From the IMG/VR virus record IMGVR_UViG_3300036766_000512, positions 1-45,608 of that record: a stretch of 45,608 bases of DNA, one strand, 5' to 3'. The DNA is from a virus. Below, in pieces: positions 1-45,608 of the stretch; position 1 is the stretch's first letter, and the number at the start of each line of letters is the position of its first letter. Under the pieces are notes generated by a model, which ran no database searches, had not been told where the DNA came from, and saw only the letters and a program-made list of their open reading frames with translations. Both the position numbers and the translations under genes were made by a program.

Positions 1-16
1 GGTTTCCCGAGCGGGA

Positions 17-277
17 TCACGGTGTCAGGTCCTCCCGCAGCGAGTCCCGCAGCGAGTTATGCAGCGAGGCCCCCAGCGAGGCATACAGCGAGGCCCCCAG
101 CGAGATATCCAGCGAGACATACAGCGAGTCCCCCATCGGGACCCACAGCGAGTTGTTCAGCGAGGCCCCCAGCGAGGCATCCAGCGAGGCCAGCAGCGAG
201 GCCCGCAGCGAGGCCCCCATCGAGTTATCCAGCGGGACCCCCAGCGAGGCATCCAGCGGTTTCCCGAGCGGGATCAC
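17..277 (-). CDS. xxSL tetrapeptide-repeat protein, array 1, ORF 5 (86 aa)
   Basis: GTG start overlaps the TGA of the previous repeat ORF (GTGA). The protein is the N-cap VIPLGKPL, 18 tetrapeptides of the form xxSL (variants VP-L and xxSM occur), then the C-cap REDLTP. A GGAGG lies ten bases before the GTG. Its own TGA (17-19) overlaps another GTG at 18-20 whose ORF runs off the left edge; on a circle this is the ORF at 45383-45595. No signal peptide or membrane segment is evident and the function is unknown. Expression is inferred from gene structure only. Confidence 0.6.
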   Translation of the reverse strand: MIPLGKPLDASLGVPLDNSMGASLRASLLASLDASLGASLNNSLWVPMGDSLYVSLDISLGASLYASLGASLHNSLRDSLREDLTP

Positions 278-522
278 GGTGTCAGGTCCTCCCGCAGCGA
301 GTTATCCAGCGAGACATGCAGCGAGTCCCGCAGCGAGGTCCGCAGCGAGCCCCCCAGCGAGCCCCACAGCGAGGCATCCAGCGAGGCCCCCAGCGAGGCC
401 CCCATCGAGGCCAGCAGCGAGGCCCCCAGCGAGGCCAGCAGCGAGGCCCCCAGCGAGTTATCCAGCGAGGCATCCAGCGAGACATACAGCGAGTCCCCCA
501 GCGGCTTCCCGAGCGGGATCAC
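274..522 (-). CDS. xxSL tetrapeptide-repeat protein, array 1, ORF 4 (82 aa)
   Basis: Same design as its neighbours: GTG start in a GTGA overlap, N-cap VIPLGKPL, 17 tetrapeptides, C-cap REDLTP, TGA. The 3' portion (DNA 253-373, spanning its last seven tetrapeptides and the next junction) is identical over 121 bp to 2608-2728 in array 2, so the two loci have exchanged sequence recently. This is the only block whose N-cap proline-leucine junction carries a synonymous change (AAG for the Lys codon). Function unknown. Confidence 0.6.
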   Translation of the reverse strand: MIPLGKPLGDSLYVSLDASLDNSLGASLLASLGASLLASMGASLGASLDASLWGSLGGSLRTSLRDSLHVSLDNSLREDLTP

Positions 523-719
523 GGTGTCAGGTCCTCCCGCAGCGAGTCCCGCAGCGAGTCCCCCAGCGAGGCCCCCAGCGAGGCCCCCAGCGGGGCATCC
601 AGCGAGGCCCCCAGCGAGGCATCCAGCGAGGCCCCCAGCGAGCCCCACAGCGAGGCCCACAGCGAGTCCCACAGCGGGGCATCCAGCGAGGCCCCCAGCG
701 GTTTCCCGAGCGGGATCAC
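519..719 (-). CDS. xxSL tetrapeptide-repeat protein, array 1, ORF 3 (66 aa)
   Basis: The shortest full block of array 1, with 13 tetrapeptides between N-cap VIPLGKPL and C-cap REDLTP. The GTG start overlaps the stop of ORF 2 and the TGA overlaps the start of ORF 4. Units are mostly GASL, DASL, WDSL and WGSL, with two DAPL variants. Variation falls on the first two residues of each unit. No recognised domain. Confidence 0.58.
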   Translation of the reverse strand: MIPLGKPLGASLDAPLWDSLWASLWGSLGASLDASLGASLDAPLGASLGASLGDSLRDSLREDLTP

Positions 720-952
720 GGTGTCAGGTCCTCCCGCAGCGAGGCCCCCAGCGAGGCCCCCAGCGAGGCCCCCATCGAGGCATCCAGCGAGGCCCCCAGC
801 GGGGCCCCCAGCGAGGCATCCAGCGAGTCCCGCAGCGAGGCGTCCAGCGAGGAATCCAGCGAGGCATCCAGCGAGTCCCACAGCGAGGCATCCAGCGGGA
901 CCCACAGCGAGTTATGCAGCGAGGCCCCCAGCGGTTTCCCGAGCGGGATCAC
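716..952 (-). CDS. xxSL tetrapeptide-repeat protein, array 1, ORF 2 (78 aa)
   Basis: Sixteen tetrapeptides lie between the common caps; the GTG start and TGA stop sit in GTGA overlaps with ORF 1 and ORF 3. The C-cap junction reads TCTGACACC rather than CCTGACACC on the minus strand (position 961 differs from other junctions), so its neighbour's cap is conserved at protein level. Includes a DSSL and a DASM unit. Function unknown. Confidence 0.58.
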   Translation of the reverse strand: MIPLGKPLGASLHNSLWVPLDASLWDSLDASLDSSLDASLRDSLDASLGAPLGASLDASMGASLGASLGASLREDLTP

Positions 953-1125
953 GGTGTCAGATCCTCCCGCAGCGAGTCCCCCAGCGAGACCCCCAGCGAG
1001 CCCCCCAGCGAGGCATCCAGCGAGACCCACAGCGAGTTATGCAGCGAGGCCCGCAGCGGGTCCCCCAGCGAGGCCCCCAGCGAGGTCCGCAGCGAGGCCC
1101 CCAGCGGTTTCCCGAGCGGGATCAC
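949..1125 (-). CDS. xxSL tetrapeptide-repeat protein, array 1, ORF 1 (58 aa), coupled to DUF6745
   Basis: First repeat ORF of the array. Its GTG (1123-1125) overlaps the TGA of the DUF6745 gene (1122-1124), exactly the GTGA geometry used between repeat blocks. Unlike the internal starts it has no Shine-Dalgarno motif just upstream, so it probably depends on ribosomes finishing DUF6745. It has eleven tetrapeptides, N-cap VIPLGKPL and C-cap REDLTP. The coupling argues that DUF6745 and the repeat proteins are made together. Confidence 0.62.
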   Translation of the reverse strand: MIPLGKPLGASLRTSLGASLGDPLRASLHNSLWVSLDASLGGSLGVSLGDSLREDLTP

Positions 1126-2066
1126 GACTCGAACGCGAGTTGGTAGTGGTCCGGGTTCTCGATCCCAAAAGTCCAGGCCACTGCCGCCCGAGCGGTTTCG
1201 CACTCGGAGGGCACCGGCAGGTAGTAGGGCTTGAACGTGCCATCCGGTTCGGCGGTGCTATTGAACACCTTGACCACGCACACCTCGTCGCCCTCGGCCA
1301 ACCGCAGCCGGTACAACTCGCCGGTATCGTCGGCTTGCACCTTCACGGCCTTGACGGCGGTCAGGTAGCGTTCCGCGCCGAACCGATCCAGCATAACCCG
1401 CCGTACTTCGGCGTTGGGTTCGGCGGTGATCTGTTCCGGGGTGATCTGGTCGGGATGCTCGATCACATGAGCGGGCATCCGGACCCCATGCCATGCGTAG
1501 AGCGCGTACCCGTCCCCATACGCCAAGGCGGGGCCGTCCGCACAATGGAGCCGCCAGCGGGTCGGGGTGGCTTCTTCCATCCGGCAGACAGTGGGGCGGT
1601 CCATGACCACGCAGCCGTTTTCGTGGGGCCACGCCCACCCCATGTGTTGAATCTCGCTGTACTCGTCTAGCCGTTCGACATCCTCCGGCTTGAACGCCAC
1701 CCCAAGGAGCCGGGCGGTTTGGTATCGGGCAATCCAGTACACTTCCTGCGACCCCCAGAACCAGGTGGACTGATAGGTGGTGGGGGGGGCGGGGATGCTG
1801 GTGTCGGCGGGGTCCATCCCGGCCCGCCAGCGGGCCATCGCGGCGTGCGCCGCAAGTGGCCCCGAGACGACAATGGTGGGGACCGGCTCGCGGCCTGCAC
1901 GCCGGTACAACGCCGCCCAAGTGGCTTGCACCTGGGCCGGGTCACAGCGTTCCGTACTCAAGCCGACAGCTAACCAGCGGGCGCGCTCCCGCTCGATGAG
2001 CGCCAATTCCTCTGGGGTCCACGGCGCGGTGCGCCGGGTCGGGGCAGACGCCTTGGCCTTGGCCAC
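1122..2066 (-). CDS. DUF6745-type protein
   Basis: 314 aa from a GTG start two bases after the previous stop. The N-terminal third (about 15-85) is helical. An aromatic motif with WFWGSQEVYW lies near residues 100-115, and the C-terminal half carries the family-typical stretch with LHCADGPAL, LYAWHGVRMP and AEVRRVMLDRFG (about 165-240). This matches my memory of the DUF6745 family, whose biochemical role is unknown. I also recall that many members contain internal xxSL-type runs just before the aromatic motif. Here there are none, but five xxSL ORFs follow directly in the same operon. Family call confident; role unknown. Confidence 0.8.
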   Translation of the reverse strand: MAKAKASAPTRRTAPWTPEELALIERERARWLAVGLSTERCDPAQVQATWAALYRRAGREPVPTIVVSGPLAAHAAMARWRAGMDPADTSIPAPPTTYQSTWFWGSQEVYWIARYQTARLLGVAFKPEDVERLDEYSEIQHMGWAWPHENGCVVMDRPTVCRMEEATPTRWRLHCADGPALAYGDGYALYAWHGVRMPAHVIEHPDQITPEQITAEPNAEVRRVMLDRFGAERYLTAVKAVKVQADDTGELYRLRLAEGDEVCVVKVFNSTAEPDGTFKPYYLPVPSECETARAAVAWTFGIENPDHYQLAFES

Positions 2067-2068
2067 GG

Positions 2069-2416
2069 TCAGTCCATCACGCTGCGAGGCAGCAGGTCGG
2101 TGAAGGACAGCTCCCGCTGGCGCACCACCATGTACGGCAGGGCGCTGGGGGCCACGGGGGCGGGGGCGTGCTCTTGGTGCTCGACCTCGGTGAGTTGATC
2201 CACGGTCAGGTAGGTGACGCCGCCCTCATCCAAGGACAGTGTGGTGACCGTGGCCGGGGTGCTGTGGTGGTGGCCGGTGGCCTCACCATAGGCCAGCATA
2301 CAGCGGTCCTGCACAGCGGGAATGGGGGTGAGTGTGCCGGTCGGAGCCTTGTAGGCCGGATGACCGGTGGGGATGAGGAGAACGTCGCCCTGGCGCACCA
2401 GTTGAGACTGTTTCAC
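2069..2416 (-). CDS. Small conserved protein preceding DUF6745
   Basis: 115 aa, GTG start in a GTGA overlap with the 19-aa leader ORF upstream. An N-terminal QGDVLLIPTGHPAY segment and a GEATGHHHS motif near residue 45 suggest a compact beta fold with a His cluster that might bind metal. I recall similar short proteins beside DUF6745 genes, but cannot name a family. Two bases separate its stop from the DUF6745 GTG, so the two are translated together from the promoter at 2501-2529. Confidence 0.65.
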   Translation of the reverse strand: MKQSQLVRQGDVLLIPTGHPAYKAPTGTLTPIPAVQDRCMLAYGEATGHHHSTPATVTTLSLDEGGVTYLTVDQLTEVEHQEHAPAPVAPSALPYMVVRQRELSFTDLLPRSVMD

Positions 2417-2472
2417 GGGGTACCACCTTTGGTTGAAGTGTCCTGCGTGGCCATCGCCTTCAGAATGAGCAT
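2413..2472 (-). CDS. 19-aa coupled leader peptide, remnant of the RHH regulator 3' end
   Basis: A 19-codon ORF with a strong GGAGG six bases before its ATG and a TGA overlapping the GTG of the next gene. Its residues MLILKAMATQDT match MLILKALAQDT near the C-terminus of the ribbon-helix-helix protein at 4678-4845, and the promoter in front is a copy of that gene's promoter. The simplest reading is a duplicated promoter-plus-RHH unit that lost its DNA-binding part and now serves as a translation initiator for the next gene. Translation is inferred. Confidence 0.5.
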   Translation of the reverse strand: MLILKAMATQDTSTKGGTP

Positions 2473-2500
2473 CCCACGCCTCCGATGTCGAGTAAGAGAC

Positions 2501-2529
2501 AACCTACACAAGGCCCGTTATTCGCACAA
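2501..2529 (-). promoter_or_regulatory. Promoter P2 (copy of P1)
   Basis: Minus-strand TTGTGC (2524-2529), a 17-bp spacer and TAGGTT (2501-2506). The spacer and the bases after the -10 are nearly identical to P1 at 4871-4899: both contain GAATAA, GGGC and TTGTGTAGGTTGT in register. It sits between repeat array 2 and the 19-aa leader, so it should drive the DUF6745 and array 1 operon. Confidence 0.65.
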
Positions 2530-2632
2530 GGGGCAAAAGCTCCTCCCGCAGCGAGTCCCACAGCGGGTCCCCCAGCGAGCCCCACAGCGAGGCATCCAGC
2601 GAGGCCCCCAGCGGTTTCCCGAGCGGGATCAC
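2504..2632 (-). CDS. xxSL tetrapeptide-repeat protein, array 2, ORF 8 (42 aa)
   Basis: Last ORF of array 2: GTG start in a GTGA overlap, N-cap VIPLGKPL and five tetrapeptides. Instead of the REDLTP stop it reads on as REELLPLVRITGLV to a TAG that lies inside the -10 of promoter P2. The odd C-terminus shows a repeat block whose terminal junction was lost at the boundary with P2. It may be a degenerate end of the array rather than a functional gene. Confidence 0.4.
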   Translation of the reverse strand: MIPLGKPLGASLDASLWGSLGDPLWDSLREELLPLVRITGLV

Positions 2633-2865
2633 GGTGTCAGGTCCTCCCGCAGCGAGTTATCCAGCGAGACATGCAGCGAGTCCCGCAGCGAGGTCCGCAG
2701 CGAGCCCCCCAGCGAGCCCCACAGCGAGTTATCCAGCGAGTCCCACAGCGAGGCATCCAGCGAGGCCCCCAGCGAGGCCCGCAGCGAGTCCCCCAGCGAG
2801 TTATGCAGCGAGGCCCGCAGCGGGAACCACAGCGAGTTATCCAGCGGTTTCCCGAGCGGGATCAC
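2541..2865 (-). repeat. Array 2 of 12-bp repeats coding xxSL tetrapeptides
   Basis: A second cluster of the same 12-bp unit, 1.4 kb upstream (in transcription sense) of array 1, with one complete block, one junction and a terminal partial block. It starts at the TGA of the gene at 2862-3167. Long identical segments link it to array 1 (2608-2728 with 253-373) and to array 3 (2790-2867 with 45520-45597). Confidence 0.93.
2629..2865 (-). CDS. xxSL tetrapeptide-repeat protein, array 2, ORF 7 (78 aa)
   Basis: Sixteen tetrapeptides with the common caps VIPLGKPL and REDLTP. The GTG (2863-2865) overlaps the TGA of the unrelated winged-helix-like gene upstream, the same arrangement array 1 has with DUF6745. 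It is a mosaic: its first four units match the ORF at 45383 and its last seven match ORF 4 of array 1, each at DNA identity. No SD precedes the GTG. Function unknown. Confidence 0.6.
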   Translation of the reverse strand: MIPLGKPLDNSLWFPLRASLHNSLGDSLRASLGASLDASLWDSLDNSLWGSLGGSLRTSLRDSLHVSLDNSLREDLTP

Positions 2866-3167
2866 GGGAGTGTCCACACGCGGTTCAGGTTCGCGTGGCT
2901 CTTGGCCATCACCGACCGCCGCCAGCCCACCGCCACCAGTCCCGCGTGGAGCGGGACCGCGCCCAACCAACTGAGCCGTCGCCCCTCACTCGGGGGCAAG
3001 AGGCCCCGCTGGTCGGCCAGGAGCCGGAGATCGGACACGGTGATGCCGGACGCCCCGGCGCGGTGGGCCAGCTCGCGGGCGAGTGGAATCAGACGGGTGA
3101 TGAGGTCTACGTTCCGGGCGGCGGAGCGGTCGCGGGCGGCGAGGCCAAGGGTCAACTGGTCGAGCAC
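2862..3167 (-). CDS. Small winged-helix-like protein
   Basis: 101 aa from a GTG one base after the previous TAG. A longer in-frame reading exists, but its first 48 residues are antisense to the real gene at 3169-3336. Helical N-terminus, then GITVSDLRLLADQRGLL, which looks like the recognition part of a helix-turn-helix, then a strand-turn-strand region ending NRVWTLP. A small phage DNA-binding or replication-associated role is possible but inferred. Its stop is overlapped by the start of a tetrapeptide-repeat ORF. Confidence 0.55.
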   Translation of the reverse strand: MLDQLTLGLAARDRSAARNVDLITRLIPLARELAHRAGASGITVSDLRLLADQRGLLPPSEGRRLSWLGAVPLHAGLVAVGWRRSVMAKSHANLNRVWTLP

Positions 3168-3168
3168 G

Positions 3169-3336
3169 CTACGCCGCTCCCTTGGGTTTCCTGCGTTTGG
3201 CGTCTTGGATGCGTTCCTTAATGTCAGCTTCGGCGCGGTCTTTACTGGGGTACAAGGCGAGCCGGAGGGCGCGGCCCGTGACGGGTACTTCGACGACCCA
3301 CCAGCCGCCAACGGTTTCCTGAATCGTGTACGTCAC
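3169..3336 (-). CDS. Small hypothetical protein (55 aa)
   Basis: GTG start overlaps the TGA of the preceding gene (GTGA), and the stop TAG is one base from the next GTG. Residues begin MTYTIQETVGGWWVVEVP and end in a lysine- and arginine-rich tail (DAKRRKPKGAA). The predicted shape is a short beta meander followed by a charged helix. No family recognised; operon position and overlaps support it as real. Confidence 0.6.
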   Translation of the reverse strand: MTYTIQETVGGWWVVEVPVTGRALRLALYPSKDRAEADIKERIQDAKRRKPKGAA

Positions 3337-3554
3337 AGGGGTGGGTCGGTGGCGTCGCGGTACTGGTCGGCCCCGAGTTGCACGCCGGGGGGTGGGAGGG
3401 TGCGCCGCGTCACCACGATGTCAAGCACCTCGCGGGCAGGCACGGTGAGACAGCCCCATTCCGGGATGGTCCCCCGCTGTACCTCGATCTCCAGCTTGTC
3501 GAGTAAAACATTCAGGCTCGGCTCGTACCGGGCCGAGATCGTCACTTGTCTCAT
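3333..3554 (-). CDS. Small hypothetical protein (73 aa)
   Basis: The ATG at 3554 overlaps the TGA of the gene before it (ATGA), which favours this start over in-frame ATGs further upstream. The sequence begins MRQVTISARYEPSLNVLLDK and contains a mix of strands and a proline-rich end (TLPPPGVQLG). No recognised domain. It lies in the ERF operon. Confidence 0.6.
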   Translation of the reverse strand: MRQVTISARYEPSLNVLLDKLEIEVQRGTIPEWGCLTVPAREVLDIVVTRRTLPPPGVQLGADQYRDATDPPL

Positions 3555-3730
3555 GTGGCGATCCATTGGACGACCCCCACGGTCGCGCCCGCCAGGAACG
3601 CCATCCCGACCAGGACCACCCACGCCCCGATTATCCCGAGCACATGGCGGCGGGTGTCAATCGCGTACACCAAGAGTAGCGCCCCCGCCGCGATGAGGAG
3701 GAATCCGAGTGCTCCAAGGAGGGTGTGCAT
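3551..3730 (-). CDS. Two-span small membrane protein (59 aa)
   Basis: ATG start shares its A with the stop of the ERF gene (TGATG) and the stop overlaps the next ATG. Two hydrophobic stretches, about residues 4-22 and 31-55, are separated by a charged turn (IDTRRH), so it should be an inner-membrane hairpin with both ends on the same side. The role is unknown; it is far from the lysis cassette, so a holin role is unlikely. Confidence 0.6.
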   Translation of the reverse strand: MHTLLGALGFLLIAAGALLLVYAIDTRRHVLGIIGAWVVLVGMAFLAGATVGVVQWIAT

Positions 3731-4512
3731 CAGAAGGGCAACTCATCTGAGGCCAGCGCATCCGGGAAATCGTCAAACGTGTGGGGGTCGGTGTTGTCCG
3801 GCACCTTGACCGCCTTCGGTTTCGCGGTGGTTGCGCGCCCCTCCCACACCCCGAACGGCCATTGGCCGGACTTGTCTTTGCACTCGCCCAGTTTCTCCAT
3901 GCACTTGAAGTCGGGGGCCTTAGACCCCTCTACCTTGCCGAGCCGGTTGTCCCGCATCTCGCCCCCGCATTGCGGGCAGGGGGGCACCGGCCCCCGTTCC
4001 TTCTTGGGCGTCTGACTACTGGGGCCGGGCAGGCGTTCGGTCGGGAGGTCCGTGGCTTCGACCATCGCCCGCACCCGACTGGTAGGGGCCGGGGCGGCAT
4101 GGTCAGCATGGGCGGTGATCCCGCTGGCGGTGTTCCCGTCGTCATCGTCGTCAGCCACAATGGTAAACAGCGCGGCCCCTAAGCGCCGTGACCCGTAGGT
4201 GAGCAGCGCGCACCCGCCCTGGGGGTCGAGCTTGGCGAAGGGGAGCCACATGGATTCACTGAGCCATTGGCCGGAGACGTGCCAGAGGGTCGCGGTGATG
4301 TCGGCCCCGCCTGTCCCCCCGTTGTCCACCCCGAAGGTCAGGGCCAATCCGTTCGGGGCCAGGTGCGGCTTGATCGCCGCCATGATGGCATCGAACGGCT
4401 GATACAGGCTTTTCCAGTGGGGGTTGCTGGCCGACTTGGGCACCACCGCGACGGCGCTTTGGGCTTTGACCAGCGCGGGGATGATTTGGTCGAGTGCTTC
4501 ACTGTGTTTCAC
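3730..4512 (-). CDS. erf: ERF-family single-strand annealing protein
   Basis: 260 aa, GTG start at 4512 lying in a parS-like palindrome. ERF proteins bind single-stranded DNA and anneal strands in phage recombination and genome circularisation. Family signature near residues 12-60: ALVKAQSA, then NPHWKSLYQPFDAI and LAPNGLAL. A linker leads to a CPQCGG zinc-ribbon half (179-184) with more cysteines at 204 and 211. The last residues, DDFPDALASDELPF, resemble the acidic tip of bacterial SSB. It is the main recombination gene in the window and follows the RHH regulator in one operon. Confidence 0.85.
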   Translation of the reverse strand: MKHSEALDQIIPALVKAQSAVAVVPKSASNPHWKSLYQPFDAIMAAIKPHLAPNGLALTFGVDNGGTGGADITATLWHVSGQWLSESMWLPFAKLDPQGGCALLTYGSRRLGAALFTIVADDDDDGNTASGITAHADHAAPAPTSRVRAMVEATDLPTERLPGPSSQTPKKERGPVPPCPQCGGEMRDNRLGKVEGSKAPDFKCMEKLGECKDKSGQWPFGVWEGRATTAKPKAVKVPDNTDPHTFDDFPDALASDELPF

Positions 4513-4681
4513 GTGAAATCTCCTTGGCCGTCAAGACGGCTTGTAGGTGTCGAAAATTGGTATGGGTCACCACTTCGACCCCGCGAACGAGATACCGTTC
4601 CTCGACAATGGGATCAATGTGCGGGAATTCGGCGCCATCCCGTCCCATCACTGCCCGCCAGAGGCGGAGCCACCCGTTCAT
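4499..4681 (-). CDS. Small hypothetical protein (60 aa)
   Basis: Start ATG at 4681 overlaps the TGA of the RHH gene (ATGA). An upstream in-frame extension to 4845 exists but would be antisense-like out-of-frame reading of the RHH gene and is not used. Residues begin MNGWLRLWRAVMGRDG and contain a charged beta segment (VEERYLVRGVEVV). The 3' end overlaps the start of ERF by 14 bases. No family recognised. Confidence 0.55.
   Translation of the reverse strand: MNGWLRLWRAVMGRDGAEFPHIDPIVEERYLVRGVEVVTHTNFRHLQAVLTAKEISRETQ
4505..4520. promoter_or_regulatory. parS-like palindrome at the ERF start codon
   Basis: TGTTTCACGTGAAATC contains the perfect 12-base palindrome TTTCACGTGAAA and matches the well-known chromosomal parS consensus TGTTNCACGTGAAACA at 14 of 16 positions. 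It covers the GTG start codon of ERF. Binding by a host ParB or a phage repressor is inference. Confidence 0.45.
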
Positions 4682-4845
4682 GTGAGTCCGCCGGTGGGGG
4701 GCGTGTCCTGCGCCAGCGCCTTGAGAATGAGCATGCGCACCCAGGTACTCCGGGGGACACCGACTGACCGTGCCACCCGTTGCGCCTGCTGGGCGGTGCG
4801 GGTGTCGAGACTCACCCGGATGGCATCGCGTTTCTTCCGTGGCAT
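4678..4845 (-). CDS. Ribbon-helix-helix (CopG/Arc-like) regulator
   Basis: 55 aa, ATG at 4845 about 25 bp after the -10 of P1. Residues MPRKKRDAIRVSLDT form a basic arm plus a beta strand, followed by two helices (TAQQAQRVARSVGV and STWVRMLILKALAQD), the standard ribbon-helix-helix order. Such dimers bind operators through the strand. As first gene after P1 it is a natural autoregulator of the ERF operon. P2, a second copy of the promoter with a remnant of this gene's 3' end, suggests it also controls that operon. Regulatory targets are inferred. Confidence 0.7.
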   Translation of the reverse strand: MPRKKRDAIRVSLDTRTAQQAQRVARSVGVPRSTWVRMLILKALAQDTPPTGGLT

Positions 4846-4870
4846 ACACACTCAGTCGAAGGATAGGTAC

Positions 4871-4899
4871 AACCTACACAATGCCCCTTATTCTGTCAA
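4871..4899 (-). promoter_or_regulatory. Promoter P1 of the RHH-ERF operon
   Basis: Minus-strand TTGACA (4894-4899), 17-bp spacer, TAGGTT (4871-4876). The -35 lies in the last codons of the preceding gene. The spacer and downstream bases recur at P2 (2501-2529), suggesting both a sigma70-type promoter and a shared operator. Confidence 0.7.
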
Positions 4900-5118
4900 T
4901 GGGTTGGGCGCCAGCGCGCACCGTTCAGCGGTGGCTTCGAGCGCGACCCGTTCGGCCAGGGTGGCCGGGTGTCCGCAGTCGTCACAGACCCCAATGGAGT
5001 CCCGATCCGCGGCGGCAATCCATCGTGTGACGCGATCCTCGCCGGTATCGCCCCAGGCTTCGACGCGGACTGGCACGGCGGCGGAGCCGCAGGCGGGGCA
5101 GGGGACGGTGACGATCAT
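4888..5118 (-). CDS. Small zinc-ribbon-like protein (76 aa)
   Basis: Two CxxC-type pairs, CPACGS near residue 7 and CDDCGH near residue 46, are the arrangement expected for one zinc ribbon. The start overlaps the stop of the previous gene (ATGA). It ends in PNPLTE, with the last codons lying on the -35 element of P1. Function unknown; nucleic-acid or protein binding would be usual for such ribbons. Confidence 0.6.
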   Translation of the reverse strand: MIVTVPCPACGSAAVPVRVEAWGDTGEDRVTRWIAAADRDSIGVCDDCGHPATLAERVALEATAERCALAPNPLTE

Positions 5119-5600
5119 GCTCGGGAACCTCGGTGGTCGGAGTCGGGAGAGTCTATGTGGCGTGGTGCGCCGATCAGGCCCGTAACGGCGCCCACAATAT
5201 ACCGTTCGGCGTCGTCGTACTCCTCGGGGCAGGTAAATGTATCCACATAATGCCTGAGCCCGCGAATGGTGTTCAAGAGCTGTTCAGGTTTCACGGCCTG
5301 TTCTTTCATAGTCCGCTCGGCTATTAAAAGAGCCTTTTCCGCCTCCACCTCGGACAGGGCGGCGAAGGCTCGTTGCAAGTCGGCGCCATAGATGACGAGA
5401 CACTTCGGAGCCTTGTCAATCGGCCCAGCCCAAACGCCGGGAAGGATGCCCTGAGCGATAGCGTCCAGCGTCCTCCGCAGTTCCCCCAACGGGTGCGGGG
5501 TGGGAACGGCCCCACTCGGTATTGCCTCCGGAAAACAGTATCCATTCCATGCCATTGCGGTCCTGGGCTCCGGCTCCCCCTCCCGGCGCTCGTCCGTCAT
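5115..5600 (-). CDS. Hypothetical protein (161 aa)
   Basis: Start set at ATG 5600 because it forms an ATGA overlap with the previous gene; a second ATG two codons upstream is possible. Middle region is helical with a coiled-coil-like stretch (ALSEVEAEKALLIAERTMKEQ), followed by CPEEYDDAERYIVGAVTGL. No family recognised. Position in an unbroken chain of overlapping genes supports expression. Confidence 0.6.
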   Translation of the reverse strand: MTDERREGEPEPRTAMAWNGYCFPEAIPSGAVPTPHPLGELRRTLDAIAQGILPGVWAGPIDKAPKCLVIYGADLQRAFAALSEVEAEKALLIAERTMKEQAVKPEQLLNTIRGLRHYVDTFTCPEEYDDAERYIVGAVTGLIGAPRHIDSPDSDHRGSRA

Positions 5601-5884
5601 GGGCATGTTCCCTCCGAGGGCGGGGCGGGCTTGACGACGGTGCGTGTGCCACCCGTCCCATGCTCAAACGACATCCCAAGCGCCTGTTCCGCGTCGTGGC
5701 TGGGCGGATGGGTGGTAACCGGCTCTTCGGGTGACGGCTCGTGCATTGGGCATCGCTGTCCACAGGTACATACCTGATACCACCACGTTGTTGCCGCCTC
5801 GGTTGGCGGATCAATCTGATACCACGACGTTGTCGCTGCTCTGGTCGGCGGCTCAATTGGTCCACCGAGATCACCGTCGGTCAT
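5597..5884 (-). CDS. Hypothetical protein with internal duplication (95 aa)
   Basis: ATG 5884 overlaps the upstream TGA (ATGA). Near the N-terminus two copies of a 14-residue unit follow each other (EPPTRAATTSWYQ, then DPPTEAATTWWYQ), then a CTCGQRCPMH cysteine motif that may bind metal. The C-terminal half is proline- and threonine-rich and probably disordered. Function unknown. Confidence 0.55.
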   Translation of the reverse strand: MTDGDLGGPIEPPTRAATTSWYQIDPPTEAATTWWYQVCTCGQRCPMHEPSPEEPVTTHPPSHDAEQALGMSFEHGTGGTRTVVKPAPPSEGTCP

Positions 5885-6270
5885 GTCGCCTCTCCCCCGG
5901 AGGGAGCCCCATGCACCGGGCATTGCGAGGTGTCCCGCGTGGTCTGACCTCCAGCGGTCCATGTCGAGCAGCCGCACCCGGACGGAGCCGAACGGAAGAC
6001 GCCCCCGGAACGGTAGACGATGCGATCTCCCGCACCAACCGGGCCGATGTGGCCTTCGACTTCAACAAACGTCTCGGGGCCTTCCGCCACGTCGGCACTC
6101 GGCAGAAGTTCCCCTCGCCACCGTTCCGCATCCCGGTCCCGCGCCGCGAGCAGGGACTCGACGTAGACGATGAGCCCGTGGCTGTCGTAGTGTGCCTCGA
6201 CGAATTGCCGCAACCGCTCCCGTTCCTCCGGGGTGAGCGACGGGCGAGGCAGGGCGTTGGGGAGGCTCAT
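5881..6270 (-). CDS. Hypothetical protein with C-terminal Cys motif (129 aa)
   Basis: ATG 6270 overlaps the stop of the Ala-rich gene (ATGA). N-terminal helix (SLTPEERERLRQFVEAHYDSH), central mixed region, and a C-terminal cluster SGCGCSTW with CPVHG. Similar Cys/His tails occur in its downstream neighbour, so the two may be related in function. No family recognised. Confidence 0.55.
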   Translation of the reverse strand: MSLPNALPRPSLTPEERERLRQFVEAHYDSHGLIVYVESLLAARDRDAERWRGELLPSADVAEGPETFVEVEGHIGPVGAGDRIVYRSGGVFRSAPSGCGCSTWTAGGQTTRDTSQCPVHGAPSGGEAT

Positions 6271-6944
6271 GCGGCACCGCAGAGATGTTGGGTGGGGGGC
6301 GCGGGGAGCAGTCCGTCGTCGTAGGCGCGGAGCCGGGCACCTTGCCAGTCGCGCTCCGCCACCCAACTCGCCGCCTCCGCCACCCAACTCGCCGCCTCCG
6401 TCACCCCACTCGCCCACCTCGCCACACTCGCCCACCTCGCCGCCTCCTCCGCCGCGTACCCCGCCGCCTCCGCCGCCCACCCCGCCGCCCTCGCCACCGC
6501 CTTCGCCGCCCTCGCCGCCGCCACCGCCCCACTCGCGCCACTCACCCAACCCGCCCCCCTCGCCGCCTCCGCCCTCGCCGCCTCCGCCATCCGGGTGCGT
6601 GCCGTGGTGAGGTTGCCGGGGGCGCCGAGTTGAATAGCGGCGTACTGTCGTGCCGCCTCGATTGCCAGCCGGGGGCGGGGGTCGGTGGGGTGTCGTTGTT
6701 CGTAGAGGTGCAGGACGTGCTCGGCGCAGTCGGCGGCGAACAGCCGGGCAATGGGGGCGTCGTCGCCGAGCACCCGTAGCGCCCAGGTCGCGTGATCGAG
6801 GCCGTTACTGTCGAGGATGTGGGCGAGCGGAAACGGGGTGTTGAGATCGAGCCCTGGGAGGGAATCCCGGAGGATGCGCCATCCCTCGACGCAGGGACCA
6901 TGCGCCTTGATGGCGGCGAGCGTGGTAGTGAGGGGCGTGGTCAT
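6267..6944 (-). CDS. Ala-rich repeat protein of phage accessory regions
   Basis: 225 aa; ATG 6944 overlaps the preceding TGA (ATGA), so the longer in-frame reading up to 7154 is rejected. Residues 1-105 hold a conserved-looking head (MTTPLTTTLAAIKAHGPCVEGW, then ILDSNGLDHATWALR) that I recall from many phage and bacterial hypothetical proteins. The rest is a repeat tract of AAxxAxWxAE-like units (AASWVAEAASWVAE) that would form long helices with periodic tryptophans. The DNA is correspondingly repetitive at 6370-6590. Function unknown. Confidence 0.65.
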   Translation of the reverse strand: MTTPLTTTLAAIKAHGPCVEGWRILRDSLPGLDLNTPFPLAHILDSNGLDHATWALRVLGDDAPIARLFAADCAEHVLHLYEQRHPTDPRPRLAIEAARQYAAIQLGAPGNLTTARTRMAEAARAEAARGAGWVSGASGAVAAARAAKAVARAAGWAAEAAGYAAEEAARWASVARWASGVTEAASWVAEAASWVAERDWQGARLRAYDDGLLPAPPTQHLCGAA

Positions 6945-7171
6945 GGGGTATCCGCTCTCGCTTGCGCCTCGGCGCGGGCCAGCACGGTGTCGTGGGTGGG
7001 GGTCAAGTCCTCGATCCGGCGCCACACGCCGCGCCCGGTGGTGTCGGCGCAGGCGCACCAAGCACAGAGTCCAACCGCCCCGTTGTCGAGCAACCCCCCG
7101 TAGCGATCCACACGGGTTCCCGTATGGGTCGCGGGGTCGGCGCACTCGCAGCACAGCGTTGGGTCCGTCAC
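6941..7171 (-). CDS. Small Cys-rich protein (76 aa)
   Basis: GTG start in a GTGA overlap with the gene before it. CCECADPATH near residue 7 and CAWCACAD near residue 36 give two pairs of cysteines, consistent with a small zinc-binding fold. The C-terminal half is helical. No family recognised. Confidence 0.58.
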   Translation of the reverse strand: MTDPTLCCECADPATHTGTRVDRYGGLLDNGAVGLCAWCACADTTGRGVWRRIEDLTPTHDTVLARAEAQARADTP

Positions 7172-7365
7172 GGGAGAGCCCCTTTGTAGGTTGCTATATG
7201 GTAGCGAGTCTCTGGTGCGTCCGCAAGAGTCGAGTTGTTGGACAGTTGGAGCACGGCGTAGCGAAACAGGGTCGGCCAGCCGGGGAACGGGTGTGGTGCG
7301 CGGCGCAGAATGTCCGCCAGGGTGTCCGCCATGTCGGTGAGTGCGTCACGGTCGGCGCGGGTCAT
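7168..7365 (-). CDS. Small hypothetical protein (65 aa)
   Basis: ATG 7365, 13 bases after the upstream stop; its TGA overlaps the next GTG. Helical N-terminus (RADRDALTDMADTLADILRRA), then a hydrophobic FRYAVLQLS segment. No domain recognised. Confidence 0.55.
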   Translation of the reverse strand: MTRADRDALTDMADTLADILRRAPHPFPGWPTLFRYAVLQLSNNSTLADAPETRYHIATYKGALP

Positions 7366-7378
7366 GGGGTGTCGGCTC

Positions 7379-7546
7379 CTACCGTTCGAGAAAGAGACAG
7401 GCCCACCGGCCCAGCCACCGGGGATCGGTGGGGCGGAGAATGGCGATGATGCGCCAGCCCTGCGCTTGCAGCTCGCGGCACCGGGCGCGGAACTGGCCGG
7501 GCCAGTTGAACGGGATGAACCGTTTGCTTTCGATGCGGCGGGTCAT
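7379..7546 (-). CDS. Small basic hypothetical protein (55 aa)
   Basis: ATG 7546 overlaps the previous TGA (ATGA). The sequence starts MTRRIESKRFIPFNWPGQ and contains CRELQAQGWRIIAIL and a Trp-rich end. Net basic, single compact domain. No family recognised; overlap with its neighbour supports it. Confidence 0.58.
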   Translation of the reverse strand: MTRRIESKRFIPFNWPGQFRARCRELQAQGWRIIAILRPTDPRWLGRWACLFLER

Positions 7547-7749
7547 GGGGTGACCGTGAGCCCGTCCGCCTGCATCCCGTTGACGAGGTTATCGACGTGG
7601 CGGGGCTCACACGCGAACGCCCCGCCGAACCATTGCCAATCCTCCAGGCCAACATTGGTGGCGACCCACGCGACCGCTCGACGGGTCACTGGCTCAACCA
7701 TGACCACGCTTCCGTTGTTGTGGATATGAACATCTGGCTTGCGCTTCAT
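7543..7749 (-). CDS. Small conserved phage-type protein (68 aa)
   Basis: ATG 7749 has a GGAG seven bases upstream inside the conserved 52-bp leader (7756-7806), so it is probably the first gene of a transcript. The pattern NNGSVVMVEPVTRRAVAWV, WQWFGGAFACEPRH and GMQADGLTVTP resembles a short protein family I recall from phages and bacteria near DUF and toxin-antitoxin-like accessory genes. Function unknown. Confidence 0.62.
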   Translation of the reverse strand: MKRKPDVHIHNNGSVVMVEPVTRRAVAWVATNVGLEDWQWFGGAFACEPRHVDNLVNGMQADGLTVTP

Positions 7750-7755
7750 GGTCTC

Positions 7756-7806
7756 GCTCCGGGTTCAGGTGATACTGCCTCCCACGCAACCGCCGTGCCG
7801 TAGGTC
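7756..7806 (-). promoter_or_regulatory. Conserved leader element, copy A
   Basis: About 51 bp before the gene at 7543-7749 that match, with one or two single-base gaps, copy B at 9617-9668. The 15 bases nearest the gene and the 14 at the far end are near-identical, and both copies end exactly 6 bases before an ATG. Both carry the GGAG Shine-Dalgarno. No clear -35/-10 pair is seen; a promoter plus 5'UTR is likely. A 27-codon ORF (7746-7829) overlaps it but lacks an SD. Confidence 0.55.
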
Positions 7807-7829
7807 ACGGCATAGTCAAGTGCTTTCAT

Positions 7830-8206
7830 GGGAACGGGTTGCCGTCGTAAGCTGACGTGCGTCCATGCGGACCGTGGCGGGATTCCAACAACAGGTGAGG
7901 CGGAAAAGCAGCAGTTGGAGTTGTGTCGGGGTGTTTCACACTGCCACGTTACACGGTTGTTACATTCCCTGTATGCTTGGGGCACTTGACAAGCACAATA
8001 TCCCCCCCCCATAATCCCCCCCCTCTCGCGCAGCGGTGGCCCAGCGCTCCCCTGAGCACGGGCCAGCCGCAAGCGCACTCCCTCGGGACTCCTATTGAAC
8101 GGCTTCCAGAATCCTACCTATCTCCACGACGTTTCAGAACGTTTCAACGCACCCGCCCTTGTCTCACGCGCTGACCCTGCCCCGGTATCCACAGTGGGAT
8201 AGTCCG
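7830..8206. other. Gene-free gap with homopolymer C runs
   Basis: No convincing gene on either strand. It holds a + strand TTGACA (7986-7991), 18-bp spacer and CATAAT (8010-8015) embedded between C9 (8002-8010) and C8 (8016-8023). It also holds a direct repeat of ACGTTTCA at about 8129-8147. The promoter-like sequence points right, antisense to the LPD29-like gene. Confidence 0.5.
7986..8015 (+). promoter_or_regulatory. Possible rightward promoter in a C-rich gap
   Basis: TTGACA, 18-bp spacer, CATAAT. The sequence GGCACTTGACAA (7981-7992) also occurs at 16251-16262 before the scaffold gene. Nothing coding follows on this strand, so any transcript would be an antisense or small RNA. Weak evidence. 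Confidence 0.3.
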
Positions 8207-8710
8207 TCATCCGGGTTGACGCTGAAACCTGGTCGCGTCGCAGGACGCTTGATGAATTGCGGTATACCAACAGAGCTTGACGTCCGGGCGAATGTTCTCG
8301 TTTCCCCGATGGTTTGCCACGTCGTAGCCCCGCCCGGAGGTGGTGACGATCTCAGGGACTGGGCCACACCCGCCCCAGTACGCCGCCACTTGGGCCACGC
8401 ACCGCCGCGCCAGCTCCGGGGACACCGTGCGCGAGACCATGACGTACCGTAGGCCGGTCCCTCTCCCGTCAGGCAGGACATTATCCTTTTGATAGGTGGA
8501 ATCGGTCATTCCGTCGAACCCCTCCCCGGCAAAGGCGTCCGAGAGTTCCCGCACGGCTGTCTCAGACGGCCCGTCCACCCAGGACACGTCAACGGACCCG
8601 TAGCCAGTGCCCCGGTGCATCCGTACCGAGAACGCCGTCGCGGGAAATGCCGCCCGGAGCGCGGCCTTCAGAATTTTCGCTGACTCGGGGGCGGGGGCGC
8701 GGTCAGTCAT
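8207..8710 (-). CDS. LPD29-like domain protein
   Basis: 167 aa. The start of the sequence (SAKILKAALRAAFPATAFSVR, then GSVDVSWVDGPSETAVRELSDAF and FDGMTD) matches my memory of LPD29, a domain found in large polyvalent and small accessory phage proteins. The C-terminal half is unrecognised and includes RYVMVSRTVSPELARRCV. The ATG at 8710 lies inside the 3' end of the upstream gene. Biochemical role unknown; accessory or anti-defence roles proposed for polyvalent proteins are inference here. Confidence 0.68.
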   Translation of the reverse strand: MTDRAPAPESAKILKAALRAAFPATAFSVRMHRGTGYGSVDVSWVDGPSETAVRELSDAFAGEGFDGMTDSTYQKDNVLPDGRGTGLRYVMVSRTVSPELARRCVAQVAAYWGGCGPVPEIVTTSGRGYDVANHRGNENIRPDVKLCWYTAIHQASCDATRFQRQPG

Positions 8711-8903
8711 GGGACACTAGCCCCCCGACGCCGGACAGACGGTACCGCCCAACATCGTTCCCGTTGAGGTCAAACACGGTTTCCCATCCGGTGTATGGGG
8801 TGTATCGCTCCAGGTCTTTGGCAATCGTGCGGAGAATCCGGGCCACCTCCTCGGGTGCATCCTCAAACGCTGCGTTGTCGGTGTCGATGCGTAGCTGAAA
8901 CAT
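8703..8903 (-). CDS. Small conserved phage-type protein (66 aa)
   Basis: AGGAG eight bases before ATG 8903. Residues LRIDTDNAAFEDAPEEVARILRTIAKDLE and DLNGNDVGRYRL are the shape of a short family I recall from many phage accessory regions, often beside LPD29-type genes. It overlaps the next gene by 8 bases, so the pair is co-translated. Function unknown. Confidence 0.62.
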   Translation of the reverse strand: MFQLRIDTDNAAFEDAPEEVARILRTIAKDLERYTPYTGWETVFDLNGNDVGRYRLSGVGGLVSHD

Positions 8904-8948
8904 GATGCACGCTCCTGTGAGAGTGAAGTATCAGGCCTGCAAAGCGGT

Positions 8949-8967
8949 GGCGGGATTTGCACCCGCC
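8949..8967. other. GC-rich hairpin between genes
   Basis: GGCGGG, loop ATTTGCA, CCCGCC: a six-bp perfect stem with a 7-base loop in the 88-bp gap after the beta-helix gene. On the minus strand it resembles a tRNA T-arm, but no full tRNA can be folded. It could slow transcription; no U-tract follows. Confidence 0.35.
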
Positions 8968-8991
8968 CGGCACCAGGCCCGCCTACCGCGC

Positions 8992-9366
8992 CTAGGCAGT
9001 CACGACGGCGCGGGGTGCCACGCTGGCGCCCGCTCTCACGCTGGCGGTCGCTCTCACGACGGCCCTCTTCCCCACGGTGGCGCCCACACCCACGACGGCC
9101 CTCTCCCCCACGACGGCCCTCTTCCCCACGAAGGCGCCCGCTCCCACGGTGGCGCCCACCCCCACGACGGCCCTCTTCCCCACGAAGGCGTACCCTCTTA
9201 CGACGGCGTACTCTCCCACGGTGGCGCCCCGCTCCACGACGGCGTCCCGCTCCACGTTGGCGTACTTCCCCACGAAGGCGCCCGCTCCCACGCTGGCCCA
9301 CGCCCCCACGCTGGCGGTCGGGTGGATAAAGGCGGTCGGGTGGACTGTGGCGGTCGGATCAATCAT
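8992..9366 (-). CDS. Hexapeptide-repeat left-handed beta-helix protein
   Basis: 124 aa, ATG 9366 preceded by AGAGGGTAAGG. After MIDPTATVHPTAFIHPTAS the protein is nearly all hexapeptides of the form [V/A]G.[G/K]A.V (AFVGKRAVVGVGATVG), the signature of left-handed parallel beta-helices as in acyltransferase domains. About 18 hexads make roughly six coils. The DNA has an 18-bp period to match. No acyltransferase catalytic His or extra domain is visible, so a structural, binding or mimicry role is as likely as enzymatic activity. Confidence 0.8.
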   Translation of the reverse strand: MIDPTATVHPTAFIHPTASVGAWASVGAGAFVGKYANVERDAVVERGATVGEYAVVRGYAFVGKRAVVGVGATVGAGAFVGKRAVVGERAVVGVGATVGKRAVVRATASVRAGASVAPRAVVTA

Positions 9367-9394
9367 GGCCTTACCCTCTTTCGTGAGTGTGAGC

Positions 9395-9610
9395 CTACCG
9401 GGCGAAGTGGGCTCCTGCCCCTTCGGATACCACGGCACGCCCCCGGAACGCAGGCAGGCCGGCAATGTGGTCTCGGACGGTGGCTTCCGTTGCCTGTTCC
9501 GTGAGCGGCAGGGGGAGCCACTCGGTACCGAAGAGATGAAAAACCTCTGCATCCGTTGGGTCGCGCATTTCCCAAGCGACTGCGGTGCGGCGGATCGATA
9601 GCGGGGCCAT
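9395..9610 (-). CDS. Small hypothetical protein (71 aa)
   Basis: ATG 9610, with GGAG seven bases upstream within leader copy B, so it is likely the first gene of the leftward early transcript. Residues MAPLSIRRTAVAWEMRD, FGTEWLPLPLTEQATEATV and VFRGR-like FRGRAVVS suggest a small alpha/beta domain. No family recognised. 28 bases separate it from the beta-helix gene. Confidence 0.55.
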   Translation of the reverse strand: MAPLSIRRTAVAWEMRDPTDAEVFHLFGTEWLPLPLTEQATEATVRDHIAGLPAFRGRAVVSEGAGAHFAR

Positions 9611-9616
9611 TGCCTT

Positions 9617-9668
9617 GCTCCGGGTTCAGGTTGATACCCCTCCCCTTGCAAGGCCCGTGCCGTAGGTC
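9617..9668 (-). promoter_or_regulatory. Conserved leader element, copy B
   Basis: Matches copy A (7756-7806): GCTCCGGGTTCAGGT next to the gene and CGTGCCGTAGGTC at the far side on the + strand. The same distance to the start codon and the same GGAG are kept. This copy contains the palindrome CCTTGCAAGG. A shared promoter or RNA leader is inferred. Confidence 0.55.
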
Positions 9669-9898
9669 GCAGAGAGCTAACCCGTTGTCCCGCCCCACCT
9701 TCCCACACGCCAGGCACCACATCGGGGCACCAACGCCACACTTCCGTTGTCACAATCCCGCAACACTCCACCACCAATCCCACTAATGGGACGGCAACCA
9801 CATCCCCTAACCGACGGTCAGGCACCAACATGAAGCAGTAGTAGTATGTACCACTACCCCGCTTACTCATCCTCGCACATTGCACGGACTCTCGCACC

Positions 9899-10060
9899 AT
9901 GCAAGAGCTACACCTAACCTCCTGCGGATACTGCAGTTACCCAGGGCTTGCATACTGCACGGTCTCAGGCAACCTGCACGGTGCCGCACAATGCCAGGTC
10001 ATTGCAGTGTGCGCTACCCCACCGGGAGACGATTCCGGTACCACCCGCACGACCGTGTGA
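9899..10060 (+). CDS. Possible small Cys-rich ORF (53 aa)
   Basis: ATG with no Shine-Dalgarno. The product would begin MQELHLTSCGYCSYPGLAYC and contain five or more cysteines, compatible with a small metal- or disulfide-stabilised peptide. Nothing else supports it, and it could be chance. Confidence 0.2.
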   Translation: MQELHLTSCGYCSYPGLAYCTVSGNLHGAAQCQVIAVCATPPGDDSGTTRTTV

Positions 10061-10164
10061 CTCCGGATACTCACTTCGTGTAAATGGCATTTTGGTGACT
10101 AGCGGGGTGGTGTGGAAGGAGTTATGGGGGGTTTGATTGAGAGGTACAGCGCCTACCGGGGGCT

Positions 10165-10191
10165 GGTTATGGGGATGAAAATCCCGTAACC
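10165..10191 (+). other. Stem-loop with GAAA tetraloop upstream of TerS
   Basis: GGTTATGGGGAT, GAAA, ATCCCGTAACC fold into an 11-bp stem with one U-G pair and one bulged G, closed by a GNRA tetraloop. It is followed by TTCCT, a poor U-tract. It could be an RNA leader, a weak terminator or part of a packaging region. Confidence 0.5.
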
Positions 10192-10446
10192 TTCCTGATC
10201 CGGTAGTGGTGGAGCGGTGTTCCTGATGTGTTGGGCCGGTTCGACCGCACGGCTTCGATCTGGGGGGCTCCGCTCGTGTGGCGGGCTGGTACCCCCGGAT
10301 GGGGTAGCTCCGTGGTCTGTGTTCGGCAGGCGATACCGGGGGGCTCGGTTCTCAGTCGCGCCCCGTGCAGACCGCCCAACGGGGATCAGGGCACCTGAAC
10401 GTCCTAGGTCGGGGAACGTATGTCGCGGTGGCCCCGGTGTCAACCC

Positions 10447-10475
10447 CTTGCGTTTCCCGTGAAACGTGGTATGTT
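10447..10475 (+). promoter_or_regulatory. TerS promoter candidate overlapping a parS-like palindrome
   Basis: TTGCGT (10448-10453), 16-bp spacer and TATGTT (10470-10475) would start transcription almost at the TerS ATG, giving a leaderless mRNA. The spacer contains GTTTCCCGTGAAAC, an inverted repeat matching 13 of 16 positions of TGTTTCACGTGAAACA. Both readings are inference from motif match. Confidence 0.4.
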
Positions 10476-10480
10476 GCCGC

Positions 10481-10993
10481 ATGCCTCGTCGAAAAACCCC
10501 TGCCACCGCCGTCCTGGTGCCGCTGTCGGAATCGCGGCGGCTGGAACAGAGCGTCCCCAACCGCCCGACCCACCCGACGTTCATTCCTGACTCGGTGGAG
10601 GACCCTCGCCTCACCGACATCTTGCAGGCGATTATGGAGGGAAAACGGGGGTTTGGCAAGGCGTGTGTGGCCCACGGCTTGAAGCCGTGTACGGTGCGGA
10701 CCTGGGCGATTCGGGATGTGCCGGACGGCTTTCGGGCCGCGTACAAAGAGGCCCGCCGGGTGGAGCAGGACGCCTTTGCGGAGGACATTCTGGAGATCGC
10801 CGCCGGGGAGAACCGCGAAGGCCGGGATACCGCCGGGGCCGTCTACCGCGACCAACTGGATGTGAAAACCCGCCAGTGGGTCATGGCCCGCCGTGCACCC
10901 GAGGATTTCGGGGATCGCGGGCCGGTGGACGAATCCGGCAAACCCGTGGCCCGGCAAGTCATCGTGATTGGCAACCAGTCCATCACCTTCTGA
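10481..10993 (+). CDS. terS: Terminase small subunit
   Basis: 170 aa from ATG 10481 (MPRRKTPATAV); an in-frame GTG at 10466 is less likely. TerS recognises phage DNA and hands it to the motor. A central helix-turn-helix-like region (DILQAIMEGKRGFGKACVAHGLKPCTVRTWAI, about 47-80) is followed by long oligomerisation helices (YKEARRVEQDAFAEDILEIA) and QLDVKTRQWVMARRAPEDFG, typical of small terminases. The stop overlaps the TerL start (TGATG). Confidence 0.85.
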   Translation: MPRRKTPATAVLVPLSESRRLEQSVPNRPTHPTFIPDSVEDPRLTDILQAIMEGKRGFGKACVAHGLKPCTVRTWAIRDVPDGFRAAYKEARRVEQDAFAEDILEIAAGENREGRDTAGAVYRDQLDVKTRQWVMARRAPEDFGDRGPVDESGKPVARQVIVIGNQSITF

Positions 10994-12624
10994 TGGTCCC
11001 CCCGAAGAAGGGTCGCCCCCCCAAGTCCGGGGAGGGATTCTCCCGCCAGAACAACCGGCGCTTCTGGGAAACGAAAGAGAAGCCCAGTAAAAGCCTCTAC
11101 ACCGTCCCCGATCAGACCCACATCACCATGTCCCCGAAGCAGGCGACCTTCATCGAGGCCGCCCTGTCGGGGCAATACAACTACCTGATGTACGGAGGCG
11201 CCATCCGTGGGGGCAAGACCTACGTCGCACTCACCCTCGCCCAAATCCTCTGTCGCGTCTTTCCCGGATCCCGCTGGGCCATCGTCCGCAAGGACCTGCC
11301 CACGCTGCGCCGCAACACCCTGCCCGCCTGGAAAAAGGTGGCCGTCCCCGGCTTCGCCGGACCCATCAACCAAGGCGATTGGTCCGTCACCTGTGCCAAC
11401 GGGTCGGTCCTGTTCTTCTTTGCCGAGTCGATCCGGGATGACCCGGACCTCGACCGCTGGAAGGGCCTCGAAGTCAACGGCTTCGTCCTCGAAGAAGCCA
11501 ATGAACTCGACTACCGAAGCTGGGAAAAGGCCATCGAACGGGCGGGAAGCTGGATTCTGCCGGGCACCGTCCCGCAACCGCCCCCGCTCATCATCGCCAC
11601 CAGCAACCCGGCCTGGGGCTGGGTCAAAACCACCTTCTATGACCCGTGGCGGGTCGGACGGCTCAAGGCCCCCTACTACTACCAGCAGGCCACCGTCTTT
11701 GATAACCCCCATGTCGCGCCCGCCTACCTGGAGAGCCTGAAAAACCTTCGGGAAAACCACTACAAACGGTTCGTCCTGGGCGACTGGAGTGTCGCCGCCG
11801 GACTCGCCTTCGGGCAGTGGGACGATACGGTACACCTGCTCGACGACTACGACATCCCCCAGTACGGGGTCCGGGTCCTGGCGGGCATGGACTGGGGTAT
11901 CCGCGCCAAGTCGGTCATCGTCCTGGCCACGGTGGACCAAGAGGGCACCGTCACCTGCGTCAAGGAATGGTACTGGACCGACAAGGACGCCTTCGAGTCG
12001 GGCTACGAGTGGGCCTTGAACCTGCTGGCGGCCAACCTCCCCTTCCCCGAACTGGTCTGGTGCGATCCCGCGATGTGGAACCGACTGGGGACCGGCGGCA
12101 AGACGATTGGGGATGAGTTTCAGGCCGGGATCGGGGCGGCGCTGAGTGGCTCCGCCGTCAAGTGTGTCCCCGCCCCCCGCGGCCAAGGGATGCGGCACCA
12201 GAAGTTCAACCTCTGGAACAAACACCTGGCCTGGGGACCCCGCCTCGCGGACGGCACGCTGCCGCGCAGCAAACAGCCCGCGATCCGGTTCGTCGGGAAG
12301 GACTGCCCCTACCTGGTGTCGAGCCTCCCCGCCCTCCCCCTCGATCCGACCGATTCCGAGGATATTGACACCACCGCCGAGGACCACGGCTACGATGCGG
12401 TGGGGGCCTTGCTCCTGGGGCTCCGACCCGCCGCCAAGCCGGTGTTGACCTACTTGACTCCAGAAAATATGCATCCAGGCTATATTCCCGGAACCGGCCA
12501 GCGACGCAGTAATCTCCGCACGCCGGAGATCGAGATGCAGGAAGCCCTGGTCGCGGCGCACGCGCAACACCAGGAGATCGGAGGTCGCTATGGGATTAGG
12601 GCGCGGGATGGTCTTACCGCCTAA
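10993..12624 (+). CDS. terL: Terminase large subunit
   Basis: 543 aa; start ATG 10993 shares its A with the TerS stop, and the longer in-frame reading from 10663 is out of frame over TerS. It is the ATP-driven packaging motor and nuclease. Walker A GGAIRGGKT (68-76), Walker B FVLEEANEL (164-172), coupling motif IIATSNP (200-206). RNase H-like nuclease acids: D300 in AGMDWG, D358 in VWCDPAM, D468 in HGYDAVGALLL. Length and order are standard for the family. Confidence 0.95.
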   Translation: MVPPKKGRPPKSGEGFSRQNNRRFWETKEKPSKSLYTVPDQTHITMSPKQATFIEAALSGQYNYLMYGGAIRGGKTYVALTLAQILCRVFPGSRWAIVRKDLPTLRRNTLPAWKKVAVPGFAGPINQGDWSVTCANGSVLFFFAESIRDDPDLDRWKGLEVNGFVLEEANELDYRSWEKAIERAGSWILPGTVPQPPPLIIATSNPAWGWVKTTFYDPWRVGRLKAPYYYQQATVFDNPHVAPAYLESLKNLRENHYKRFVLGDWSVAAGLAFGQWDDTVHLLDDYDIPQYGVRVLAGMDWGIRAKSVIVLATVDQEGTVTCVKEWYWTDKDAFESGYEWALNLLAANLPFPELVWCDPAMWNRLGTGGKTIGDEFQAGIGAALSGSAVKCVPAPRGQGMRHQKFNLWNKHLAWGPRLADGTLPRSKQPAIRFVGKDCPYLVSSLPALPLDPTDSEDIDTTAEDHGYDAVGALLLGLRPAAKPVLTYLTPENMHPGYIPGTGQRRSNLRTPEIEMQEALVAAHAQHQEIGGRYGIRARDGLTA

Positions 12625-12802
12625 CGGCGTGTGGTGTGATGGGGGACCGTGGGATGGCCTCGGGATCACCGTCGCGCCCGGCACCTACCAGACAGTGATC
12701 TACGGGCAACGCTGCGAGAATGACCAGATGGTGGACATCGAGTTCATCTATCACTGCTTCGGGAACATCGCCGTCTATGACGGATGGAGATACGCCGAGT
12801 GA
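12590..12802 (+). CDS. Small hypothetical protein (70 aa)
   Basis: ATG 12590 has GGAGG six bases upstream and overlaps the TerL 3' end by 35 bases. Residues include WCDGGPWDGLGITVAPG and YHCFGNIAVYDGWRYAE; small, acidic, probably beta-rich. No family recognised. Good SD and overlap with the next gene support it. Confidence 0.6.
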   Translation: MGLGRGMVLPPNGVWCDGGPWDGLGITVAPGTYQTVIYGQRCENDQMVDIEFIYHCFGNIAVYDGWRYAE

Positions 12803-13137
12803 CCCTCACGGAACGACAGCACAAGGCCGCCGACCGTCTGTGGTGGGCCGAACAAGAAATCCTCTGGCAAAAGAGCTATGAGTCGGAGGAAAGCTACCGC
12901 CTCAGTCAGTACGAGGAGAACAACAAAGCCGCCTTCACCATGACCGAGGGCCGGGTCGGGATGCCGATCCCCTTGGTCCCCCGCGGCGTGTTCTGGAGTC
13001 GCGGCTGGCGCGGCTGCCCCGTCTGTGGCGGCGACATCACGAACCACGACCCCGCCGTGTACTACGCCCAGGTGCGGGGAACCACGATGCGCACCGGCTG
13101 GAGCTGCACCGGCGAACCGGGCGTGTGGGCGACCTGA
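12799..13137 (+). CDS. Hypothetical protein with CxxC motif (112 aa)
   Basis: GTG start chosen for the GTGA overlap with the previous gene and the GGAG nine bases upstream; an in-frame ATG at 12784 is an alternative. Helical, charged N-terminus (TERQHKAADRLWWAEQEILWQK), then CPVCGGDI near residue 80 and a lone cysteine near 104. Function unknown; it sits between terminase and the tRNA. Confidence 0.55.
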   Translation: MTLTERQHKAADRLWWAEQEILWQKSYESEESYRLSQYEENNKAAFTMTEGRVGMPIPLVPRGVFWSRGWRGCPVCGGDITNHDPAVYYAQVRGTTMRTGWSCTGEPGVWAT

Positions 13138-13142
13138 AACAC

Positions 13143-13215
13143 CGCAGGGTAGATCAGCGGCAAGATCGCCAGAGTCATAATCTGGAGGCCGTGGGTTCGA
13201 GTCCCACCCCTGCTA
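13143..13215 (+). tRNA. tRNA-Met (anticodon CAT)
   Basis: Folds as a cloverleaf: acceptor GCAGGG/CCCTGC, D-stem GATC/GATC, anticodon stem CCAGA/TCTGG with loop GTCATAA, variable AGGCC, T-stem GTGGG/CCCAC with loop TTCGAGT. Position 1 (C) faces T at 72, an unpaired end resembling initiator tRNA, but the anticodon stem lacks the three G-C pairs of initiators. CCA is not encoded. Anticodon CAT could also be an Ile2 tRNA if modified. Confidence 0.88.
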
Positions 13216-13234
13216 TACCTTCGAGAGGACCGCT

Positions 13235-13585
13235 GTGAAGAATCTCTTTGCGGGACGGGCCTGGGACCAAGCCGATCAGTGGCACGCGGCCTATGTCGTG
13301 GAACAGGGTGCCCACGCGGTCACCCGGCGGCAGTTGGTGGAACTGACGGAACGTCTGGCGACGCTGCAGCGGGTCGGATTCAGCCCGAGTGTTCCGGAAC
13401 CCCCGTTCCCGGACTTCCCGACCGTGGACCCAGAGATCGCCGCCGCCTTGAACGCCCGGTTCCCCGGCAACAGTCCGCATCGGGGCATGATCTTGCGCCA
13501 AGTCGAGGAATGGCAACTGGCAGGCCGCGAGAATGACTGGATCGCCCGCCGAATCTGGGATGGGGAGGAGAACGTGGATGGCTGA
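13235..13585 (+). CDS. Hypothetical protein before portal (116 aa)
   Basis: GTG 13235 with GAGAGG six bases upstream, 20 bases after the tRNA. N-terminal helices (WDQADQWHAAYVVEQGAHAVTRRQLVELTERLATLQ) and a C-terminal RQVEEWQLAGRENDWIARRIW. It overlaps the portal start by 8 bases. No family recognised; location suggests a head-assembly helper. Confidence 0.62.
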   Translation: MKNLFAGRAWDQADQWHAAYVVEQGAHAVTRRQLVELTERLATLQRVGFSPSVPEPPFPDFPTVDPEIAAALNARFPGNSPHRGMILRQVEEWQLAGRENDWIARRIWDGEENVDG

Positions 13586-16001
13586 TTTCGTACCGAACGA
13601 CCCGATGGACGATATGGATGGGGGCCGCTTCGCGGCCCAGCCTGACGACAAGGAATCGCCCGCCGCCTATGGGGATACCGCGACGAGCGGCCCCTGGCTC
13701 GACCCCACCACGAAACTCGGCAAACTTCTCCGCGATACATGGTCCCTGCAACGGGATCGCTATGCCCGGATGATGGCCGAAGGCGAAGTCAATGAGCGGC
13801 GCCGGGCCGGGGATACGAACGTCTGGGCCGTCAAAACCCAAGATCAGGCCCGCTGGGTCATTTACAGTCCCCCCGGCGCCAGTAAGGTGCCGGTCGCGGT
13901 CCTCAATAAACCCGCTCGCCTCTGCTCCCGATTTGTGGCTGCCCTGCACCCCGACAAAGCCCTCCCTGATGCCCAACCGGCGGGAGAACAAGACGAGGAT
14001 CGGGAATCGGCGCAGTTTGCCAATCAGGTGCTGCTCGATCTGGATGGCGAGTCCGGTCTGAATGACGAGGAATTGCATCGGGCCGCGCAGGACTCGGCCT
14101 GCAACTGGGGATCGAACTACCTCCTGTACCTGACCTCCCCGACCGCCGGGGGGATGCACCCCATCACCATTCAGGCCCACCCACAGGCCCTCACCGAGCA
14201 GGAGGCCGCGCTCGCCCCCGGCCCGGTGGACCCCATGACCGGGATGCCGGGACCGGGGATGCCCGCCGACCCCAACGACCTGATCCTCCGCTACGTCACC
14301 GCGGACGGGACCCTGACCGATCAGCCCGGCGAGGCCGCGACCCGCTGGATGCCCAAACTGGTGGGGTTCCGCTTCACTCCTGCCTCCGTCCGTCGATTCC
14401 CCCTGACCTCCGCCGACATCTGGGATGCGGACAAGGTGGTGATTGCCGCCTACCTGAGCCTCGGCACCTGCCTGGACCTGTGGCCGGACCAGTTGGAAGG
14501 GCTGTCGCTGCAAGAGCAGAAGGACTTGATCCACTGGCGCGGGATGCCCGATAGCAAGCCGCTGCTTCCCCGCAAGATGGGTGAGGCCTCCGATGTGCGG
14601 CCCCCCGAGGGACTGGAGCACGAAGGATTGGTGCTGGTCCTGATCGGGTTTGCCCGCGCCTGCCGGTCCTACCCGAACGGGGCCTATGTCGTGGTTGCCG
14701 GGGAGGACACCGTGTTGCAGCAGGGCGAATGGGTGGGGACCACCACGGAGGGGGCGAAAGAACCCCGCGACATTCCGCTCACCCAAATCATCCAGTGGCG
14801 CGGCGACCGGGACCACCCGGACGGCTCCGGGTTGATGCACTTCTTCGGCCCCGCCGGAGAGTTCCGTGCCGAACTGTACGGCAATATCAGCGACTACAAT
14901 ACCCGCGCCAACAACCGGAAAACCTTCGTCCCCTACCACTCCACCTACCAGCCGCAGGACGCCCAACTGGCGTTCTCCAGCATCGTCCCGATTCCGCCTG
15001 GTGGCGCCCCGACCTTCGAGCAAGTCCCCGAGATGCCCCAATCCCTGCCGATGCTCCTGGATCGGCTGGACCGGGAACTCGATGATGCCAGCAGCCTGCA
15101 ACAGACCGGCCAAGGTCTCTCGGCCCCTGGAGTAGATTCGGGACGCCACGCGCTGGCGATTGTGCAGCAGGTGAACCAAGGGCTGTCGGACCCCCACGAA
15201 TACGCCAAACGGGCGAAAGAACGCTCGTGGCGGATCAAGCTCCAGGCGTTCCGCTTCGACTACACCATCCCCCAGGTGTTTCAGTACGTTGGGGAGGATG
15301 GCGCCTATCGCACCCGCTACTGGATGGGGAGTGATCTGGGCGGGACCCGCGATGTGCGGATTCTGGCGGGCACCGGCAGTCTCATGAATCCACTCCAGAA
15401 AGCGCAAGTGCTGTCCCAGCTCGGCCAACTCGCCGGGATTCCCAGTGAGGACGTGTCCGCCCTGATTGGGACGATGCTCCCGCAAGTTACCGGCCTTCCA
15501 GACAATCCGTTCTTGCAACGGATTCGGCGGCAAATCGAAACCTTCGAGTCAGGTCCCCCGCAAGGGTGGACCCCGCCGCCCCCCCCACCCCCTCCCATCC
15601 CAACGGTGGTGGGGGCTGACCCGATGGGCCAACCGATGATGGGACCACCGCCCCCGCCGCCACCCCCGCCTGAAGGCGATCTGTGGCAGTGGGTCCCCAG
15701 CGACGTGCTGCCGGTGAGTGCCGGGGTCCGAGTCCGGGAACTGGCCAAAGTCACCGCCAAGGCCCGCTACCTCAACTATCCGGGGCCGTGGCGCGTGGGA
15801 CTGGAACAGGAATTCGCCCGGATGCAGCAAGCGCTTGCCCCGCCCCCAATGGCGCCCAACGCGCCACAAGCGCCCGGCAAGCCCGCAGGCCCTGGCGGGC
15901 CGGGTGGGATGCCGGGGCCGGGCGGCACGGGCACGCCCCCAAATGAGAAGGCGGTCTTGAGCCCGCTGGAGATGGGCGTGGAATCACCCCAACCGGGATA
16001 A
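13578..16001 (+). CDS. Portal protein
   Basis: 807 aa from ATG 13578, which has GGAGG nearby; the in-frame upstream extension overlaps the previous gene. Portals form the dodecameric ring through which DNA enters. Position after terminase and before scaffold and capsid, size, and a long mixed core (DTNVWAVKTQDQARWVIYS, GNISDYNTRANNRKTFVPYH, LQQTGQGLSAPGVDSG) fit large podovirus-type portals. The C-terminal part carries two proline runs (about 666-675 and 690-699) and a Pro/Gly/Met-rich tail, which is unusual. Confidence 0.82.
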   Translation: MADFVPNDPMDDMDGGRFAAQPDDKESPAAYGDTATSGPWLDPTTKLGKLLRDTWSLQRDRYARMMAEGEVNERRRAGDTNVWAVKTQDQARWVIYSPPGASKVPVAVLNKPARLCSRFVAALHPDKALPDAQPAGEQDEDRESAQFANQVLLDLDGESGLNDEELHRAAQDSACNWGSNYLLYLTSPTAGGMHPITIQAHPQALTEQEAALAPGPVDPMTGMPGPGMPADPNDLILRYVTADGTLTDQPGEAATRWMPKLVGFRFTPASVRRFPLTSADIWDADKVVIAAYLSLGTCLDLWPDQLEGLSLQEQKDLIHWRGMPDSKPLLPRKMGEASDVRPPEGLEHEGLVLVLIGFARACRSYPNGAYVVVAGEDTVLQQGEWVGTTTEGAKEPRDIPLTQIIQWRGDRDHPDGSGLMHFFGPAGEFRAELYGNISDYNTRANNRKTFVPYHSTYQPQDAQLAFSSIVPIPPGGAPTFEQVPEMPQSLPMLLDRLDRELDDASSLQQTGQGLSAPGVDSGRHALAIVQQVNQGLSDPHEYAKRAKERSWRIKLQAFRFDYTIPQVFQYVGEDGAYRTRYWMGSDLGGTRDVRILAGTGSLMNPLQKAQVLSQLGQLAGIPSEDVSALIGTMLPQVTGLPDNPFLQRIRRQIETFESGPPQGWTPPPPPPPPIPTVVGADPMGQPMMGPPPPPPPPPEGDLWQWVPSDVLPVSAGVRVRELAKVTAKARYLNYPGPWRVGLEQEFARMQQALAPPPMAPNAPQAPGKPAGPGGPGGMPGPGGTGTPPNEKAVLSPLEMGVESPQPG

Positions 16002-16005
16002 CGGT

Positions 16006-16224
16006 GTGAAAGACGACCAGTTCCAGACGCTCTGTGTGATGGCCGCGGTCCTCCGCACCGGCAAGTCCGGCCCCACCGGCAAGGCGTGGGGGAGTGCGCT
16101 GGAGGAAGCCGTGGCAGGCTACGCCATGCTACTCAAGAACCGGGAGGCGATCTCGAAGATCGCGGAGTTCCAGGTTCAGGCGATGCCCACCCCGGAGGAC
16201 AGCGACAAAGAGCCCGTCCATTGA
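16006..16224 (+). CDS. Small hypothetical protein (72 aa)
   Basis: GTG start five bases after the portal stop. Helical: DDQFQTLCVMAAVLRTG, EEAVAGYAMLLKNREAISKIAEFQVQ, with an acidic end. Probably a small head-assembly accessory protein; this is from location only. Confidence 0.58.
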   Translation: MKDDQFQTLCVMAAVLRTGKSGPTGKAWGSALEEAVAGYAMLLKNREAISKIAEFQVQAMPTPEDSDKEPVH

Positions 16225-16250
16225 CGGGTCTTGCACCTTGCACGATTCGT

Positions 16251-16280
16251 GGCACTTGACAACTTCGGAAAGGGTGTTAT
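16251..16280 (+). promoter_or_regulatory. Scaffold gene leader: RBS and TTGACA motif
   Basis: GGAAAGGG (16267-16274) six bases before ATG 16281 fixes the scaffold start. GGCACTTGACAA (16251-16262) repeats the 12-mer at 7981-7992. TATGTT 18 bp further overlaps the start codon, so a promoter here would begin downstream of it and feed a start at 16320. Ambiguous. Confidence 0.35.
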
Positions 16281-17297
16281 ATGTTCGATACGGATAGGCC
16301 CGGCGTCCCTGACGCCGACATGGACGTGACGGATGGCGACGAGGCACCCCCTTCAGCCGACCCGAACCCCCCACAGGCCGTACCAGCAGGAGAGGCCGAC
16401 GCTCCCGGCAGACCCGCCGATGCCGTCCACGCCGATCCCGAACTCCCGCCAAAATTCATGCCCCCCGAGGGGGGTGACCCGTTCAGTTTTCGGGTGGATC
16501 GAACCGACGTCCCGGTGCCTGGGGCGCGGGTGATCGACGGGACGCTCGTGATGCCACGCGAGTCCTGGGATCAGCACATCCAGTCGAAGTGGGTCGCCAA
16601 CCGAGCGGAGTGGACCCGGCGCGAGCAGGACTACCAGCAGAAGGTCCGGTCGCTGGAGCAGGTGATTCCGCAGGAGCGGCAGCAGGTCAAGGCGCAGGTG
16701 GATCAGTTGGCGGAGATGCTCGATGGCACTCCCGAAGGCCGCGAGAGGTTGATCGCGTGGCTCGATGGGTATGAGCAGAACGCCCCGATCCTGAAACTGC
16801 AAGCCGAATTGCGGATCAAGCAAGAGAAGCTGGAACGGTTCGAGCGGGAGCAAGCCGATCTCGAAACCACCCGCCACGCCGACGAATTGCGGCCCCGGTT
16901 GGTTGGTCATGTGAACGAGATGGTGGCCGCCGCGCAACAGGAGTTCCCGGCCCTTGCGGGACGACAGGATTTGGCGGAGCACATATTCAAGTACTTTGCC
17001 CCCCGCCTATTCTACGACGATCCCAATGGGCCGTACCAAGCCCCCGATGGCACCCGGTTCAACTTTGCCACGGAACTGTTTCGGGACATCATGCAGGACG
17101 AAGCGAAGCGGGCGCAGGTGCAGGTGCAGAACACGGTGAAGGTGGCCGAGGTCGTCAAGAAAAATGCCGCCGCCGTAGGGCAGCCCCGTACCGCGACCGG
17201 GCAGTTTGTCAAACCACCGCCTCCCAAGGAGGCCGGACCCCGACGCCTCACCGCCCAAGAGTGGGAGGATCGGTATGCCGACAAGAAATTCAGTTAA
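16281..17297 (+). CDS. Capsid scaffolding protein
   Basis: 338 aa. Scaffolds guide capsid assembly and leave before DNA filling. N-terminal 70 residues are acidic and proline-rich (disordered). Residues about 100-205 are predicted coiled coil (RREQDYQQKVRSLEQVI, QQVKAQVDQLAEML, LRIKQEKLERFEREQADLE), and the C-terminus is a basic tail (PPPKEAGPRRLTAQEW) of the kind that binds coat. Placement directly before the major capsid gene supports the call. Confidence 0.8.
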   Translation: MFDTDRPGVPDADMDVTDGDEAPPSADPNPPQAVPAGEADAPGRPADAVHADPELPPKFMPPEGGDPFSFRVDRTDVPVPGARVIDGTLVMPRESWDQHIQSKWVANRAEWTRREQDYQQKVRSLEQVIPQERQQVKAQVDQLAEMLDGTPEGRERLIAWLDGYEQNAPILKLQAELRIKQEKLERFEREQADLETTRHADELRPRLVGHVNEMVAAAQQEFPALAGRQDLAEHIFKYFAPRLFYDDPNGPYQAPDGTRFNFATELFRDIMQDEAKRAQVQVQNTVKVAEVVKKNAAAVGQPRTATGQFVKPPPPKEAGPRRLTAQEWEDRYADKKFS

Positions 17298-17320
17298 CGC
17301 TCCCCGGTAGCGTGGGAGCG
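17298..17320 (+). terminator. Hairpin between scaffold and capsid genes
   Basis: CGCTCCC and GGGAGCG form a 7-bp perfect stem round a 9-base loop immediately after the scaffold stop. No U-tract follows, so it is more likely an attenuator or mRNA-stability element upstream of the capsid RBS than a full terminator. Confidence 0.4.
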
Positions 17321-17335
17321 AGAAGGTAGAACCCA

Positions 17336-18616
17336 ATGGCCGCATCCACCTACACCGTCACCACGTCCGGCACGACCCTGCCCAAACTCTGGCGCAAGGT
17401 GCAGGGCGAACTCCTCGTTGGCTTCAACGCCAAGTGCGAGGAAATCAGTCTGATCGAGGACCTGAAGGAATTCACCCCCAACTTCTCCGCCTATGAAGTC
17501 ACCTGCCCGCTGGACATCGCGGAAAACGCGGGTGGCGCCTCGATCGTCGAGGGTGGGCATGAGTCCAGCCCGTCCACCGTCGCGCCGGTCGAACTCACGT
17601 TCACGTGGCTCAACGAAAACCACCGCTTCAGCAAGTCCCTGCTCTCTGAGTACCTGGATCGGCGGGCGTCCAGCTCGCAGATCGAGAACCAGATGAAGTA
17701 TCAGGGCAAGAAACTGCTGCAAGCCCTGGTCCGCCGGGTCAGCAACCAGTTTTACGGCTACTCGACCGGGCGCGTCTGCGACACCTCCACCAACGCCACC
17801 TCGGCCTCCCAGACCCTCACGCTCGAAGATGCGTATGGGGAAACCGATCTGGACAATGCCGCCTTCATCGCCTCGAAGTTCAAGGTGGGGGACCGCATCG
17901 GCATCACCCGCTCCACCTCGCTCGTGGCGAACGGAATCGGCGTCATTACCGCCGTCACCCCCGCCACGCCGTCGATTGCCGTCACCATGATCGGCTCCTG
18001 CGATGTGGATGCGAACGACAACATCACCTACGCGAACTCGATGGAAAACACCACCATCGCCGGGACGGACTACTCGCGGCACGCGGTGGGTCTGTTGGAT
18101 GGGGCGAACACCGCCTCCGTCCACGGCCATTCCAGCGCCACGAGCCCGCTCTGGGCGGCCCATGTCTCCAGCGTCGGCGGGCGGTATTCGCTGTCGCATC
18201 TGCGGGCCGGACAGTACGCGATCCAGAACAACGGCGGCGGCAAAGCCGACCTGATGATCGTGAGCAACGGCGTCCTCACCGACATGACCCTGCAACAGCA
18301 GGCCGTCCTCCGGTTCGATGACGCGATGAACATGGAATTCGATGGGGCCACCAAGATCAAGGGCGCCCGCATTTTCACCAGCCGGAAGGTGCCGAATTCC
18401 CGCGTGTTCCTGATGGACAGCAAGAAGGCGCTGCGGAAGTGGTTCCTGATGCCGATGCCGGATCAGGATGGCAACTTCCCCGAGGATGCCTACAACGTCA
18501 ACGACGACAAGGTGCAGGATGTGTCGGCGCGAGTGTTCTCGCTCGACCTGTCGTGGGCGCTGGTGTGGCAGAACCGTGCGTGCCTGAGCCTGAGCACCGG
18601 CTTGACGGAGGCATAG
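17336..18616 (+). CDS. Major capsid protein
   Basis: 426 aa from ATG 17336. Begins MAASTYTVTTSGTTLPKLW; contains LTFTWLNENHRFSKSLLSEYLDRR, ANSMENTTIAGTDYSRHAVGLLD, LSHLRAGQYAIQNNGGGKADLMIVSNGV and ends with LDLSWALVWQNRACLSLSTGL. Size, order after scaffold and the mixture of strands with long helices fit an HK97-fold coat. An outlier is the absence of any decoration or protease gene upstream. Homology was judged by eye, not by search. Confidence 0.82.
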   Translation: MAASTYTVTTSGTTLPKLWRKVQGELLVGFNAKCEEISLIEDLKEFTPNFSAYEVTCPLDIAENAGGASIVEGGHESSPSTVAPVELTFTWLNENHRFSKSLLSEYLDRRASSSQIENQMKYQGKKLLQALVRRVSNQFYGYSTGRVCDTSTNATSASQTLTLEDAYGETDLDNAAFIASKFKVGDRIGITRSTSLVANGIGVITAVTPATPSIAVTMIGSCDVDANDNITYANSMENTTIAGTDYSRHAVGLLDGANTASVHGHSSATSPLWAAHVSSVGGRYSLSHLRAGQYAIQNNGGGKADLMIVSNGVLTDMTLQQQAVLRFDDAMNMEFDGATKIKGARIFTSRKVPNSRVFLMDSKKALRKWFLMPMPDQDGNFPEDAYNVNDDKVQDVSARVFSLDLSWALVWQNRACLSLSTGLTEA

Positions 18617-18645
18617 TCCCTGTAGTGCGGTAGCGAAGATCGGGT

Positions 18646-18679
18646 GTGGGGCGCTGTCGTGGTTGGTAGGCGCCCCCAC
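18646..18679 (+). terminator. Stem-loop after major capsid gene
   Basis: GTGGGGCGC pairs with GCGCCCCCAC (one bulged C) around a 15-base loop, 30 bases after the capsid stop. It is followed by a C/T-rich run, not a true U-tract. A partial terminator that lowers downstream expression is plausible. Confidence 0.4.
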
Positions 18680-18709
18680 CCACCCCCCTCTCTCTGATTG
18701 GACACGACA

Positions 18710-19255
18710 ATGGCTGGCACAACCACCAAGAGCAAGCGCACGCAACGACCTGGATCGGATGTCAACGACCTCCTGATCCAGTTCAACAAGATCATGGATG
18801 ACCAGCAGACCCGCTGTGTTATGGCCCCCGCCCCCGTCATCAAATCGGGTGGGTCTGCGATCGCCAAAACCGGCGCCACCGCCACGATTGTGAATGTCGC
18901 TGGCGTACTCGTCAACATTGCCGCCTCCACGGACCTCGGGGCGCTCACCGGCATTGACATCACGGCGGCCAACTTCCGCATTGTCCTGTGGGGTTCGGAC
19001 AACGCAGGCACGACCACCGCGTTCGGTGGCACCGAAGCGGCCACACTCGCAGCGGCCACCTTCCCCACCGTGACCGCTGGCCAGGCGGCCGTAGCCGGTG
19101 CTTATATCACCTACGCGTCCGCGTTCACGGGTGGTACCACGCCGCTCGACACGGCGACCACGGTGTACTTTTCCACGGTCGGACCCAGCTACTCAGCCTT
19201 TGGGGCGGCACGGGTCGGCAATCTGGCGGGGACCGCAATCTCCGCGACCGTCTAA
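18710..19255 (+). CDS. Head-region structural protein A (181 aa)
   Basis: ATG 18710 (MAGTTTKSKR); in-frame upstream codons lie in the stem-loop region. After a basic N-terminus and a helix (DVNDLLIQFNKIMDD) the protein is Ala/Thr/Gly-rich with many short strands, typical of a virion surface or decoration protein. Its N-terminus resembles that of the next protein (MAGTTT, VNDL, DD). The stop overlaps the next ATG (TAATG). Assignment is from context and composition. Confidence 0.6.
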   Translation: MAGTTTKSKRTQRPGSDVNDLLIQFNKIMDDQQTRCVMAPAPVIKSGGSAIAKTGATATIVNVAGVLVNIAASTDLGALTGIDITAANFRIVLWGSDNAGTTTAFGGTEAATLAAATFPTVTAGQAAVAGAYITYASAFTGGTTPLDTATTVYFSTVGPSYSAFGAARVGNLAGTAISATV

Positions 19256-20562
19256 TGGCCGGGACGACAACCAGTAGCCGACGTGGGCGTACCGTCGGCT
19301 CTGAGGCGCCGATGGCGTCGGTGGTCAACGACCTCATTGTGCAGCACAACGCGCTCGTGGATGATATCGAGGCGATCCGCTCGGCCTCTCAGGCGGGCGC
19401 GACCGTGGCGGTCACCGAACTCATGGCCGATCACGCGGACTTCCGAACGTGGAATGTCGAAGCCTCGGACGACGACAACAACCTGAGCAATCAGGTGGAC
19501 GCGATTCACACCCCCGATGGGGTCCGGGGTGGAACGTATGTCCTGGGTCCAGCCGGTGCAGCGGTCACCCTCGCCACCAGCGGGTATGTGACCTACTCCA
19601 TCGGCGGCGTGACGTACACCGCCACGATGCCTGCCACGGTCACCCTTGCGGCCCAGACCATTTCCCAGAACAACTTCGGCGCGTGGCGGGTCGAGATTGA
19701 CCGGCTCGGCGCGGTGACGGCGACATCGGGTGCGACCGTAGCGGGCTATGCGTCCGCCCAGATCGCCCTCTTGGCGCTTTCGGCGGTGGCACCCACCGCG
19801 AACGCCGCGACCATTGGCTACTTCACCGCGACCGACAGCGACTCGACCTATGTGGTGAACACCAACAACCTGAACGCCTCCGGGATGACCGTCGTGTTCT
19901 ATTACGAACGTGCTCCCCGGAAACGGATTGCCGGACTGAACACCGCCCAAGGCGCCGTGTCTACCCTGACGGCTGCCAGCACCACCTACGGGGTCGGGAA
20001 CACCAACGTCAACATCAACGGCCTCAAGGTGGCCCAGATCGCGGCGGCAGCGGCCCAGGCCCTCACCGACGCGGACACCATCGCCACGCTCAAGTTCGGC
20101 AATGTCCTGCTCCTAACCAATTTGGCGGGCACCGGGTTTGTGTCGCTCAATGCGACTGGCGTCCCCGGTGTTGCCGCAATGGCCTACGCATCGGCGGCGG
20201 CGGCCCTCGTGGATTCGGACCTCGTGGTGGATCGTCTCCCGCCGATGTTTGTGCCGGTGGCACTCATCAAGGTCAGTAACCAAGCGGGCGGCACCTTCAC
20301 GTTCAAGACGACCAACTGGGATGCGGCCAGCGTGACCTCGACGATCACCGATGCCGCTATTGCCGGATGGAATCGGACCATTGCGACTGGTTTCAACTCC
20401 CACCAGATCACTCGGGCTGCGATTCCCGCGCTGATGGCTTCGACCAATCCCGCGACCCTCTCTGCGGCGGTGCCCAGCTCGACCGCGATTGATACGGCAG
20501 GCGATCTCCTGTCCGCGAAGATCGGGGATTCGAGTGGTGTTGCGATTGCGCTGTCCTCGTGA
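19255..20562 (+). CDS. Structural protein B, N-terminus related to protein A (435 aa)
   Basis: ATG 19255 inside a TAATG overlap. The first 40 residues parallel protein A (MAGTTTSSRR, VVNDLIVQHNALVDDIEAIR), suggesting a shared attachment module. The remainder is a long beta-rich, Ala/Thr-rich domain with LAAQTISQNNFGAWRVEIDR and a repeated FTATDSDSTYVV-like element. It is probably exposed on the particle (decoration or fibre). The stop is overlapped by GTG 20559. No catalytic motif. Confidence 0.6.
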   Translation: MAGTTTSSRRGRTVGSEAPMASVVNDLIVQHNALVDDIEAIRSASQAGATVAVTELMADHADFRTWNVEASDDDNNLSNQVDAIHTPDGVRGGTYVLGPAGAAVTLATSGYVTYSIGGVTYTATMPATVTLAAQTISQNNFGAWRVEIDRLGAVTATSGATVAGYASAQIALLALSAVAPTANAATIGYFTATDSDSTYVVNTNNLNASGMTVVFYYERAPRKRIAGLNTAQGAVSTLTAASTTYGVGNTNVNINGLKVAQIAAAAAQALTDADTIATLKFGNVLLLTNLAGTGFVSLNATGVPGVAAMAYASAAAALVDSDLVVDRLPPMFVPVALIKVSNQAGGTFTFKTTNWDAASVTSTITDAAIAGWNRTIATGFNSHQITRAAIPALMASTNPATLSAAVPSSTAIDTAGDLLSAKIGDSSGVAIALSS

Positions 20563-20714
20563 CGGGGACTGAGAAGGACAGTGTGTTCTACTGGACGCGG
20601 GAAGCGCCGCAGTCCTGGCATGACGAGGTGGAACGGCTGGCCCCCAAGCAGGATCGGTCCAGCCACCTCCTCCTCTGGTGGGAGTCCGGCACTCCCGCCG
20701 CCCCAGCTCAACGC
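20559..20714 (+). pseudogene. 5' fragment of a gene interrupted by an HNH endonuclease
   Basis: GTG start coupled to the previous stop (GTGA). The product runs FYWTREAPQSWHDEVERLAP, DRSSHLLLWWESGTP, then PAQR, and stops matching at the HNH stop codon (20715). The intact gene at 21155-21931 repeats this N-terminus with diverged codons (DRSSHLLLWWESGTP, PANRW). The original, operon-coupled start is therefore here, cut off from its body by the insertion. Beyond 20714 the frame only reads antisense to HNH. Confidence 0.75.
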
Positions 20715-21152
20715 CTATCTGGCTCGGCGCTTGGCTCGATTCCACCGACTGTAGTGGGTGCCGCACCACCCCCGCGCCCATCCTTTGTTGGCGCAGCCCG
20801 GAACGGAGCAATGCAGCTGTGTCTTGGGATGGTGCAGCTTGGAGTGGTCGCCACGCGGAATGGCCTCAAGGTTTTCGAGGCGATTGTCATCGCGCTGATG
20901 GTTTTTGTGGTGAATCGTGTGTCCGGTTGGGGTTGGACCATTGGCATCTTCCCAGACCACACGATGCTCAAACAACTGTTCTCCATCAACGGTCACAAGC
21001 CGATATCCCTGCTTGTTGGTATGGCCTGTTCCCTTGATGCGACGAACACGAATTTCGGGATCGCCGTTGCGACACAGCGTTTGATAGTGCATCCCGCACA
21101 GTCTTCGGCATTTGGCGGGCCGCCCGCATTCTCGCACAGTGCATGGTGTCAT
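20715..21152 (-). CDS. HNH homing-type endonuclease 1
   Basis: 145 aa, ATG 21152 on the opposite strand to the structural genes. N-terminal zinc motif CTVRECGRPAKCRRLCGMHY, an HNH core with EHRVVWEDANG, HTIHHKNHQRDDNRLENLE and HSKLHH, and a second zinc motif CSVPGCANKGWARGWCGTHY. Such free-standing enzymes cut unoccupied alleles and spread by repair. Its stop codon abuts the truncated gene fragment and its ATG lies two bases from the ATG of the intact copy (CATGTATG). Confidence 0.88.
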   Translation of the reverse strand: MTPCTVRECGRPAKCRRLCGMHYQTLCRNGDPEIRVRRIKGTGHTNKQGYRLVTVDGEQLFEHRVVWEDANGPTPTGHTIHHKNHQRDDNRLENLEAIPRGDHSKLHHPKTQLHCSVPGCANKGWARGWCGTHYSRWNRAKRRAR

Positions 21153-21154
21153 GT

Positions 21155-21931
21155 ATGAAAGATAACACTGACATCGATTGGGAGCAACCGTGGTCTGAGG
21201 CGTTTGAGTGGGATCGTCCAGTGCCGCCTGCGTGGGCCGCAGAGGTTGAGGCACTAGCACCAAAGGCAGACCGATCCTCCCACCTTCTGTTGTGGTGGGA
21301 GTCCGGAACCCCAGATTGTCCCGCGAATCGCTGGGTGATCTACCAAGCGGTCCCGTTTCAGTATGTGGACCCGTGGAAGATGGAGTCGTTTCTGGCGGAT
21401 CGGCCTTGTCGCTGTCTCCGGGTCTGGACTCCGGAGGAACGGTGTCCCAAATGTCTCGGGGTGATTTCGCCGGGCCGGACCAAGATTTCGGACCACTTGT
21501 ACAAGACCGGGTGCTTGGCCTTGCCCTATTGGGTGATTCAGGGTCATCACGGTGGGCATCGCCGGATGTACTCGCAGGTGGATCAGCAGGCGGCGCGGCT
21601 TCTAAAACAGCCGATCACGCCCCCCGAGACCGGGGACTTGTGTTATGCGCCAGTGGATCAGCGGGTGATTCGCAAGGTGCGCCTCAACGATCTCGCACAG
21701 CGGGCCTACTTCAATATGGGGGATGCCGCCGCCGCCGATCAACGCGCCGCGCAAGTGGCCTTCCATACCGCCTTGGATGCCTACATTGACGGGGCGGTGG
21801 AACGCGAGATGGACAACATTCCGATGGGGCGGAAGGCGTCAATGATTGACGAACTCCCGCAAACCCACACGCAGGACCGTCGTCCCGTGGACTACGCCGC
21901 GGAACGCGATGCCTTCATCCACCAGGAGTAA
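21155..21931 (+). CDS. Virion-region protein with cysteine motifs (258 aa), intact copy
   Basis: ATG 21155 begins two bases from the divergent HNH start and has no SD. Residues 10-50 duplicate the fragment at 20559-20714. A central CRCLRVWTPEERCPKCLGVISPG cluster could bind metal; the rest is helical (RKVRLNDLAQRAYFNMGDAAAADQ). No family recognised. The missing RBS suggests expression depends on read-through or is altered by the insertion. Confidence 0.68.
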   Translation: MKDNTDIDWEQPWSEAFEWDRPVPPAWAAEVEALAPKADRSSHLLLWWESGTPDCPANRWVIYQAVPFQYVDPWKMESFLADRPCRCLRVWTPEERCPKCLGVISPGRTKISDHLYKTGCLALPYWVIQGHHGGHRRMYSQVDQQAARLLKQPITPPETGDLCYAPVDQRVIRKVRLNDLAQRAYFNMGDAAAADQRAAQVAFHTALDAYIDGAVEREMDNIPMGRKASMIDELPQTHTQDRRPVDYAAERDAFIHQE

Positions 21932-21934
21932 TGT

Positions 21935-22606
21935 ATGCCGATCAAGTCCCAAGCCGATCAACGCAAGGGTGCCAAGTATACCGACCAGCATGGCCGGAAG
22001 TGGTGGGCCTCCATCGAGATTCGGACCGGCGACCCCTGTTCCCCGATTGAGCCGAGTTTCACCGCCCCCATCCTGCCGCCGCAGCAGTATCTCCGACTGG
22101 ATCAGGAGACCCCCGGGAAGATCACCGTCGCCTACGACGACTGGGAACGCGATCTCATTGTCGCGGATACCGACTGGTTCAAGCGGTGTCATGCCTACGG
22201 GATCAAGCTGTACAAGGACGCCTTCGATACCACTCGCCCGTTCAACGTGGCGATTCTGGAGGAGATCGGTGCCCGCCCCCACGTCCCGGATTTGGTGACC
22301 CCGCTTGGGGTCGAGCCGATGCCGGGCGGGGCGGCGCTGCCGGTGCAGGCGTGCAAGGCGGGCAACCTCTGGGCCTTGGGCCTCAAGGGGCCGAACGGCG
22401 AGGAACCCAAGATGCCGGAACGGCTGCGGGACTTCTTTATCCGTCCGATCACCGTCTCACCGTCCTTCGACGATGAGTTTGTCGAACCGCCTCCCGCGCA
22501 AGTCTATGCCAGCCCTGCCCCCGCCTTTGCGGTGGAGGAGGAGGAGGACACGATGGCCCCGATCCCCAGTTTCTTGAAACCCGACACCAAGCCGAAGTTC
22601 GCCTAA
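21935..22606 (+). CDS. Hypothetical structural-region protein (223 aa)
   Basis: ATG 21935 three bases after the previous stop. N-terminus MPIKSQADQRKGAKYTDQHGRKWWASIE, then TAPILPPQQYLRLDQETPGKITVAYDDWERDL. The C-terminal 50 residues are Pro/Ala/Glu-rich (AFAVEEEEDTMAPIP). No family recognised; conserved order with the cysteine protein before it suggests the two work together. Confidence 0.6.
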   Translation: MPIKSQADQRKGAKYTDQHGRKWWASIEIRTGDPCSPIEPSFTAPILPPQQYLRLDQETPGKITVAYDDWERDLIVADTDWFKRCHAYGIKLYKDAFDTTRPFNVAILEEIGARPHVPDLVTPLGVEPMPGGAALPVQACKAGNLWALGLKGPNGEEPKMPERLRDFFIRPITVSPSFDDEFVEPPPAQVYASPAPAFAVEEEEDTMAPIPSFLKPDTKPKFA

Positions 22607-22615
22607 GGAGTCACG

Positions 22616-22957
22616 ATGGCCCTCAACGCTGACATCTTCTCGCTGGATAACACCACCAACTCGGTGACCAGCGCCACCAAATTGATCCGGGCCTCCGACG
22701 CCTATGCCGGGATGGTCACCTTCCAAGTCGTCGGCATGGCCGGGGCGACCGTCCTGACCGCGCAAGGGTCCATTGACAACGTACCCACCTATGTCACGAT
22801 GGGCGTGGTCCCCAGCAACTCGACCACGATGGCGACCACCATCACCGCCGATGGCATCTACCGCTGTGATATCAGTGGTATCCAGGGATTCCGACTCCGG
22901 GTCTCCACCACGGGGACCGGCACGACGGTCGTCACCGTGTTCACCACCGAAGGTTAA
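22616..22957 (+). CDS. Small beta-rich structural protein (113 aa)
   Basis: ATG with AAGGAG six bases upstream. MALNADIFSLDNTTNSVTSATKLIRASDAYAGM, then alternating strands and DGIYRCDISGIQGFRLRV. The pattern is that of small phage fibre or baseplate-type beta proteins. Function unproven. Confidence 0.6.
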   Translation: MALNADIFSLDNTTNSVTSATKLIRASDAYAGMVTFQVVGMAGATVLTAQGSIDNVPTYVTMGVVPSNSTTMATTITADGIYRCDISGIQGFRLRVSTTGTGTTVVTVFTTEG

Positions 22958-22958
22958 C

Positions 22959-23276
22959 ATGACGTGGGCGATTCTCGCCCTGATTGGAGTGGGCATGGCG
23001 ATCTACAAGCTCAACATCAAGCGCAAGGCGCAACCGAACATTCTGGCATCCGTGGTCTTTACCCCGGCCAGCCTGGACCTGTTGCCCGGCGCCTCGGGGG
23101 CGGTGGACGTGACCGGCCTCGATGCCCTGCTCCGTCCGGTGGCGATCACCGTGCGGTCGGTGTCCGCGCCAGCAGGACTAACGGCTCTGGCCCTCGGGAA
23201 CCGCGTGACGGTTTCCGCAGACCCGATTGGTCCGGCGGTGGATGCAGCCCTGCAAGTGGACGTGGACGTGGTGTAG
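22959..23276 (+). CDS. Membrane-anchored beta protein (105 aa)
   Basis: ATG 22959. A hydrophobic segment at residues 2-17 (TWAILALIGVGMAIYK) is followed by KLNIKRK, which makes a type II-like anchor or uncleaved signal. The rest is an Ig-like beta region (VVFTPASLDLLPGASGAVDVTG). TAG ends just before the next ATG. A virion-located or host-surface role is possible. Confidence 0.55.
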   Translation: MTWAILALIGVGMAIYKLNIKRKAQPNILASVVFTPASLDLLPGASGAVDVTGLDALLRPVAITVRSVSAPAGLTALALGNRVTVSADPIGPAVDAALQVDVDVV

Positions 23277-24959
23277 ATGATGGGACACCTGTCTGTCACG
23301 GCGCGAGCGGGCCGACCGGGGCCGGGGACTGGCTCCGCGGGCACAGCGATTGCTGCCGTGACCCAGCGGTTCGATGGGTCCAGCGGCAGCGTCACGGTCT
23401 CGGCGGGCTTCCCACTCAAGCCAGGGACGCTGTTTCCTGCGGACGTGACCGCCAAGAAGGTCAAGGTCACGGTGTCAGGGGTTGAGCAGGCCATCTTCTG
23501 TGGCCCCCTCTATGGGCTGTGGGCTGATGGCTCGTTGCATAGCATCCTGATTCAGTATGTCTACAACATCCCCGATGCGAGTGCGATCACGTCGGAGGTG
23601 ACCTTGGGCGTAGTGCGGACCACCACGGACATCAGCGAGACGGTCGTCACCAATGCCAACCTCACGGCTCATGCCCGGCTCTTGCCGTCGAGCCCCACCT
23701 ACCTCTGTCAGACCGAATGTACGCTGCAACCGCTGATCGCGGATAGCGCGGAAACGGTCAACGACAAGGCGTGGTACACGACCAAAATGGATACCAAGTA
23801 TTCACTTGCCGCAGTCAGCGGGGCGGCCTTCGATATGTTCGCGGCTGCCCCGTCAGAGTATGAGCGGGGCCGCACGCTCGCCGCGCATTGGTGCCGCACC
23901 GGGACGGTCAAGTACCACAAGGAAATGATCCTGCGAATGCAGGACTATATGCGGTACTGCACGCCGGGCAAGAACCTGTCCAACCACACCGATGTCAACA
24001 CCGACCTGATGACGGTCAACAGCGGGGATTCCGGGCGCGCCAGTCTGTCTGAAGCGCACACGGTGGAATGGATGTCCCTCGGCGTGCTCTATTGGCTCAC
24101 CGGATGGGGCCAAGTGTGGCGGACCCTCAACTTCCAGTTGACTGAGGCGTGCTACAAGATGACCTCGGACGCGATTGCCAACGCGGACGGTGGGTGGCTC
24201 CAGTACGGCTACGCGCAGCGGGCCAATACCTGCACGCCGTTTGGGACTGGGGGCGGGTGGGGGCTCATGGTCATGGGCTACCTCTTTGAGTGCACCCATT
24301 CCTTCTCGGGCAACGTGTCAGGGTATCCGGGATTCTCGATCACCTACTCGACCCACTTGGCTCGCGTGATGGGAGCACTCGCCGCGAACCAGATTAGCGG
24401 AGCCTCAGTCGGGAATGTGCTGGATGGGCTGGTGGGGACTCACAAGACCTGCTCGGACAACGATGGACTGGGGGCGACCGGACAATTCTTCAATTTCCAG
24501 TTGGCGGTGCTGGCCGAGTATCTGATGCTCTATTACCGCTATGTCGCGGAGGATAGCCGGATTCCGACGTGGCTGACCACGCTCGGAGCACTCGTCATCG
24601 CGCAGCAGCGGCTTGCCAATGCGGCGGACATCGCCTTCGGCCTGCCCTCGGACATCTACGTCATGCCCTACATCGTCCGCCAGGTGCCAACCGACGAGGG
24701 CTCAGGACGGGCGGGCGATGCGTGGACACACCCGATGTTCGTGAGCCTGTTCGGGTGGCTCTACAGCTACACCGCCTCGGCCACCTATACGACGTGGATG
24801 GATCGGTGCCTGCACAGCTACCGAGACTTCCAGTTAACGTACAGCTACAAGCAGTTTGAGGAAATCTTCGGCCTCGGGAACGCCGGTCCCGCCTATCGGC
24901 AGGGCGCGTCCTACCGTGGCCCCGTCGTTCCGGCCATCACTCAACCCCCGGCCCACTGA
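23277..24959 (+). CDS. Putative spike or depolymerase with helical-barrel domain (560 aa)
   Basis: ATG 23277. The first 130 residues are strands (FPLKPGTLFPADVTAKKVKVTV), which look like an attachment domain. Residues about 160-540 contain repeated Trp/Tyr-rich helices (HTVEWMSLGVLYWLTGWGQVW, FFNFQLAVLAEYLMLYYRYVAE, YVMPYIVRQVPTDEG), reminiscent of alpha/alpha-toroid polysaccharide lyases and glycosidases. The location among tail-fibre genes suggests receptor binding or capsule degradation. No catalytic residue can be assigned by eye. Confidence 0.5.
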   Translation: MMGHLSVTARAGRPGPGTGSAGTAIAAVTQRFDGSSGSVTVSAGFPLKPGTLFPADVTAKKVKVTVSGVEQAIFCGPLYGLWADGSLHSILIQYVYNIPDASAITSEVTLGVVRTTTDISETVVTNANLTAHARLLPSSPTYLCQTECTLQPLIADSAETVNDKAWYTTKMDTKYSLAAVSGAAFDMFAAAPSEYERGRTLAAHWCRTGTVKYHKEMILRMQDYMRYCTPGKNLSNHTDVNTDLMTVNSGDSGRASLSEAHTVEWMSLGVLYWLTGWGQVWRTLNFQLTEACYKMTSDAIANADGGWLQYGYAQRANTCTPFGTGGGWGLMVMGYLFECTHSFSGNVSGYPGFSITYSTHLARVMGALAANQISGASVGNVLDGLVGTHKTCSDNDGLGATGQFFNFQLAVLAEYLMLYYRYVAEDSRIPTWLTTLGALVIAQQRLANAADIAFGLPSDIYVMPYIVRQVPTDEGSGRAGDAWTHPMFVSLFGWLYSYTASATYTTWMDRCLHSYRDFQLTYSYKQFEEIFGLGNAGPAYRQGASYRGPVVPAITQPPAH

Positions 24960-26689
24960 TGACCGCAATCACGACGGCGGGCGCTGGTGCCTGGTCGGCA
25001 ACGGGCACATGGACCGGTAGCGTGGTGCCCGTTGACGGCGATACCGTCACCCTGAACCATGCCGTGCATGTTGACGCTAATTCCGTGGTGGGGTCGGCCC
25101 CAGCGACTGGCGGCACCAAGGCCATCGTGGCGAACTCCGCGCTGACGATTGATACCGGCATCACCCTGGAGGTGAAGGGTGATGTTGACCTCGTGAATGC
25201 GGCACTCATTCTGAGTGCAGGAGCCATTATCGAGGGCAACCCGGCCACCGGGGTCGCCTATCGCATTAATGTCGGCACAGCGCACGGTCAGGCCAATGCC
25301 AAGATCACAGCTACGGGCACGTCGGGATCGCATTGTGTGATTCGGAAGAAATCCGGCGCGCTGGGAACCTTTGTGGGCCGGTCCCAATCCCTCCAACGGG
25401 CGGGCAAAGGAACATTTGTCTATACCGATTTTACCGATCTCGGATCGTCGGGATTGGATGCCTACAGCTGGTGGCTCAACGACGGGACGGACGTGCTGAC
25501 GTGGGCCAATTGTACGATGGACAACTGTGGTCGTTTCATGGAGTCGGTGGGGGCCGATCAGAATTCAGATTGGAGCATGACAGATGTAGTTTTTAAGAAT
25601 AGCCCCGGTAGTGTAAACTTGAGTACTCAAGCGTCCGCCGCGTTGCTAGGGGGGGCTACACGTTTCCTCTTGCGGGTAGCGTTTGACAAAGAGTATAACA
25701 CGACCAGCGTTGATGTGACCATGAACGAAGTCCGCTGCAAGACCAACATGGTGTTCACAACAAATTCGACAATAGGCGCGGGCTCCCAGGACAATTTCTG
25801 GTATAACACGACGACCGCGGCCCCAATCGCCACGCCCAAAAGCAACATCACACGTTGGTATGGCGTGAAGACCGCCACCAATCCCCATTGGTTACAATTC
25901 AATGACGGCGCGAATCAGACGTTTGATCGAGTGATTCTTGAGTCTACCGACACCGGCGACGGCGTTGGTGATGCGATTGTGGTCCAGCCTCCGGCGACCG
26001 CGAAAGTGATGACAGTTAAAAATTGTATATTAGTTCCTCATTCAGATGGGACTCGGCCCGGCAAGATTGTGTCGTTGTTAGGTGGCGCCAATCTCACCTT
26101 TTCGATGGAACATTGCACCTATATCACAACGGGTGCTGCCGGGGTAGAATCCGGGTTGGGGCTTGGGGAAACGTATGCGGGTCATGCGGGTATGTGCTCG
26201 TCCTTCAAGTCCAACCTCGGCTGGCGATCTGCCAGTTCTGGTGGGGCGCTCATCAATCGACAGGGTGGCACGGTGCAGGACATCGTCGCCGCCGCGAATT
26301 GTGACTACAACGCCCGATGGAACCTGAACAATGGGTCTGATGGCAACGGCATTGAAGGCAATGCGACCAACATCTTCTCCTCCGGCACCCACGACGCCAA
26401 CAGTAAAACGCTGTCCGCCGATCCCTTCGTGGACAAGGCGCGGAACCTTGCGAAATGGGACTTGTCCCTGGGGGGACCGGGGACCGTCGCCAACGCCCTT
26501 GTGGGGTTGATGGCGCTGACCAGCGGCTACACCGTGGCCGCGCTTATTGACTATGTGTTCGCCGGGTTTGCCGTCACCGACGTCACGCTCAACAACGCCG
26601 GTCACGACAGCGTGACGATTGGTGCCGGTAGCTATGCGGCGCCGGTGGTCCCAGTCTTTATGAACATTCAACGTCAGATGCGGGGATAG
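24959..26689 (+). CDS. Beta-helix tailspike-like protein (576 aa)
   Basis: Start in a TGATG overlap. N-terminal 100 residues (WSATGTWTGSVVPVDGDTVT, then LTIDTGITLEVKGDVDLVNA) have the look of a G8-like strand-rich module. The middle and C-terminal region, with CTMDNCGRFME, VKNCILVPHSDG and MEHCTYITTG, has the rung spacing of a right-handed parallel beta-helix as in tailspikes. Base composition drops clearly (much more A/T) from about 25570 to 26080. Likely a host-recognition spike; substrate unknown. Confidence 0.65.
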   Translation: MTAITTAGAGAWSATGTWTGSVVPVDGDTVTLNHAVHVDANSVVGSAPATGGTKAIVANSALTIDTGITLEVKGDVDLVNAALILSAGAIIEGNPATGVAYRINVGTAHGQANAKITATGTSGSHCVIRKKSGALGTFVGRSQSLQRAGKGTFVYTDFTDLGSSGLDAYSWWLNDGTDVLTWANCTMDNCGRFMESVGADQNSDWSMTDVVFKNSPGSVNLSTQASAALLGGATRFLLRVAFDKEYNTTSVDVTMNEVRCKTNMVFTTNSTIGAGSQDNFWYNTTTAAPIATPKSNITRWYGVKTATNPHWLQFNDGANQTFDRVILESTDTGDGVGDAIVVQPPATAKVMTVKNCILVPHSDGTRPGKIVSLLGGANLTFSMEHCTYITTGAAGVESGLGLGETYAGHAGMCSSFKSNLGWRSASSGGALINRQGGTVQDIVAAANCDYNARWNLNNGSDGNGIEGNATNIFSSGTHDANSKTLSADPFVDKARNLAKWDLSLGGPGTVANALVGLMALTSGYTVAALIDYVFAGFAVTDVTLNNAGHDSVTIGAGSYAAPVVPVFMNIQRQMRG

Positions 26690-26692
26690 TCC

Positions 26693-27697
26693 ATGCGCCA
26701 TCTCAGAAGCAATACCGCCACGCGGGTCACGGTTGGACCCTTCTTGGACAAGACAGACGGCATTACCCCAGAAGTGGCCCTGACCGCCACGAACGAGAAA
26801 TTGACCCTTGTGGTCGATGACGCCGGGGTACCAACCCTGATCCTGGATGTTGCGGCCACCGCCAGTGGTGGTGCTAACGACCTGGTGCATATCACGGCGG
26901 ACGACGCGGGGTATTACGACCTCGAACTGGCCGCCGCCAACGTCAACTATTTGGGTCGGGCCTGTCTCTCGATCACCTATGTCACCGACCATTGCCCGGT
27001 GTTTCACGAATTCATGATCTTGCCGGGTCAGGTGTTCGACTCAATGTACAGCGCGGTGGGCAGCGCCGCCACCTTCGGCATCGTGGATCAGGGCACCGTG
27101 GGGGCCGCTGCGACCACCACCACAAGTTGCGATATTCGGGCCGCCGCCGCCTTTACCACGAGCCAACTGGTCGGGGCGACCATCGTGTTCTCGACGGGCG
27201 AGGCCCGCTCGATCCTCACCCAGACCAACGACAGCATCACGTTCGATGCGTTGATTACCGCGCCGACCGCAAGCACCACGACCTACACGATTTTTGGCTC
27301 GCCGCCCGCGAGCACCACCACGCCAATGCCGGTGGATGCGGTCAAGATCAGCGGGAACACCGCCGCCGCCGACAACTGCCAACTCATGTTCGATGGGACG
27401 GGCTACGGGGGCGGGACGACCCTGTTGACGGTGGATGCCACCAAGATCAGCGCCAGCGCCGCTGCCGCCGACAACCTGGAAACGGCGTTCGCCTCGACCA
27501 TTGCCGAACTCGCGGCCATCCCCGCCGCCAACGCGCCGCTGTGGACCGCGATCAAGTATCTGTTCCTGCTGGCCCGGAACAAGATCACCCAGACCTCGAC
27601 CACGCAACTCGTCAAGGCGGACGACGGCACCACGACGGTCGCCACCTACACGATCAGCGATGACGCGACCACCTATACGCGGAATGAGGGCGCGTAA
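26693..27697 (+). CDS. Tail fibre-type structural protein (334 aa)
   Basis: ATG 26693. N-terminal block VTVGPFLDKTDGITPEVALT, VDDAGVPTLILD, NDLVHITADDAGYYDLEL and HEFMILPGQVFDS is a module I recall in many phage structural proteins of this type. The C-terminus has RNKITQTSTTQLVKADDGTTT, also recurrent. Repeated VDAxKIS elements near 225 and 250. It likely forms part of the fibre or baseplate; not enzymatic. Confidence 0.68.
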   Translation: MRHLRSNTATRVTVGPFLDKTDGITPEVALTATNEKLTLVVDDAGVPTLILDVAATASGGANDLVHITADDAGYYDLELAAANVNYLGRACLSITYVTDHCPVFHEFMILPGQVFDSMYSAVGSAATFGIVDQGTVGAAATTTTSCDIRAAAAFTTSQLVGATIVFSTGEARSILTQTNDSITFDALITAPTASTTTYTIFGSPPASTTTPMPVDAVKISGNTAAADNCQLMFDGTGYGGGTTLLTVDATKISASAAAADNLETAFASTIAELAAIPAANAPLWTAIKYLFLLARNKITQTSTTQLVKADDGTTTVATYTISDDATTYTRNEGA

Positions 27698-27927
27698 TGG
27701 CCGATCTTGACGCCCGAGACAAGCGTGCTTCTTCGGTCAACGTCCTGCTCTCGTTTGGACGCACCCTCCCCAATCCGACGGGTGCGATTGGGGCGGCGGA
27801 CCGAGCGCAAACCGCCTATAGCTATGGCGGCCTGCTCACCGCCGACATCGGGGGGCCTCCACCAAACCCGATCCTCTACAGCCCCTTTGGACTCCGACTC
27901 CGCCGCAACGCGGCACCAAGGCTCTAA
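27697..27927 (+). CDS. Small conserved structural-region protein (76 aa)
   Basis: TAATG overlap with the previous gene. MADLDARDKRASSVNVLLSFGRTLPNPTG and IGAADRAQTAY form a short motif I recall beside tail-fibre genes in phages and prophages. The C-terminus is basic. Function unknown. Confidence 0.62.
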   Translation: MADLDARDKRASSVNVLLSFGRTLPNPTGAIGAADRAQTAYSYGGLLTADIGGPPPNPILYSPFGLRLRRNAAPRL

Positions 27928-29088
27928 ATGGCCGATGGCGTCGTTCTCAATGTGATGACGGGGGGCTCGACCGCCGCCACCGACGATTGTGCGGCGGCGG
28001 GTCATGCACAAATCGTCAAACTGGCGATTGCCACGGACGCCTCTGCGACCCTGATTCCCGCCGATGCGGACGGTCTGTTGGTCAATCTCGGGGCCAACAA
28101 CGATGTGACGGTGACCTCGGGCACCGTGACCACCGTGTCAACGGTAACGGCGGTGACCACGCTCGGGACGGTGACGAACGTCGTCCATGTGGACGACAAC
28201 GCGGCCAGCCTCACCGTAGACAATGCCCAGTTGTCCGTGGTGGGGACCGGGACGGAAGCCGCCGCGCTCCGGGTGACCATCGCTACCGACTCGACGGGTG
28301 TCCTGAGTGTAGATGACAACGGTGGGGCGCTGACCGTGGATGGTACCGTCACCGTCGGGTCCATTACCGCCGGGGACAACAACATCGGGAATGTGGATAT
28401 TGTCACCGTTCCTGCTGACCCCTTTGGGCTGAACGCCGATGCGGCCAGCGCGACGGGTAGCATTTCCGCCAAGCTGCGGTTCATTGCGGCGACCGGCATC
28501 CCAGTCACCAATACGGTCACCGTGGGGTCCCATGCGGTCACCAATGCGGGCACCTTCGCCGTGCAGGCCGAGGGCAAGGCGGCGCACGGCGGGGCAGAAC
28601 CTAACCCCATCCCCAATGGGTATATCACTATCGCCCACGGGACGAACCCCACGCAGATTGCGGCGGGCCTCGTCACCAAGGCGTATGCAAGCCGACATGG
28701 TATCCCCTTCGTGATCGGGGGCCACCCGAACATCATCACCAGTATGCAGATCATCACCACCGGCGTCACGGACGATAGCACGATTTCTGGCACCATCGCC
28801 GCAGGAACAAAGGTGGTGGTGACCCAGGTGCAGTTCACGGTGGACAATGCCTCGACCGTGTTCCCGAAGATCATTGTTGGGTTCGGGACCGCGAACACCC
28901 CCGCCTCTGGCGCGGGCGTCGTGGCCTCCCATCCCGGTGTTCCGGCGGGGGGTGGATTCTCCCGTGGGGACGGGTCCGGCATCCTGGGTGTCGGCGCGGA
29001 CGGCGCCGAACTCCGTGTCACAACCGTTGGCACCATTGGTGGCATCGGGGGCTATCTCACGGTCAGCTACTATACCATCGAAAGTTAG
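27928..29088 (+). CDS. Beta-repeat fibre protein (386 aa)
   Basis: ATG directly after the previous TAA. Residues 40-170 are short Val/Thr repeats (VTSGTVTTVSTVTAVTT) and units such as VDDNAASLTVDNAQL and VDDNGGALTVDG, a stalk-like beta fibre. From about 220 there is a globular part (AEPNPIPNGYITIAHGTNPTQIAAG, VTQVQFTVDNASTVFP). I recall this domain order from phage structural proteins. Probably a fibre or collar; unassigned enzymatically. Confidence 0.65.
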   Translation: MADGVVLNVMTGGSTAATDDCAAAGHAQIVKLAIATDASATLIPADADGLLVNLGANNDVTVTSGTVTTVSTVTAVTTLGTVTNVVHVDDNAASLTVDNAQLSVVGTGTEAAALRVTIATDSTGVLSVDDNGGALTVDGTVTVGSITAGDNNIGNVDIVTVPADPFGLNADAASATGSISAKLRFIAATGIPVTNTVTVGSHAVTNAGTFAVQAEGKAAHGGAEPNPIPNGYITIAHGTNPTQIAAGLVTKAYASRHGIPFVIGGHPNIITSMQIITTGVTDDSTISGTIAAGTKVVVTQVQFTVDNASTVFPKIIVGFGTANTPASGAGVVASHPGVPAGGGFSRGDGSGILGVGADGAELRVTTVGTIGGIGGYLTVSYYTIES

Positions 29089-29100
29089 GGTTCTATCGCA

Positions 29101-29808
29101 ATGGGTGTCCTGACCTTGACCGCCGCCTCGACCAACTTCGTCGCCACGACCCGACACCATCGGATGTGTTTGTGGGGCGGTGGGGCGCCGGGCGGCGGAG
29201 CGACCGGGAACCCAAGCGGAGGCGGGGGCGGTGGGGGCGGACAGATCGCCTGTAGCCGACGCGCCCTTACACCGGGGACATCCTATACCGTCGTGGTGGG
29301 CCAAACCGTGACCGGCCTGACAACCAGCAATAACGTCGCCGGGCAGGACACGACCTTCAACTCGACCGATGTCGTGGCGAAGGGTGGAGTCGGTGGGGCA
29401 CAAGCCACCGTGAATTCTACCTCCGGGGCCGGTGGGGTCGGCACCGCGACCGGGGCCGTTGGGGACTCGACCGCTGCTGGGAGTTCTGGGGGCACCGGCT
29501 CCGCCGGGGCGTCGGGTGGCGGTGGAGGCGAAGGCAGCGGGCTCAATAGCAGCGACGTGGCCACGGTTGGCGCGGCGGGCGGCGTCACGACAGGTGGCAC
29601 CGGGAGCACAGATGGCGGCGCGGGTGGCGATGCGGGCATTACCACCGGGAATGGTGGTGCTGGGAATACCGGCGTTGCGCCGGGCGGCGGCGGTGGTGGG
29701 GGCCGGGCCGGAAACGCCACCGACCGGGCCGCCGGAAATGGAGTGCCCGGGCAGGCAAAGATTTGGTGGATACCGCCTTGTTCCATGATGTTGTTGGGGG
29801 TGGGCTGA
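29101..29808 (+). CDS. Gly-rich adhesin-like protein (235 aa)
   Basis: ATG 29101, weak SD. After a 45-residue head it is dominated by poly-Gly blocks (GGGGGGGG, then SGGTGSAGASGGGGG), ending with KIWWIPPCSMMLLGVG. Gly-rich sandwiches of this kind form receptor-binding tips in some phages (T2 gp38 type). The stop overlaps the next ATG. Receptor-binding role inferred from composition and location. Confidence 0.6.
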   Translation: MGVLTLTAASTNFVATTRHHRMCLWGGGAPGGGATGNPSGGGGGGGGQIACSRRALTPGTSYTVVVGQTVTGLTTSNNVAGQDTTFNSTDVVAKGGVGGAQATVNSTSGAGGVGTATGAVGDSTAAGSSGGTGSAGASGGGGGEGSGLNSSDVATVGAAGGVTTGGTGSTDGGAGGDAGITTGNGGAGNTGVAPGGGGGGGRAGNATDRAAGNGVPGQAKIWWIPPCSMMLLGVG

Positions 29809-30029
29809 TGCTGGTCGTTCTGATCCTCGGGGGCGTGGTCTTGGTGGGCAACCTCGGGATCATGGTCTGGCTGGTGTGGCGGGTGCAGCCCCATATGAAC
29901 GCGCTGCCCCGCTTTGCCCACGATCTCGCGCAGTTTCGTGCGGCGGCATCCGAGGACATGGAAGCCCATGCGGCGCGACTGGACCGACTCGATACGGACT
30001 ATGCGGTTCGCATGATTCACACGAAATAA
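29808..30029 (+). CDS. Small membrane protein with periplasmic coil (73 aa)
   Basis: ATG 29808 in a TGATG overlap, chosen over an upstream in-frame start inside the Gly-rich gene. Residues 1-26 are hydrophobic (VVLILGGVVLVGNLGIMVWLVW), followed by a helical, charged stretch (DLAQFRAAASEDMEAHAARLDRLD). One-span topology; could be an inner-membrane component, not obviously a holin. Confidence 0.55.
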   Translation: MLVVLILGGVVLVGNLGIMVWLVWRVQPHMNALPRFAHDLAQFRAAASEDMEAHAARLDRLDTDYAVRMIHTK

Positions 30030-30041
30030 GCAGGACAACCT

Positions 30042-30323
30042 ATGGCCCCTCTCCGATTCTCTCGACGCATCGCCCTCCAGGTCTGGTTCGCGCTGGTCGC
30101 GTTCATGCTGGTGGTGGGCCGTCGCGTGGCGGAATTCAGTCATATTGACGCCAGCCAGGGGATTGCCAAGACCCGCTGGCATGGGGTCTCACCCGACATT
30201 CTCGACGCGAGCCTCCTCCTGCTGTTCAGCCAGCCCGCCGCCCCTGGGGGTGGGGGATCGAATCCCGCCCTGTCGAACTTTGGGTTGCGGCGGCGGCACA
30301 TGGCTGCGGTGAGGCCCCTCTAA
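30042..30323 (+). CDS. Small hypothetical protein (93 aa)
   Basis: ATG 30042 with AGGA seven bases upstream. A hydrophobic helix at 9-27 (IALQVWFALVAFMLVVG) is followed by SPDILDASLLLLFSQP and a Gly/Pro-rich end. The stop overlaps the next ATG (TAATG). Possibly membrane-associated; function unknown. Confidence 0.52.
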   Translation: MAPLRFSRRIALQVWFALVAFMLVVGRRVAEFSHIDASQGIAKTRWHGVSPDILDASLLLLFSQPAAPGGGGSNPALSNFGLRRRHMAAVRPL

Positions 30324-30979
30324 TGGCCTATACCTCGGCGGGCTTGCTCGCACTTCTGAAGGACACGACCCAGATCACGACCACCAATCAGGGCACGTCC
30401 GACGCGCAGCTCTATCAACTGCTCGAAAACGCGCAACTGCGGATCGCGCAACTGATGGCCGTTCATGTGCCCCATACGAATGTGAGCGCGCCCGAGGCGC
30501 TGACCAGCGCGGATTCCGGGGCCACCTATACCTTTGCCTACTACCCGATGGGCCACGCGGAACTGCGGGACGGGCGAAGTGGGTCGCTCTTGGTTCCCTG
30601 TTCCGACTGGAACGCGAACGGCTATGTCATCGAGGGTCAGACGGTGCGGCTCCCGAACAACCATCCCCGACTCTTTGGGAATGGACTGTACGCCCGATAC
30701 GTTCGGACGCCGAGCACCCTCAACGCCAGCAATGAGCCGACCCTGATGCCCACCCATGCCCGACTCGCCGTGGTCTACGATGCCGCGGTGGAGTGGGCGG
30801 GACAAGGCGGCATGATTGATCCGTCGCCCTATCTCAAGATGCGACAGGACTTCCTCTGGGGCGATCCCGCCTATCCGGGGAATGTGGGGCTGATTCCGGC
30901 ACTCAAGACGCAATACTACGGGCAGGGGGCCTCCGCCCAAGTCAATGACTACTGGTGGCGCGGGCAGGGGTACACATGA
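30323..30979 (+). CDS. Putative head-tail adaptor protein (218 aa)
   Basis: Start in TAATG. Helical N-terminus (TSAGLLALLKDTTQITTTNQGTSDAQLYQLLENAQLRIAQL), long central region with WNANGYVIEGQTVRLPNNHPRLFGNGLYARY, and YDAAVEWAGQGGMIDPS. The early helices and its place right before a nozzle-like protein fit adaptor or tail-tube-A-like connectors of short-tailed phages. No motif proves it. Confidence 0.5.
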   Translation: MAYTSAGLLALLKDTTQITTTNQGTSDAQLYQLLENAQLRIAQLMAVHVPHTNVSAPEALTSADSGATYTFAYYPMGHAELRDGRSGSLLVPCSDWNANGYVIEGQTVRLPNNHPRLFGNGLYARYVRTPSTLNASNEPTLMPTHARLAVVYDAAVEWAGQGGMIDPSPYLKMRQDFLWGDPAYPGNVGLIPALKTQYYGQGASAQVNDYWWRGQGYT

Positions 30980-32580
30980 GTCCCGCCACGCAGAAGCGCC
31001 GCCGGTATCGGGCTGGTCCCTTTCTCGGGATGCGGGATGCCGCGCACCCTGACCAGTCGGACCCCAAGTATGCGGCCCAGATCGTCAATATGTATCCACA
31101 GGACTCGCCCTTGGGGCCGGTCCTGGTGGGGCGTCCCGGTTTCAGTCTGATGGGGGCGCAGTTGGGAACGGCGGGGGCGCGGACCTCGCAACTGATTGTG
31201 CAGTTCACCAAGCGCAGCGGCACCGAGTACCGGGTGCAAATCTGCGATGGACTGTTCTACACCTGGGATGGTGCCGCATGGAATGAGGTGGTGACCACCG
31301 CCAACTTCACCACGGCGGGGATCACCCTGTCCACCACGGCCCGCTGCTACGCGATCACGTTCAACGATACGCTGTTGATCTCGGATGGGGTGGGCAAGCC
31401 GTTCACCTGGGATGGCACGGCGGGAGCGGGCGGGCTGACCAGCCTGACCAATGCCCCGGTCCTCTACGGGCAGCCGGTGGTCTACTACGCCAAGTGGTTT
31501 GGCATCAAGAACACGGCCCGCCAGACGATTGTCTGGTCGGAGGAGGCGGCGGCCAATACCGGCTTCGAGGCGGGGGGCTACAACAACGCATGGGATTTGG
31601 TGCAGAACCAAACCGAGGGTTTGATTGCGCTCGCTGCCACCAACGAGGCCCTGTACTACTTCCGCCAGAACTCGGCGGGCGCCATTGTGGGGGCGGTCAC
31701 GACCGATTTCAAGACGACGGGCACGCGTGAGGCCATCTCCAGCGGGATCGGCACCCTCTCGCCCTCGGGCGTGTTGGTAAGCGATAACGGGGTGGTGTTT
31801 GTGGATCAATTTGGCACGATCCAGCGGGCGCGAGTGGGGGGAGGCGTCACCGAAATCGGTCTCGGGTTCCGGGGCACGATGCGGGGTATCCCCACCAGTA
31901 AACTCGATGACATCCTGGCGCTGGAGGACATCGAGTTCGACATGATTCGGTTTGCGATTCCGGGCTTGGGAGAGGACTGGCCCAACCAGATTTTCAACCT
32001 GCGCCGGGAGAGTGGCGAGGCGCTGGGAATAGATACCGGCTTCCGCTTCTCGGCGTGGGGGCTGCTCAAGGACTCGGATGGGACGCCGACACTCGTCCAC
32101 GGCGGGGGGAGTACGTCCGCCACGATCACGGATGGGTATAGCTACTTGCACGGACATCTGGATGGCTCGACGTGGGCCGATGGGTTCAACGGAGGCACCA
32201 TCCCGATTACCCACCAGATCACCACCGCCCCACTCGGGTTTGACGTGAGCGTGGAGCAGGCGTATGTGCGGGGTGATTTCTCGATAGTCCCGGTGACCAC
32301 GATGACGGGCGCAACCCTGACCTTCCGCACCCCCACGGCGGTCACCAGCCCGATCACCGTGGCGACGATCACCTCGACCGGCACGCCGCTCGGCACGTTT
32401 GTCCTCGGAACGGACACGCTCGCAGATACACCGGGGGAACGCAAGGTGACGTGGCAGATGCGGGTGCCGGGCCGGGGCTGTACGGTGGGCTTCTCGCATG
32501 GTTACAGCACCGAACGGGTGCAGTTGAATGAACTGGCGCTCGAAGCCACCCCCTACGGCCAACGCCAAGGGACATACTGA
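30976..32580 (+). CDS. Putative tail nozzle or hub protein (534 aa)
   Basis: ATG 30976 overlaps the stop before it (ATGA). Begins RRRYRAGPFLGMRDAAHPDQS, with IVNMYPQDSPLGPVLVGRPGFSLMG. Repeated YYxxx and strand-rich units such as LLISDGVGKPFTWDG and VLVSDNGVVFVDQFGTIQRA give a beta-propeller-like feel, as in P22 gp10 or tail tubular B proteins. The size fits that class. The call rests on layout and fold impression, not on a search. Confidence 0.6.
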   Translation: MSPATQKRRRYRAGPFLGMRDAAHPDQSDPKYAAQIVNMYPQDSPLGPVLVGRPGFSLMGAQLGTAGARTSQLIVQFTKRSGTEYRVQICDGLFYTWDGAAWNEVVTTANFTTAGITLSTTARCYAITFNDTLLISDGVGKPFTWDGTAGAGGLTSLTNAPVLYGQPVVYYAKWFGIKNTARQTIVWSEEAAANTGFEAGGYNNAWDLVQNQTEGLIALAATNEALYYFRQNSAGAIVGAVTTDFKTTGTREAISSGIGTLSPSGVLVSDNGVVFVDQFGTIQRARVGGGVTEIGLGFRGTMRGIPTSKLDDILALEDIEFDMIRFAIPGLGEDWPNQIFNLRRESGEALGIDTGFRFSAWGLLKDSDGTPTLVHGGGSTSATITDGYSYLHGHLDGSTWADGFNGGTIPITHQITTAPLGFDVSVEQAYVRGDFSIVPVTTMTGATLTFRTPTAVTSPITVATITSTGTPLGTFVLGTDTLADTPGERKVTWQMRVPGRGCTVGFSHGYSTERVQLNELALEATPYGQRQGTY

Positions 32581-33605
32581 TGAGCACGATTCCAAGTATC
32601 CCCTCGTGGTCGGATAAAGACGTGTTGACGCACACGGCCCTCAATACCATGGTGTCCAGCATCCGGGATACCGTGAACACCTACGGGATGTTCACCGATG
32701 TCGCCCGGACGGTGACCGCGGTGCAGACCTTCAGTGCCGCGCCGGTGTTCTCCACGGGATTTGGCGTGGCGGGCACCATCACGGTGTCCACGGGCGGGAT
32801 CGCGGTGACCGGCAACAGCACGATTGTCGGGACACTCGGCTCGGTGACCACGCTGACTTGCATCACGGTCACCGCGACCAACTTGGGCGGGACAGTGACC
32901 ACGGCAGCGCAAGCAAGTATCACAAGTCTCGGGACGTTGACGGCACTTGCGGTGGCGGGTGCTGTCACCGTGACGACCGCAAAAGCCACGTTTGCCGCGA
33001 CGGCAGCGGGATATGCCTCGGCCCGCCTCCCTCATGGCACCGCGCCGTCGAGTCCGGTTGATGGCGACGTGTGGACGACGACCGCCGGACTCTATGCGCG
33101 GATCAACGCTGGTACGGTTGGACCACTCGGTGTTGCGCTGACACAGCTAACAGACGATGGAACCACACTGACGCTGGCTTCGCGCTACTTCACTGCCAGC
33201 GCCCAGGCGGCGTGTGCGCTGACCGACGCGGGACAGACCATCAATACCACGACGGCGGTGCTGGCGTTTACAGGGGCCGAGTCCTTCGATGTCGGTGGAC
33301 TCCATGAGGGTGTGACGAACCCCAGTCGCATTACTATTCCCACTGGAGCGGGCGGTGTATACACGGTGTCGTTCTACGGCAACGCCTACGTGAACACGGG
33401 CACTGCGAACTTCTACTTCACGGTTGACGGAGTACAGAAGCCGGGTGCGGCGTCATTGGTGACAATCCCCTTCACATCAAGTAGCCCCGTCTCTTTCGGC
33501 GCCGCGTTGTCCGTCTCAGCGGGGTCATACATCGAGGTTGTGGTGCAGTCCTCCGCGATCTGCACCGTACTTGAAATGGTTCTTTCCGCCGTGAAGGTCG
33601 CATGA
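32580..33605 (+). CDS. Tail fibre protein with C1q/TNF-like tip (341 aa)
   Basis: TGATG overlap. N-terminal WSDKDVLTHTALNTMVSSIRDTVNTYG is a common fibre attachment helix. Then Val/Thr-rich stalk repeats (ITVSTGGIAVTGNSTIVGTLGS), and a C-terminal globular part YTVSFYGNAYVNTGTANFYFTVDG with VSAGSYIEVVVQSS that resembles jelly-roll tips. Probable host-binding fibre. Confidence 0.65.
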   Translation: MSTIPSIPSWSDKDVLTHTALNTMVSSIRDTVNTYGMFTDVARTVTAVQTFSAAPVFSTGFGVAGTITVSTGGIAVTGNSTIVGTLGSVTTLTCITVTATNLGGTVTTAAQASITSLGTLTALAVAGAVTVTTAKATFAATAAGYASARLPHGTAPSSPVDGDVWTTTAGLYARINAGTVGPLGVALTQLTDDGTTLTLASRYFTASAQAACALTDAGQTINTTTAVLAFTGAESFDVGGLHEGVTNPSRITIPTGAGGVYTVSFYGNAYVNTGTANFYFTVDGVQKPGAASLVTIPFTSSSPVSFGAALSVSAGSYIEVVVQSSAICTVLEMVLSAVKVA

Positions 33606-33793
33606 TCCGTATACTGGATTTGGACCCGGCGCAGGCGGATGCGCTCCGCGATCTTATGCGGCAGGCGGAATCGGCTCAGGAACGGCTCACACTCGCCTTC
33701 TCGATGGTGGTACGCGGCCACGGGATCATCGAGGCCAGCGCCCCGGTTCTGAATGGCACCCAACTGTCGGTCACCGTTCCGGAGGATAGCTAA
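33602..33793 (+). CDS. Small helical protein (63 aa)
   Basis: ATGA overlap at the start and TAATG at the stop. Acidic and helical (DPAQADALRDLMRQAESAQERLTLAFSMV), then a short beta segment. A tail chaperone or connector role would be guesswork. Confidence 0.55.
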   Translation: MIRILDLDPAQADALRDLMRQAESAQERLTLAFSMVVRGHGIIEASAPVLNGTQLSVTVPEDS

Positions 33794-34053
33794 TGGCACT
33801 GGAACGGGCGCGGGTCGAGGGGTGGATTGGGACTGCGGAACGCGGGAACGCCGAAATCAAGGCGTGGATTGCGGATACCGCCAATGCGCGGAGCCCGTTC
33901 CTCGCCACGATTCAGCAGGTGGCGGCAGGTATTGACCAGGGCACGGCCATCTTAGCGAAGATTGCGGCCACGATGGAACGAAGTGAACTCACCACACAAC
34001 GGGGGGCACTTGATACCAAGATCGCAGCACTCGATGTGGTCCTTGGACCCTAA
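33793..34053 (+). CDS. Small helical protein (86 aa)
   Basis: TAATG start. Almost wholly helical: ERARVEGWIGTAERGNAEIK, LATIQQVAAGIDQGTAILAKIAATMERSE, GALDTKIAALDVVLG. It ends at TAA followed by ATGG, which suggests another gene once began there. The HNH gene lies directly after on the other strand. Confidence 0.55.
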   Translation: MALERARVEGWIGTAERGNAEIKAWIADTANARSPFLATIQQVAAGIDQGTAILAKIAATMERSELTTQRGALDTKIAALDVVLGP

Positions 34054-34063
34054 TGGGCGTAAA

Positions 34064-34498
34064 CTACCCGTGGCGTTCTCGGTACTTGCGGCCAGCGCCG
34101 TCGTTCAGGTGATAGTAGTTATGCTCGCGCTGTCTTTTGCAAACGCGGCACACTCGACGCCCTCTGGTGTAGGGAACCAACCTATGTCCAGCGCCACAAT
34201 GGGTTTGTCTGGCTTTTTGGGCAGGAGAGCTGATCCCGCGCAAGACGTTCACCTTATTGGTGACCACCTCAAGGTGGGTCGGGTTGATACAGGCCCGATT
34301 TCGACAAAGGTGGTCCAGTTGGAGTCCGGCAGGGATGGGTCCAACCCAATATTCGTAGGCGTACCGATGGGCTTGGTGTTGACGATACTTGGTGTTGAAC
34401 ACACCATACCCAGAGTGATGTCGCCCACCAATCCACAAAACACAGTCGGTTGGGTGGGTTGGAACACAGAAGAATCGAGTGAACGGTGCTCGCGCCAT
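34064..34498 (-). CDS. HNH homing-type endonuclease 2
   Basis: 144 aa, opposite strand to its neighbours. HNH core HRYAYEYWVGPIPAGLQLDHLCRNRACINPTHLEVVT (about 43-80), a classic homing HNH, followed by HCGAGHRL and CRVCKRQREHNYY cysteine/histidine motifs. It lies between the small helical gene and the next head/tail gene. The neighbouring gene starts poorly (see 34572), which suggests insertion close to a start codon. Confidence 0.85.
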   Translation of the reverse strand: MARAPFTRFFCVPTHPTDCVLWIGGRHHSGYGVFNTKYRQHQAHRYAYEYWVGPIPAGLQLDHLCRNRACINPTHLEVVTNKVNVLRGISSPAQKARQTHCGAGHRLVPYTRGRRVCRVCKRQREHNYYHLNDGAGRKYRERHG

Positions 34499-34510
34499 AC
34501 CATCAATGTA

Positions 34511-34532
34511 ATGCCTTTCGTGGCAAAGGCAT
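34511..34532. other. Perfect hairpin upstream of HNH 2
   Basis: ATGCCTTT, loop CGTGGC, AAAGGCAT: an 8-bp perfect stem located between HNH 2 and the next rightward gene. It could terminate rightward transcription or mark the insertion edge; no U-tract. Confidence 0.4.
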
Positions 34533-34571
34533 AGGGGGTGTCAAATCGGACTCCGCCGCTGGGACTTGCCC

Positions 34572-34961
34572 ATGTCGCTCCCGGATGTACCCTCGGTGAC
34601 GCGGGCGCTCCGGGTGCTCCAGGGGTTGCTCGGGAGAACGCCCCAATTTGCCGATGCCCGCATCGTCACGGCGAGCACCACCATGACGGATGCCGACGAC
34701 ACGTTACTAGTGGCCACAGCGGGTGGTGCAGTGACTGTGACCCTGATGGTTGCTTCGACCGTGTTGGGACGACGGTTCACCGTGAAGAAGATGGATGCGA
34801 GCGCGAACAACGTGGTGCTGGACGGCAACGGCTCGGAGACCCTTGACGGCGCCGCGAATATCACCTGGAATACGCAGTACACCAGTTACACGGTACAGGC
34901 GGTGATGACGGCGAGTCCCGCCACGTTCAACTGGGTGATCGTTGGGAAGGGCTTGCTCTAA
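34572..34961 (+). CDS. Structural-region protein downstream of HNH 2 (129 aa)
   Basis: ATG 34572 without a good SD; TTG 34566 and further in-frame codons back to 34511 are open. SLPDVPSVTRALRVLQGLLGRTPQF, TASTTMTDADDTLLVATAGGAVTVTLM, then VVLDGNGSETLDGAANI and strands: a beta-rich tip domain. The absent RBS suggests its true 5' end was displaced by the HNH insertion. Confidence 0.6.
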   Translation: MSLPDVPSVTRALRVLQGLLGRTPQFADARIVTASTTMTDADDTLLVATAGGAVTVTLMVASTVLGRRFTVKKMDASANNVVLDGNGSETLDGAANITWNTQYTSYTVQAVMTASPATFNWVIVGKGLL

Positions 34962-35045
34962 ACGTCTATGCCCGATCTGACATAGTGGTAGCGACTCCGC
35001 GACGGTAGTGCACGGTATGTACAAAGTGGGTACGAAAGGCAGGAC

Positions 35046-35513
35046 ATGATGGGATTGAACCTCGGTAAACTCGTCAAGGGCGCAATCGGCCTGATTCCCG
35101 GCGTCGGGGGTATTGCCTCGGCGGCGCTCGGCGTGGTGTCTGGTGCGAAACAACAGAACGCGGCAAACAAGCAGAACAAGGCGATGCTTGACATGACCCT
35201 GCAACGCAATAAGGAGACCGCACCGCTGCGGTCCCGTGCCTTGCAAATGGCGACCCAAGGGTTCCGACCGGGCCGAGAGGACCTGTCCTCGATCTTTGCC
35301 GATTCCGGGAACCCCTATGCGCGAGTCGCCCCGCGTCCGGTGGCCCAACCGCCGGTCCCGCAAGGCCCACCCCCCGGCCCGGCCACTCTCCCGCGCCCGC
35401 AAGGCCCATTTGGGTTCCTGCGTGCCCGAGGCGCGGGGCCGTTGCCGGGTGTGGGGCCGTTGCCGGGTGGGGGCCCGAACCCGCAGAGTCTTTTGGGAAG
35501 GGCGGTGCAGTAA
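35046..35513 (+). CDS. Ejection-type virion protein (155 aa)
   Basis: Tandem ATGs (35046, 35049) after AGGA. GLIPGVGGIASAALGVVSGAKQQNAANKQNK near the start, then a helical part, then a Pro/Gly-rich C-terminus. Gly/Ala-rich N-terminal segments and Q/N content are typical of internal virion proteins of short-tailed phages that enter the host envelope. First of four such genes. Call is by composition and location. Confidence 0.55.
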   Translation: MMGLNLGKLVKGAIGLIPGVGGIASAALGVVSGAKQQNAANKQNKAMLDMTLQRNKETAPLRSRALQMATQGFRPGREDLSSIFADSGNPYARVAPRPVAQPPVPQGPPPGPATLPRPQGPFGFLRARGAGPLPGVGPLPGGGPNPQSLLGRAVQ

Positions 35514-37261
35514 TGGCCACAATTGATCCCAACGCGGTGCAACCGATCTTGAAGCCGCAGCAACAGCCGGGGGTACCGCAGGTGAATCCCGGCACGGGGG
35601 CACCCGATCCCTATGTGGCGGGGCCGTCCGCGCCCGAGAGCACCAGCTACCAGCCACAGTTTTCCAGAAGTGGGAGTCCGGAATCCTTGTTTTCTCAAGA
35701 TCAGGCTGGCCATCTCCAGTTCCTTTCTGCGGGCACCGCCGCTGGACATGACATGAGCGGGTACGCCTCATCGTACACTCCGCAGATACAACAGGTCGCC
35801 CCCACTCACACGGGCTTTGACGTATCATCTGGCTCGGGACAACCACAGACACCTACCACATCTGCACGGCAGGATATGGCAAATGGGGGTGGGTACGCCA
35901 GTCTCACCCCGATTGATCCGGCGCAGGACTACCGGAGTCAGGCCATCACGCCCGGTGCCGATCCCCGGCTCGCTACCACCCAGGGGCAGACCAATACCGC
36001 CGCGAACGCCGTGGCGGGGTCCTCGTATCAGGCCCCCCAAACCAACGACGCCTATACCCAAGCCGCACAGGGTTACACCCAGCAGGCGGCGGGCGCCCTC
36101 GGGTCGGGACAGGTCGCGGGGACCAACGTGCAGCCCGCCCAGTCCATCTTGGATCGGGCCATTCAGCAGGCACAGGGCCTCTCCACCCAGTCGGGCGGGG
36201 GCCTCAACTACGGGGCCGACACCAGCGCCCTGCGGGCCGCGTTGGCCGGACAAGCCGGGGGACTGCTCAACGGCGCCCCCTCCCGTGAGGACCTGGCCAA
36301 CAAGCAATTCGCGCTCCTGCAAGAGCAGAGCAACCCCCAGTTCCAGCAGGACCTCCGGGGGGTCGGCCAGAAGGCCGCCGCCTTCGGGCGCATCGGCGCG
36401 GGAATGACCACCAGCGACCTTGGGGATGTGGCCCAGCGCCGCAACCAAGCCTTCTCACAGGCCGCCAGAGGGATCAGTTACGATGCGGCGGGTCAGGCGG
36501 TCAATGACCGGCTCTCGGCCCTCCAGGCGGCGACTGGGGGCTTTGGGGCGCTCGCTGGGGCCGATCAGGCACAAGCCGACGCCAATTTCCGGGGGTCCAG
36601 CCTCGGAAGCCAGAACGCCCTCAATAGCATCTCCGCCCTCCGGGGCCTGTCCGGCGACCAGCTCGGCCTCTCTGGGGTGGCCCGACAGGAGGGGGTTCAG
36701 GATCGGTCCTACGGGCTGGATCGGTCCAGCGCCCTCTCCGGCCTGTCCAATCAGTCCTTTGGGCAAGGACAGGGCTTGCGGAACGAGAACCGGACGGATC
36801 AGGGGAACGCCTTTGACCAGAACCGGAACCGGCTCGCGGACCTCTCGGGGCTGGAGCAGCAGCAGTTCGGGCAGGGCCTCACTGGGCGCAACGAACTCCG
36901 GGGTGAGCGTACCAACCAGCAACAGCAGGCGCAGCAGGGGATTGACAATGCCCTGAACCAGTACCTCACCGAAACCGGCCAGCAGAACACCGGCTTTAAC
37001 CAGAACCGGGCCGAACAGGGCCAGAACTACGACCAAGGCTACGGCGGGTATCCGGGGGCGCAGGATGCCTACAACACCAGTAGTCAGTTCAATCAGGGTG
37101 GCGCAAACACCGCCTTCGGTGGGGTGGGGGACCTCCTGAGTGAATACCTGAAGCAGAAACAGGGGGGCGTGGCCAAGCCGGGTGCGGCGGCCAAGCCGGG
37201 TGCGGCGGCCTCGCCACTCAGTAGCTTCCTGACTGATCAGTATTCCGGGATTAGGGGGTAA
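35513..37261 (+). CDS. Large Gln-rich internal virion protein (582 aa)
   Basis: TAATG overlap. Extremely rich in Gln, Asn, Ser, Gly and Ala (QQQPGVPQVNPGTGAPD, GQGLRNENRTDQGNAFDQ). Helical heptad-like stretches in the middle (LANKQFALLQEQSNPQFQQDLRGVGQKAA). No signal peptide, no enzyme motif. Probable ejection protein that helps form the DNA channel; low-complexity proteins like this evolve fast. Confidence 0.6.
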   Translation: MATIDPNAVQPILKPQQQPGVPQVNPGTGAPDPYVAGPSAPESTSYQPQFSRSGSPESLFSQDQAGHLQFLSAGTAAGHDMSGYASSYTPQIQQVAPTHTGFDVSSGSGQPQTPTTSARQDMANGGGYASLTPIDPAQDYRSQAITPGADPRLATTQGQTNTAANAVAGSSYQAPQTNDAYTQAAQGYTQQAAGALGSGQVAGTNVQPAQSILDRAIQQAQGLSTQSGGGLNYGADTSALRAALAGQAGGLLNGAPSREDLANKQFALLQEQSNPQFQQDLRGVGQKAAAFGRIGAGMTTSDLGDVAQRRNQAFSQAARGISYDAAGQAVNDRLSALQAATGGFGALAGADQAQADANFRGSSLGSQNALNSISALRGLSGDQLGLSGVARQEGVQDRSYGLDRSSALSGLSNQSFGQGQGLRNENRTDQGNAFDQNRNRLADLSGLEQQQFGQGLTGRNELRGERTNQQQQAQQGIDNALNQYLTETGQQNTGFNQNRAEQGQNYDQGYGGYPGAQDAYNTSSQFNQGGANTAFGGVGDLLSEYLKQKQGGVAKPGAAAKPGAAASPLSSFLTDQYSGIRG

Positions 37262-37263
37262 CG

Positions 37264-38250
37264 ATGTCGGTACTTGATGCGATCTTCCAGCGTGCCCCCG
37301 GCATCGTGGCCCAAGGACTCAAGGGCCAGCGGGAAGGGCGCGAGTATCAGGATAAGCTTCGCCAGCAGGCGATGATGGATAGCCTCGCCAACCGGCGGGC
37401 TGATACGGCAGACGAAGGGATCAACGTGCGGCGGCAACTGGCGGAACTCAAGGCGGAGGTTGACCGTGGCCGGTTGGACAATGACACCAAGCGCACCACC
37501 AACGCAACCGACCTCGTGCAACCGAGAATCGGCCTGATGGGAGCGCAAGCCAACAACCTCGACACCCGCACCACCAACGATCCAAACTCCCCGGAGGCCC
37601 TCGCCGCTCGCTGGGCGCATGAACGAGAAATGGAACTATTGCGGCAGCGGGGCCGGGCAAAGGACGGCGGAGCCAGCTCCCCCGACCAACTCATCTACGA
37701 TAGCGCCACCGGCCAATACGTCTGGGCCAACCCGCGCACCCACGCGGTCACTCCCGCAGGGAGTTTGGCGAAGGCGCCGCCCAAGGACACCGAGGCGGAA
37801 CAGAAGTCGTATCTATTCGCGCAACGTGGCAACGCGGCGAACAAACAACTCGGCACGATGGATGCCAACGATGTCAACCCCAATTTCCTCCAGCGGCAGT
37901 TGGTGAAACACGACCTGACCAACCCACTCGGCAACGCCGAGGCGCAATCCTTTCAGCGTTCCGCCACTGATTTCGTGATGGCGGTACTCCGCAAGGACTC
38001 TGGAGCGCAGATCAACAAAGACGAATGGAATATGGCGTATAAGACGTGGTTACCGCGTCCCGGTGATAGCGACCAACTTAAGATAGAAAAGGCGGCGGCG
38101 CGGAAGGTGGCCCTGGACGCCTTGGGGAATACCGCCGGGACGCACACTGCGAACTTTGCCGTGGATGGTCGCGCCCCAGTAGCGGGTGGCGAAGATCGGG
38201 CCGCCCGCGCCGCACGCTTACTGGCGGAAGTCCGTGGCGGAAAGCCATAA
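37264..38250 (+). CDS. Ejection-type protein with helical C-terminus (328 aa)
   Basis: ATG 37264 two bases after the previous stop. Coiled-coil-like first half (REYQDKLRQQAMMDSLANRRADTADEG, RRQLAELKAEVDRGRLDNDTKR). C-terminal SFQRSATDFVMAVLRKDSGAQINKDEWNMAYKTWLPRPGD recurs in phage virion or ejection proteins as I recall. TAA precedes the next ATG directly. Confidence 0.58.
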   Translation: MSVLDAIFQRAPGIVAQGLKGQREGREYQDKLRQQAMMDSLANRRADTADEGINVRRQLAELKAEVDRGRLDNDTKRTTNATDLVQPRIGLMGAQANNLDTRTTNDPNSPEALAARWAHEREMELLRQRGRAKDGGASSPDQLIYDSATGQYVWANPRTHAVTPAGSLAKAPPKDTEAEQKSYLFAQRGNAANKQLGTMDANDVNPNFLQRQLVKHDLTNPLGNAEAQSFQRSATDFVMAVLRKDSGAQINKDEWNMAYKTWLPRPGDSDQLKIEKAAARKVALDALGNTAGTHTANFAVDGRAPVAGGEDRAARAARLLAEVRGGKP

Positions 38251-39984
38251 ATGGACGACCAAAACCTCGTTAACGACCTGATTGACGCGGGGGCCTCGGA
38301 CGATGAAATCCGAGCCATCCTCGCCAAACAGAAACCTGCCTCTCCGGGGGCACGGTTTGCCGACCCCAACTATCCCGCCACGGTACAGGGCACCAAAGAA
38401 GAGGTGCGGTCCACCATAGATCGCCGGGGCGCACCGAGCGGCAACAAGCCGCTGGACCCGGAAGGTGGCGGCTTCGAGTACGGGTTGCAACAACTCGGGT
38501 TCGGAACACAGGACGACCTCGCGGGCGCCATTGGTGCGGCGGGCGCGATCCTTCCCGGCGGGCGGTCGCCGTCCCAAGCGTTTGCCGAGGACAAAGAAGC
38601 GGTGCAATCCCGCAACCGAGGCTTCGGGCGGGAGAATCCTAAAACCGCGCTCACCGCCAAGGTCGTTGGCATTGGACTGCCCGCGCTGGCGAGTGGGGGT
38701 GGAACGCTTCCGGCCCAGATGGGCACTAGGGCTTCCCTCGGTGCGCTGCTGCGGCAGGGAGCGAAGGCCGCTGCGCCAATCAGTTTCGCCCAGTCGGCGG
38801 GCGACTCGGAGGGCTCGTTGATGGAGCGTGTCAAGCAAACGGCGGTGCGGGGAACGATTGGTACGCTGGTCGGCGGGCTCATTCCCGTGGCGGCACGGGG
38901 GGTGAGTAAACTCGCTCGTGGGGCGATGGACTTGACCGGACGCACCGCGACCGTCCTCTCTCCCAAGGGGATGCAGAAGAAGGTTGGGGACACGATTGAA
39001 GGCGCACTGTCCAGCACCGGCCAGAGCGTTGACGACGTAGTGGCTCGGGGTCAGACCCTCCAAGCAGCAGGCCATTCTCCGACGACCGCGGACGCACTTG
39101 GCCCAGCGGCGAAACACATTGTAAAAACCATGACCTACGGGCTTCCCGATGAGCGGGCGGGCCAGGGGTTGTCGGCGGCGGGGCGGGCCTTCCAACACAG
39201 CGACGATCTCAGCCAGACGGTCGAGGGGTTCAAGAAGGCCAGTAAGACAGGCCCTATCTCAGCCCTCCTCTACAAACAAGCCGAAACCAAGACGCTGACC
39301 TCCCCGAAGGTACGCCAAGCCTTGCTTGACCTTGATGCCACCGCCGATAACGTCGGGGTAACCGACCTGATGCGAAAGGCCCGCGATCTGGCTGTTGGGC
39401 TCGCCAAAGAAGATGGGAGAGTGGTTACGGGCAATGGCCTCTCTGTCCTTGAGGTAGATTATCTCAAGAAGGGCCTAGACGCCGCGATTCAGGCGCGACA
39501 GTCAAGCGGCACACCGATTCCCGCCGCCGTCGCTGAGGCGCTGCAAAAGGCCAAGAACAAACTGTTGGATGCCGTAGATAACGAAGTGACGGTCTATGGC
39601 CAAGCGCGGGCACAAGCGGCCATCGACATCACCGCACGCAAGGCACTCAACAAGCAACAGAAGAAGCTAGCACCGCTGTTGGAGCAGGCGAGCGCGGGGA
39701 GCGGCAAGGGTCCGACATTCGAGACAGTGGTGCCGCAGGGCGTGGCCAAGCGCACCGCGATTGCGGTAGCCGATTTCGTGGGTGACGTGTTGACATCAGG
39801 TGTGAAAAAGACTAAGCAAGCCGAGGCCAGGGACTTGATGCGCGTGCTGCGGGGCCATGACCCGACCGACCTCATGCGGCTCCTGCAACTACAAACACAG
39901 GGCGCCAATCGTGTGCATCGCGCCACGACGGTCGCGGGGCGGGCTGGCGGCAGCGTCCTTGCTCGCGCCTTGGGGGGTCAATGA
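38251..39984 (+). CDS. Large Ala-rich ejection-type protein (577 aa)
   Basis: ATG 38251. N-terminus NLVNDLIDAGASDDEIRAILAKQKP, then AIGAAGAILPGG and GTIGTLVGGLIPVAARGVSKLARGAMDL (Gly/Ala-rich hydrophobic), followed by long helices (ALQKAKNKLLDAVDNEVTVYGQARAQ). Together with the two proteins before it, this fits the three large internal-virion proteins of short-tailed phages. No transglycosylase or peptidase motif was seen. ATGA overlap with the next gene. Confidence 0.58.
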   Translation: MDDQNLVNDLIDAGASDDEIRAILAKQKPASPGARFADPNYPATVQGTKEEVRSTIDRRGAPSGNKPLDPEGGGFEYGLQQLGFGTQDDLAGAIGAAGAILPGGRSPSQAFAEDKEAVQSRNRGFGRENPKTALTAKVVGIGLPALASGGGTLPAQMGTRASLGALLRQGAKAAAPISFAQSAGDSEGSLMERVKQTAVRGTIGTLVGGLIPVAARGVSKLARGAMDLTGRTATVLSPKGMQKKVGDTIEGALSSTGQSVDDVVARGQTLQAAGHSPTTADALGPAAKHIVKTMTYGLPDERAGQGLSAAGRAFQHSDDLSQTVEGFKKASKTGPISALLYKQAETKTLTSPKVRQALLDLDATADNVGVTDLMRKARDLAVGLAKEDGRVVTGNGLSVLEVDYLKKGLDAAIQARQSSGTPIPAAVAEALQKAKNKLLDAVDNEVTVYGQARAQAAIDITARKALNKQQKKLAPLLEQASAGSGKGPTFETVVPQGVAKRTAIAVADFVGDVLTSGVKKTKQAEARDLMRVLRGHDPTDLMRLLQLQTQGANRVHRATTVAGRAGGSVLARALGGQ

Positions 39985-40217
39985 CCGAGAACGGGCGCAT
40001 CACCTCGCAGCAGGTCTTGAACGCCTCCCTGTCGGTGGTGATGACACGAATCGGCCTCCTCTTTTTCGGGATGCGGACCCAGGTGGAGCGCGCCGAGGCC
40101 ACCGGCACCGTCAATAGCATCGAAATCAGCCGGAGTCAGGCCCAATTCGCGGAAGTCCTCCGACGCCTTGACCGGATCGAAGCCAAACTCGATCAAACGC
40201 CGCGAGGCTCCCGATGA
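39981..40217 (+). CDS. Small helical protein before holin candidate (78 aa)
   Basis: ATGA overlap. One moderately hydrophobic stretch (ASLSVVMTRIGLLFFGMRTQ, 15-34) and a coiled-coil-like end (QAQFAEVLRRLDRIEAKLDQ). Could be membrane-bound or a lysis helper. Position just before the lysis cassette is the only clue. Confidence 0.52.
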   Translation: MTENGRITSQQVLNASLSVVMTRIGLLFFGMRTQVERAEATGTVNSIEISRSQAQFAEVLRRLDRIEAKLDQTPRGSR

Positions 40218-40519
40218 CCCCCGCCCCCAAGAAACCCAAGAAACCGGCCCACGCGCCGTGGAGTGGCCCCAACCGGCGCCGCCCCCCACCCCCCCCCAAT
40301 CTCAACTGGTGGCCCACCCGCATTGGGATACTGCTCGTCGCCGCAGGCATTGGCATCCACCTGATCCTCCGGGAACGCCTTGACATGGTTCCCCTTGCTC
40401 TTATTATTCTTGGTGGCGCCATGATTGACAAGGATGCGGTCAAGGCGGCCTCTAAGATGTTCTCGATCCGCCGAGGCGGAGACACCGAGGAGCGATCAAC
40501 GTGGTCACATGGCGAGTAG
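40214..40519 (+). CDS. Holin candidate (101 aa)
   Basis: ATGA overlap. Proline- and lysine-rich N-terminus, then two hydrophobic helices (TRIGILLVAAGIGIHLIL, 35-52; MVPLALIILGGAMI, 58-71) and a basic C-terminus. It directly precedes the endolysin and overlaps it. Two spans and location suit a class II holin, which makes the membrane hole for lysis. Not proven by sequence. Confidence 0.55.
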   Translation: MTPAPKKPKKPAHAPWSGPNRRRPPPPPNLNWWPTRIGILLVAAGIGIHLILRERLDMVPLALIILGGAMIDKDAVKAASKMFSIRRGGDTEERSTWSHGE

Positions 40520-40887
40520 ACCCAGACGGACTCCACCCGAAGTTTCTTGCCGACGTCAATAAACTCCTGCACGCCTCCCCCTACTCGTGGACGGTGACGA
40601 GCGGGTATCGGAGCCTCGAAGCCCAAGCGGTCCTCTGGGACGCCTATAAGGCGGGTGGCCTACGCGCCGCGCCGCCCGGCAAGAGCGCCCACAACTTCGG
40701 CAAAGCCGTGGATGTGGCCCTCGATGGGGATGACGCCAAGCCCGGCCTGCAACCCGACTGGAACACCAGTCACGAGGGCTGGAAGTGGCTGTTCACGGCG
40801 ATCTGGCAGCATCCCCGGTTGCACTCGGGACGCTCCTTCAACGACGCCGACCACATCGAACAACTCGGCTGGGGGAAGTCCGTATGA
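40501..40887 (+). CDS. M15-family peptidoglycan peptidase (endolysin)
   Basis: 128 aa, GTG start inside the holin-candidate end. M15 motifs are present: SGYRS near 34, SAHNFGKAVD with H64 and D71, and DADHIE with H118 for zinc. These are the L-Ala-D-Glu or D-Ala-D-Ala cleaving enzymes used as phage endolysins. No cell-wall-binding domain or signal peptide, so release needs a holin. The stop overlaps the spanin candidate. Confidence 0.88.
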   Translation: MVTWRVDPDGLHPKFLADVNKLLHASPYSWTVTSGYRSLEAQAVLWDAYKAGGLRAAPPGKSAHNFGKAVDVALDGDDAKPGLQPDWNTSHEGWKWLFTAIWQHPRLHSGRSFNDADHIEQLGWGKSV

Positions 40888-41435
40888 AACGCGACCTCAC
40901 ACTGGTCCTCATGGTGGCGGTGGTGACCGCGCTCGCCGTCCGCACCTGGCTCCCCCGTCGCATCCCATCCCCCCCACAAGTCCCCCACATCATCACCCGC
41001 ACCGACACCGTGAGGGCGCTCCCCTCCTGGTTTCAGGACTCGGTGAAAGTATGGAGCAAAAGGCGCCACACCACCGATACGGTGACCCTAACTACGAATG
41101 TTCTCGTGGTTGACACGTTGGTAGTACGAGTGCCGGTCAACCTCCCGCCGGAGCAGCGCCCGAACCGTTGGCCGATTCAGTCCTATCATGGGGGCGCCCG
41201 GTTCGGGGATACCGCGGTGGTTGAGAGTTACAATCTGCGGTCCGGGCAACTGGCGATCAGCCGCACCTTTATTCCCGGCATCCTGACCGCCTTGGAGTGG
41301 GACTCCCTTCCGAATCCCAAGTTCACGTTTACGCCATTCCTTCCGCCCAAGAAACCGAGTCTCTGGGTCACGCTCAAAACCGCCGCCATCGGCTATGGCG
41401 TCTGTAGTGTCGTGAATGTCATTCGCCCCCTCTAA
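40884..41435 (+). CDS. Spanin-like inner-membrane protein (183 aa)
   Basis: ATGA overlap with the endolysin; start 40884. A single N-terminal hydrophobic helix (LVLMVAVVTALAV, 7-19), then a periplasmic stretch with THTTDT and a proline-rich region. Position directly after the endolysin is the usual place of Rz-type i-spanins. No nested o-spanin frame was found. Alternative: a generic membrane-anchored virion protein. Confidence 0.5.
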   Translation: MKRDLTLVLMVAVVTALAVRTWLPRRIPSPPQVPHIITRTDTVRALPSWFQDSVKVWSKRRHTTDTVTLTTNVLVVDTLVVRVPVNLPPEQRPNRWPIQSYHGGARFGDTAVVESYNLRSGQLAISRTFIPGILTALEWDSLPNPKFTFTPFLPPKKPSLWVTLKTAAIGYGVCSVVNVIRPL

Positions 41436-41443
41436 GGAGTCGT

Positions 41444-41782
41444 ATGCACACACAGATCAAGGTGACCTGGGTCGCCGGAGTGCGGGAGGATGTGCGTCCG
41501 GTCATTATACGAGACAGTTGGGTGCCGCGCCTGCTCGGGCATGATGCCGTCACGATTGGCCGCACCATTCGAGTGCGGCGGGCCGACGTGGTGCTCAACT
41601 TGATGGCGCACGCGGGCCTCCTGCGCCATGAACTCACCCACGTCAAGCAACAGGCCGGGGGGTCGGTGGTGATCTGGCTGCTGCGCTACCTCAATCCCTT
41701 CTCGGATTCGTTTCGACACTGGATGGAGATTGAGGCCTATTTGGCCGCCTACCAGGACTACCCGCAATGGCGGGTGGTCTGA
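41444..41782 (+). CDS. HExxH metallopeptidase-like protein (112 aa)
   Basis: ATG 41444 with AAGGAG five bases upstream. RHELTHVKQQ at 61-70 gives the HExxH zinc pair (H62, H66) and the downstream MEIEAYLAA (95-102) supplies likely third ligands. A compact zincin similar to HELxH-containing phage and bacterial small peptidases. Substrate unknown; may act in particle maturation or lysis. Confidence 0.65.
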   Translation: MHTQIKVTWVAGVREDVRPVIIRDSWVPRLLGHDAVTIGRTIRVRRADVVLNLMAHAGLLRHELTHVKQQAGGSVVIWLLRYLNPFSDSFRHWMEIEAYLAAYQDYPQWRVV

Positions 41783-42630
41783 TGCCCCCAGGGAAACGTC
41801 CGATTGTGCTGGCGGTCGTGAGCGACCTCCACTGTGGGTCTACGGTAGGGCTCTGTGGGCCAGACGAAGTGGATCTCGACGATGGCGGTTCTTACACGCC
41901 GAGCAAACTTCAACGCTGGCTCCACGAGAACTGGTTGGAGTTCTGGCGTCGGGTCGGGAAGGCACGCAAGGGGGGTGGCCTTGTGGTGCTTTGTAACGGC
42001 GACCTGATCGACGGCGACCACCACCAGACGCCACAAATTATCACCCGCGATCCCAACGTACAGCTTTATGTGCTCAAGAAGGTGTTCGCGCCGGTGCTCG
42101 CGCTCAAACCAGATGTCGCCGTGGTGGTTCGGGGCACCGAGGCGCACGTTGGCAAGGGCGCCAGCATGGAGGAGTCCTTCGCTCGATGGCTCTCCAAGGA
42201 GGGTGTGTCCGTCCCGAAGGATGGCGATTCCGGGATGTATTCTCACTGGCATTTCAGGGGGGAAATACTGGGTTCCATGATCGACGCCGCCCATCATGGC
42301 CGCATGGGTCAAAGAAGTTGGACCAAGAGCGGCGTCGTGGGAAACCTTGCCGCGCAGATTGTCATGGAGGCCGCCAATCTTCGCCATGCTCCACCGGCGC
42401 TGGCGTTTCGGAGCCACTATCACACCCACTATGATACCTACAACGCTTTTGTGACCCGCCTCATCCAGACGCCGGGGTGGCAGTTCCATACCGCGTATGC
42501 CCACAAGGTCGTGCCCGAGGTGTTGTCGGACATCGGCGGAATCATTGTCACCTTCGAGGAGGGAAGGGCTCCGGTAGTGGAGTCGGTGTTGTTCCAACCT
42601 ATTCGCCTGCCGCCAGTGAGGCTTGCGTGA
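41782..42630 (+). CDS. Calcineurin-like metallophosphoesterase
   Basis: 282 aa from ATG 41782 (TGATG overlap). Motif order matches the family: DLHCG (D15, H17), NGDLIDG (D74), RGTEAH (118-123) in place of GNHE, AAHH (169-172), and SHYHTH (211-216). Such enzymes hydrolyse phosphoesters, including nucleotides and nucleic-acid ends. In phages they are common beside nucleases. Substrate cannot be told here. Confidence 0.85.
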   Translation: MPPGKRPIVLAVVSDLHCGSTVGLCGPDEVDLDDGGSYTPSKLQRWLHENWLEFWRRVGKARKGGGLVVLCNGDLIDGDHHQTPQIITRDPNVQLYVLKKVFAPVLALKPDVAVVVRGTEAHVGKGASMEESFARWLSKEGVSVPKDGDSGMYSHWHFRGEILGSMIDAAHHGRMGQRSWTKSGVVGNLAAQIVMEAANLRHAPPALAFRSHYHTHYDTYNAFVTRLIQTPGWQFHTAYAHKVVPEVLSDIGGIIVTFEEGRAPVVESVLFQPIRLPPVRLA

Positions 42631-43085
42631 CCAAATTCTGCACCAAATGTCGGGCACACCAACCGGTCACCCGCTTTGCGCCGGACAGGCGGCACCAGGG
42701 AGGACTTCAATCACACTGCCAGCCCTGTAAGGCGGTGGATGAGCGCGAGCGGCGACAACGAAACCCGGATCGCGTTCGGGCAATGGATCGCGCTCGGTAT
42801 CGCCGTAACCCACGAGGTCGCAAACTGTCTGACATGAAGGGAAAGTATGGAATTGGTTGGCACGAATACGACACGATGTTGGTGAGCCAGTCGGGGCGGT
42901 GCGGGTGTTGCAGTCGGGATTTTCCCAACAATATCAGAGAACCGGCCATCGACCACTGCCACATAACCGGGGCGGTGCGCGGACTTTTGTGCCAAAGGTG
43001 TAACCGGGCGATTGGGCTGTTTGGTGATGACCCGACCACACTTACCGCTGCCGCACTCTACCTTCAATTAGGGGTGGTTGTATGA
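42627..43085 (+). CDS. Endonuclease VII-type Holliday junction resolvase
   Basis: 152 aa, GTG in a GTGA overlap. Zinc motif CTKCRAHQPVTRFAPD with CQPC, then a second pair CGCCSRDF and the catalytic stretch IDHCHITGAVRGLLCQRCN, typical of the T4 endonuclease VII family. Resolves branched DNA before packaging, which complements the ERF annealing protein. Length is near the family norm. Confidence 0.88.
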   Translation: MTKFCTKCRAHQPVTRFAPDRRHQGGLQSHCQPCKAVDERERRQRNPDRVRAMDRARYRRNPRGRKLSDMKGKYGIGWHEYDTMLVSQSGRCGCCSRDFPNNIREPAIDHCHITGAVRGLLCQRCNRAIGLFGDDPTTLTAAALYLQLGVVV

Positions 43086-43357
43086 CACTCGTCATTTCGG
43101 AATCCGACATCCTGCAAGCCCTCCGGGACGCGATGGTGGCCCGCCCCGATGGCGAGGGCGCCACGATCACCGAGCTGGTGGAACGGCTGGGGGTCGGCCC
43201 CGAACGGGTCCGGGTCACGGTTAAGCGCCTCATTGGGGAAGGCCGCATGGTCTGTGGGAAGGGCCACCGGATTTGGATGGATGGGCGGCGCGGCGTGGTG
43301 CCGGTGTACCTGCTGGTTCCCAAAACCAAGCCGGTTGTTCTCAAAAAGCGATCATGA
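43082..43357 (+). CDS. Winged-helix DNA-binding protein (91 aa)
   Basis: ATGA overlap. Residues 27-60 (GATITELVERLGVGPERVRVTVKRLIGEG) form a helix-turn-helix, followed by a wing (GKGHRIWMDGRRGVVPVYLL). A regulator or a replication/recombination accessory; targets unknown. Neighbours are nuclease and peptidase genes. Confidence 0.65.
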   Translation: MTLVISESDILQALRDAMVARPDGEGATITELVERLGVGPERVRVTVKRLIGEGRMVCGKGHRIWMDGRRGVVPVYLLVPKTKPVVLKKRS

Positions 43358-43719
43358 CCAAGGCCCAGAAGCGGGCCTTGGTGATTGAGCTGGTTGGGGC
43401 GTGGCAGGTGCCGCTCTACCTTGGGGGGTGGCAGGTCAAGGTCTACTTCCCCGGTCGGATCACCGAGGTCGCCAGCTGCGCCAGCGAACCCGAATACATG
43501 ACCTGCACGCTACGGTTCAACTTGAAACGTATGCCCGATGATCCGGCGGAGATACGGGAGCTGGTCTGTCATGAAATGAGTCACCCGATGGTGGAGGCGC
43601 TGGCTGACCTGGCGAACCGGGGGGCGCGGCGGAACCCTGAGCGCAAAGAAGCTATCAGGCGGGCAGAGGAGATTCTGGTGACGACGATCTCCCGGATGAT
43701 CCTTCCCCACCTCCCCTGA
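43354..43719 (+). CDS. HExxH putative metallopeptidase (121 aa)
   Basis: ATGA overlap. ELVCHEMSHPMVEAL near 69-83 contains HEMSH (H73, H77) as the zinc site; preceded by strands (LYLGGWQVKVYFPGR) and a CTLRFNLKRMP segment as in SprT-like or small phage zincins. Second HExxH protein in the window; the two are not similar in sequence. Substrate unknown. Confidence 0.7.
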   Translation: MTKAQKRALVIELVGAWQVPLYLGGWQVKVYFPGRITEVASCASEPEYMTCTLRFNLKRMPDDPAEIRELVCHEMSHPMVEALADLANRGARRNPERKEAIRRAEEILVTTISRMILPHLP

Positions 43720-43734
43720 AACGAGGTATGTAGT

Positions 43735-44349
43735 ATGAGGGTATACATCGCTGGCCCCATGACTGGAATCGAGGGGTTCAACTTTCCAGCCTTCCACGCC
43801 GCCGCCGCAGCGTGGCGAGCCGTTGGGTGGGAGGTCGTGAATCCCGCCGAACCGTTCGATGGAGTTACGGACCTGCCGTACCGCGCCTATGTGACCCACG
43901 ATCTCGACCGCCTAGTGACCTGTGATGCCATCGCCATGCTGCCGGGATGGGACGGGAAAGGGGCTCGCGGGTCGGTTTGGGAGCGTGAGGTAGCAGAACG
44001 CCTACTGCACCTCTTGGTCTACGACGCCACCACAATAGTCTCCCCTCCCGGAGAACCCAGTCGGTCCATTCTTGTTGAGGCCGAGGGTTTGGTGCATGGG
44101 GATCGGCAGAGAAGTTACGGCCATCCACTCGACGACTTTTCCCGCACCGCTGCGCTGGCATCCGCCCTGTTTGGGTGGCCCATCAAACCCGAGGACGTGG
44201 GATTGTTTATGTGCCTTGTCAAGCTGTCTCGGCAACGCAACAAACCCAAGCGCGACAATCTGACCGATCTTGCCGGGTATGCAGAAACTGTGCAAATGGT
44301 GATCGAAGAACAGGGACGACGCAACACCCTACAGTCCCACCTCCCCTAA
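43735..44349 (+). CDS. DUF4406-DUF6378 fusion protein
   Basis: 204 aa, ATG 43735 with GAGGT nearby. N-terminal half MRVYIAGPMTGIEGFN with WEVVNPAEPFD matches DUF4406, a nucleoside 2-deoxyribosyltransferase-like fold. The C-terminal half (EAEGLVHGDRQRSYGHPLDDFSRTA, PEDVGLFMCLVKLSRQ, KRDNLTDLAGYAETV) matches DUF6378. Both domains are usual in phages as separate proteins or fused. Probably nucleotide metabolism. Confidence 0.82.
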   Translation: MRVYIAGPMTGIEGFNFPAFHAAAAAWRAVGWEVVNPAEPFDGVTDLPYRAYVTHDLDRLVTCDAIAMLPGWDGKGARGSVWEREVAERLLHLLVYDATTIVSPPGEPSRSILVEAEGLVHGDRQRSYGHPLDDFSRTAALASALFGWPIKPEDVGLFMCLVKLSRQRNKPKRDNLTDLAGYAETVQMVIEEQGRRNTLQSHLP

Positions 44350-44359
44350 CAGGACGAAC

Positions 44360-44380
44360 CACCACACTTTGTGGTGGTAT
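44360..44380. terminator. Perfect hairpin after the DUF4406-DUF6378 gene
   Basis: ACCACCACA, loop CTT, TGTGGTGGT: nine perfect pairs, eleven bases after the stop, before the last rightward gene. No U-tract on either strand, so a bidirectional or protein-bound stop is as likely as an intrinsic terminator. Confidence 0.45.
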
Positions 44381-44397
44381 GAACCACGGCCACACAC

Positions 44398-44403
44398 TAT
44401 AAT
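44398..44403 (+). promoter_or_regulatory. TATAAT box before small membrane gene
   Basis: A consensus -10 TATAAT with no matching -35 at 16-18 bp; TTGTGG lies 21 bp upstream and overlaps the hairpin. It precedes ATG 44456 by about 50 bases in an unusually A/T-rich stretch, so a local promoter is possible. Confidence 0.35.
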
Positions 44404-44455
44404 AGAGCGGGGCAGGCTACATTATATAGCACAGCCATCACACCATGATATATCC

Positions 44456-44755
44456 ATGATATACCTCGTCGCGTTCCTGCTGTCATTCGTGGATGAATGG
44501 GTGGCGACCAGGCGGACCCTCAGTATTGCGGATCGGTCCCCCTATGCGTGGGCGTGGGCCGCGCTGTATGTGCTGGTGCTTGGGCCGTGGGCCTATGTCA
44601 CGGTGCACAACCTCTGGACCCTGATCCCGTCCGCGATGGCGGCGGCGCTGGCGAACCGGCACGCGCTTCGACTTATGCAATCTCCCGCAATACGAAGGCG
44701 CCCCGGACCTCTTTCACCAGGAACACGGGGTACATCCAGTAGACCTCGCTGGTGA
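44456..44755 (+). CDS. Small membrane protein (99 aa), convergent end
   Basis: ATG 44456; a nearer upstream ATG opens only four codons. IYLVAFLLSFVDEWVATRRTLSI then WAWAALYVLVLGPWAYVTVH give two membrane spans; a loop DRSPY. The last 28 residues overlap the opposite-strand nuclease and look like read-through. No SD. No family named, though SFVDEWVATRRTL is a pattern I recall from small phage proteins. Confidence 0.5.
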   Translation: MIYLVAFLLSFVDEWVATRRTLSIADRSPYAWAWAALYVLVLGPWAYVTVHNLWTLIPSAMAAALANRHALRLMQSPAIRRRPGPLSPGTRGTSSRPRW

Positions 44756-45083
44756 CCTTCAGCTTCACGTTGGCATCCTCCTCCATGAACCCCCCCTTGC
44801 ACTCGTGCAGTTCCAGCATCCCATCGGGCCGCAGCACCATGAAATCCGGGCTGTACCAGGTCTTGTCGGCCAGCCGGAACTTCAGGGCCTCGAAGTAGTA
44901 GGCGGACACCCGGCCCGCATGGCGTTCCCGTTCGAGGTGGGCGGCATACCGGGATTCGAGCTTGTTCATGGTGCCCCGCACCGACCGGGAGGAGCGTCCC
45001 CGCACCAACTTGGCGCGACCTGCCGGGGTGCTGGGGCCGAGGGCGGCCTTGCCGAGCCGGGCGTAGTCTTTCAGGGAGACCAC
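44673..45083 (-). CDS. DUF1064-like PD-(D/E)xK nuclease
   Basis: 136 aa, GTG start overlapping the TAG of the upstream gene. MNKLESRYAAHLERERHAGRVSAYYFEALKFRLADKTWY, then SPDFMVLRPDGMLELHECKGGFM: D in YSPDF and E-x-K in ELHECKGG are the nuclease residues. Matches DUF1064 as I remember it. Likely acts in recombination or host-DNA handling; last gene of the leftward block. Confidence 0.8.
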   Translation of the reverse strand: MVSLKDYARLGKAALGPSTPAGRAKLVRGRSSRSVRGTMNKLESRYAAHLERERHAGRVSAYYFEALKFRLADKTWYSPDFMVLRPDGMLELHECKGGFMEEDANVKLKVTSEVYWMYPVFLVKEVRGAFVLREIA

Positions 45084-45382
45084 TACCGGACCTGTCGGGC
45101 GGCGACTTCATGGGCGCGCAGGCAGTCGGCCAGCCACCCAGGGGTCCGGGCCTTCTGTCGCCCCTTCTCGATGGCGGAGAGCGCGGCTTGGGTCACCCGG
45201 AAGTACCCGTCCGCGGTGTCCCCGAGAAAGATCACGGGGAGGGCGTAGGCGCGGAGGCGGTCAATACGCCGCTGGTAGTAGCCCAGCGCCCGCGCTCGGT
45301 AGGTGATGGGGGTGAGTACGTCGTGTGCGGTCATGGGTGATTCCAGTCTCGGTTCATGGTTTTTGACGTTCGTTGGCGACAT
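45083..45382 (-). CDS. Hypothetical protein between array 3 and nuclease (up to 99 aa)
   Basis: Two possible ATGs: 45382, directly after the TAA of the repeat ORF, or 45334 (MTAHDVLTPITYRARALG). Neither has a strong SD. ALGYYQRRIDRLRAYALPVIFLGDTADGYFRVTQAALSAIEKGRQ contains a turn-helix pattern like XRE-family cores. A DNA-binding role is possible. It is directly downstream of repeat array 3. Confidence 0.55.
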   Translation of the reverse strand: MSPTNVKNHEPRLESPMTAHDVLTPITYRARALGYYQRRIDRLRAYALPVIFLGDTADGYFRVTQAALSAIEKGRQKARTPGWLADCLRAHEVAARQVR

Positions 45383-45595
45383 TTACGGCGTATGTCGTGG
45401 GGTTAAATCCTCCCCCAGCGAGTCCCCCAGCGAGCCCCCCAGCGAGACCCCCAGCGAGGCCCCCAGCGAGCCCCACAGCGAGGCATCCAGCGAGGCATCC
45501 AGCGAGGCCCACAGCGAGACCCCCAGCGAGTTATGCAGCGAGGCCCGCAGCGGGAACCACAGCGAGTTATCCAGCGGTTTCCCGAGCGGGATCAC
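45383..45595 (-). CDS. xxSL tetrapeptide-repeat protein, array 3, ORF 6 (70 aa)
   Basis: N-cap VIPLGKPL, thirteen tetrapeptides, then GEDLTPRHTP and TAA in place of REDLTP-TGA, consistent with being the last repeat ORF of the series. The first four units are DNA-identical to ORF 7 of array 2 (45520-45597 with 2790-2867). On a circle its GTG is the one at 18-20, overlapping the stop of ORF 5. ATG of the next gene follows the TAA without a gap. Confidence 0.58.
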   Translation of the reverse strand: MIPLGKPLDNSLWFPLRASLHNSLGVSLWASLDASLDASLWGSLGASLGVSLGGSLGDSLGEDLTPRHTP

Positions 45596-45608
45596 GGTGT
45601 CAGGTCCT
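45407..45608 (-). repeat. Array 3 of 12-bp repeats, continuous with array 1 if circular
   Basis: Same 12-bp units as arrays 1 and 2 up to the right edge. The last 33 bases repeat the first 33 of the window. If ends join, arrays 3 and 1 form one run of about 1.3 kb with six coupled repeat ORFs after DUF6745. Confidence 0.93.
45576..45608. repeat. 33-bp terminal direct repeat (matches 1-33)
   Basis: Identical to positions 1-33. It may show that the contig is a closed circle. But the same sequence recurs at the other array junctions (from 259, 702, 935 and 2614), so an assembler could have broken here. Confidence 0.9.

Follow-up and report, generated by a model that had tools for sequence, protein, structure and literature searches.

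Chains of tetrapeptide-repeat microprotein genes beside runless DUF6745 genes in phages, a putative detached repeat segment

DUF6745 proteins and other short-repeat families

The closest relatives of the locus described here are DUF6745 proteins with an internal repeat, in which a run of 12 to 50 xxSL, xxQV, xxQL, or xxSV units lies at one fixed place between the N-terminal domain and the core. Such proteins are encoded by diverse phages of the IMG/VR database, a Mycobacterium prophage (gp38 of Mycobacterium phage prophiGD102-1, L031), a Manatee Spring phage (L032), the planctomycete Singulisphaera (L045), and a member of the Hyphomicrobiales (L113). Within these runs, the first residue of the unit (x1) is mostly W, R, G, or E, the second (x2) is mostly one of two residues (D/A, D/G, or E/A) or S, and the codons of the third and fourth positions hardly vary. 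Most of the actinobacterial and Obscuribacterales homologues examined lack a strict run, so the description of the repeat as normally internal is limited to the phage branch and some bacteria. For the phage branch, alignments of the homologues uphold the premise of the original prediction that DUF6745 proteins carry internal xxSL-type runs that are missing from the copy studied here. The bacterial DUF6745 loci that were fetched showed no clear chain of free-standing ORFs in a scan for 12-lag arrays only.

The DNA analyzed here (the window) comprises a single 45,608-base virus record, from a phage with a terminase and a P22-like portal, both identified by Pfam and PHROGs profile matches. Its 314-aa DUF6745 ORF scores 187.7 bits (E = 2e-55) against a curated cutoff of 27 for PF20530 and thus meets the membership threshold of the family. 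The protein shares its core and N-terminal domain with the internal-run proteins (for example, L011, L020, L031, and L032) and retains both ends, but about 30 nonrepetitive residues, and no run, separate the N-terminal domain from the WxGxxExYWIAxY core. More generally, the median number of residues before the core is 230 in internal-run DUF6745s versus 96 in DUF6745s of the split kind. Whereas the repeat of the homologues is one internal segment, in the window it is absent from the protein and several separate, capped ORFs are present; the xx[SQ][LV] scaffold and the W/R/G/D plus A/D/G/S vocabulary are common to both.

Other repeat families bear a looser likeness to these microproteins. TALE and PPR proteins are repeat codes with a constant scaffold and two hypervariable residues per unit. 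By analogy, the microproteins share this plan, but TALE and PPR units are 34 to 35 residues long rather than 4, there is no sequence relation, and nucleic acid binding is not indicated. Pentapeptide-repeat proteins are short-period repeats, some of them phage or defense related. They have a period of 5 and form a beta-helix, whereas the microproteins have a period of 4 and a weak helical model, do not meet the A(D/N)LXX criterion, and have no Pfam match over the cutoff. Two short phage families of unknown function, phrog_33514 and phrog_5189, weakly match xxQV microproteins of two other phages (L198, E = 3.5e-4, and L184, E = 2.4e-3), and it is possible that a few free-standing xxQV ORFs are already catalogued there as unknowns. 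However, neither family has a function, a link to DUF6745, or a match to the window microproteins, and the hits are weak given the low complexity of the repeats. A weak microprotein match to Specificity_I was likewise of low complexity and was disregarded.

No family matching DUF6745 was found in PADLOC and NCBIfam, and no relative of DUF6745 among solved structures, against which the repeats gave chance-level matches only. In the open-access literature searched, no paper names DUF6745 or prints such repeat strings in a relevant context. As far as these searches tell, the split architecture is undescribed and categorically new; the core protein itself belongs to a catalogued family of unknown function.

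Two chains of microprotein ORFs in the window phage

The DUF6745 gene and two microprotein arrays, A and B, all lie on the minus strand of the window (Table 1). Directly downstream of DUF6745 are five complete ORFs of 58 to 86 aa, each reading VIPLGKPL-(xxSL)n-REDLTP, with a GTG start and a TGA stop. The TGA of DUF6745 overlaps the GTG at position 1125, and every subsequent start in array A is likewise a 4-nt GTGA overlap. The REDLTP cap is encoded as CGGGAGGAC..., so that at each internal junction a GGAGG precedes the next GTG by 10 nt. The originally noted GTGA-coupled chain of five ORFs with 11 to 18 units each holds, and a sixth ORF and array B are added here. The first and last 33 bases of the record (1 to 33 and 45576 to 45608) are identical and located inside a cassette; the start of the sixth microprotein falls within this overlap, so that array A crosses the record ends. 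The sixth microprotein ends in GEDLTPRHTP, with no base between its TAA and the ATG of the following gene.

Array B (2504 to 2865) likewise opens with a GTGA overlap, here with the TGA of an unrelated 149-aa ORF for which searches of Pfam and PHROGs returned no match. The repeat period is exactly 12 bp, or 4 residues. Among 109 units, PL or PM replaces SL in 10, and SM or PM replaces SL in 4. Arrays A and B exchange segments. The last 30 aa of array A microprotein 4 are identical to those of array B microprotein 1.

TABLE 1 Features of the DUF6745 locus and its surroundings in the window
Feature	Coordinates	Strand	Evidence or remark
DUF6745 protein, 314 aa, without internal tetrapeptide run	1122..2066	-	PF20530, E = 2e-55; alignment with run-bearing homologues
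Array A microprotein 1, 58 aa, 11 units	949..1125	-	GTGA overlap with DUF6745 stop
Array A microprotein 2, 78 aa, 16 units	716..952	-	GGAGG 10 nt upstream of GTG
Array A microprotein 3, 66 aa, 13 units	519..719	-	GGAGG 10 nt upstream of GTG
Array A microprotein 4, 82 aa, 17 units	274..522	-	GGAGG 10 nt upstream of GTG
Array A microprotein 5, 86 aa, 18 units	17..277	-	GGAGG 10 nt upstream of GTG
Array A microprotein 6, 70 aa	45383..45595	-	Reached across the 33-bp end overlap of the record
99-aa ORF directly downstream of array A	45083..45382	-	ATG abutting the microprotein 6 stop
Holliday junction resolvase-like protein, next in operon after the 99-aa ORF	44673..45083	-	phrog_190, E = 4.6e-14
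115-aa ORF directly upstream of DUF6745, unknown function	2069..2416	-	phrog_27831 (PHROGs match)
Array B microprotein 1, 78 aa	2629..2865	-	
Array B microprotein 2, 42 aa	2504..2632	-	Degraded C-cap REELLPLVRITGLV
149-aa ORF, TGA overlapping the first GTG of array B	2862..3311	-	No Pfam or PHROGs match
ERF-like single-stranded-DNA-annealing protein, upstream on the same strand, recombination module	3730..4512	-	PF04404, phrog_2324

The neighbors of DUF6745 include ERF, Holliday junction resolvase-like, RecT, Bet-like, exonuclease, helicase, and DNA repair proteins. The DUF6745 and microprotein genes thus lie within the early recombination/replication module, a region in which phages are also known to keep accessory anti-host genes. 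No close relative of the window phage was found in IMG/VR via its putative major capsid protein, terminase, or DUF6745, and the nearest capsid protein match among GenBank phages is that of a Manatee Spring podovirus (34%).

Within the searches run, the SL-type chain with exactly the VIPLGKPL and REDLTP caps is known from the window record only. The exact or degenerate cap-junction pattern had no match in IMG/VR and GTDB genomes, scans for two arrays joined through a TGA recovered only in-frame internal runs or unrelated repeats, and tblastn of two microproteins against 50,697 phage records returned nothing. Half of the matches in a generic SL-array scan proved to be AARD-type repeats read on the opposite strand and were rejected.

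An assembly artifact, that is, misjoined repeats and false contig ends, would be suggested by the 33-bp end overlap inside a cassette and by the many DUF6745 contigs that break within the repeat. However, the cassettes are mutually distinct, array B and five of the array A ORFs lie inside the contig, and the same architecture is found in independent contigs from other samples, leaving next to no room for this explanation. The copy number of array A and the join across the record ends could still be wrong. Alternatively, DUF6745 might have lost a decaying internal repeat, with the pieces left behind as pseudogene fragments, as the degraded cap at the end of array B would suggest. Against such debris, the start, N-cap, scaffold, C-cap with its ribosome site, and stop are intact in 6/6 array A ORFs, the last of which carries a read-through tail, and in dozens of ORFs elsewhere, the copies were multiplied rather than lost, and the split state arose more than once; this alternative has very little to recommend it.

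Coding potential and recurrence of the split state

A 12-bp repeat leaves all six frames mostly open, and the length of a cassette stays constant modulo 12 under gain or loss of whole units, which keeps the frame automatically. Openness and frame retention alone are therefore no evidence of coding; independent sequences are needed, and the evidence for coding is comparative. Within the window, the third bases of x2, S, and L are invariant across the 109 units, x1 and x2 vary, and distinct unit pairs that differ by one base comprise 1 synonymous versus 43 nonsynonymous pairs. This pattern is the one expected from unit shuffling or homogenization plus diversity at two residues, and it is unusable as a test of purifying selection or coding; an argument for purifying selection from the synonymous sites was dropped because the units are homogenized. 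An alternative minus-strand frame (PRWG...) was also rejected, as a stop falls where the cassette begins and a placed start codon is lacking. In that frame, the changes from SL to PL and from SL to SM would be synonymous.

A scan of IMG/VR with the DUF6745 family alignment yielded 80 loci; an internal run is present in the majority of the loci whose ORF is full length. Runless loci are often adjoined by free-standing 12-bp arrays whose xx[QS][VL] frame forms ORFs of about 45 to 115 aa with short caps. In at least 10 other DUF6745 phage clusters, the protein has no internal run and free-standing xxQV, xxSV, xxQL, or xxAL ORFs lie beside DUF6745, on its strand and mostly joined by ATGA, GTGA, or other short overlaps. 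The criterion for the split group (a runless DUF6745 with nearby tetrapeptide ORFs on the same strand) is met by the window and ten other clusters, and the split state is known from the window phage and at least 10 unrelated or distantly related phages.

The homologous anatomy is shown by individual loci. For example, in L198, ORFs of the type VS(V)KNQV...QLKEDLQ stand in a row joined by GTGA and are followed by DUF6745 and two more such ORFs, the first of which overlaps the DUF6745 stop by GTGA; the C-cap, KED, also contains a ribosome site (AAGGAAGA). A chain of MKTLGKPV...VRGIK ORFs with ATGA joins is found in L156, and MLGESLNNKF...QLQRDLKKC ORFs joined by 7-nt overlaps are found in L177 and L180. 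Similar free-standing repeat ORFs occur in L184, L189, L204, L206, L211, L213, and L219. The joins within chains are 4-nt ATGA or GTGA overlaps in L156, L189, L198, and L211, 8-nt overlaps in L184, and 7-nt overlaps in L177. The first microprotein overlaps the DUF6745 stop in six phages, by 4 nt in the window, L198, L204, and L213 and by TAATG in L177 and L180. Outside the window, 24 of 55 free-standing ORF starts form a 4-nt overlap with the preceding stop and 8 form an 8-nt overlap, although the choice of start favored overlaps where several starts were possible. Intact sets of start, cap, scaffold, and stop were observed in dozens of these ORFs.

The N-caps can be aligned across phages. VIPLGKPL of the window aligns with MKTLGKPV and MKNIGKQV of L156 (where the form MK[TIS]LG[KE][PS]V also occurs) and with MLGKSV and MLGESL of L177 and L180 (MLG[KE][SPT][VL]), and MKNIGKQV aligns with MKSVKKQV of L204. 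The pattern [MV]xx[LIV][GK][KEN][PSQ][LV] before the run is met in the window; L211 and L219 deviate. A lack of conservation of frame, caps, and overlaps in related phages would have refuted the original prediction; this was checked in other DUF6745 phages and did not occur. The scaffold codons differ among phages, being TCG-CTG in the window, CAA-GTC in L198, TCA-GTT in L156, and GCG-CTT in L177, so that no shared DNA motif lies behind the recurrence. Because cap, scaffold, length, and overlap recur over such different DNA, a purely DNA-level explanation is unlikely.

One such explanation is a noncoding satellite, a 12-bp DNA repeat that spreads by recombination and whose open frames and GTGA junctions are by-products of unit length. 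In its favor, all six frames are largely open, unit changes preserve the frame by themselves, synonymous sites are invariant, and segments have been swapped between arrays A and B. Conversely, related caps and start/stop overlaps recur in phages with entirely different unit DNA, homologous runs are plainly coding inside DUF6745, the RNA fold of three cassettes is no more stable than that of shuffled sequences (z = +1.1), and positions 1 to 5000 of the window have no Rfam match; a satellite is accordingly regarded as very improbable. A common RNA structure across phages is also doubtful because cap, scaffold, and overlap recur over different unit DNA, and the window shows no sign of one. Taken as protein-coding genes, the microprotein ORFs are probably real, and both coding and the association with DUF6745 are well supported; translation is inferred from comparison, without expression data.

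Internal runs and outside arrays exclude each other. Arrays outside the gene within 6 kb were found in 10 of the 18 IMG/VR clusters without an internal run versus 1 of the 48 with a run (Fisher p = 2e-6), where the units of the test were DUF6745 cores clustered at 90% identity, uncorrected for phylogeny. The sole run-bearing cluster with an outside array has an unrelated, glycine-rich repeat of period 6 and was discounted. The other 8 of the 18 runless clusters show no array in the stretch examined, some of them being cut by contig ends. Furthermore, repeat ORFs cluster around DUF6745 in phages of 142 to 170 kb. In one genome of 156 kb (G403), the 13 repeat ORFs found share the strand of its only DUF6745, and 12 lie no more than 6 kb from that gene; another genome, of 170 kb (G400), has 11 near its own DUF6745, counted on the circle. 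Simulated uniform placements failed to reach such tight clustering in any of 100,000 and 20,000 draws, respectively.

In a tree of the 80 cores, the split state needs several changes. Placement of all split DUF6745s in one clade is rejected (AU p = 0.004), and a clade uniting the window and the main split group is also rejected, though less strongly (AU p = 0.033). The tree is quick and unrooted, with many weak deep forks, and therefore shows more than one transition between the states but cannot decide between fission and fusion. Hence, the prediction that the repeat was moved out of the protein and multiplied as coupled chains is supported by the recurrence in at least 10 other clusters and by the mutual exclusion; the order of fission and fusion remains undecided, and translation and binding are inferred.

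The microproteins could instead be an independent translated family with a function of its own, DUF6745 merely sharing the early operon with it. In support, array B is preceded by another gene, two genomes (G403 and G411) have several copies kilobases away from DUF6745 with other genes between, and there are no data on interaction between DUF6745 and the microproteins; the occurrence of free-standing ORFs after a non-DUF6745 gene, and several kilobases off in other phages, likewise counts against a detached module. On the other side stand the mutual exclusion with the internal run, a scaffold and x1x2 vocabulary the same as those of internal runs, the direct stop/start overlap with DUF6745 in six phages, and the clustering around DUF6745 in the 142- to 170-kb genomes. 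Independence from DUF6745 is thus considered unlikely.

Proposed role and turnover of the microproteins

The reading preferred here, with moderate confidence, is that the microproteins are the detached and multiplied hypervariable repeat segment of DUF6745, acting in trans with it; both translation and binding are inferred. DUF6745 is built of an N-terminal domain and a conserved core with a repeat rod between them. The window copy lacks the rod, which would be supplied in trans by microproteins of 42 to 86 aa from the same polycistronic message, with the stop/start overlaps and the Shine-Dalgarno sequence within the C-cap handing ribosomes from ORF to ORF. The microproteins are predicted to fold as short helical rods and to bind DUF6745, probably at the position of the internal rod, and the two variable residues per unit, on a constant and probably helical [SQA][LV] scaffold, would form the contact surface. 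One DUF6745 platform with a changeable set of rods could then bind varying host targets in early infection, most plausibly defense proteins.

Structural support for the rods is weak: the AF2 model of one microprotein is all-helical, with low confidence (pLDDT 64). The prediction for a run-bearing DUF6745 is poor (pLDDT 57), and Foldseek gave it significant matches to further DUF6745 proteins and to one unnamed protein of a phage, with nothing else reaching significance. That the microproteins form a complex with DUF6745 and have a role in target binding, possibly in counter-defense, is inferred, as there are no expression or interaction data. Because PADLOC has no match to DUF6745, a counter-defense role rests on plausibility only, and the uses originally suggested (scaffold, decoy, or adaptor) also remain inference.

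The repeat of phage DUF6745s is unusually ordered, in that the scaffold bases are near-invariant within each array and only a small alphabet is used at the two variable residues of each unit. The split state shows that the repeat segment is able to function, or at the least to be maintained, in the form of separate chains, so that the function of the family becomes testable in parts; it also renders chains of 45- to 80-aa phage microproteins recognizable from their architecture when standard homology searches fail to detect them. Should the rods bind host defense proteins, they would represent a new kind of rapidly variable counter-defense. By inference, the architecture seems to be a means, so far undescribed, by which phages maintain a changeable repertoire of interaction modules.

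A bolder reading, no more than possible at present, is a modular recognition system in which DUF6745 serves as the constant platform and the microproteins as an exchangeable library of specificity rods, each unit with two variable residues drawn from a small alphabet. Under this reading, the rods would turn over much faster than the platform by recombination of units and cassettes, giving each phage many specificities against changing host targets, probably in defense.

The difference in rate itself is shown by comparisons of related loci. Between L177 and L180, a 2,957-bp stretch that finishes shortly beyond the DUF6745 stop shows 98.4% identity, and from there on the microproteins diverge; L189 and L191 share the intergenic stretch and flank and the [Q][V] scaffold of the first microprotein but differ in x1x2. 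Thus, x1x2 and array content change much faster than DUF6745. In a check for diversity-generating retroelements, confined to the variable bases, the first base of x1 was G, C, or T and almost never A, that is, not adenine-specific in the sense strand. Per-unit diversity in split phages amounts to 2.6 to 3.6 bits at x1 and 2.1 to 3.2 bits at x2, versus 1.4 to 2.1 and 0.2 to 1.7 bits, respectively, for runs inside DUF6745.

Residue order and divergence at DUF6745 loci

Within a single internal tetrapeptide run of DUF6745, the scaffold codons are invariant (for example, in L151, L163, L170, the Mycobacterium prophage L031, and Singulisphaera L045), position x1 is mostly filled from a set of three or four amino acids (W/R/G together with E or S), and at x2 there are often two (D/A, D/G, or E/A), found at similar frequencies. 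By analogy, the x1/x2 pattern almost resembles a string written in a small alphabet; to our knowledge, no mechanism producing such a pattern has been described. In two phages (L177 and L180) in which DUF6745 lacks the run and microproteins lie next to the gene, identity is 98.4% across 2957 bp, and the similarity breaks off abruptly shortly after the DUF6745 stop, within the first microprotein.

Many viral contigs start or end inside the DUF6745 repeat (L149, L153, L154, L157, L161, L166, L173, L186, L015, L023/L030, and others), so phages carrying it are probably under-assembled in short-read metagenomes.

Record ends and intergenic stretches of the window

The sole end repeat of the record, 33 bp long (positions 1-33 and 45576-45608), is situated within a repeat cassette; therefore, the apparent circularity could stem from the array itself. 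Across the end join, the operon order is sensible, with array A, the microprotein chain, followed by TAA|ATG, the array's stop directly abutting the start of the next gene.

Two intergenic stretches of the window are similar, with the pattern GAATAA.GGGC.TTGTGTAGGTTGT, and might represent a repeated promoter. After array B, the second array (2865-2504), this putative promoter may be accompanied by the downstream gene in a second, truncated version (MLILKAMATQDT...).

Additional features and AARD-type repeats

The low-complexity ORF in G400, a 170-kb phage with free-standing repeat ORFs near its DUF6745, is likely unrelated.

Coordinates of additional features in the window and other viruses
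Feature	Sequence	Position	Strand	Remarks
Hexapeptide (left-handed beta-helix type) segment	Window	8992-9900 (repeats 9018-9310)		Encoded by 18-bp repeats; PF00132, E=5e-11
Dense GC-rich tandem repeats, proline/glycine-type	Window	6354-6589		Period 9-114 bp; coding status unsettled
Intergenic stretch copy	Window	about 4770-4903	minus	Precedes ORF 4851-4678
Intergenic stretch copy	Window	about 2396-2533	minus	Immediately follows array B
DUF6745 protein without tetrapeptide run	L270	3935-5071		gp174 of Microcystis phage Ma-LMM01 and its relatives
SLSV-type low-complexity ORF	G400	61045-61359	opposite	

Read on the opposite strand, the 12-bp arrays of other phages, namely L012, L013, L016, L017, L019, L021, L022, L026, and L028 are AARD/AAWD/SAAR repeats, and several ORFs with arrays of this type share the flank VWCAR.VQHLM...EAT..EL. 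The internal run of DUF6745 in L172, L222, and L227 is SAAR/SAAW/SAAE.
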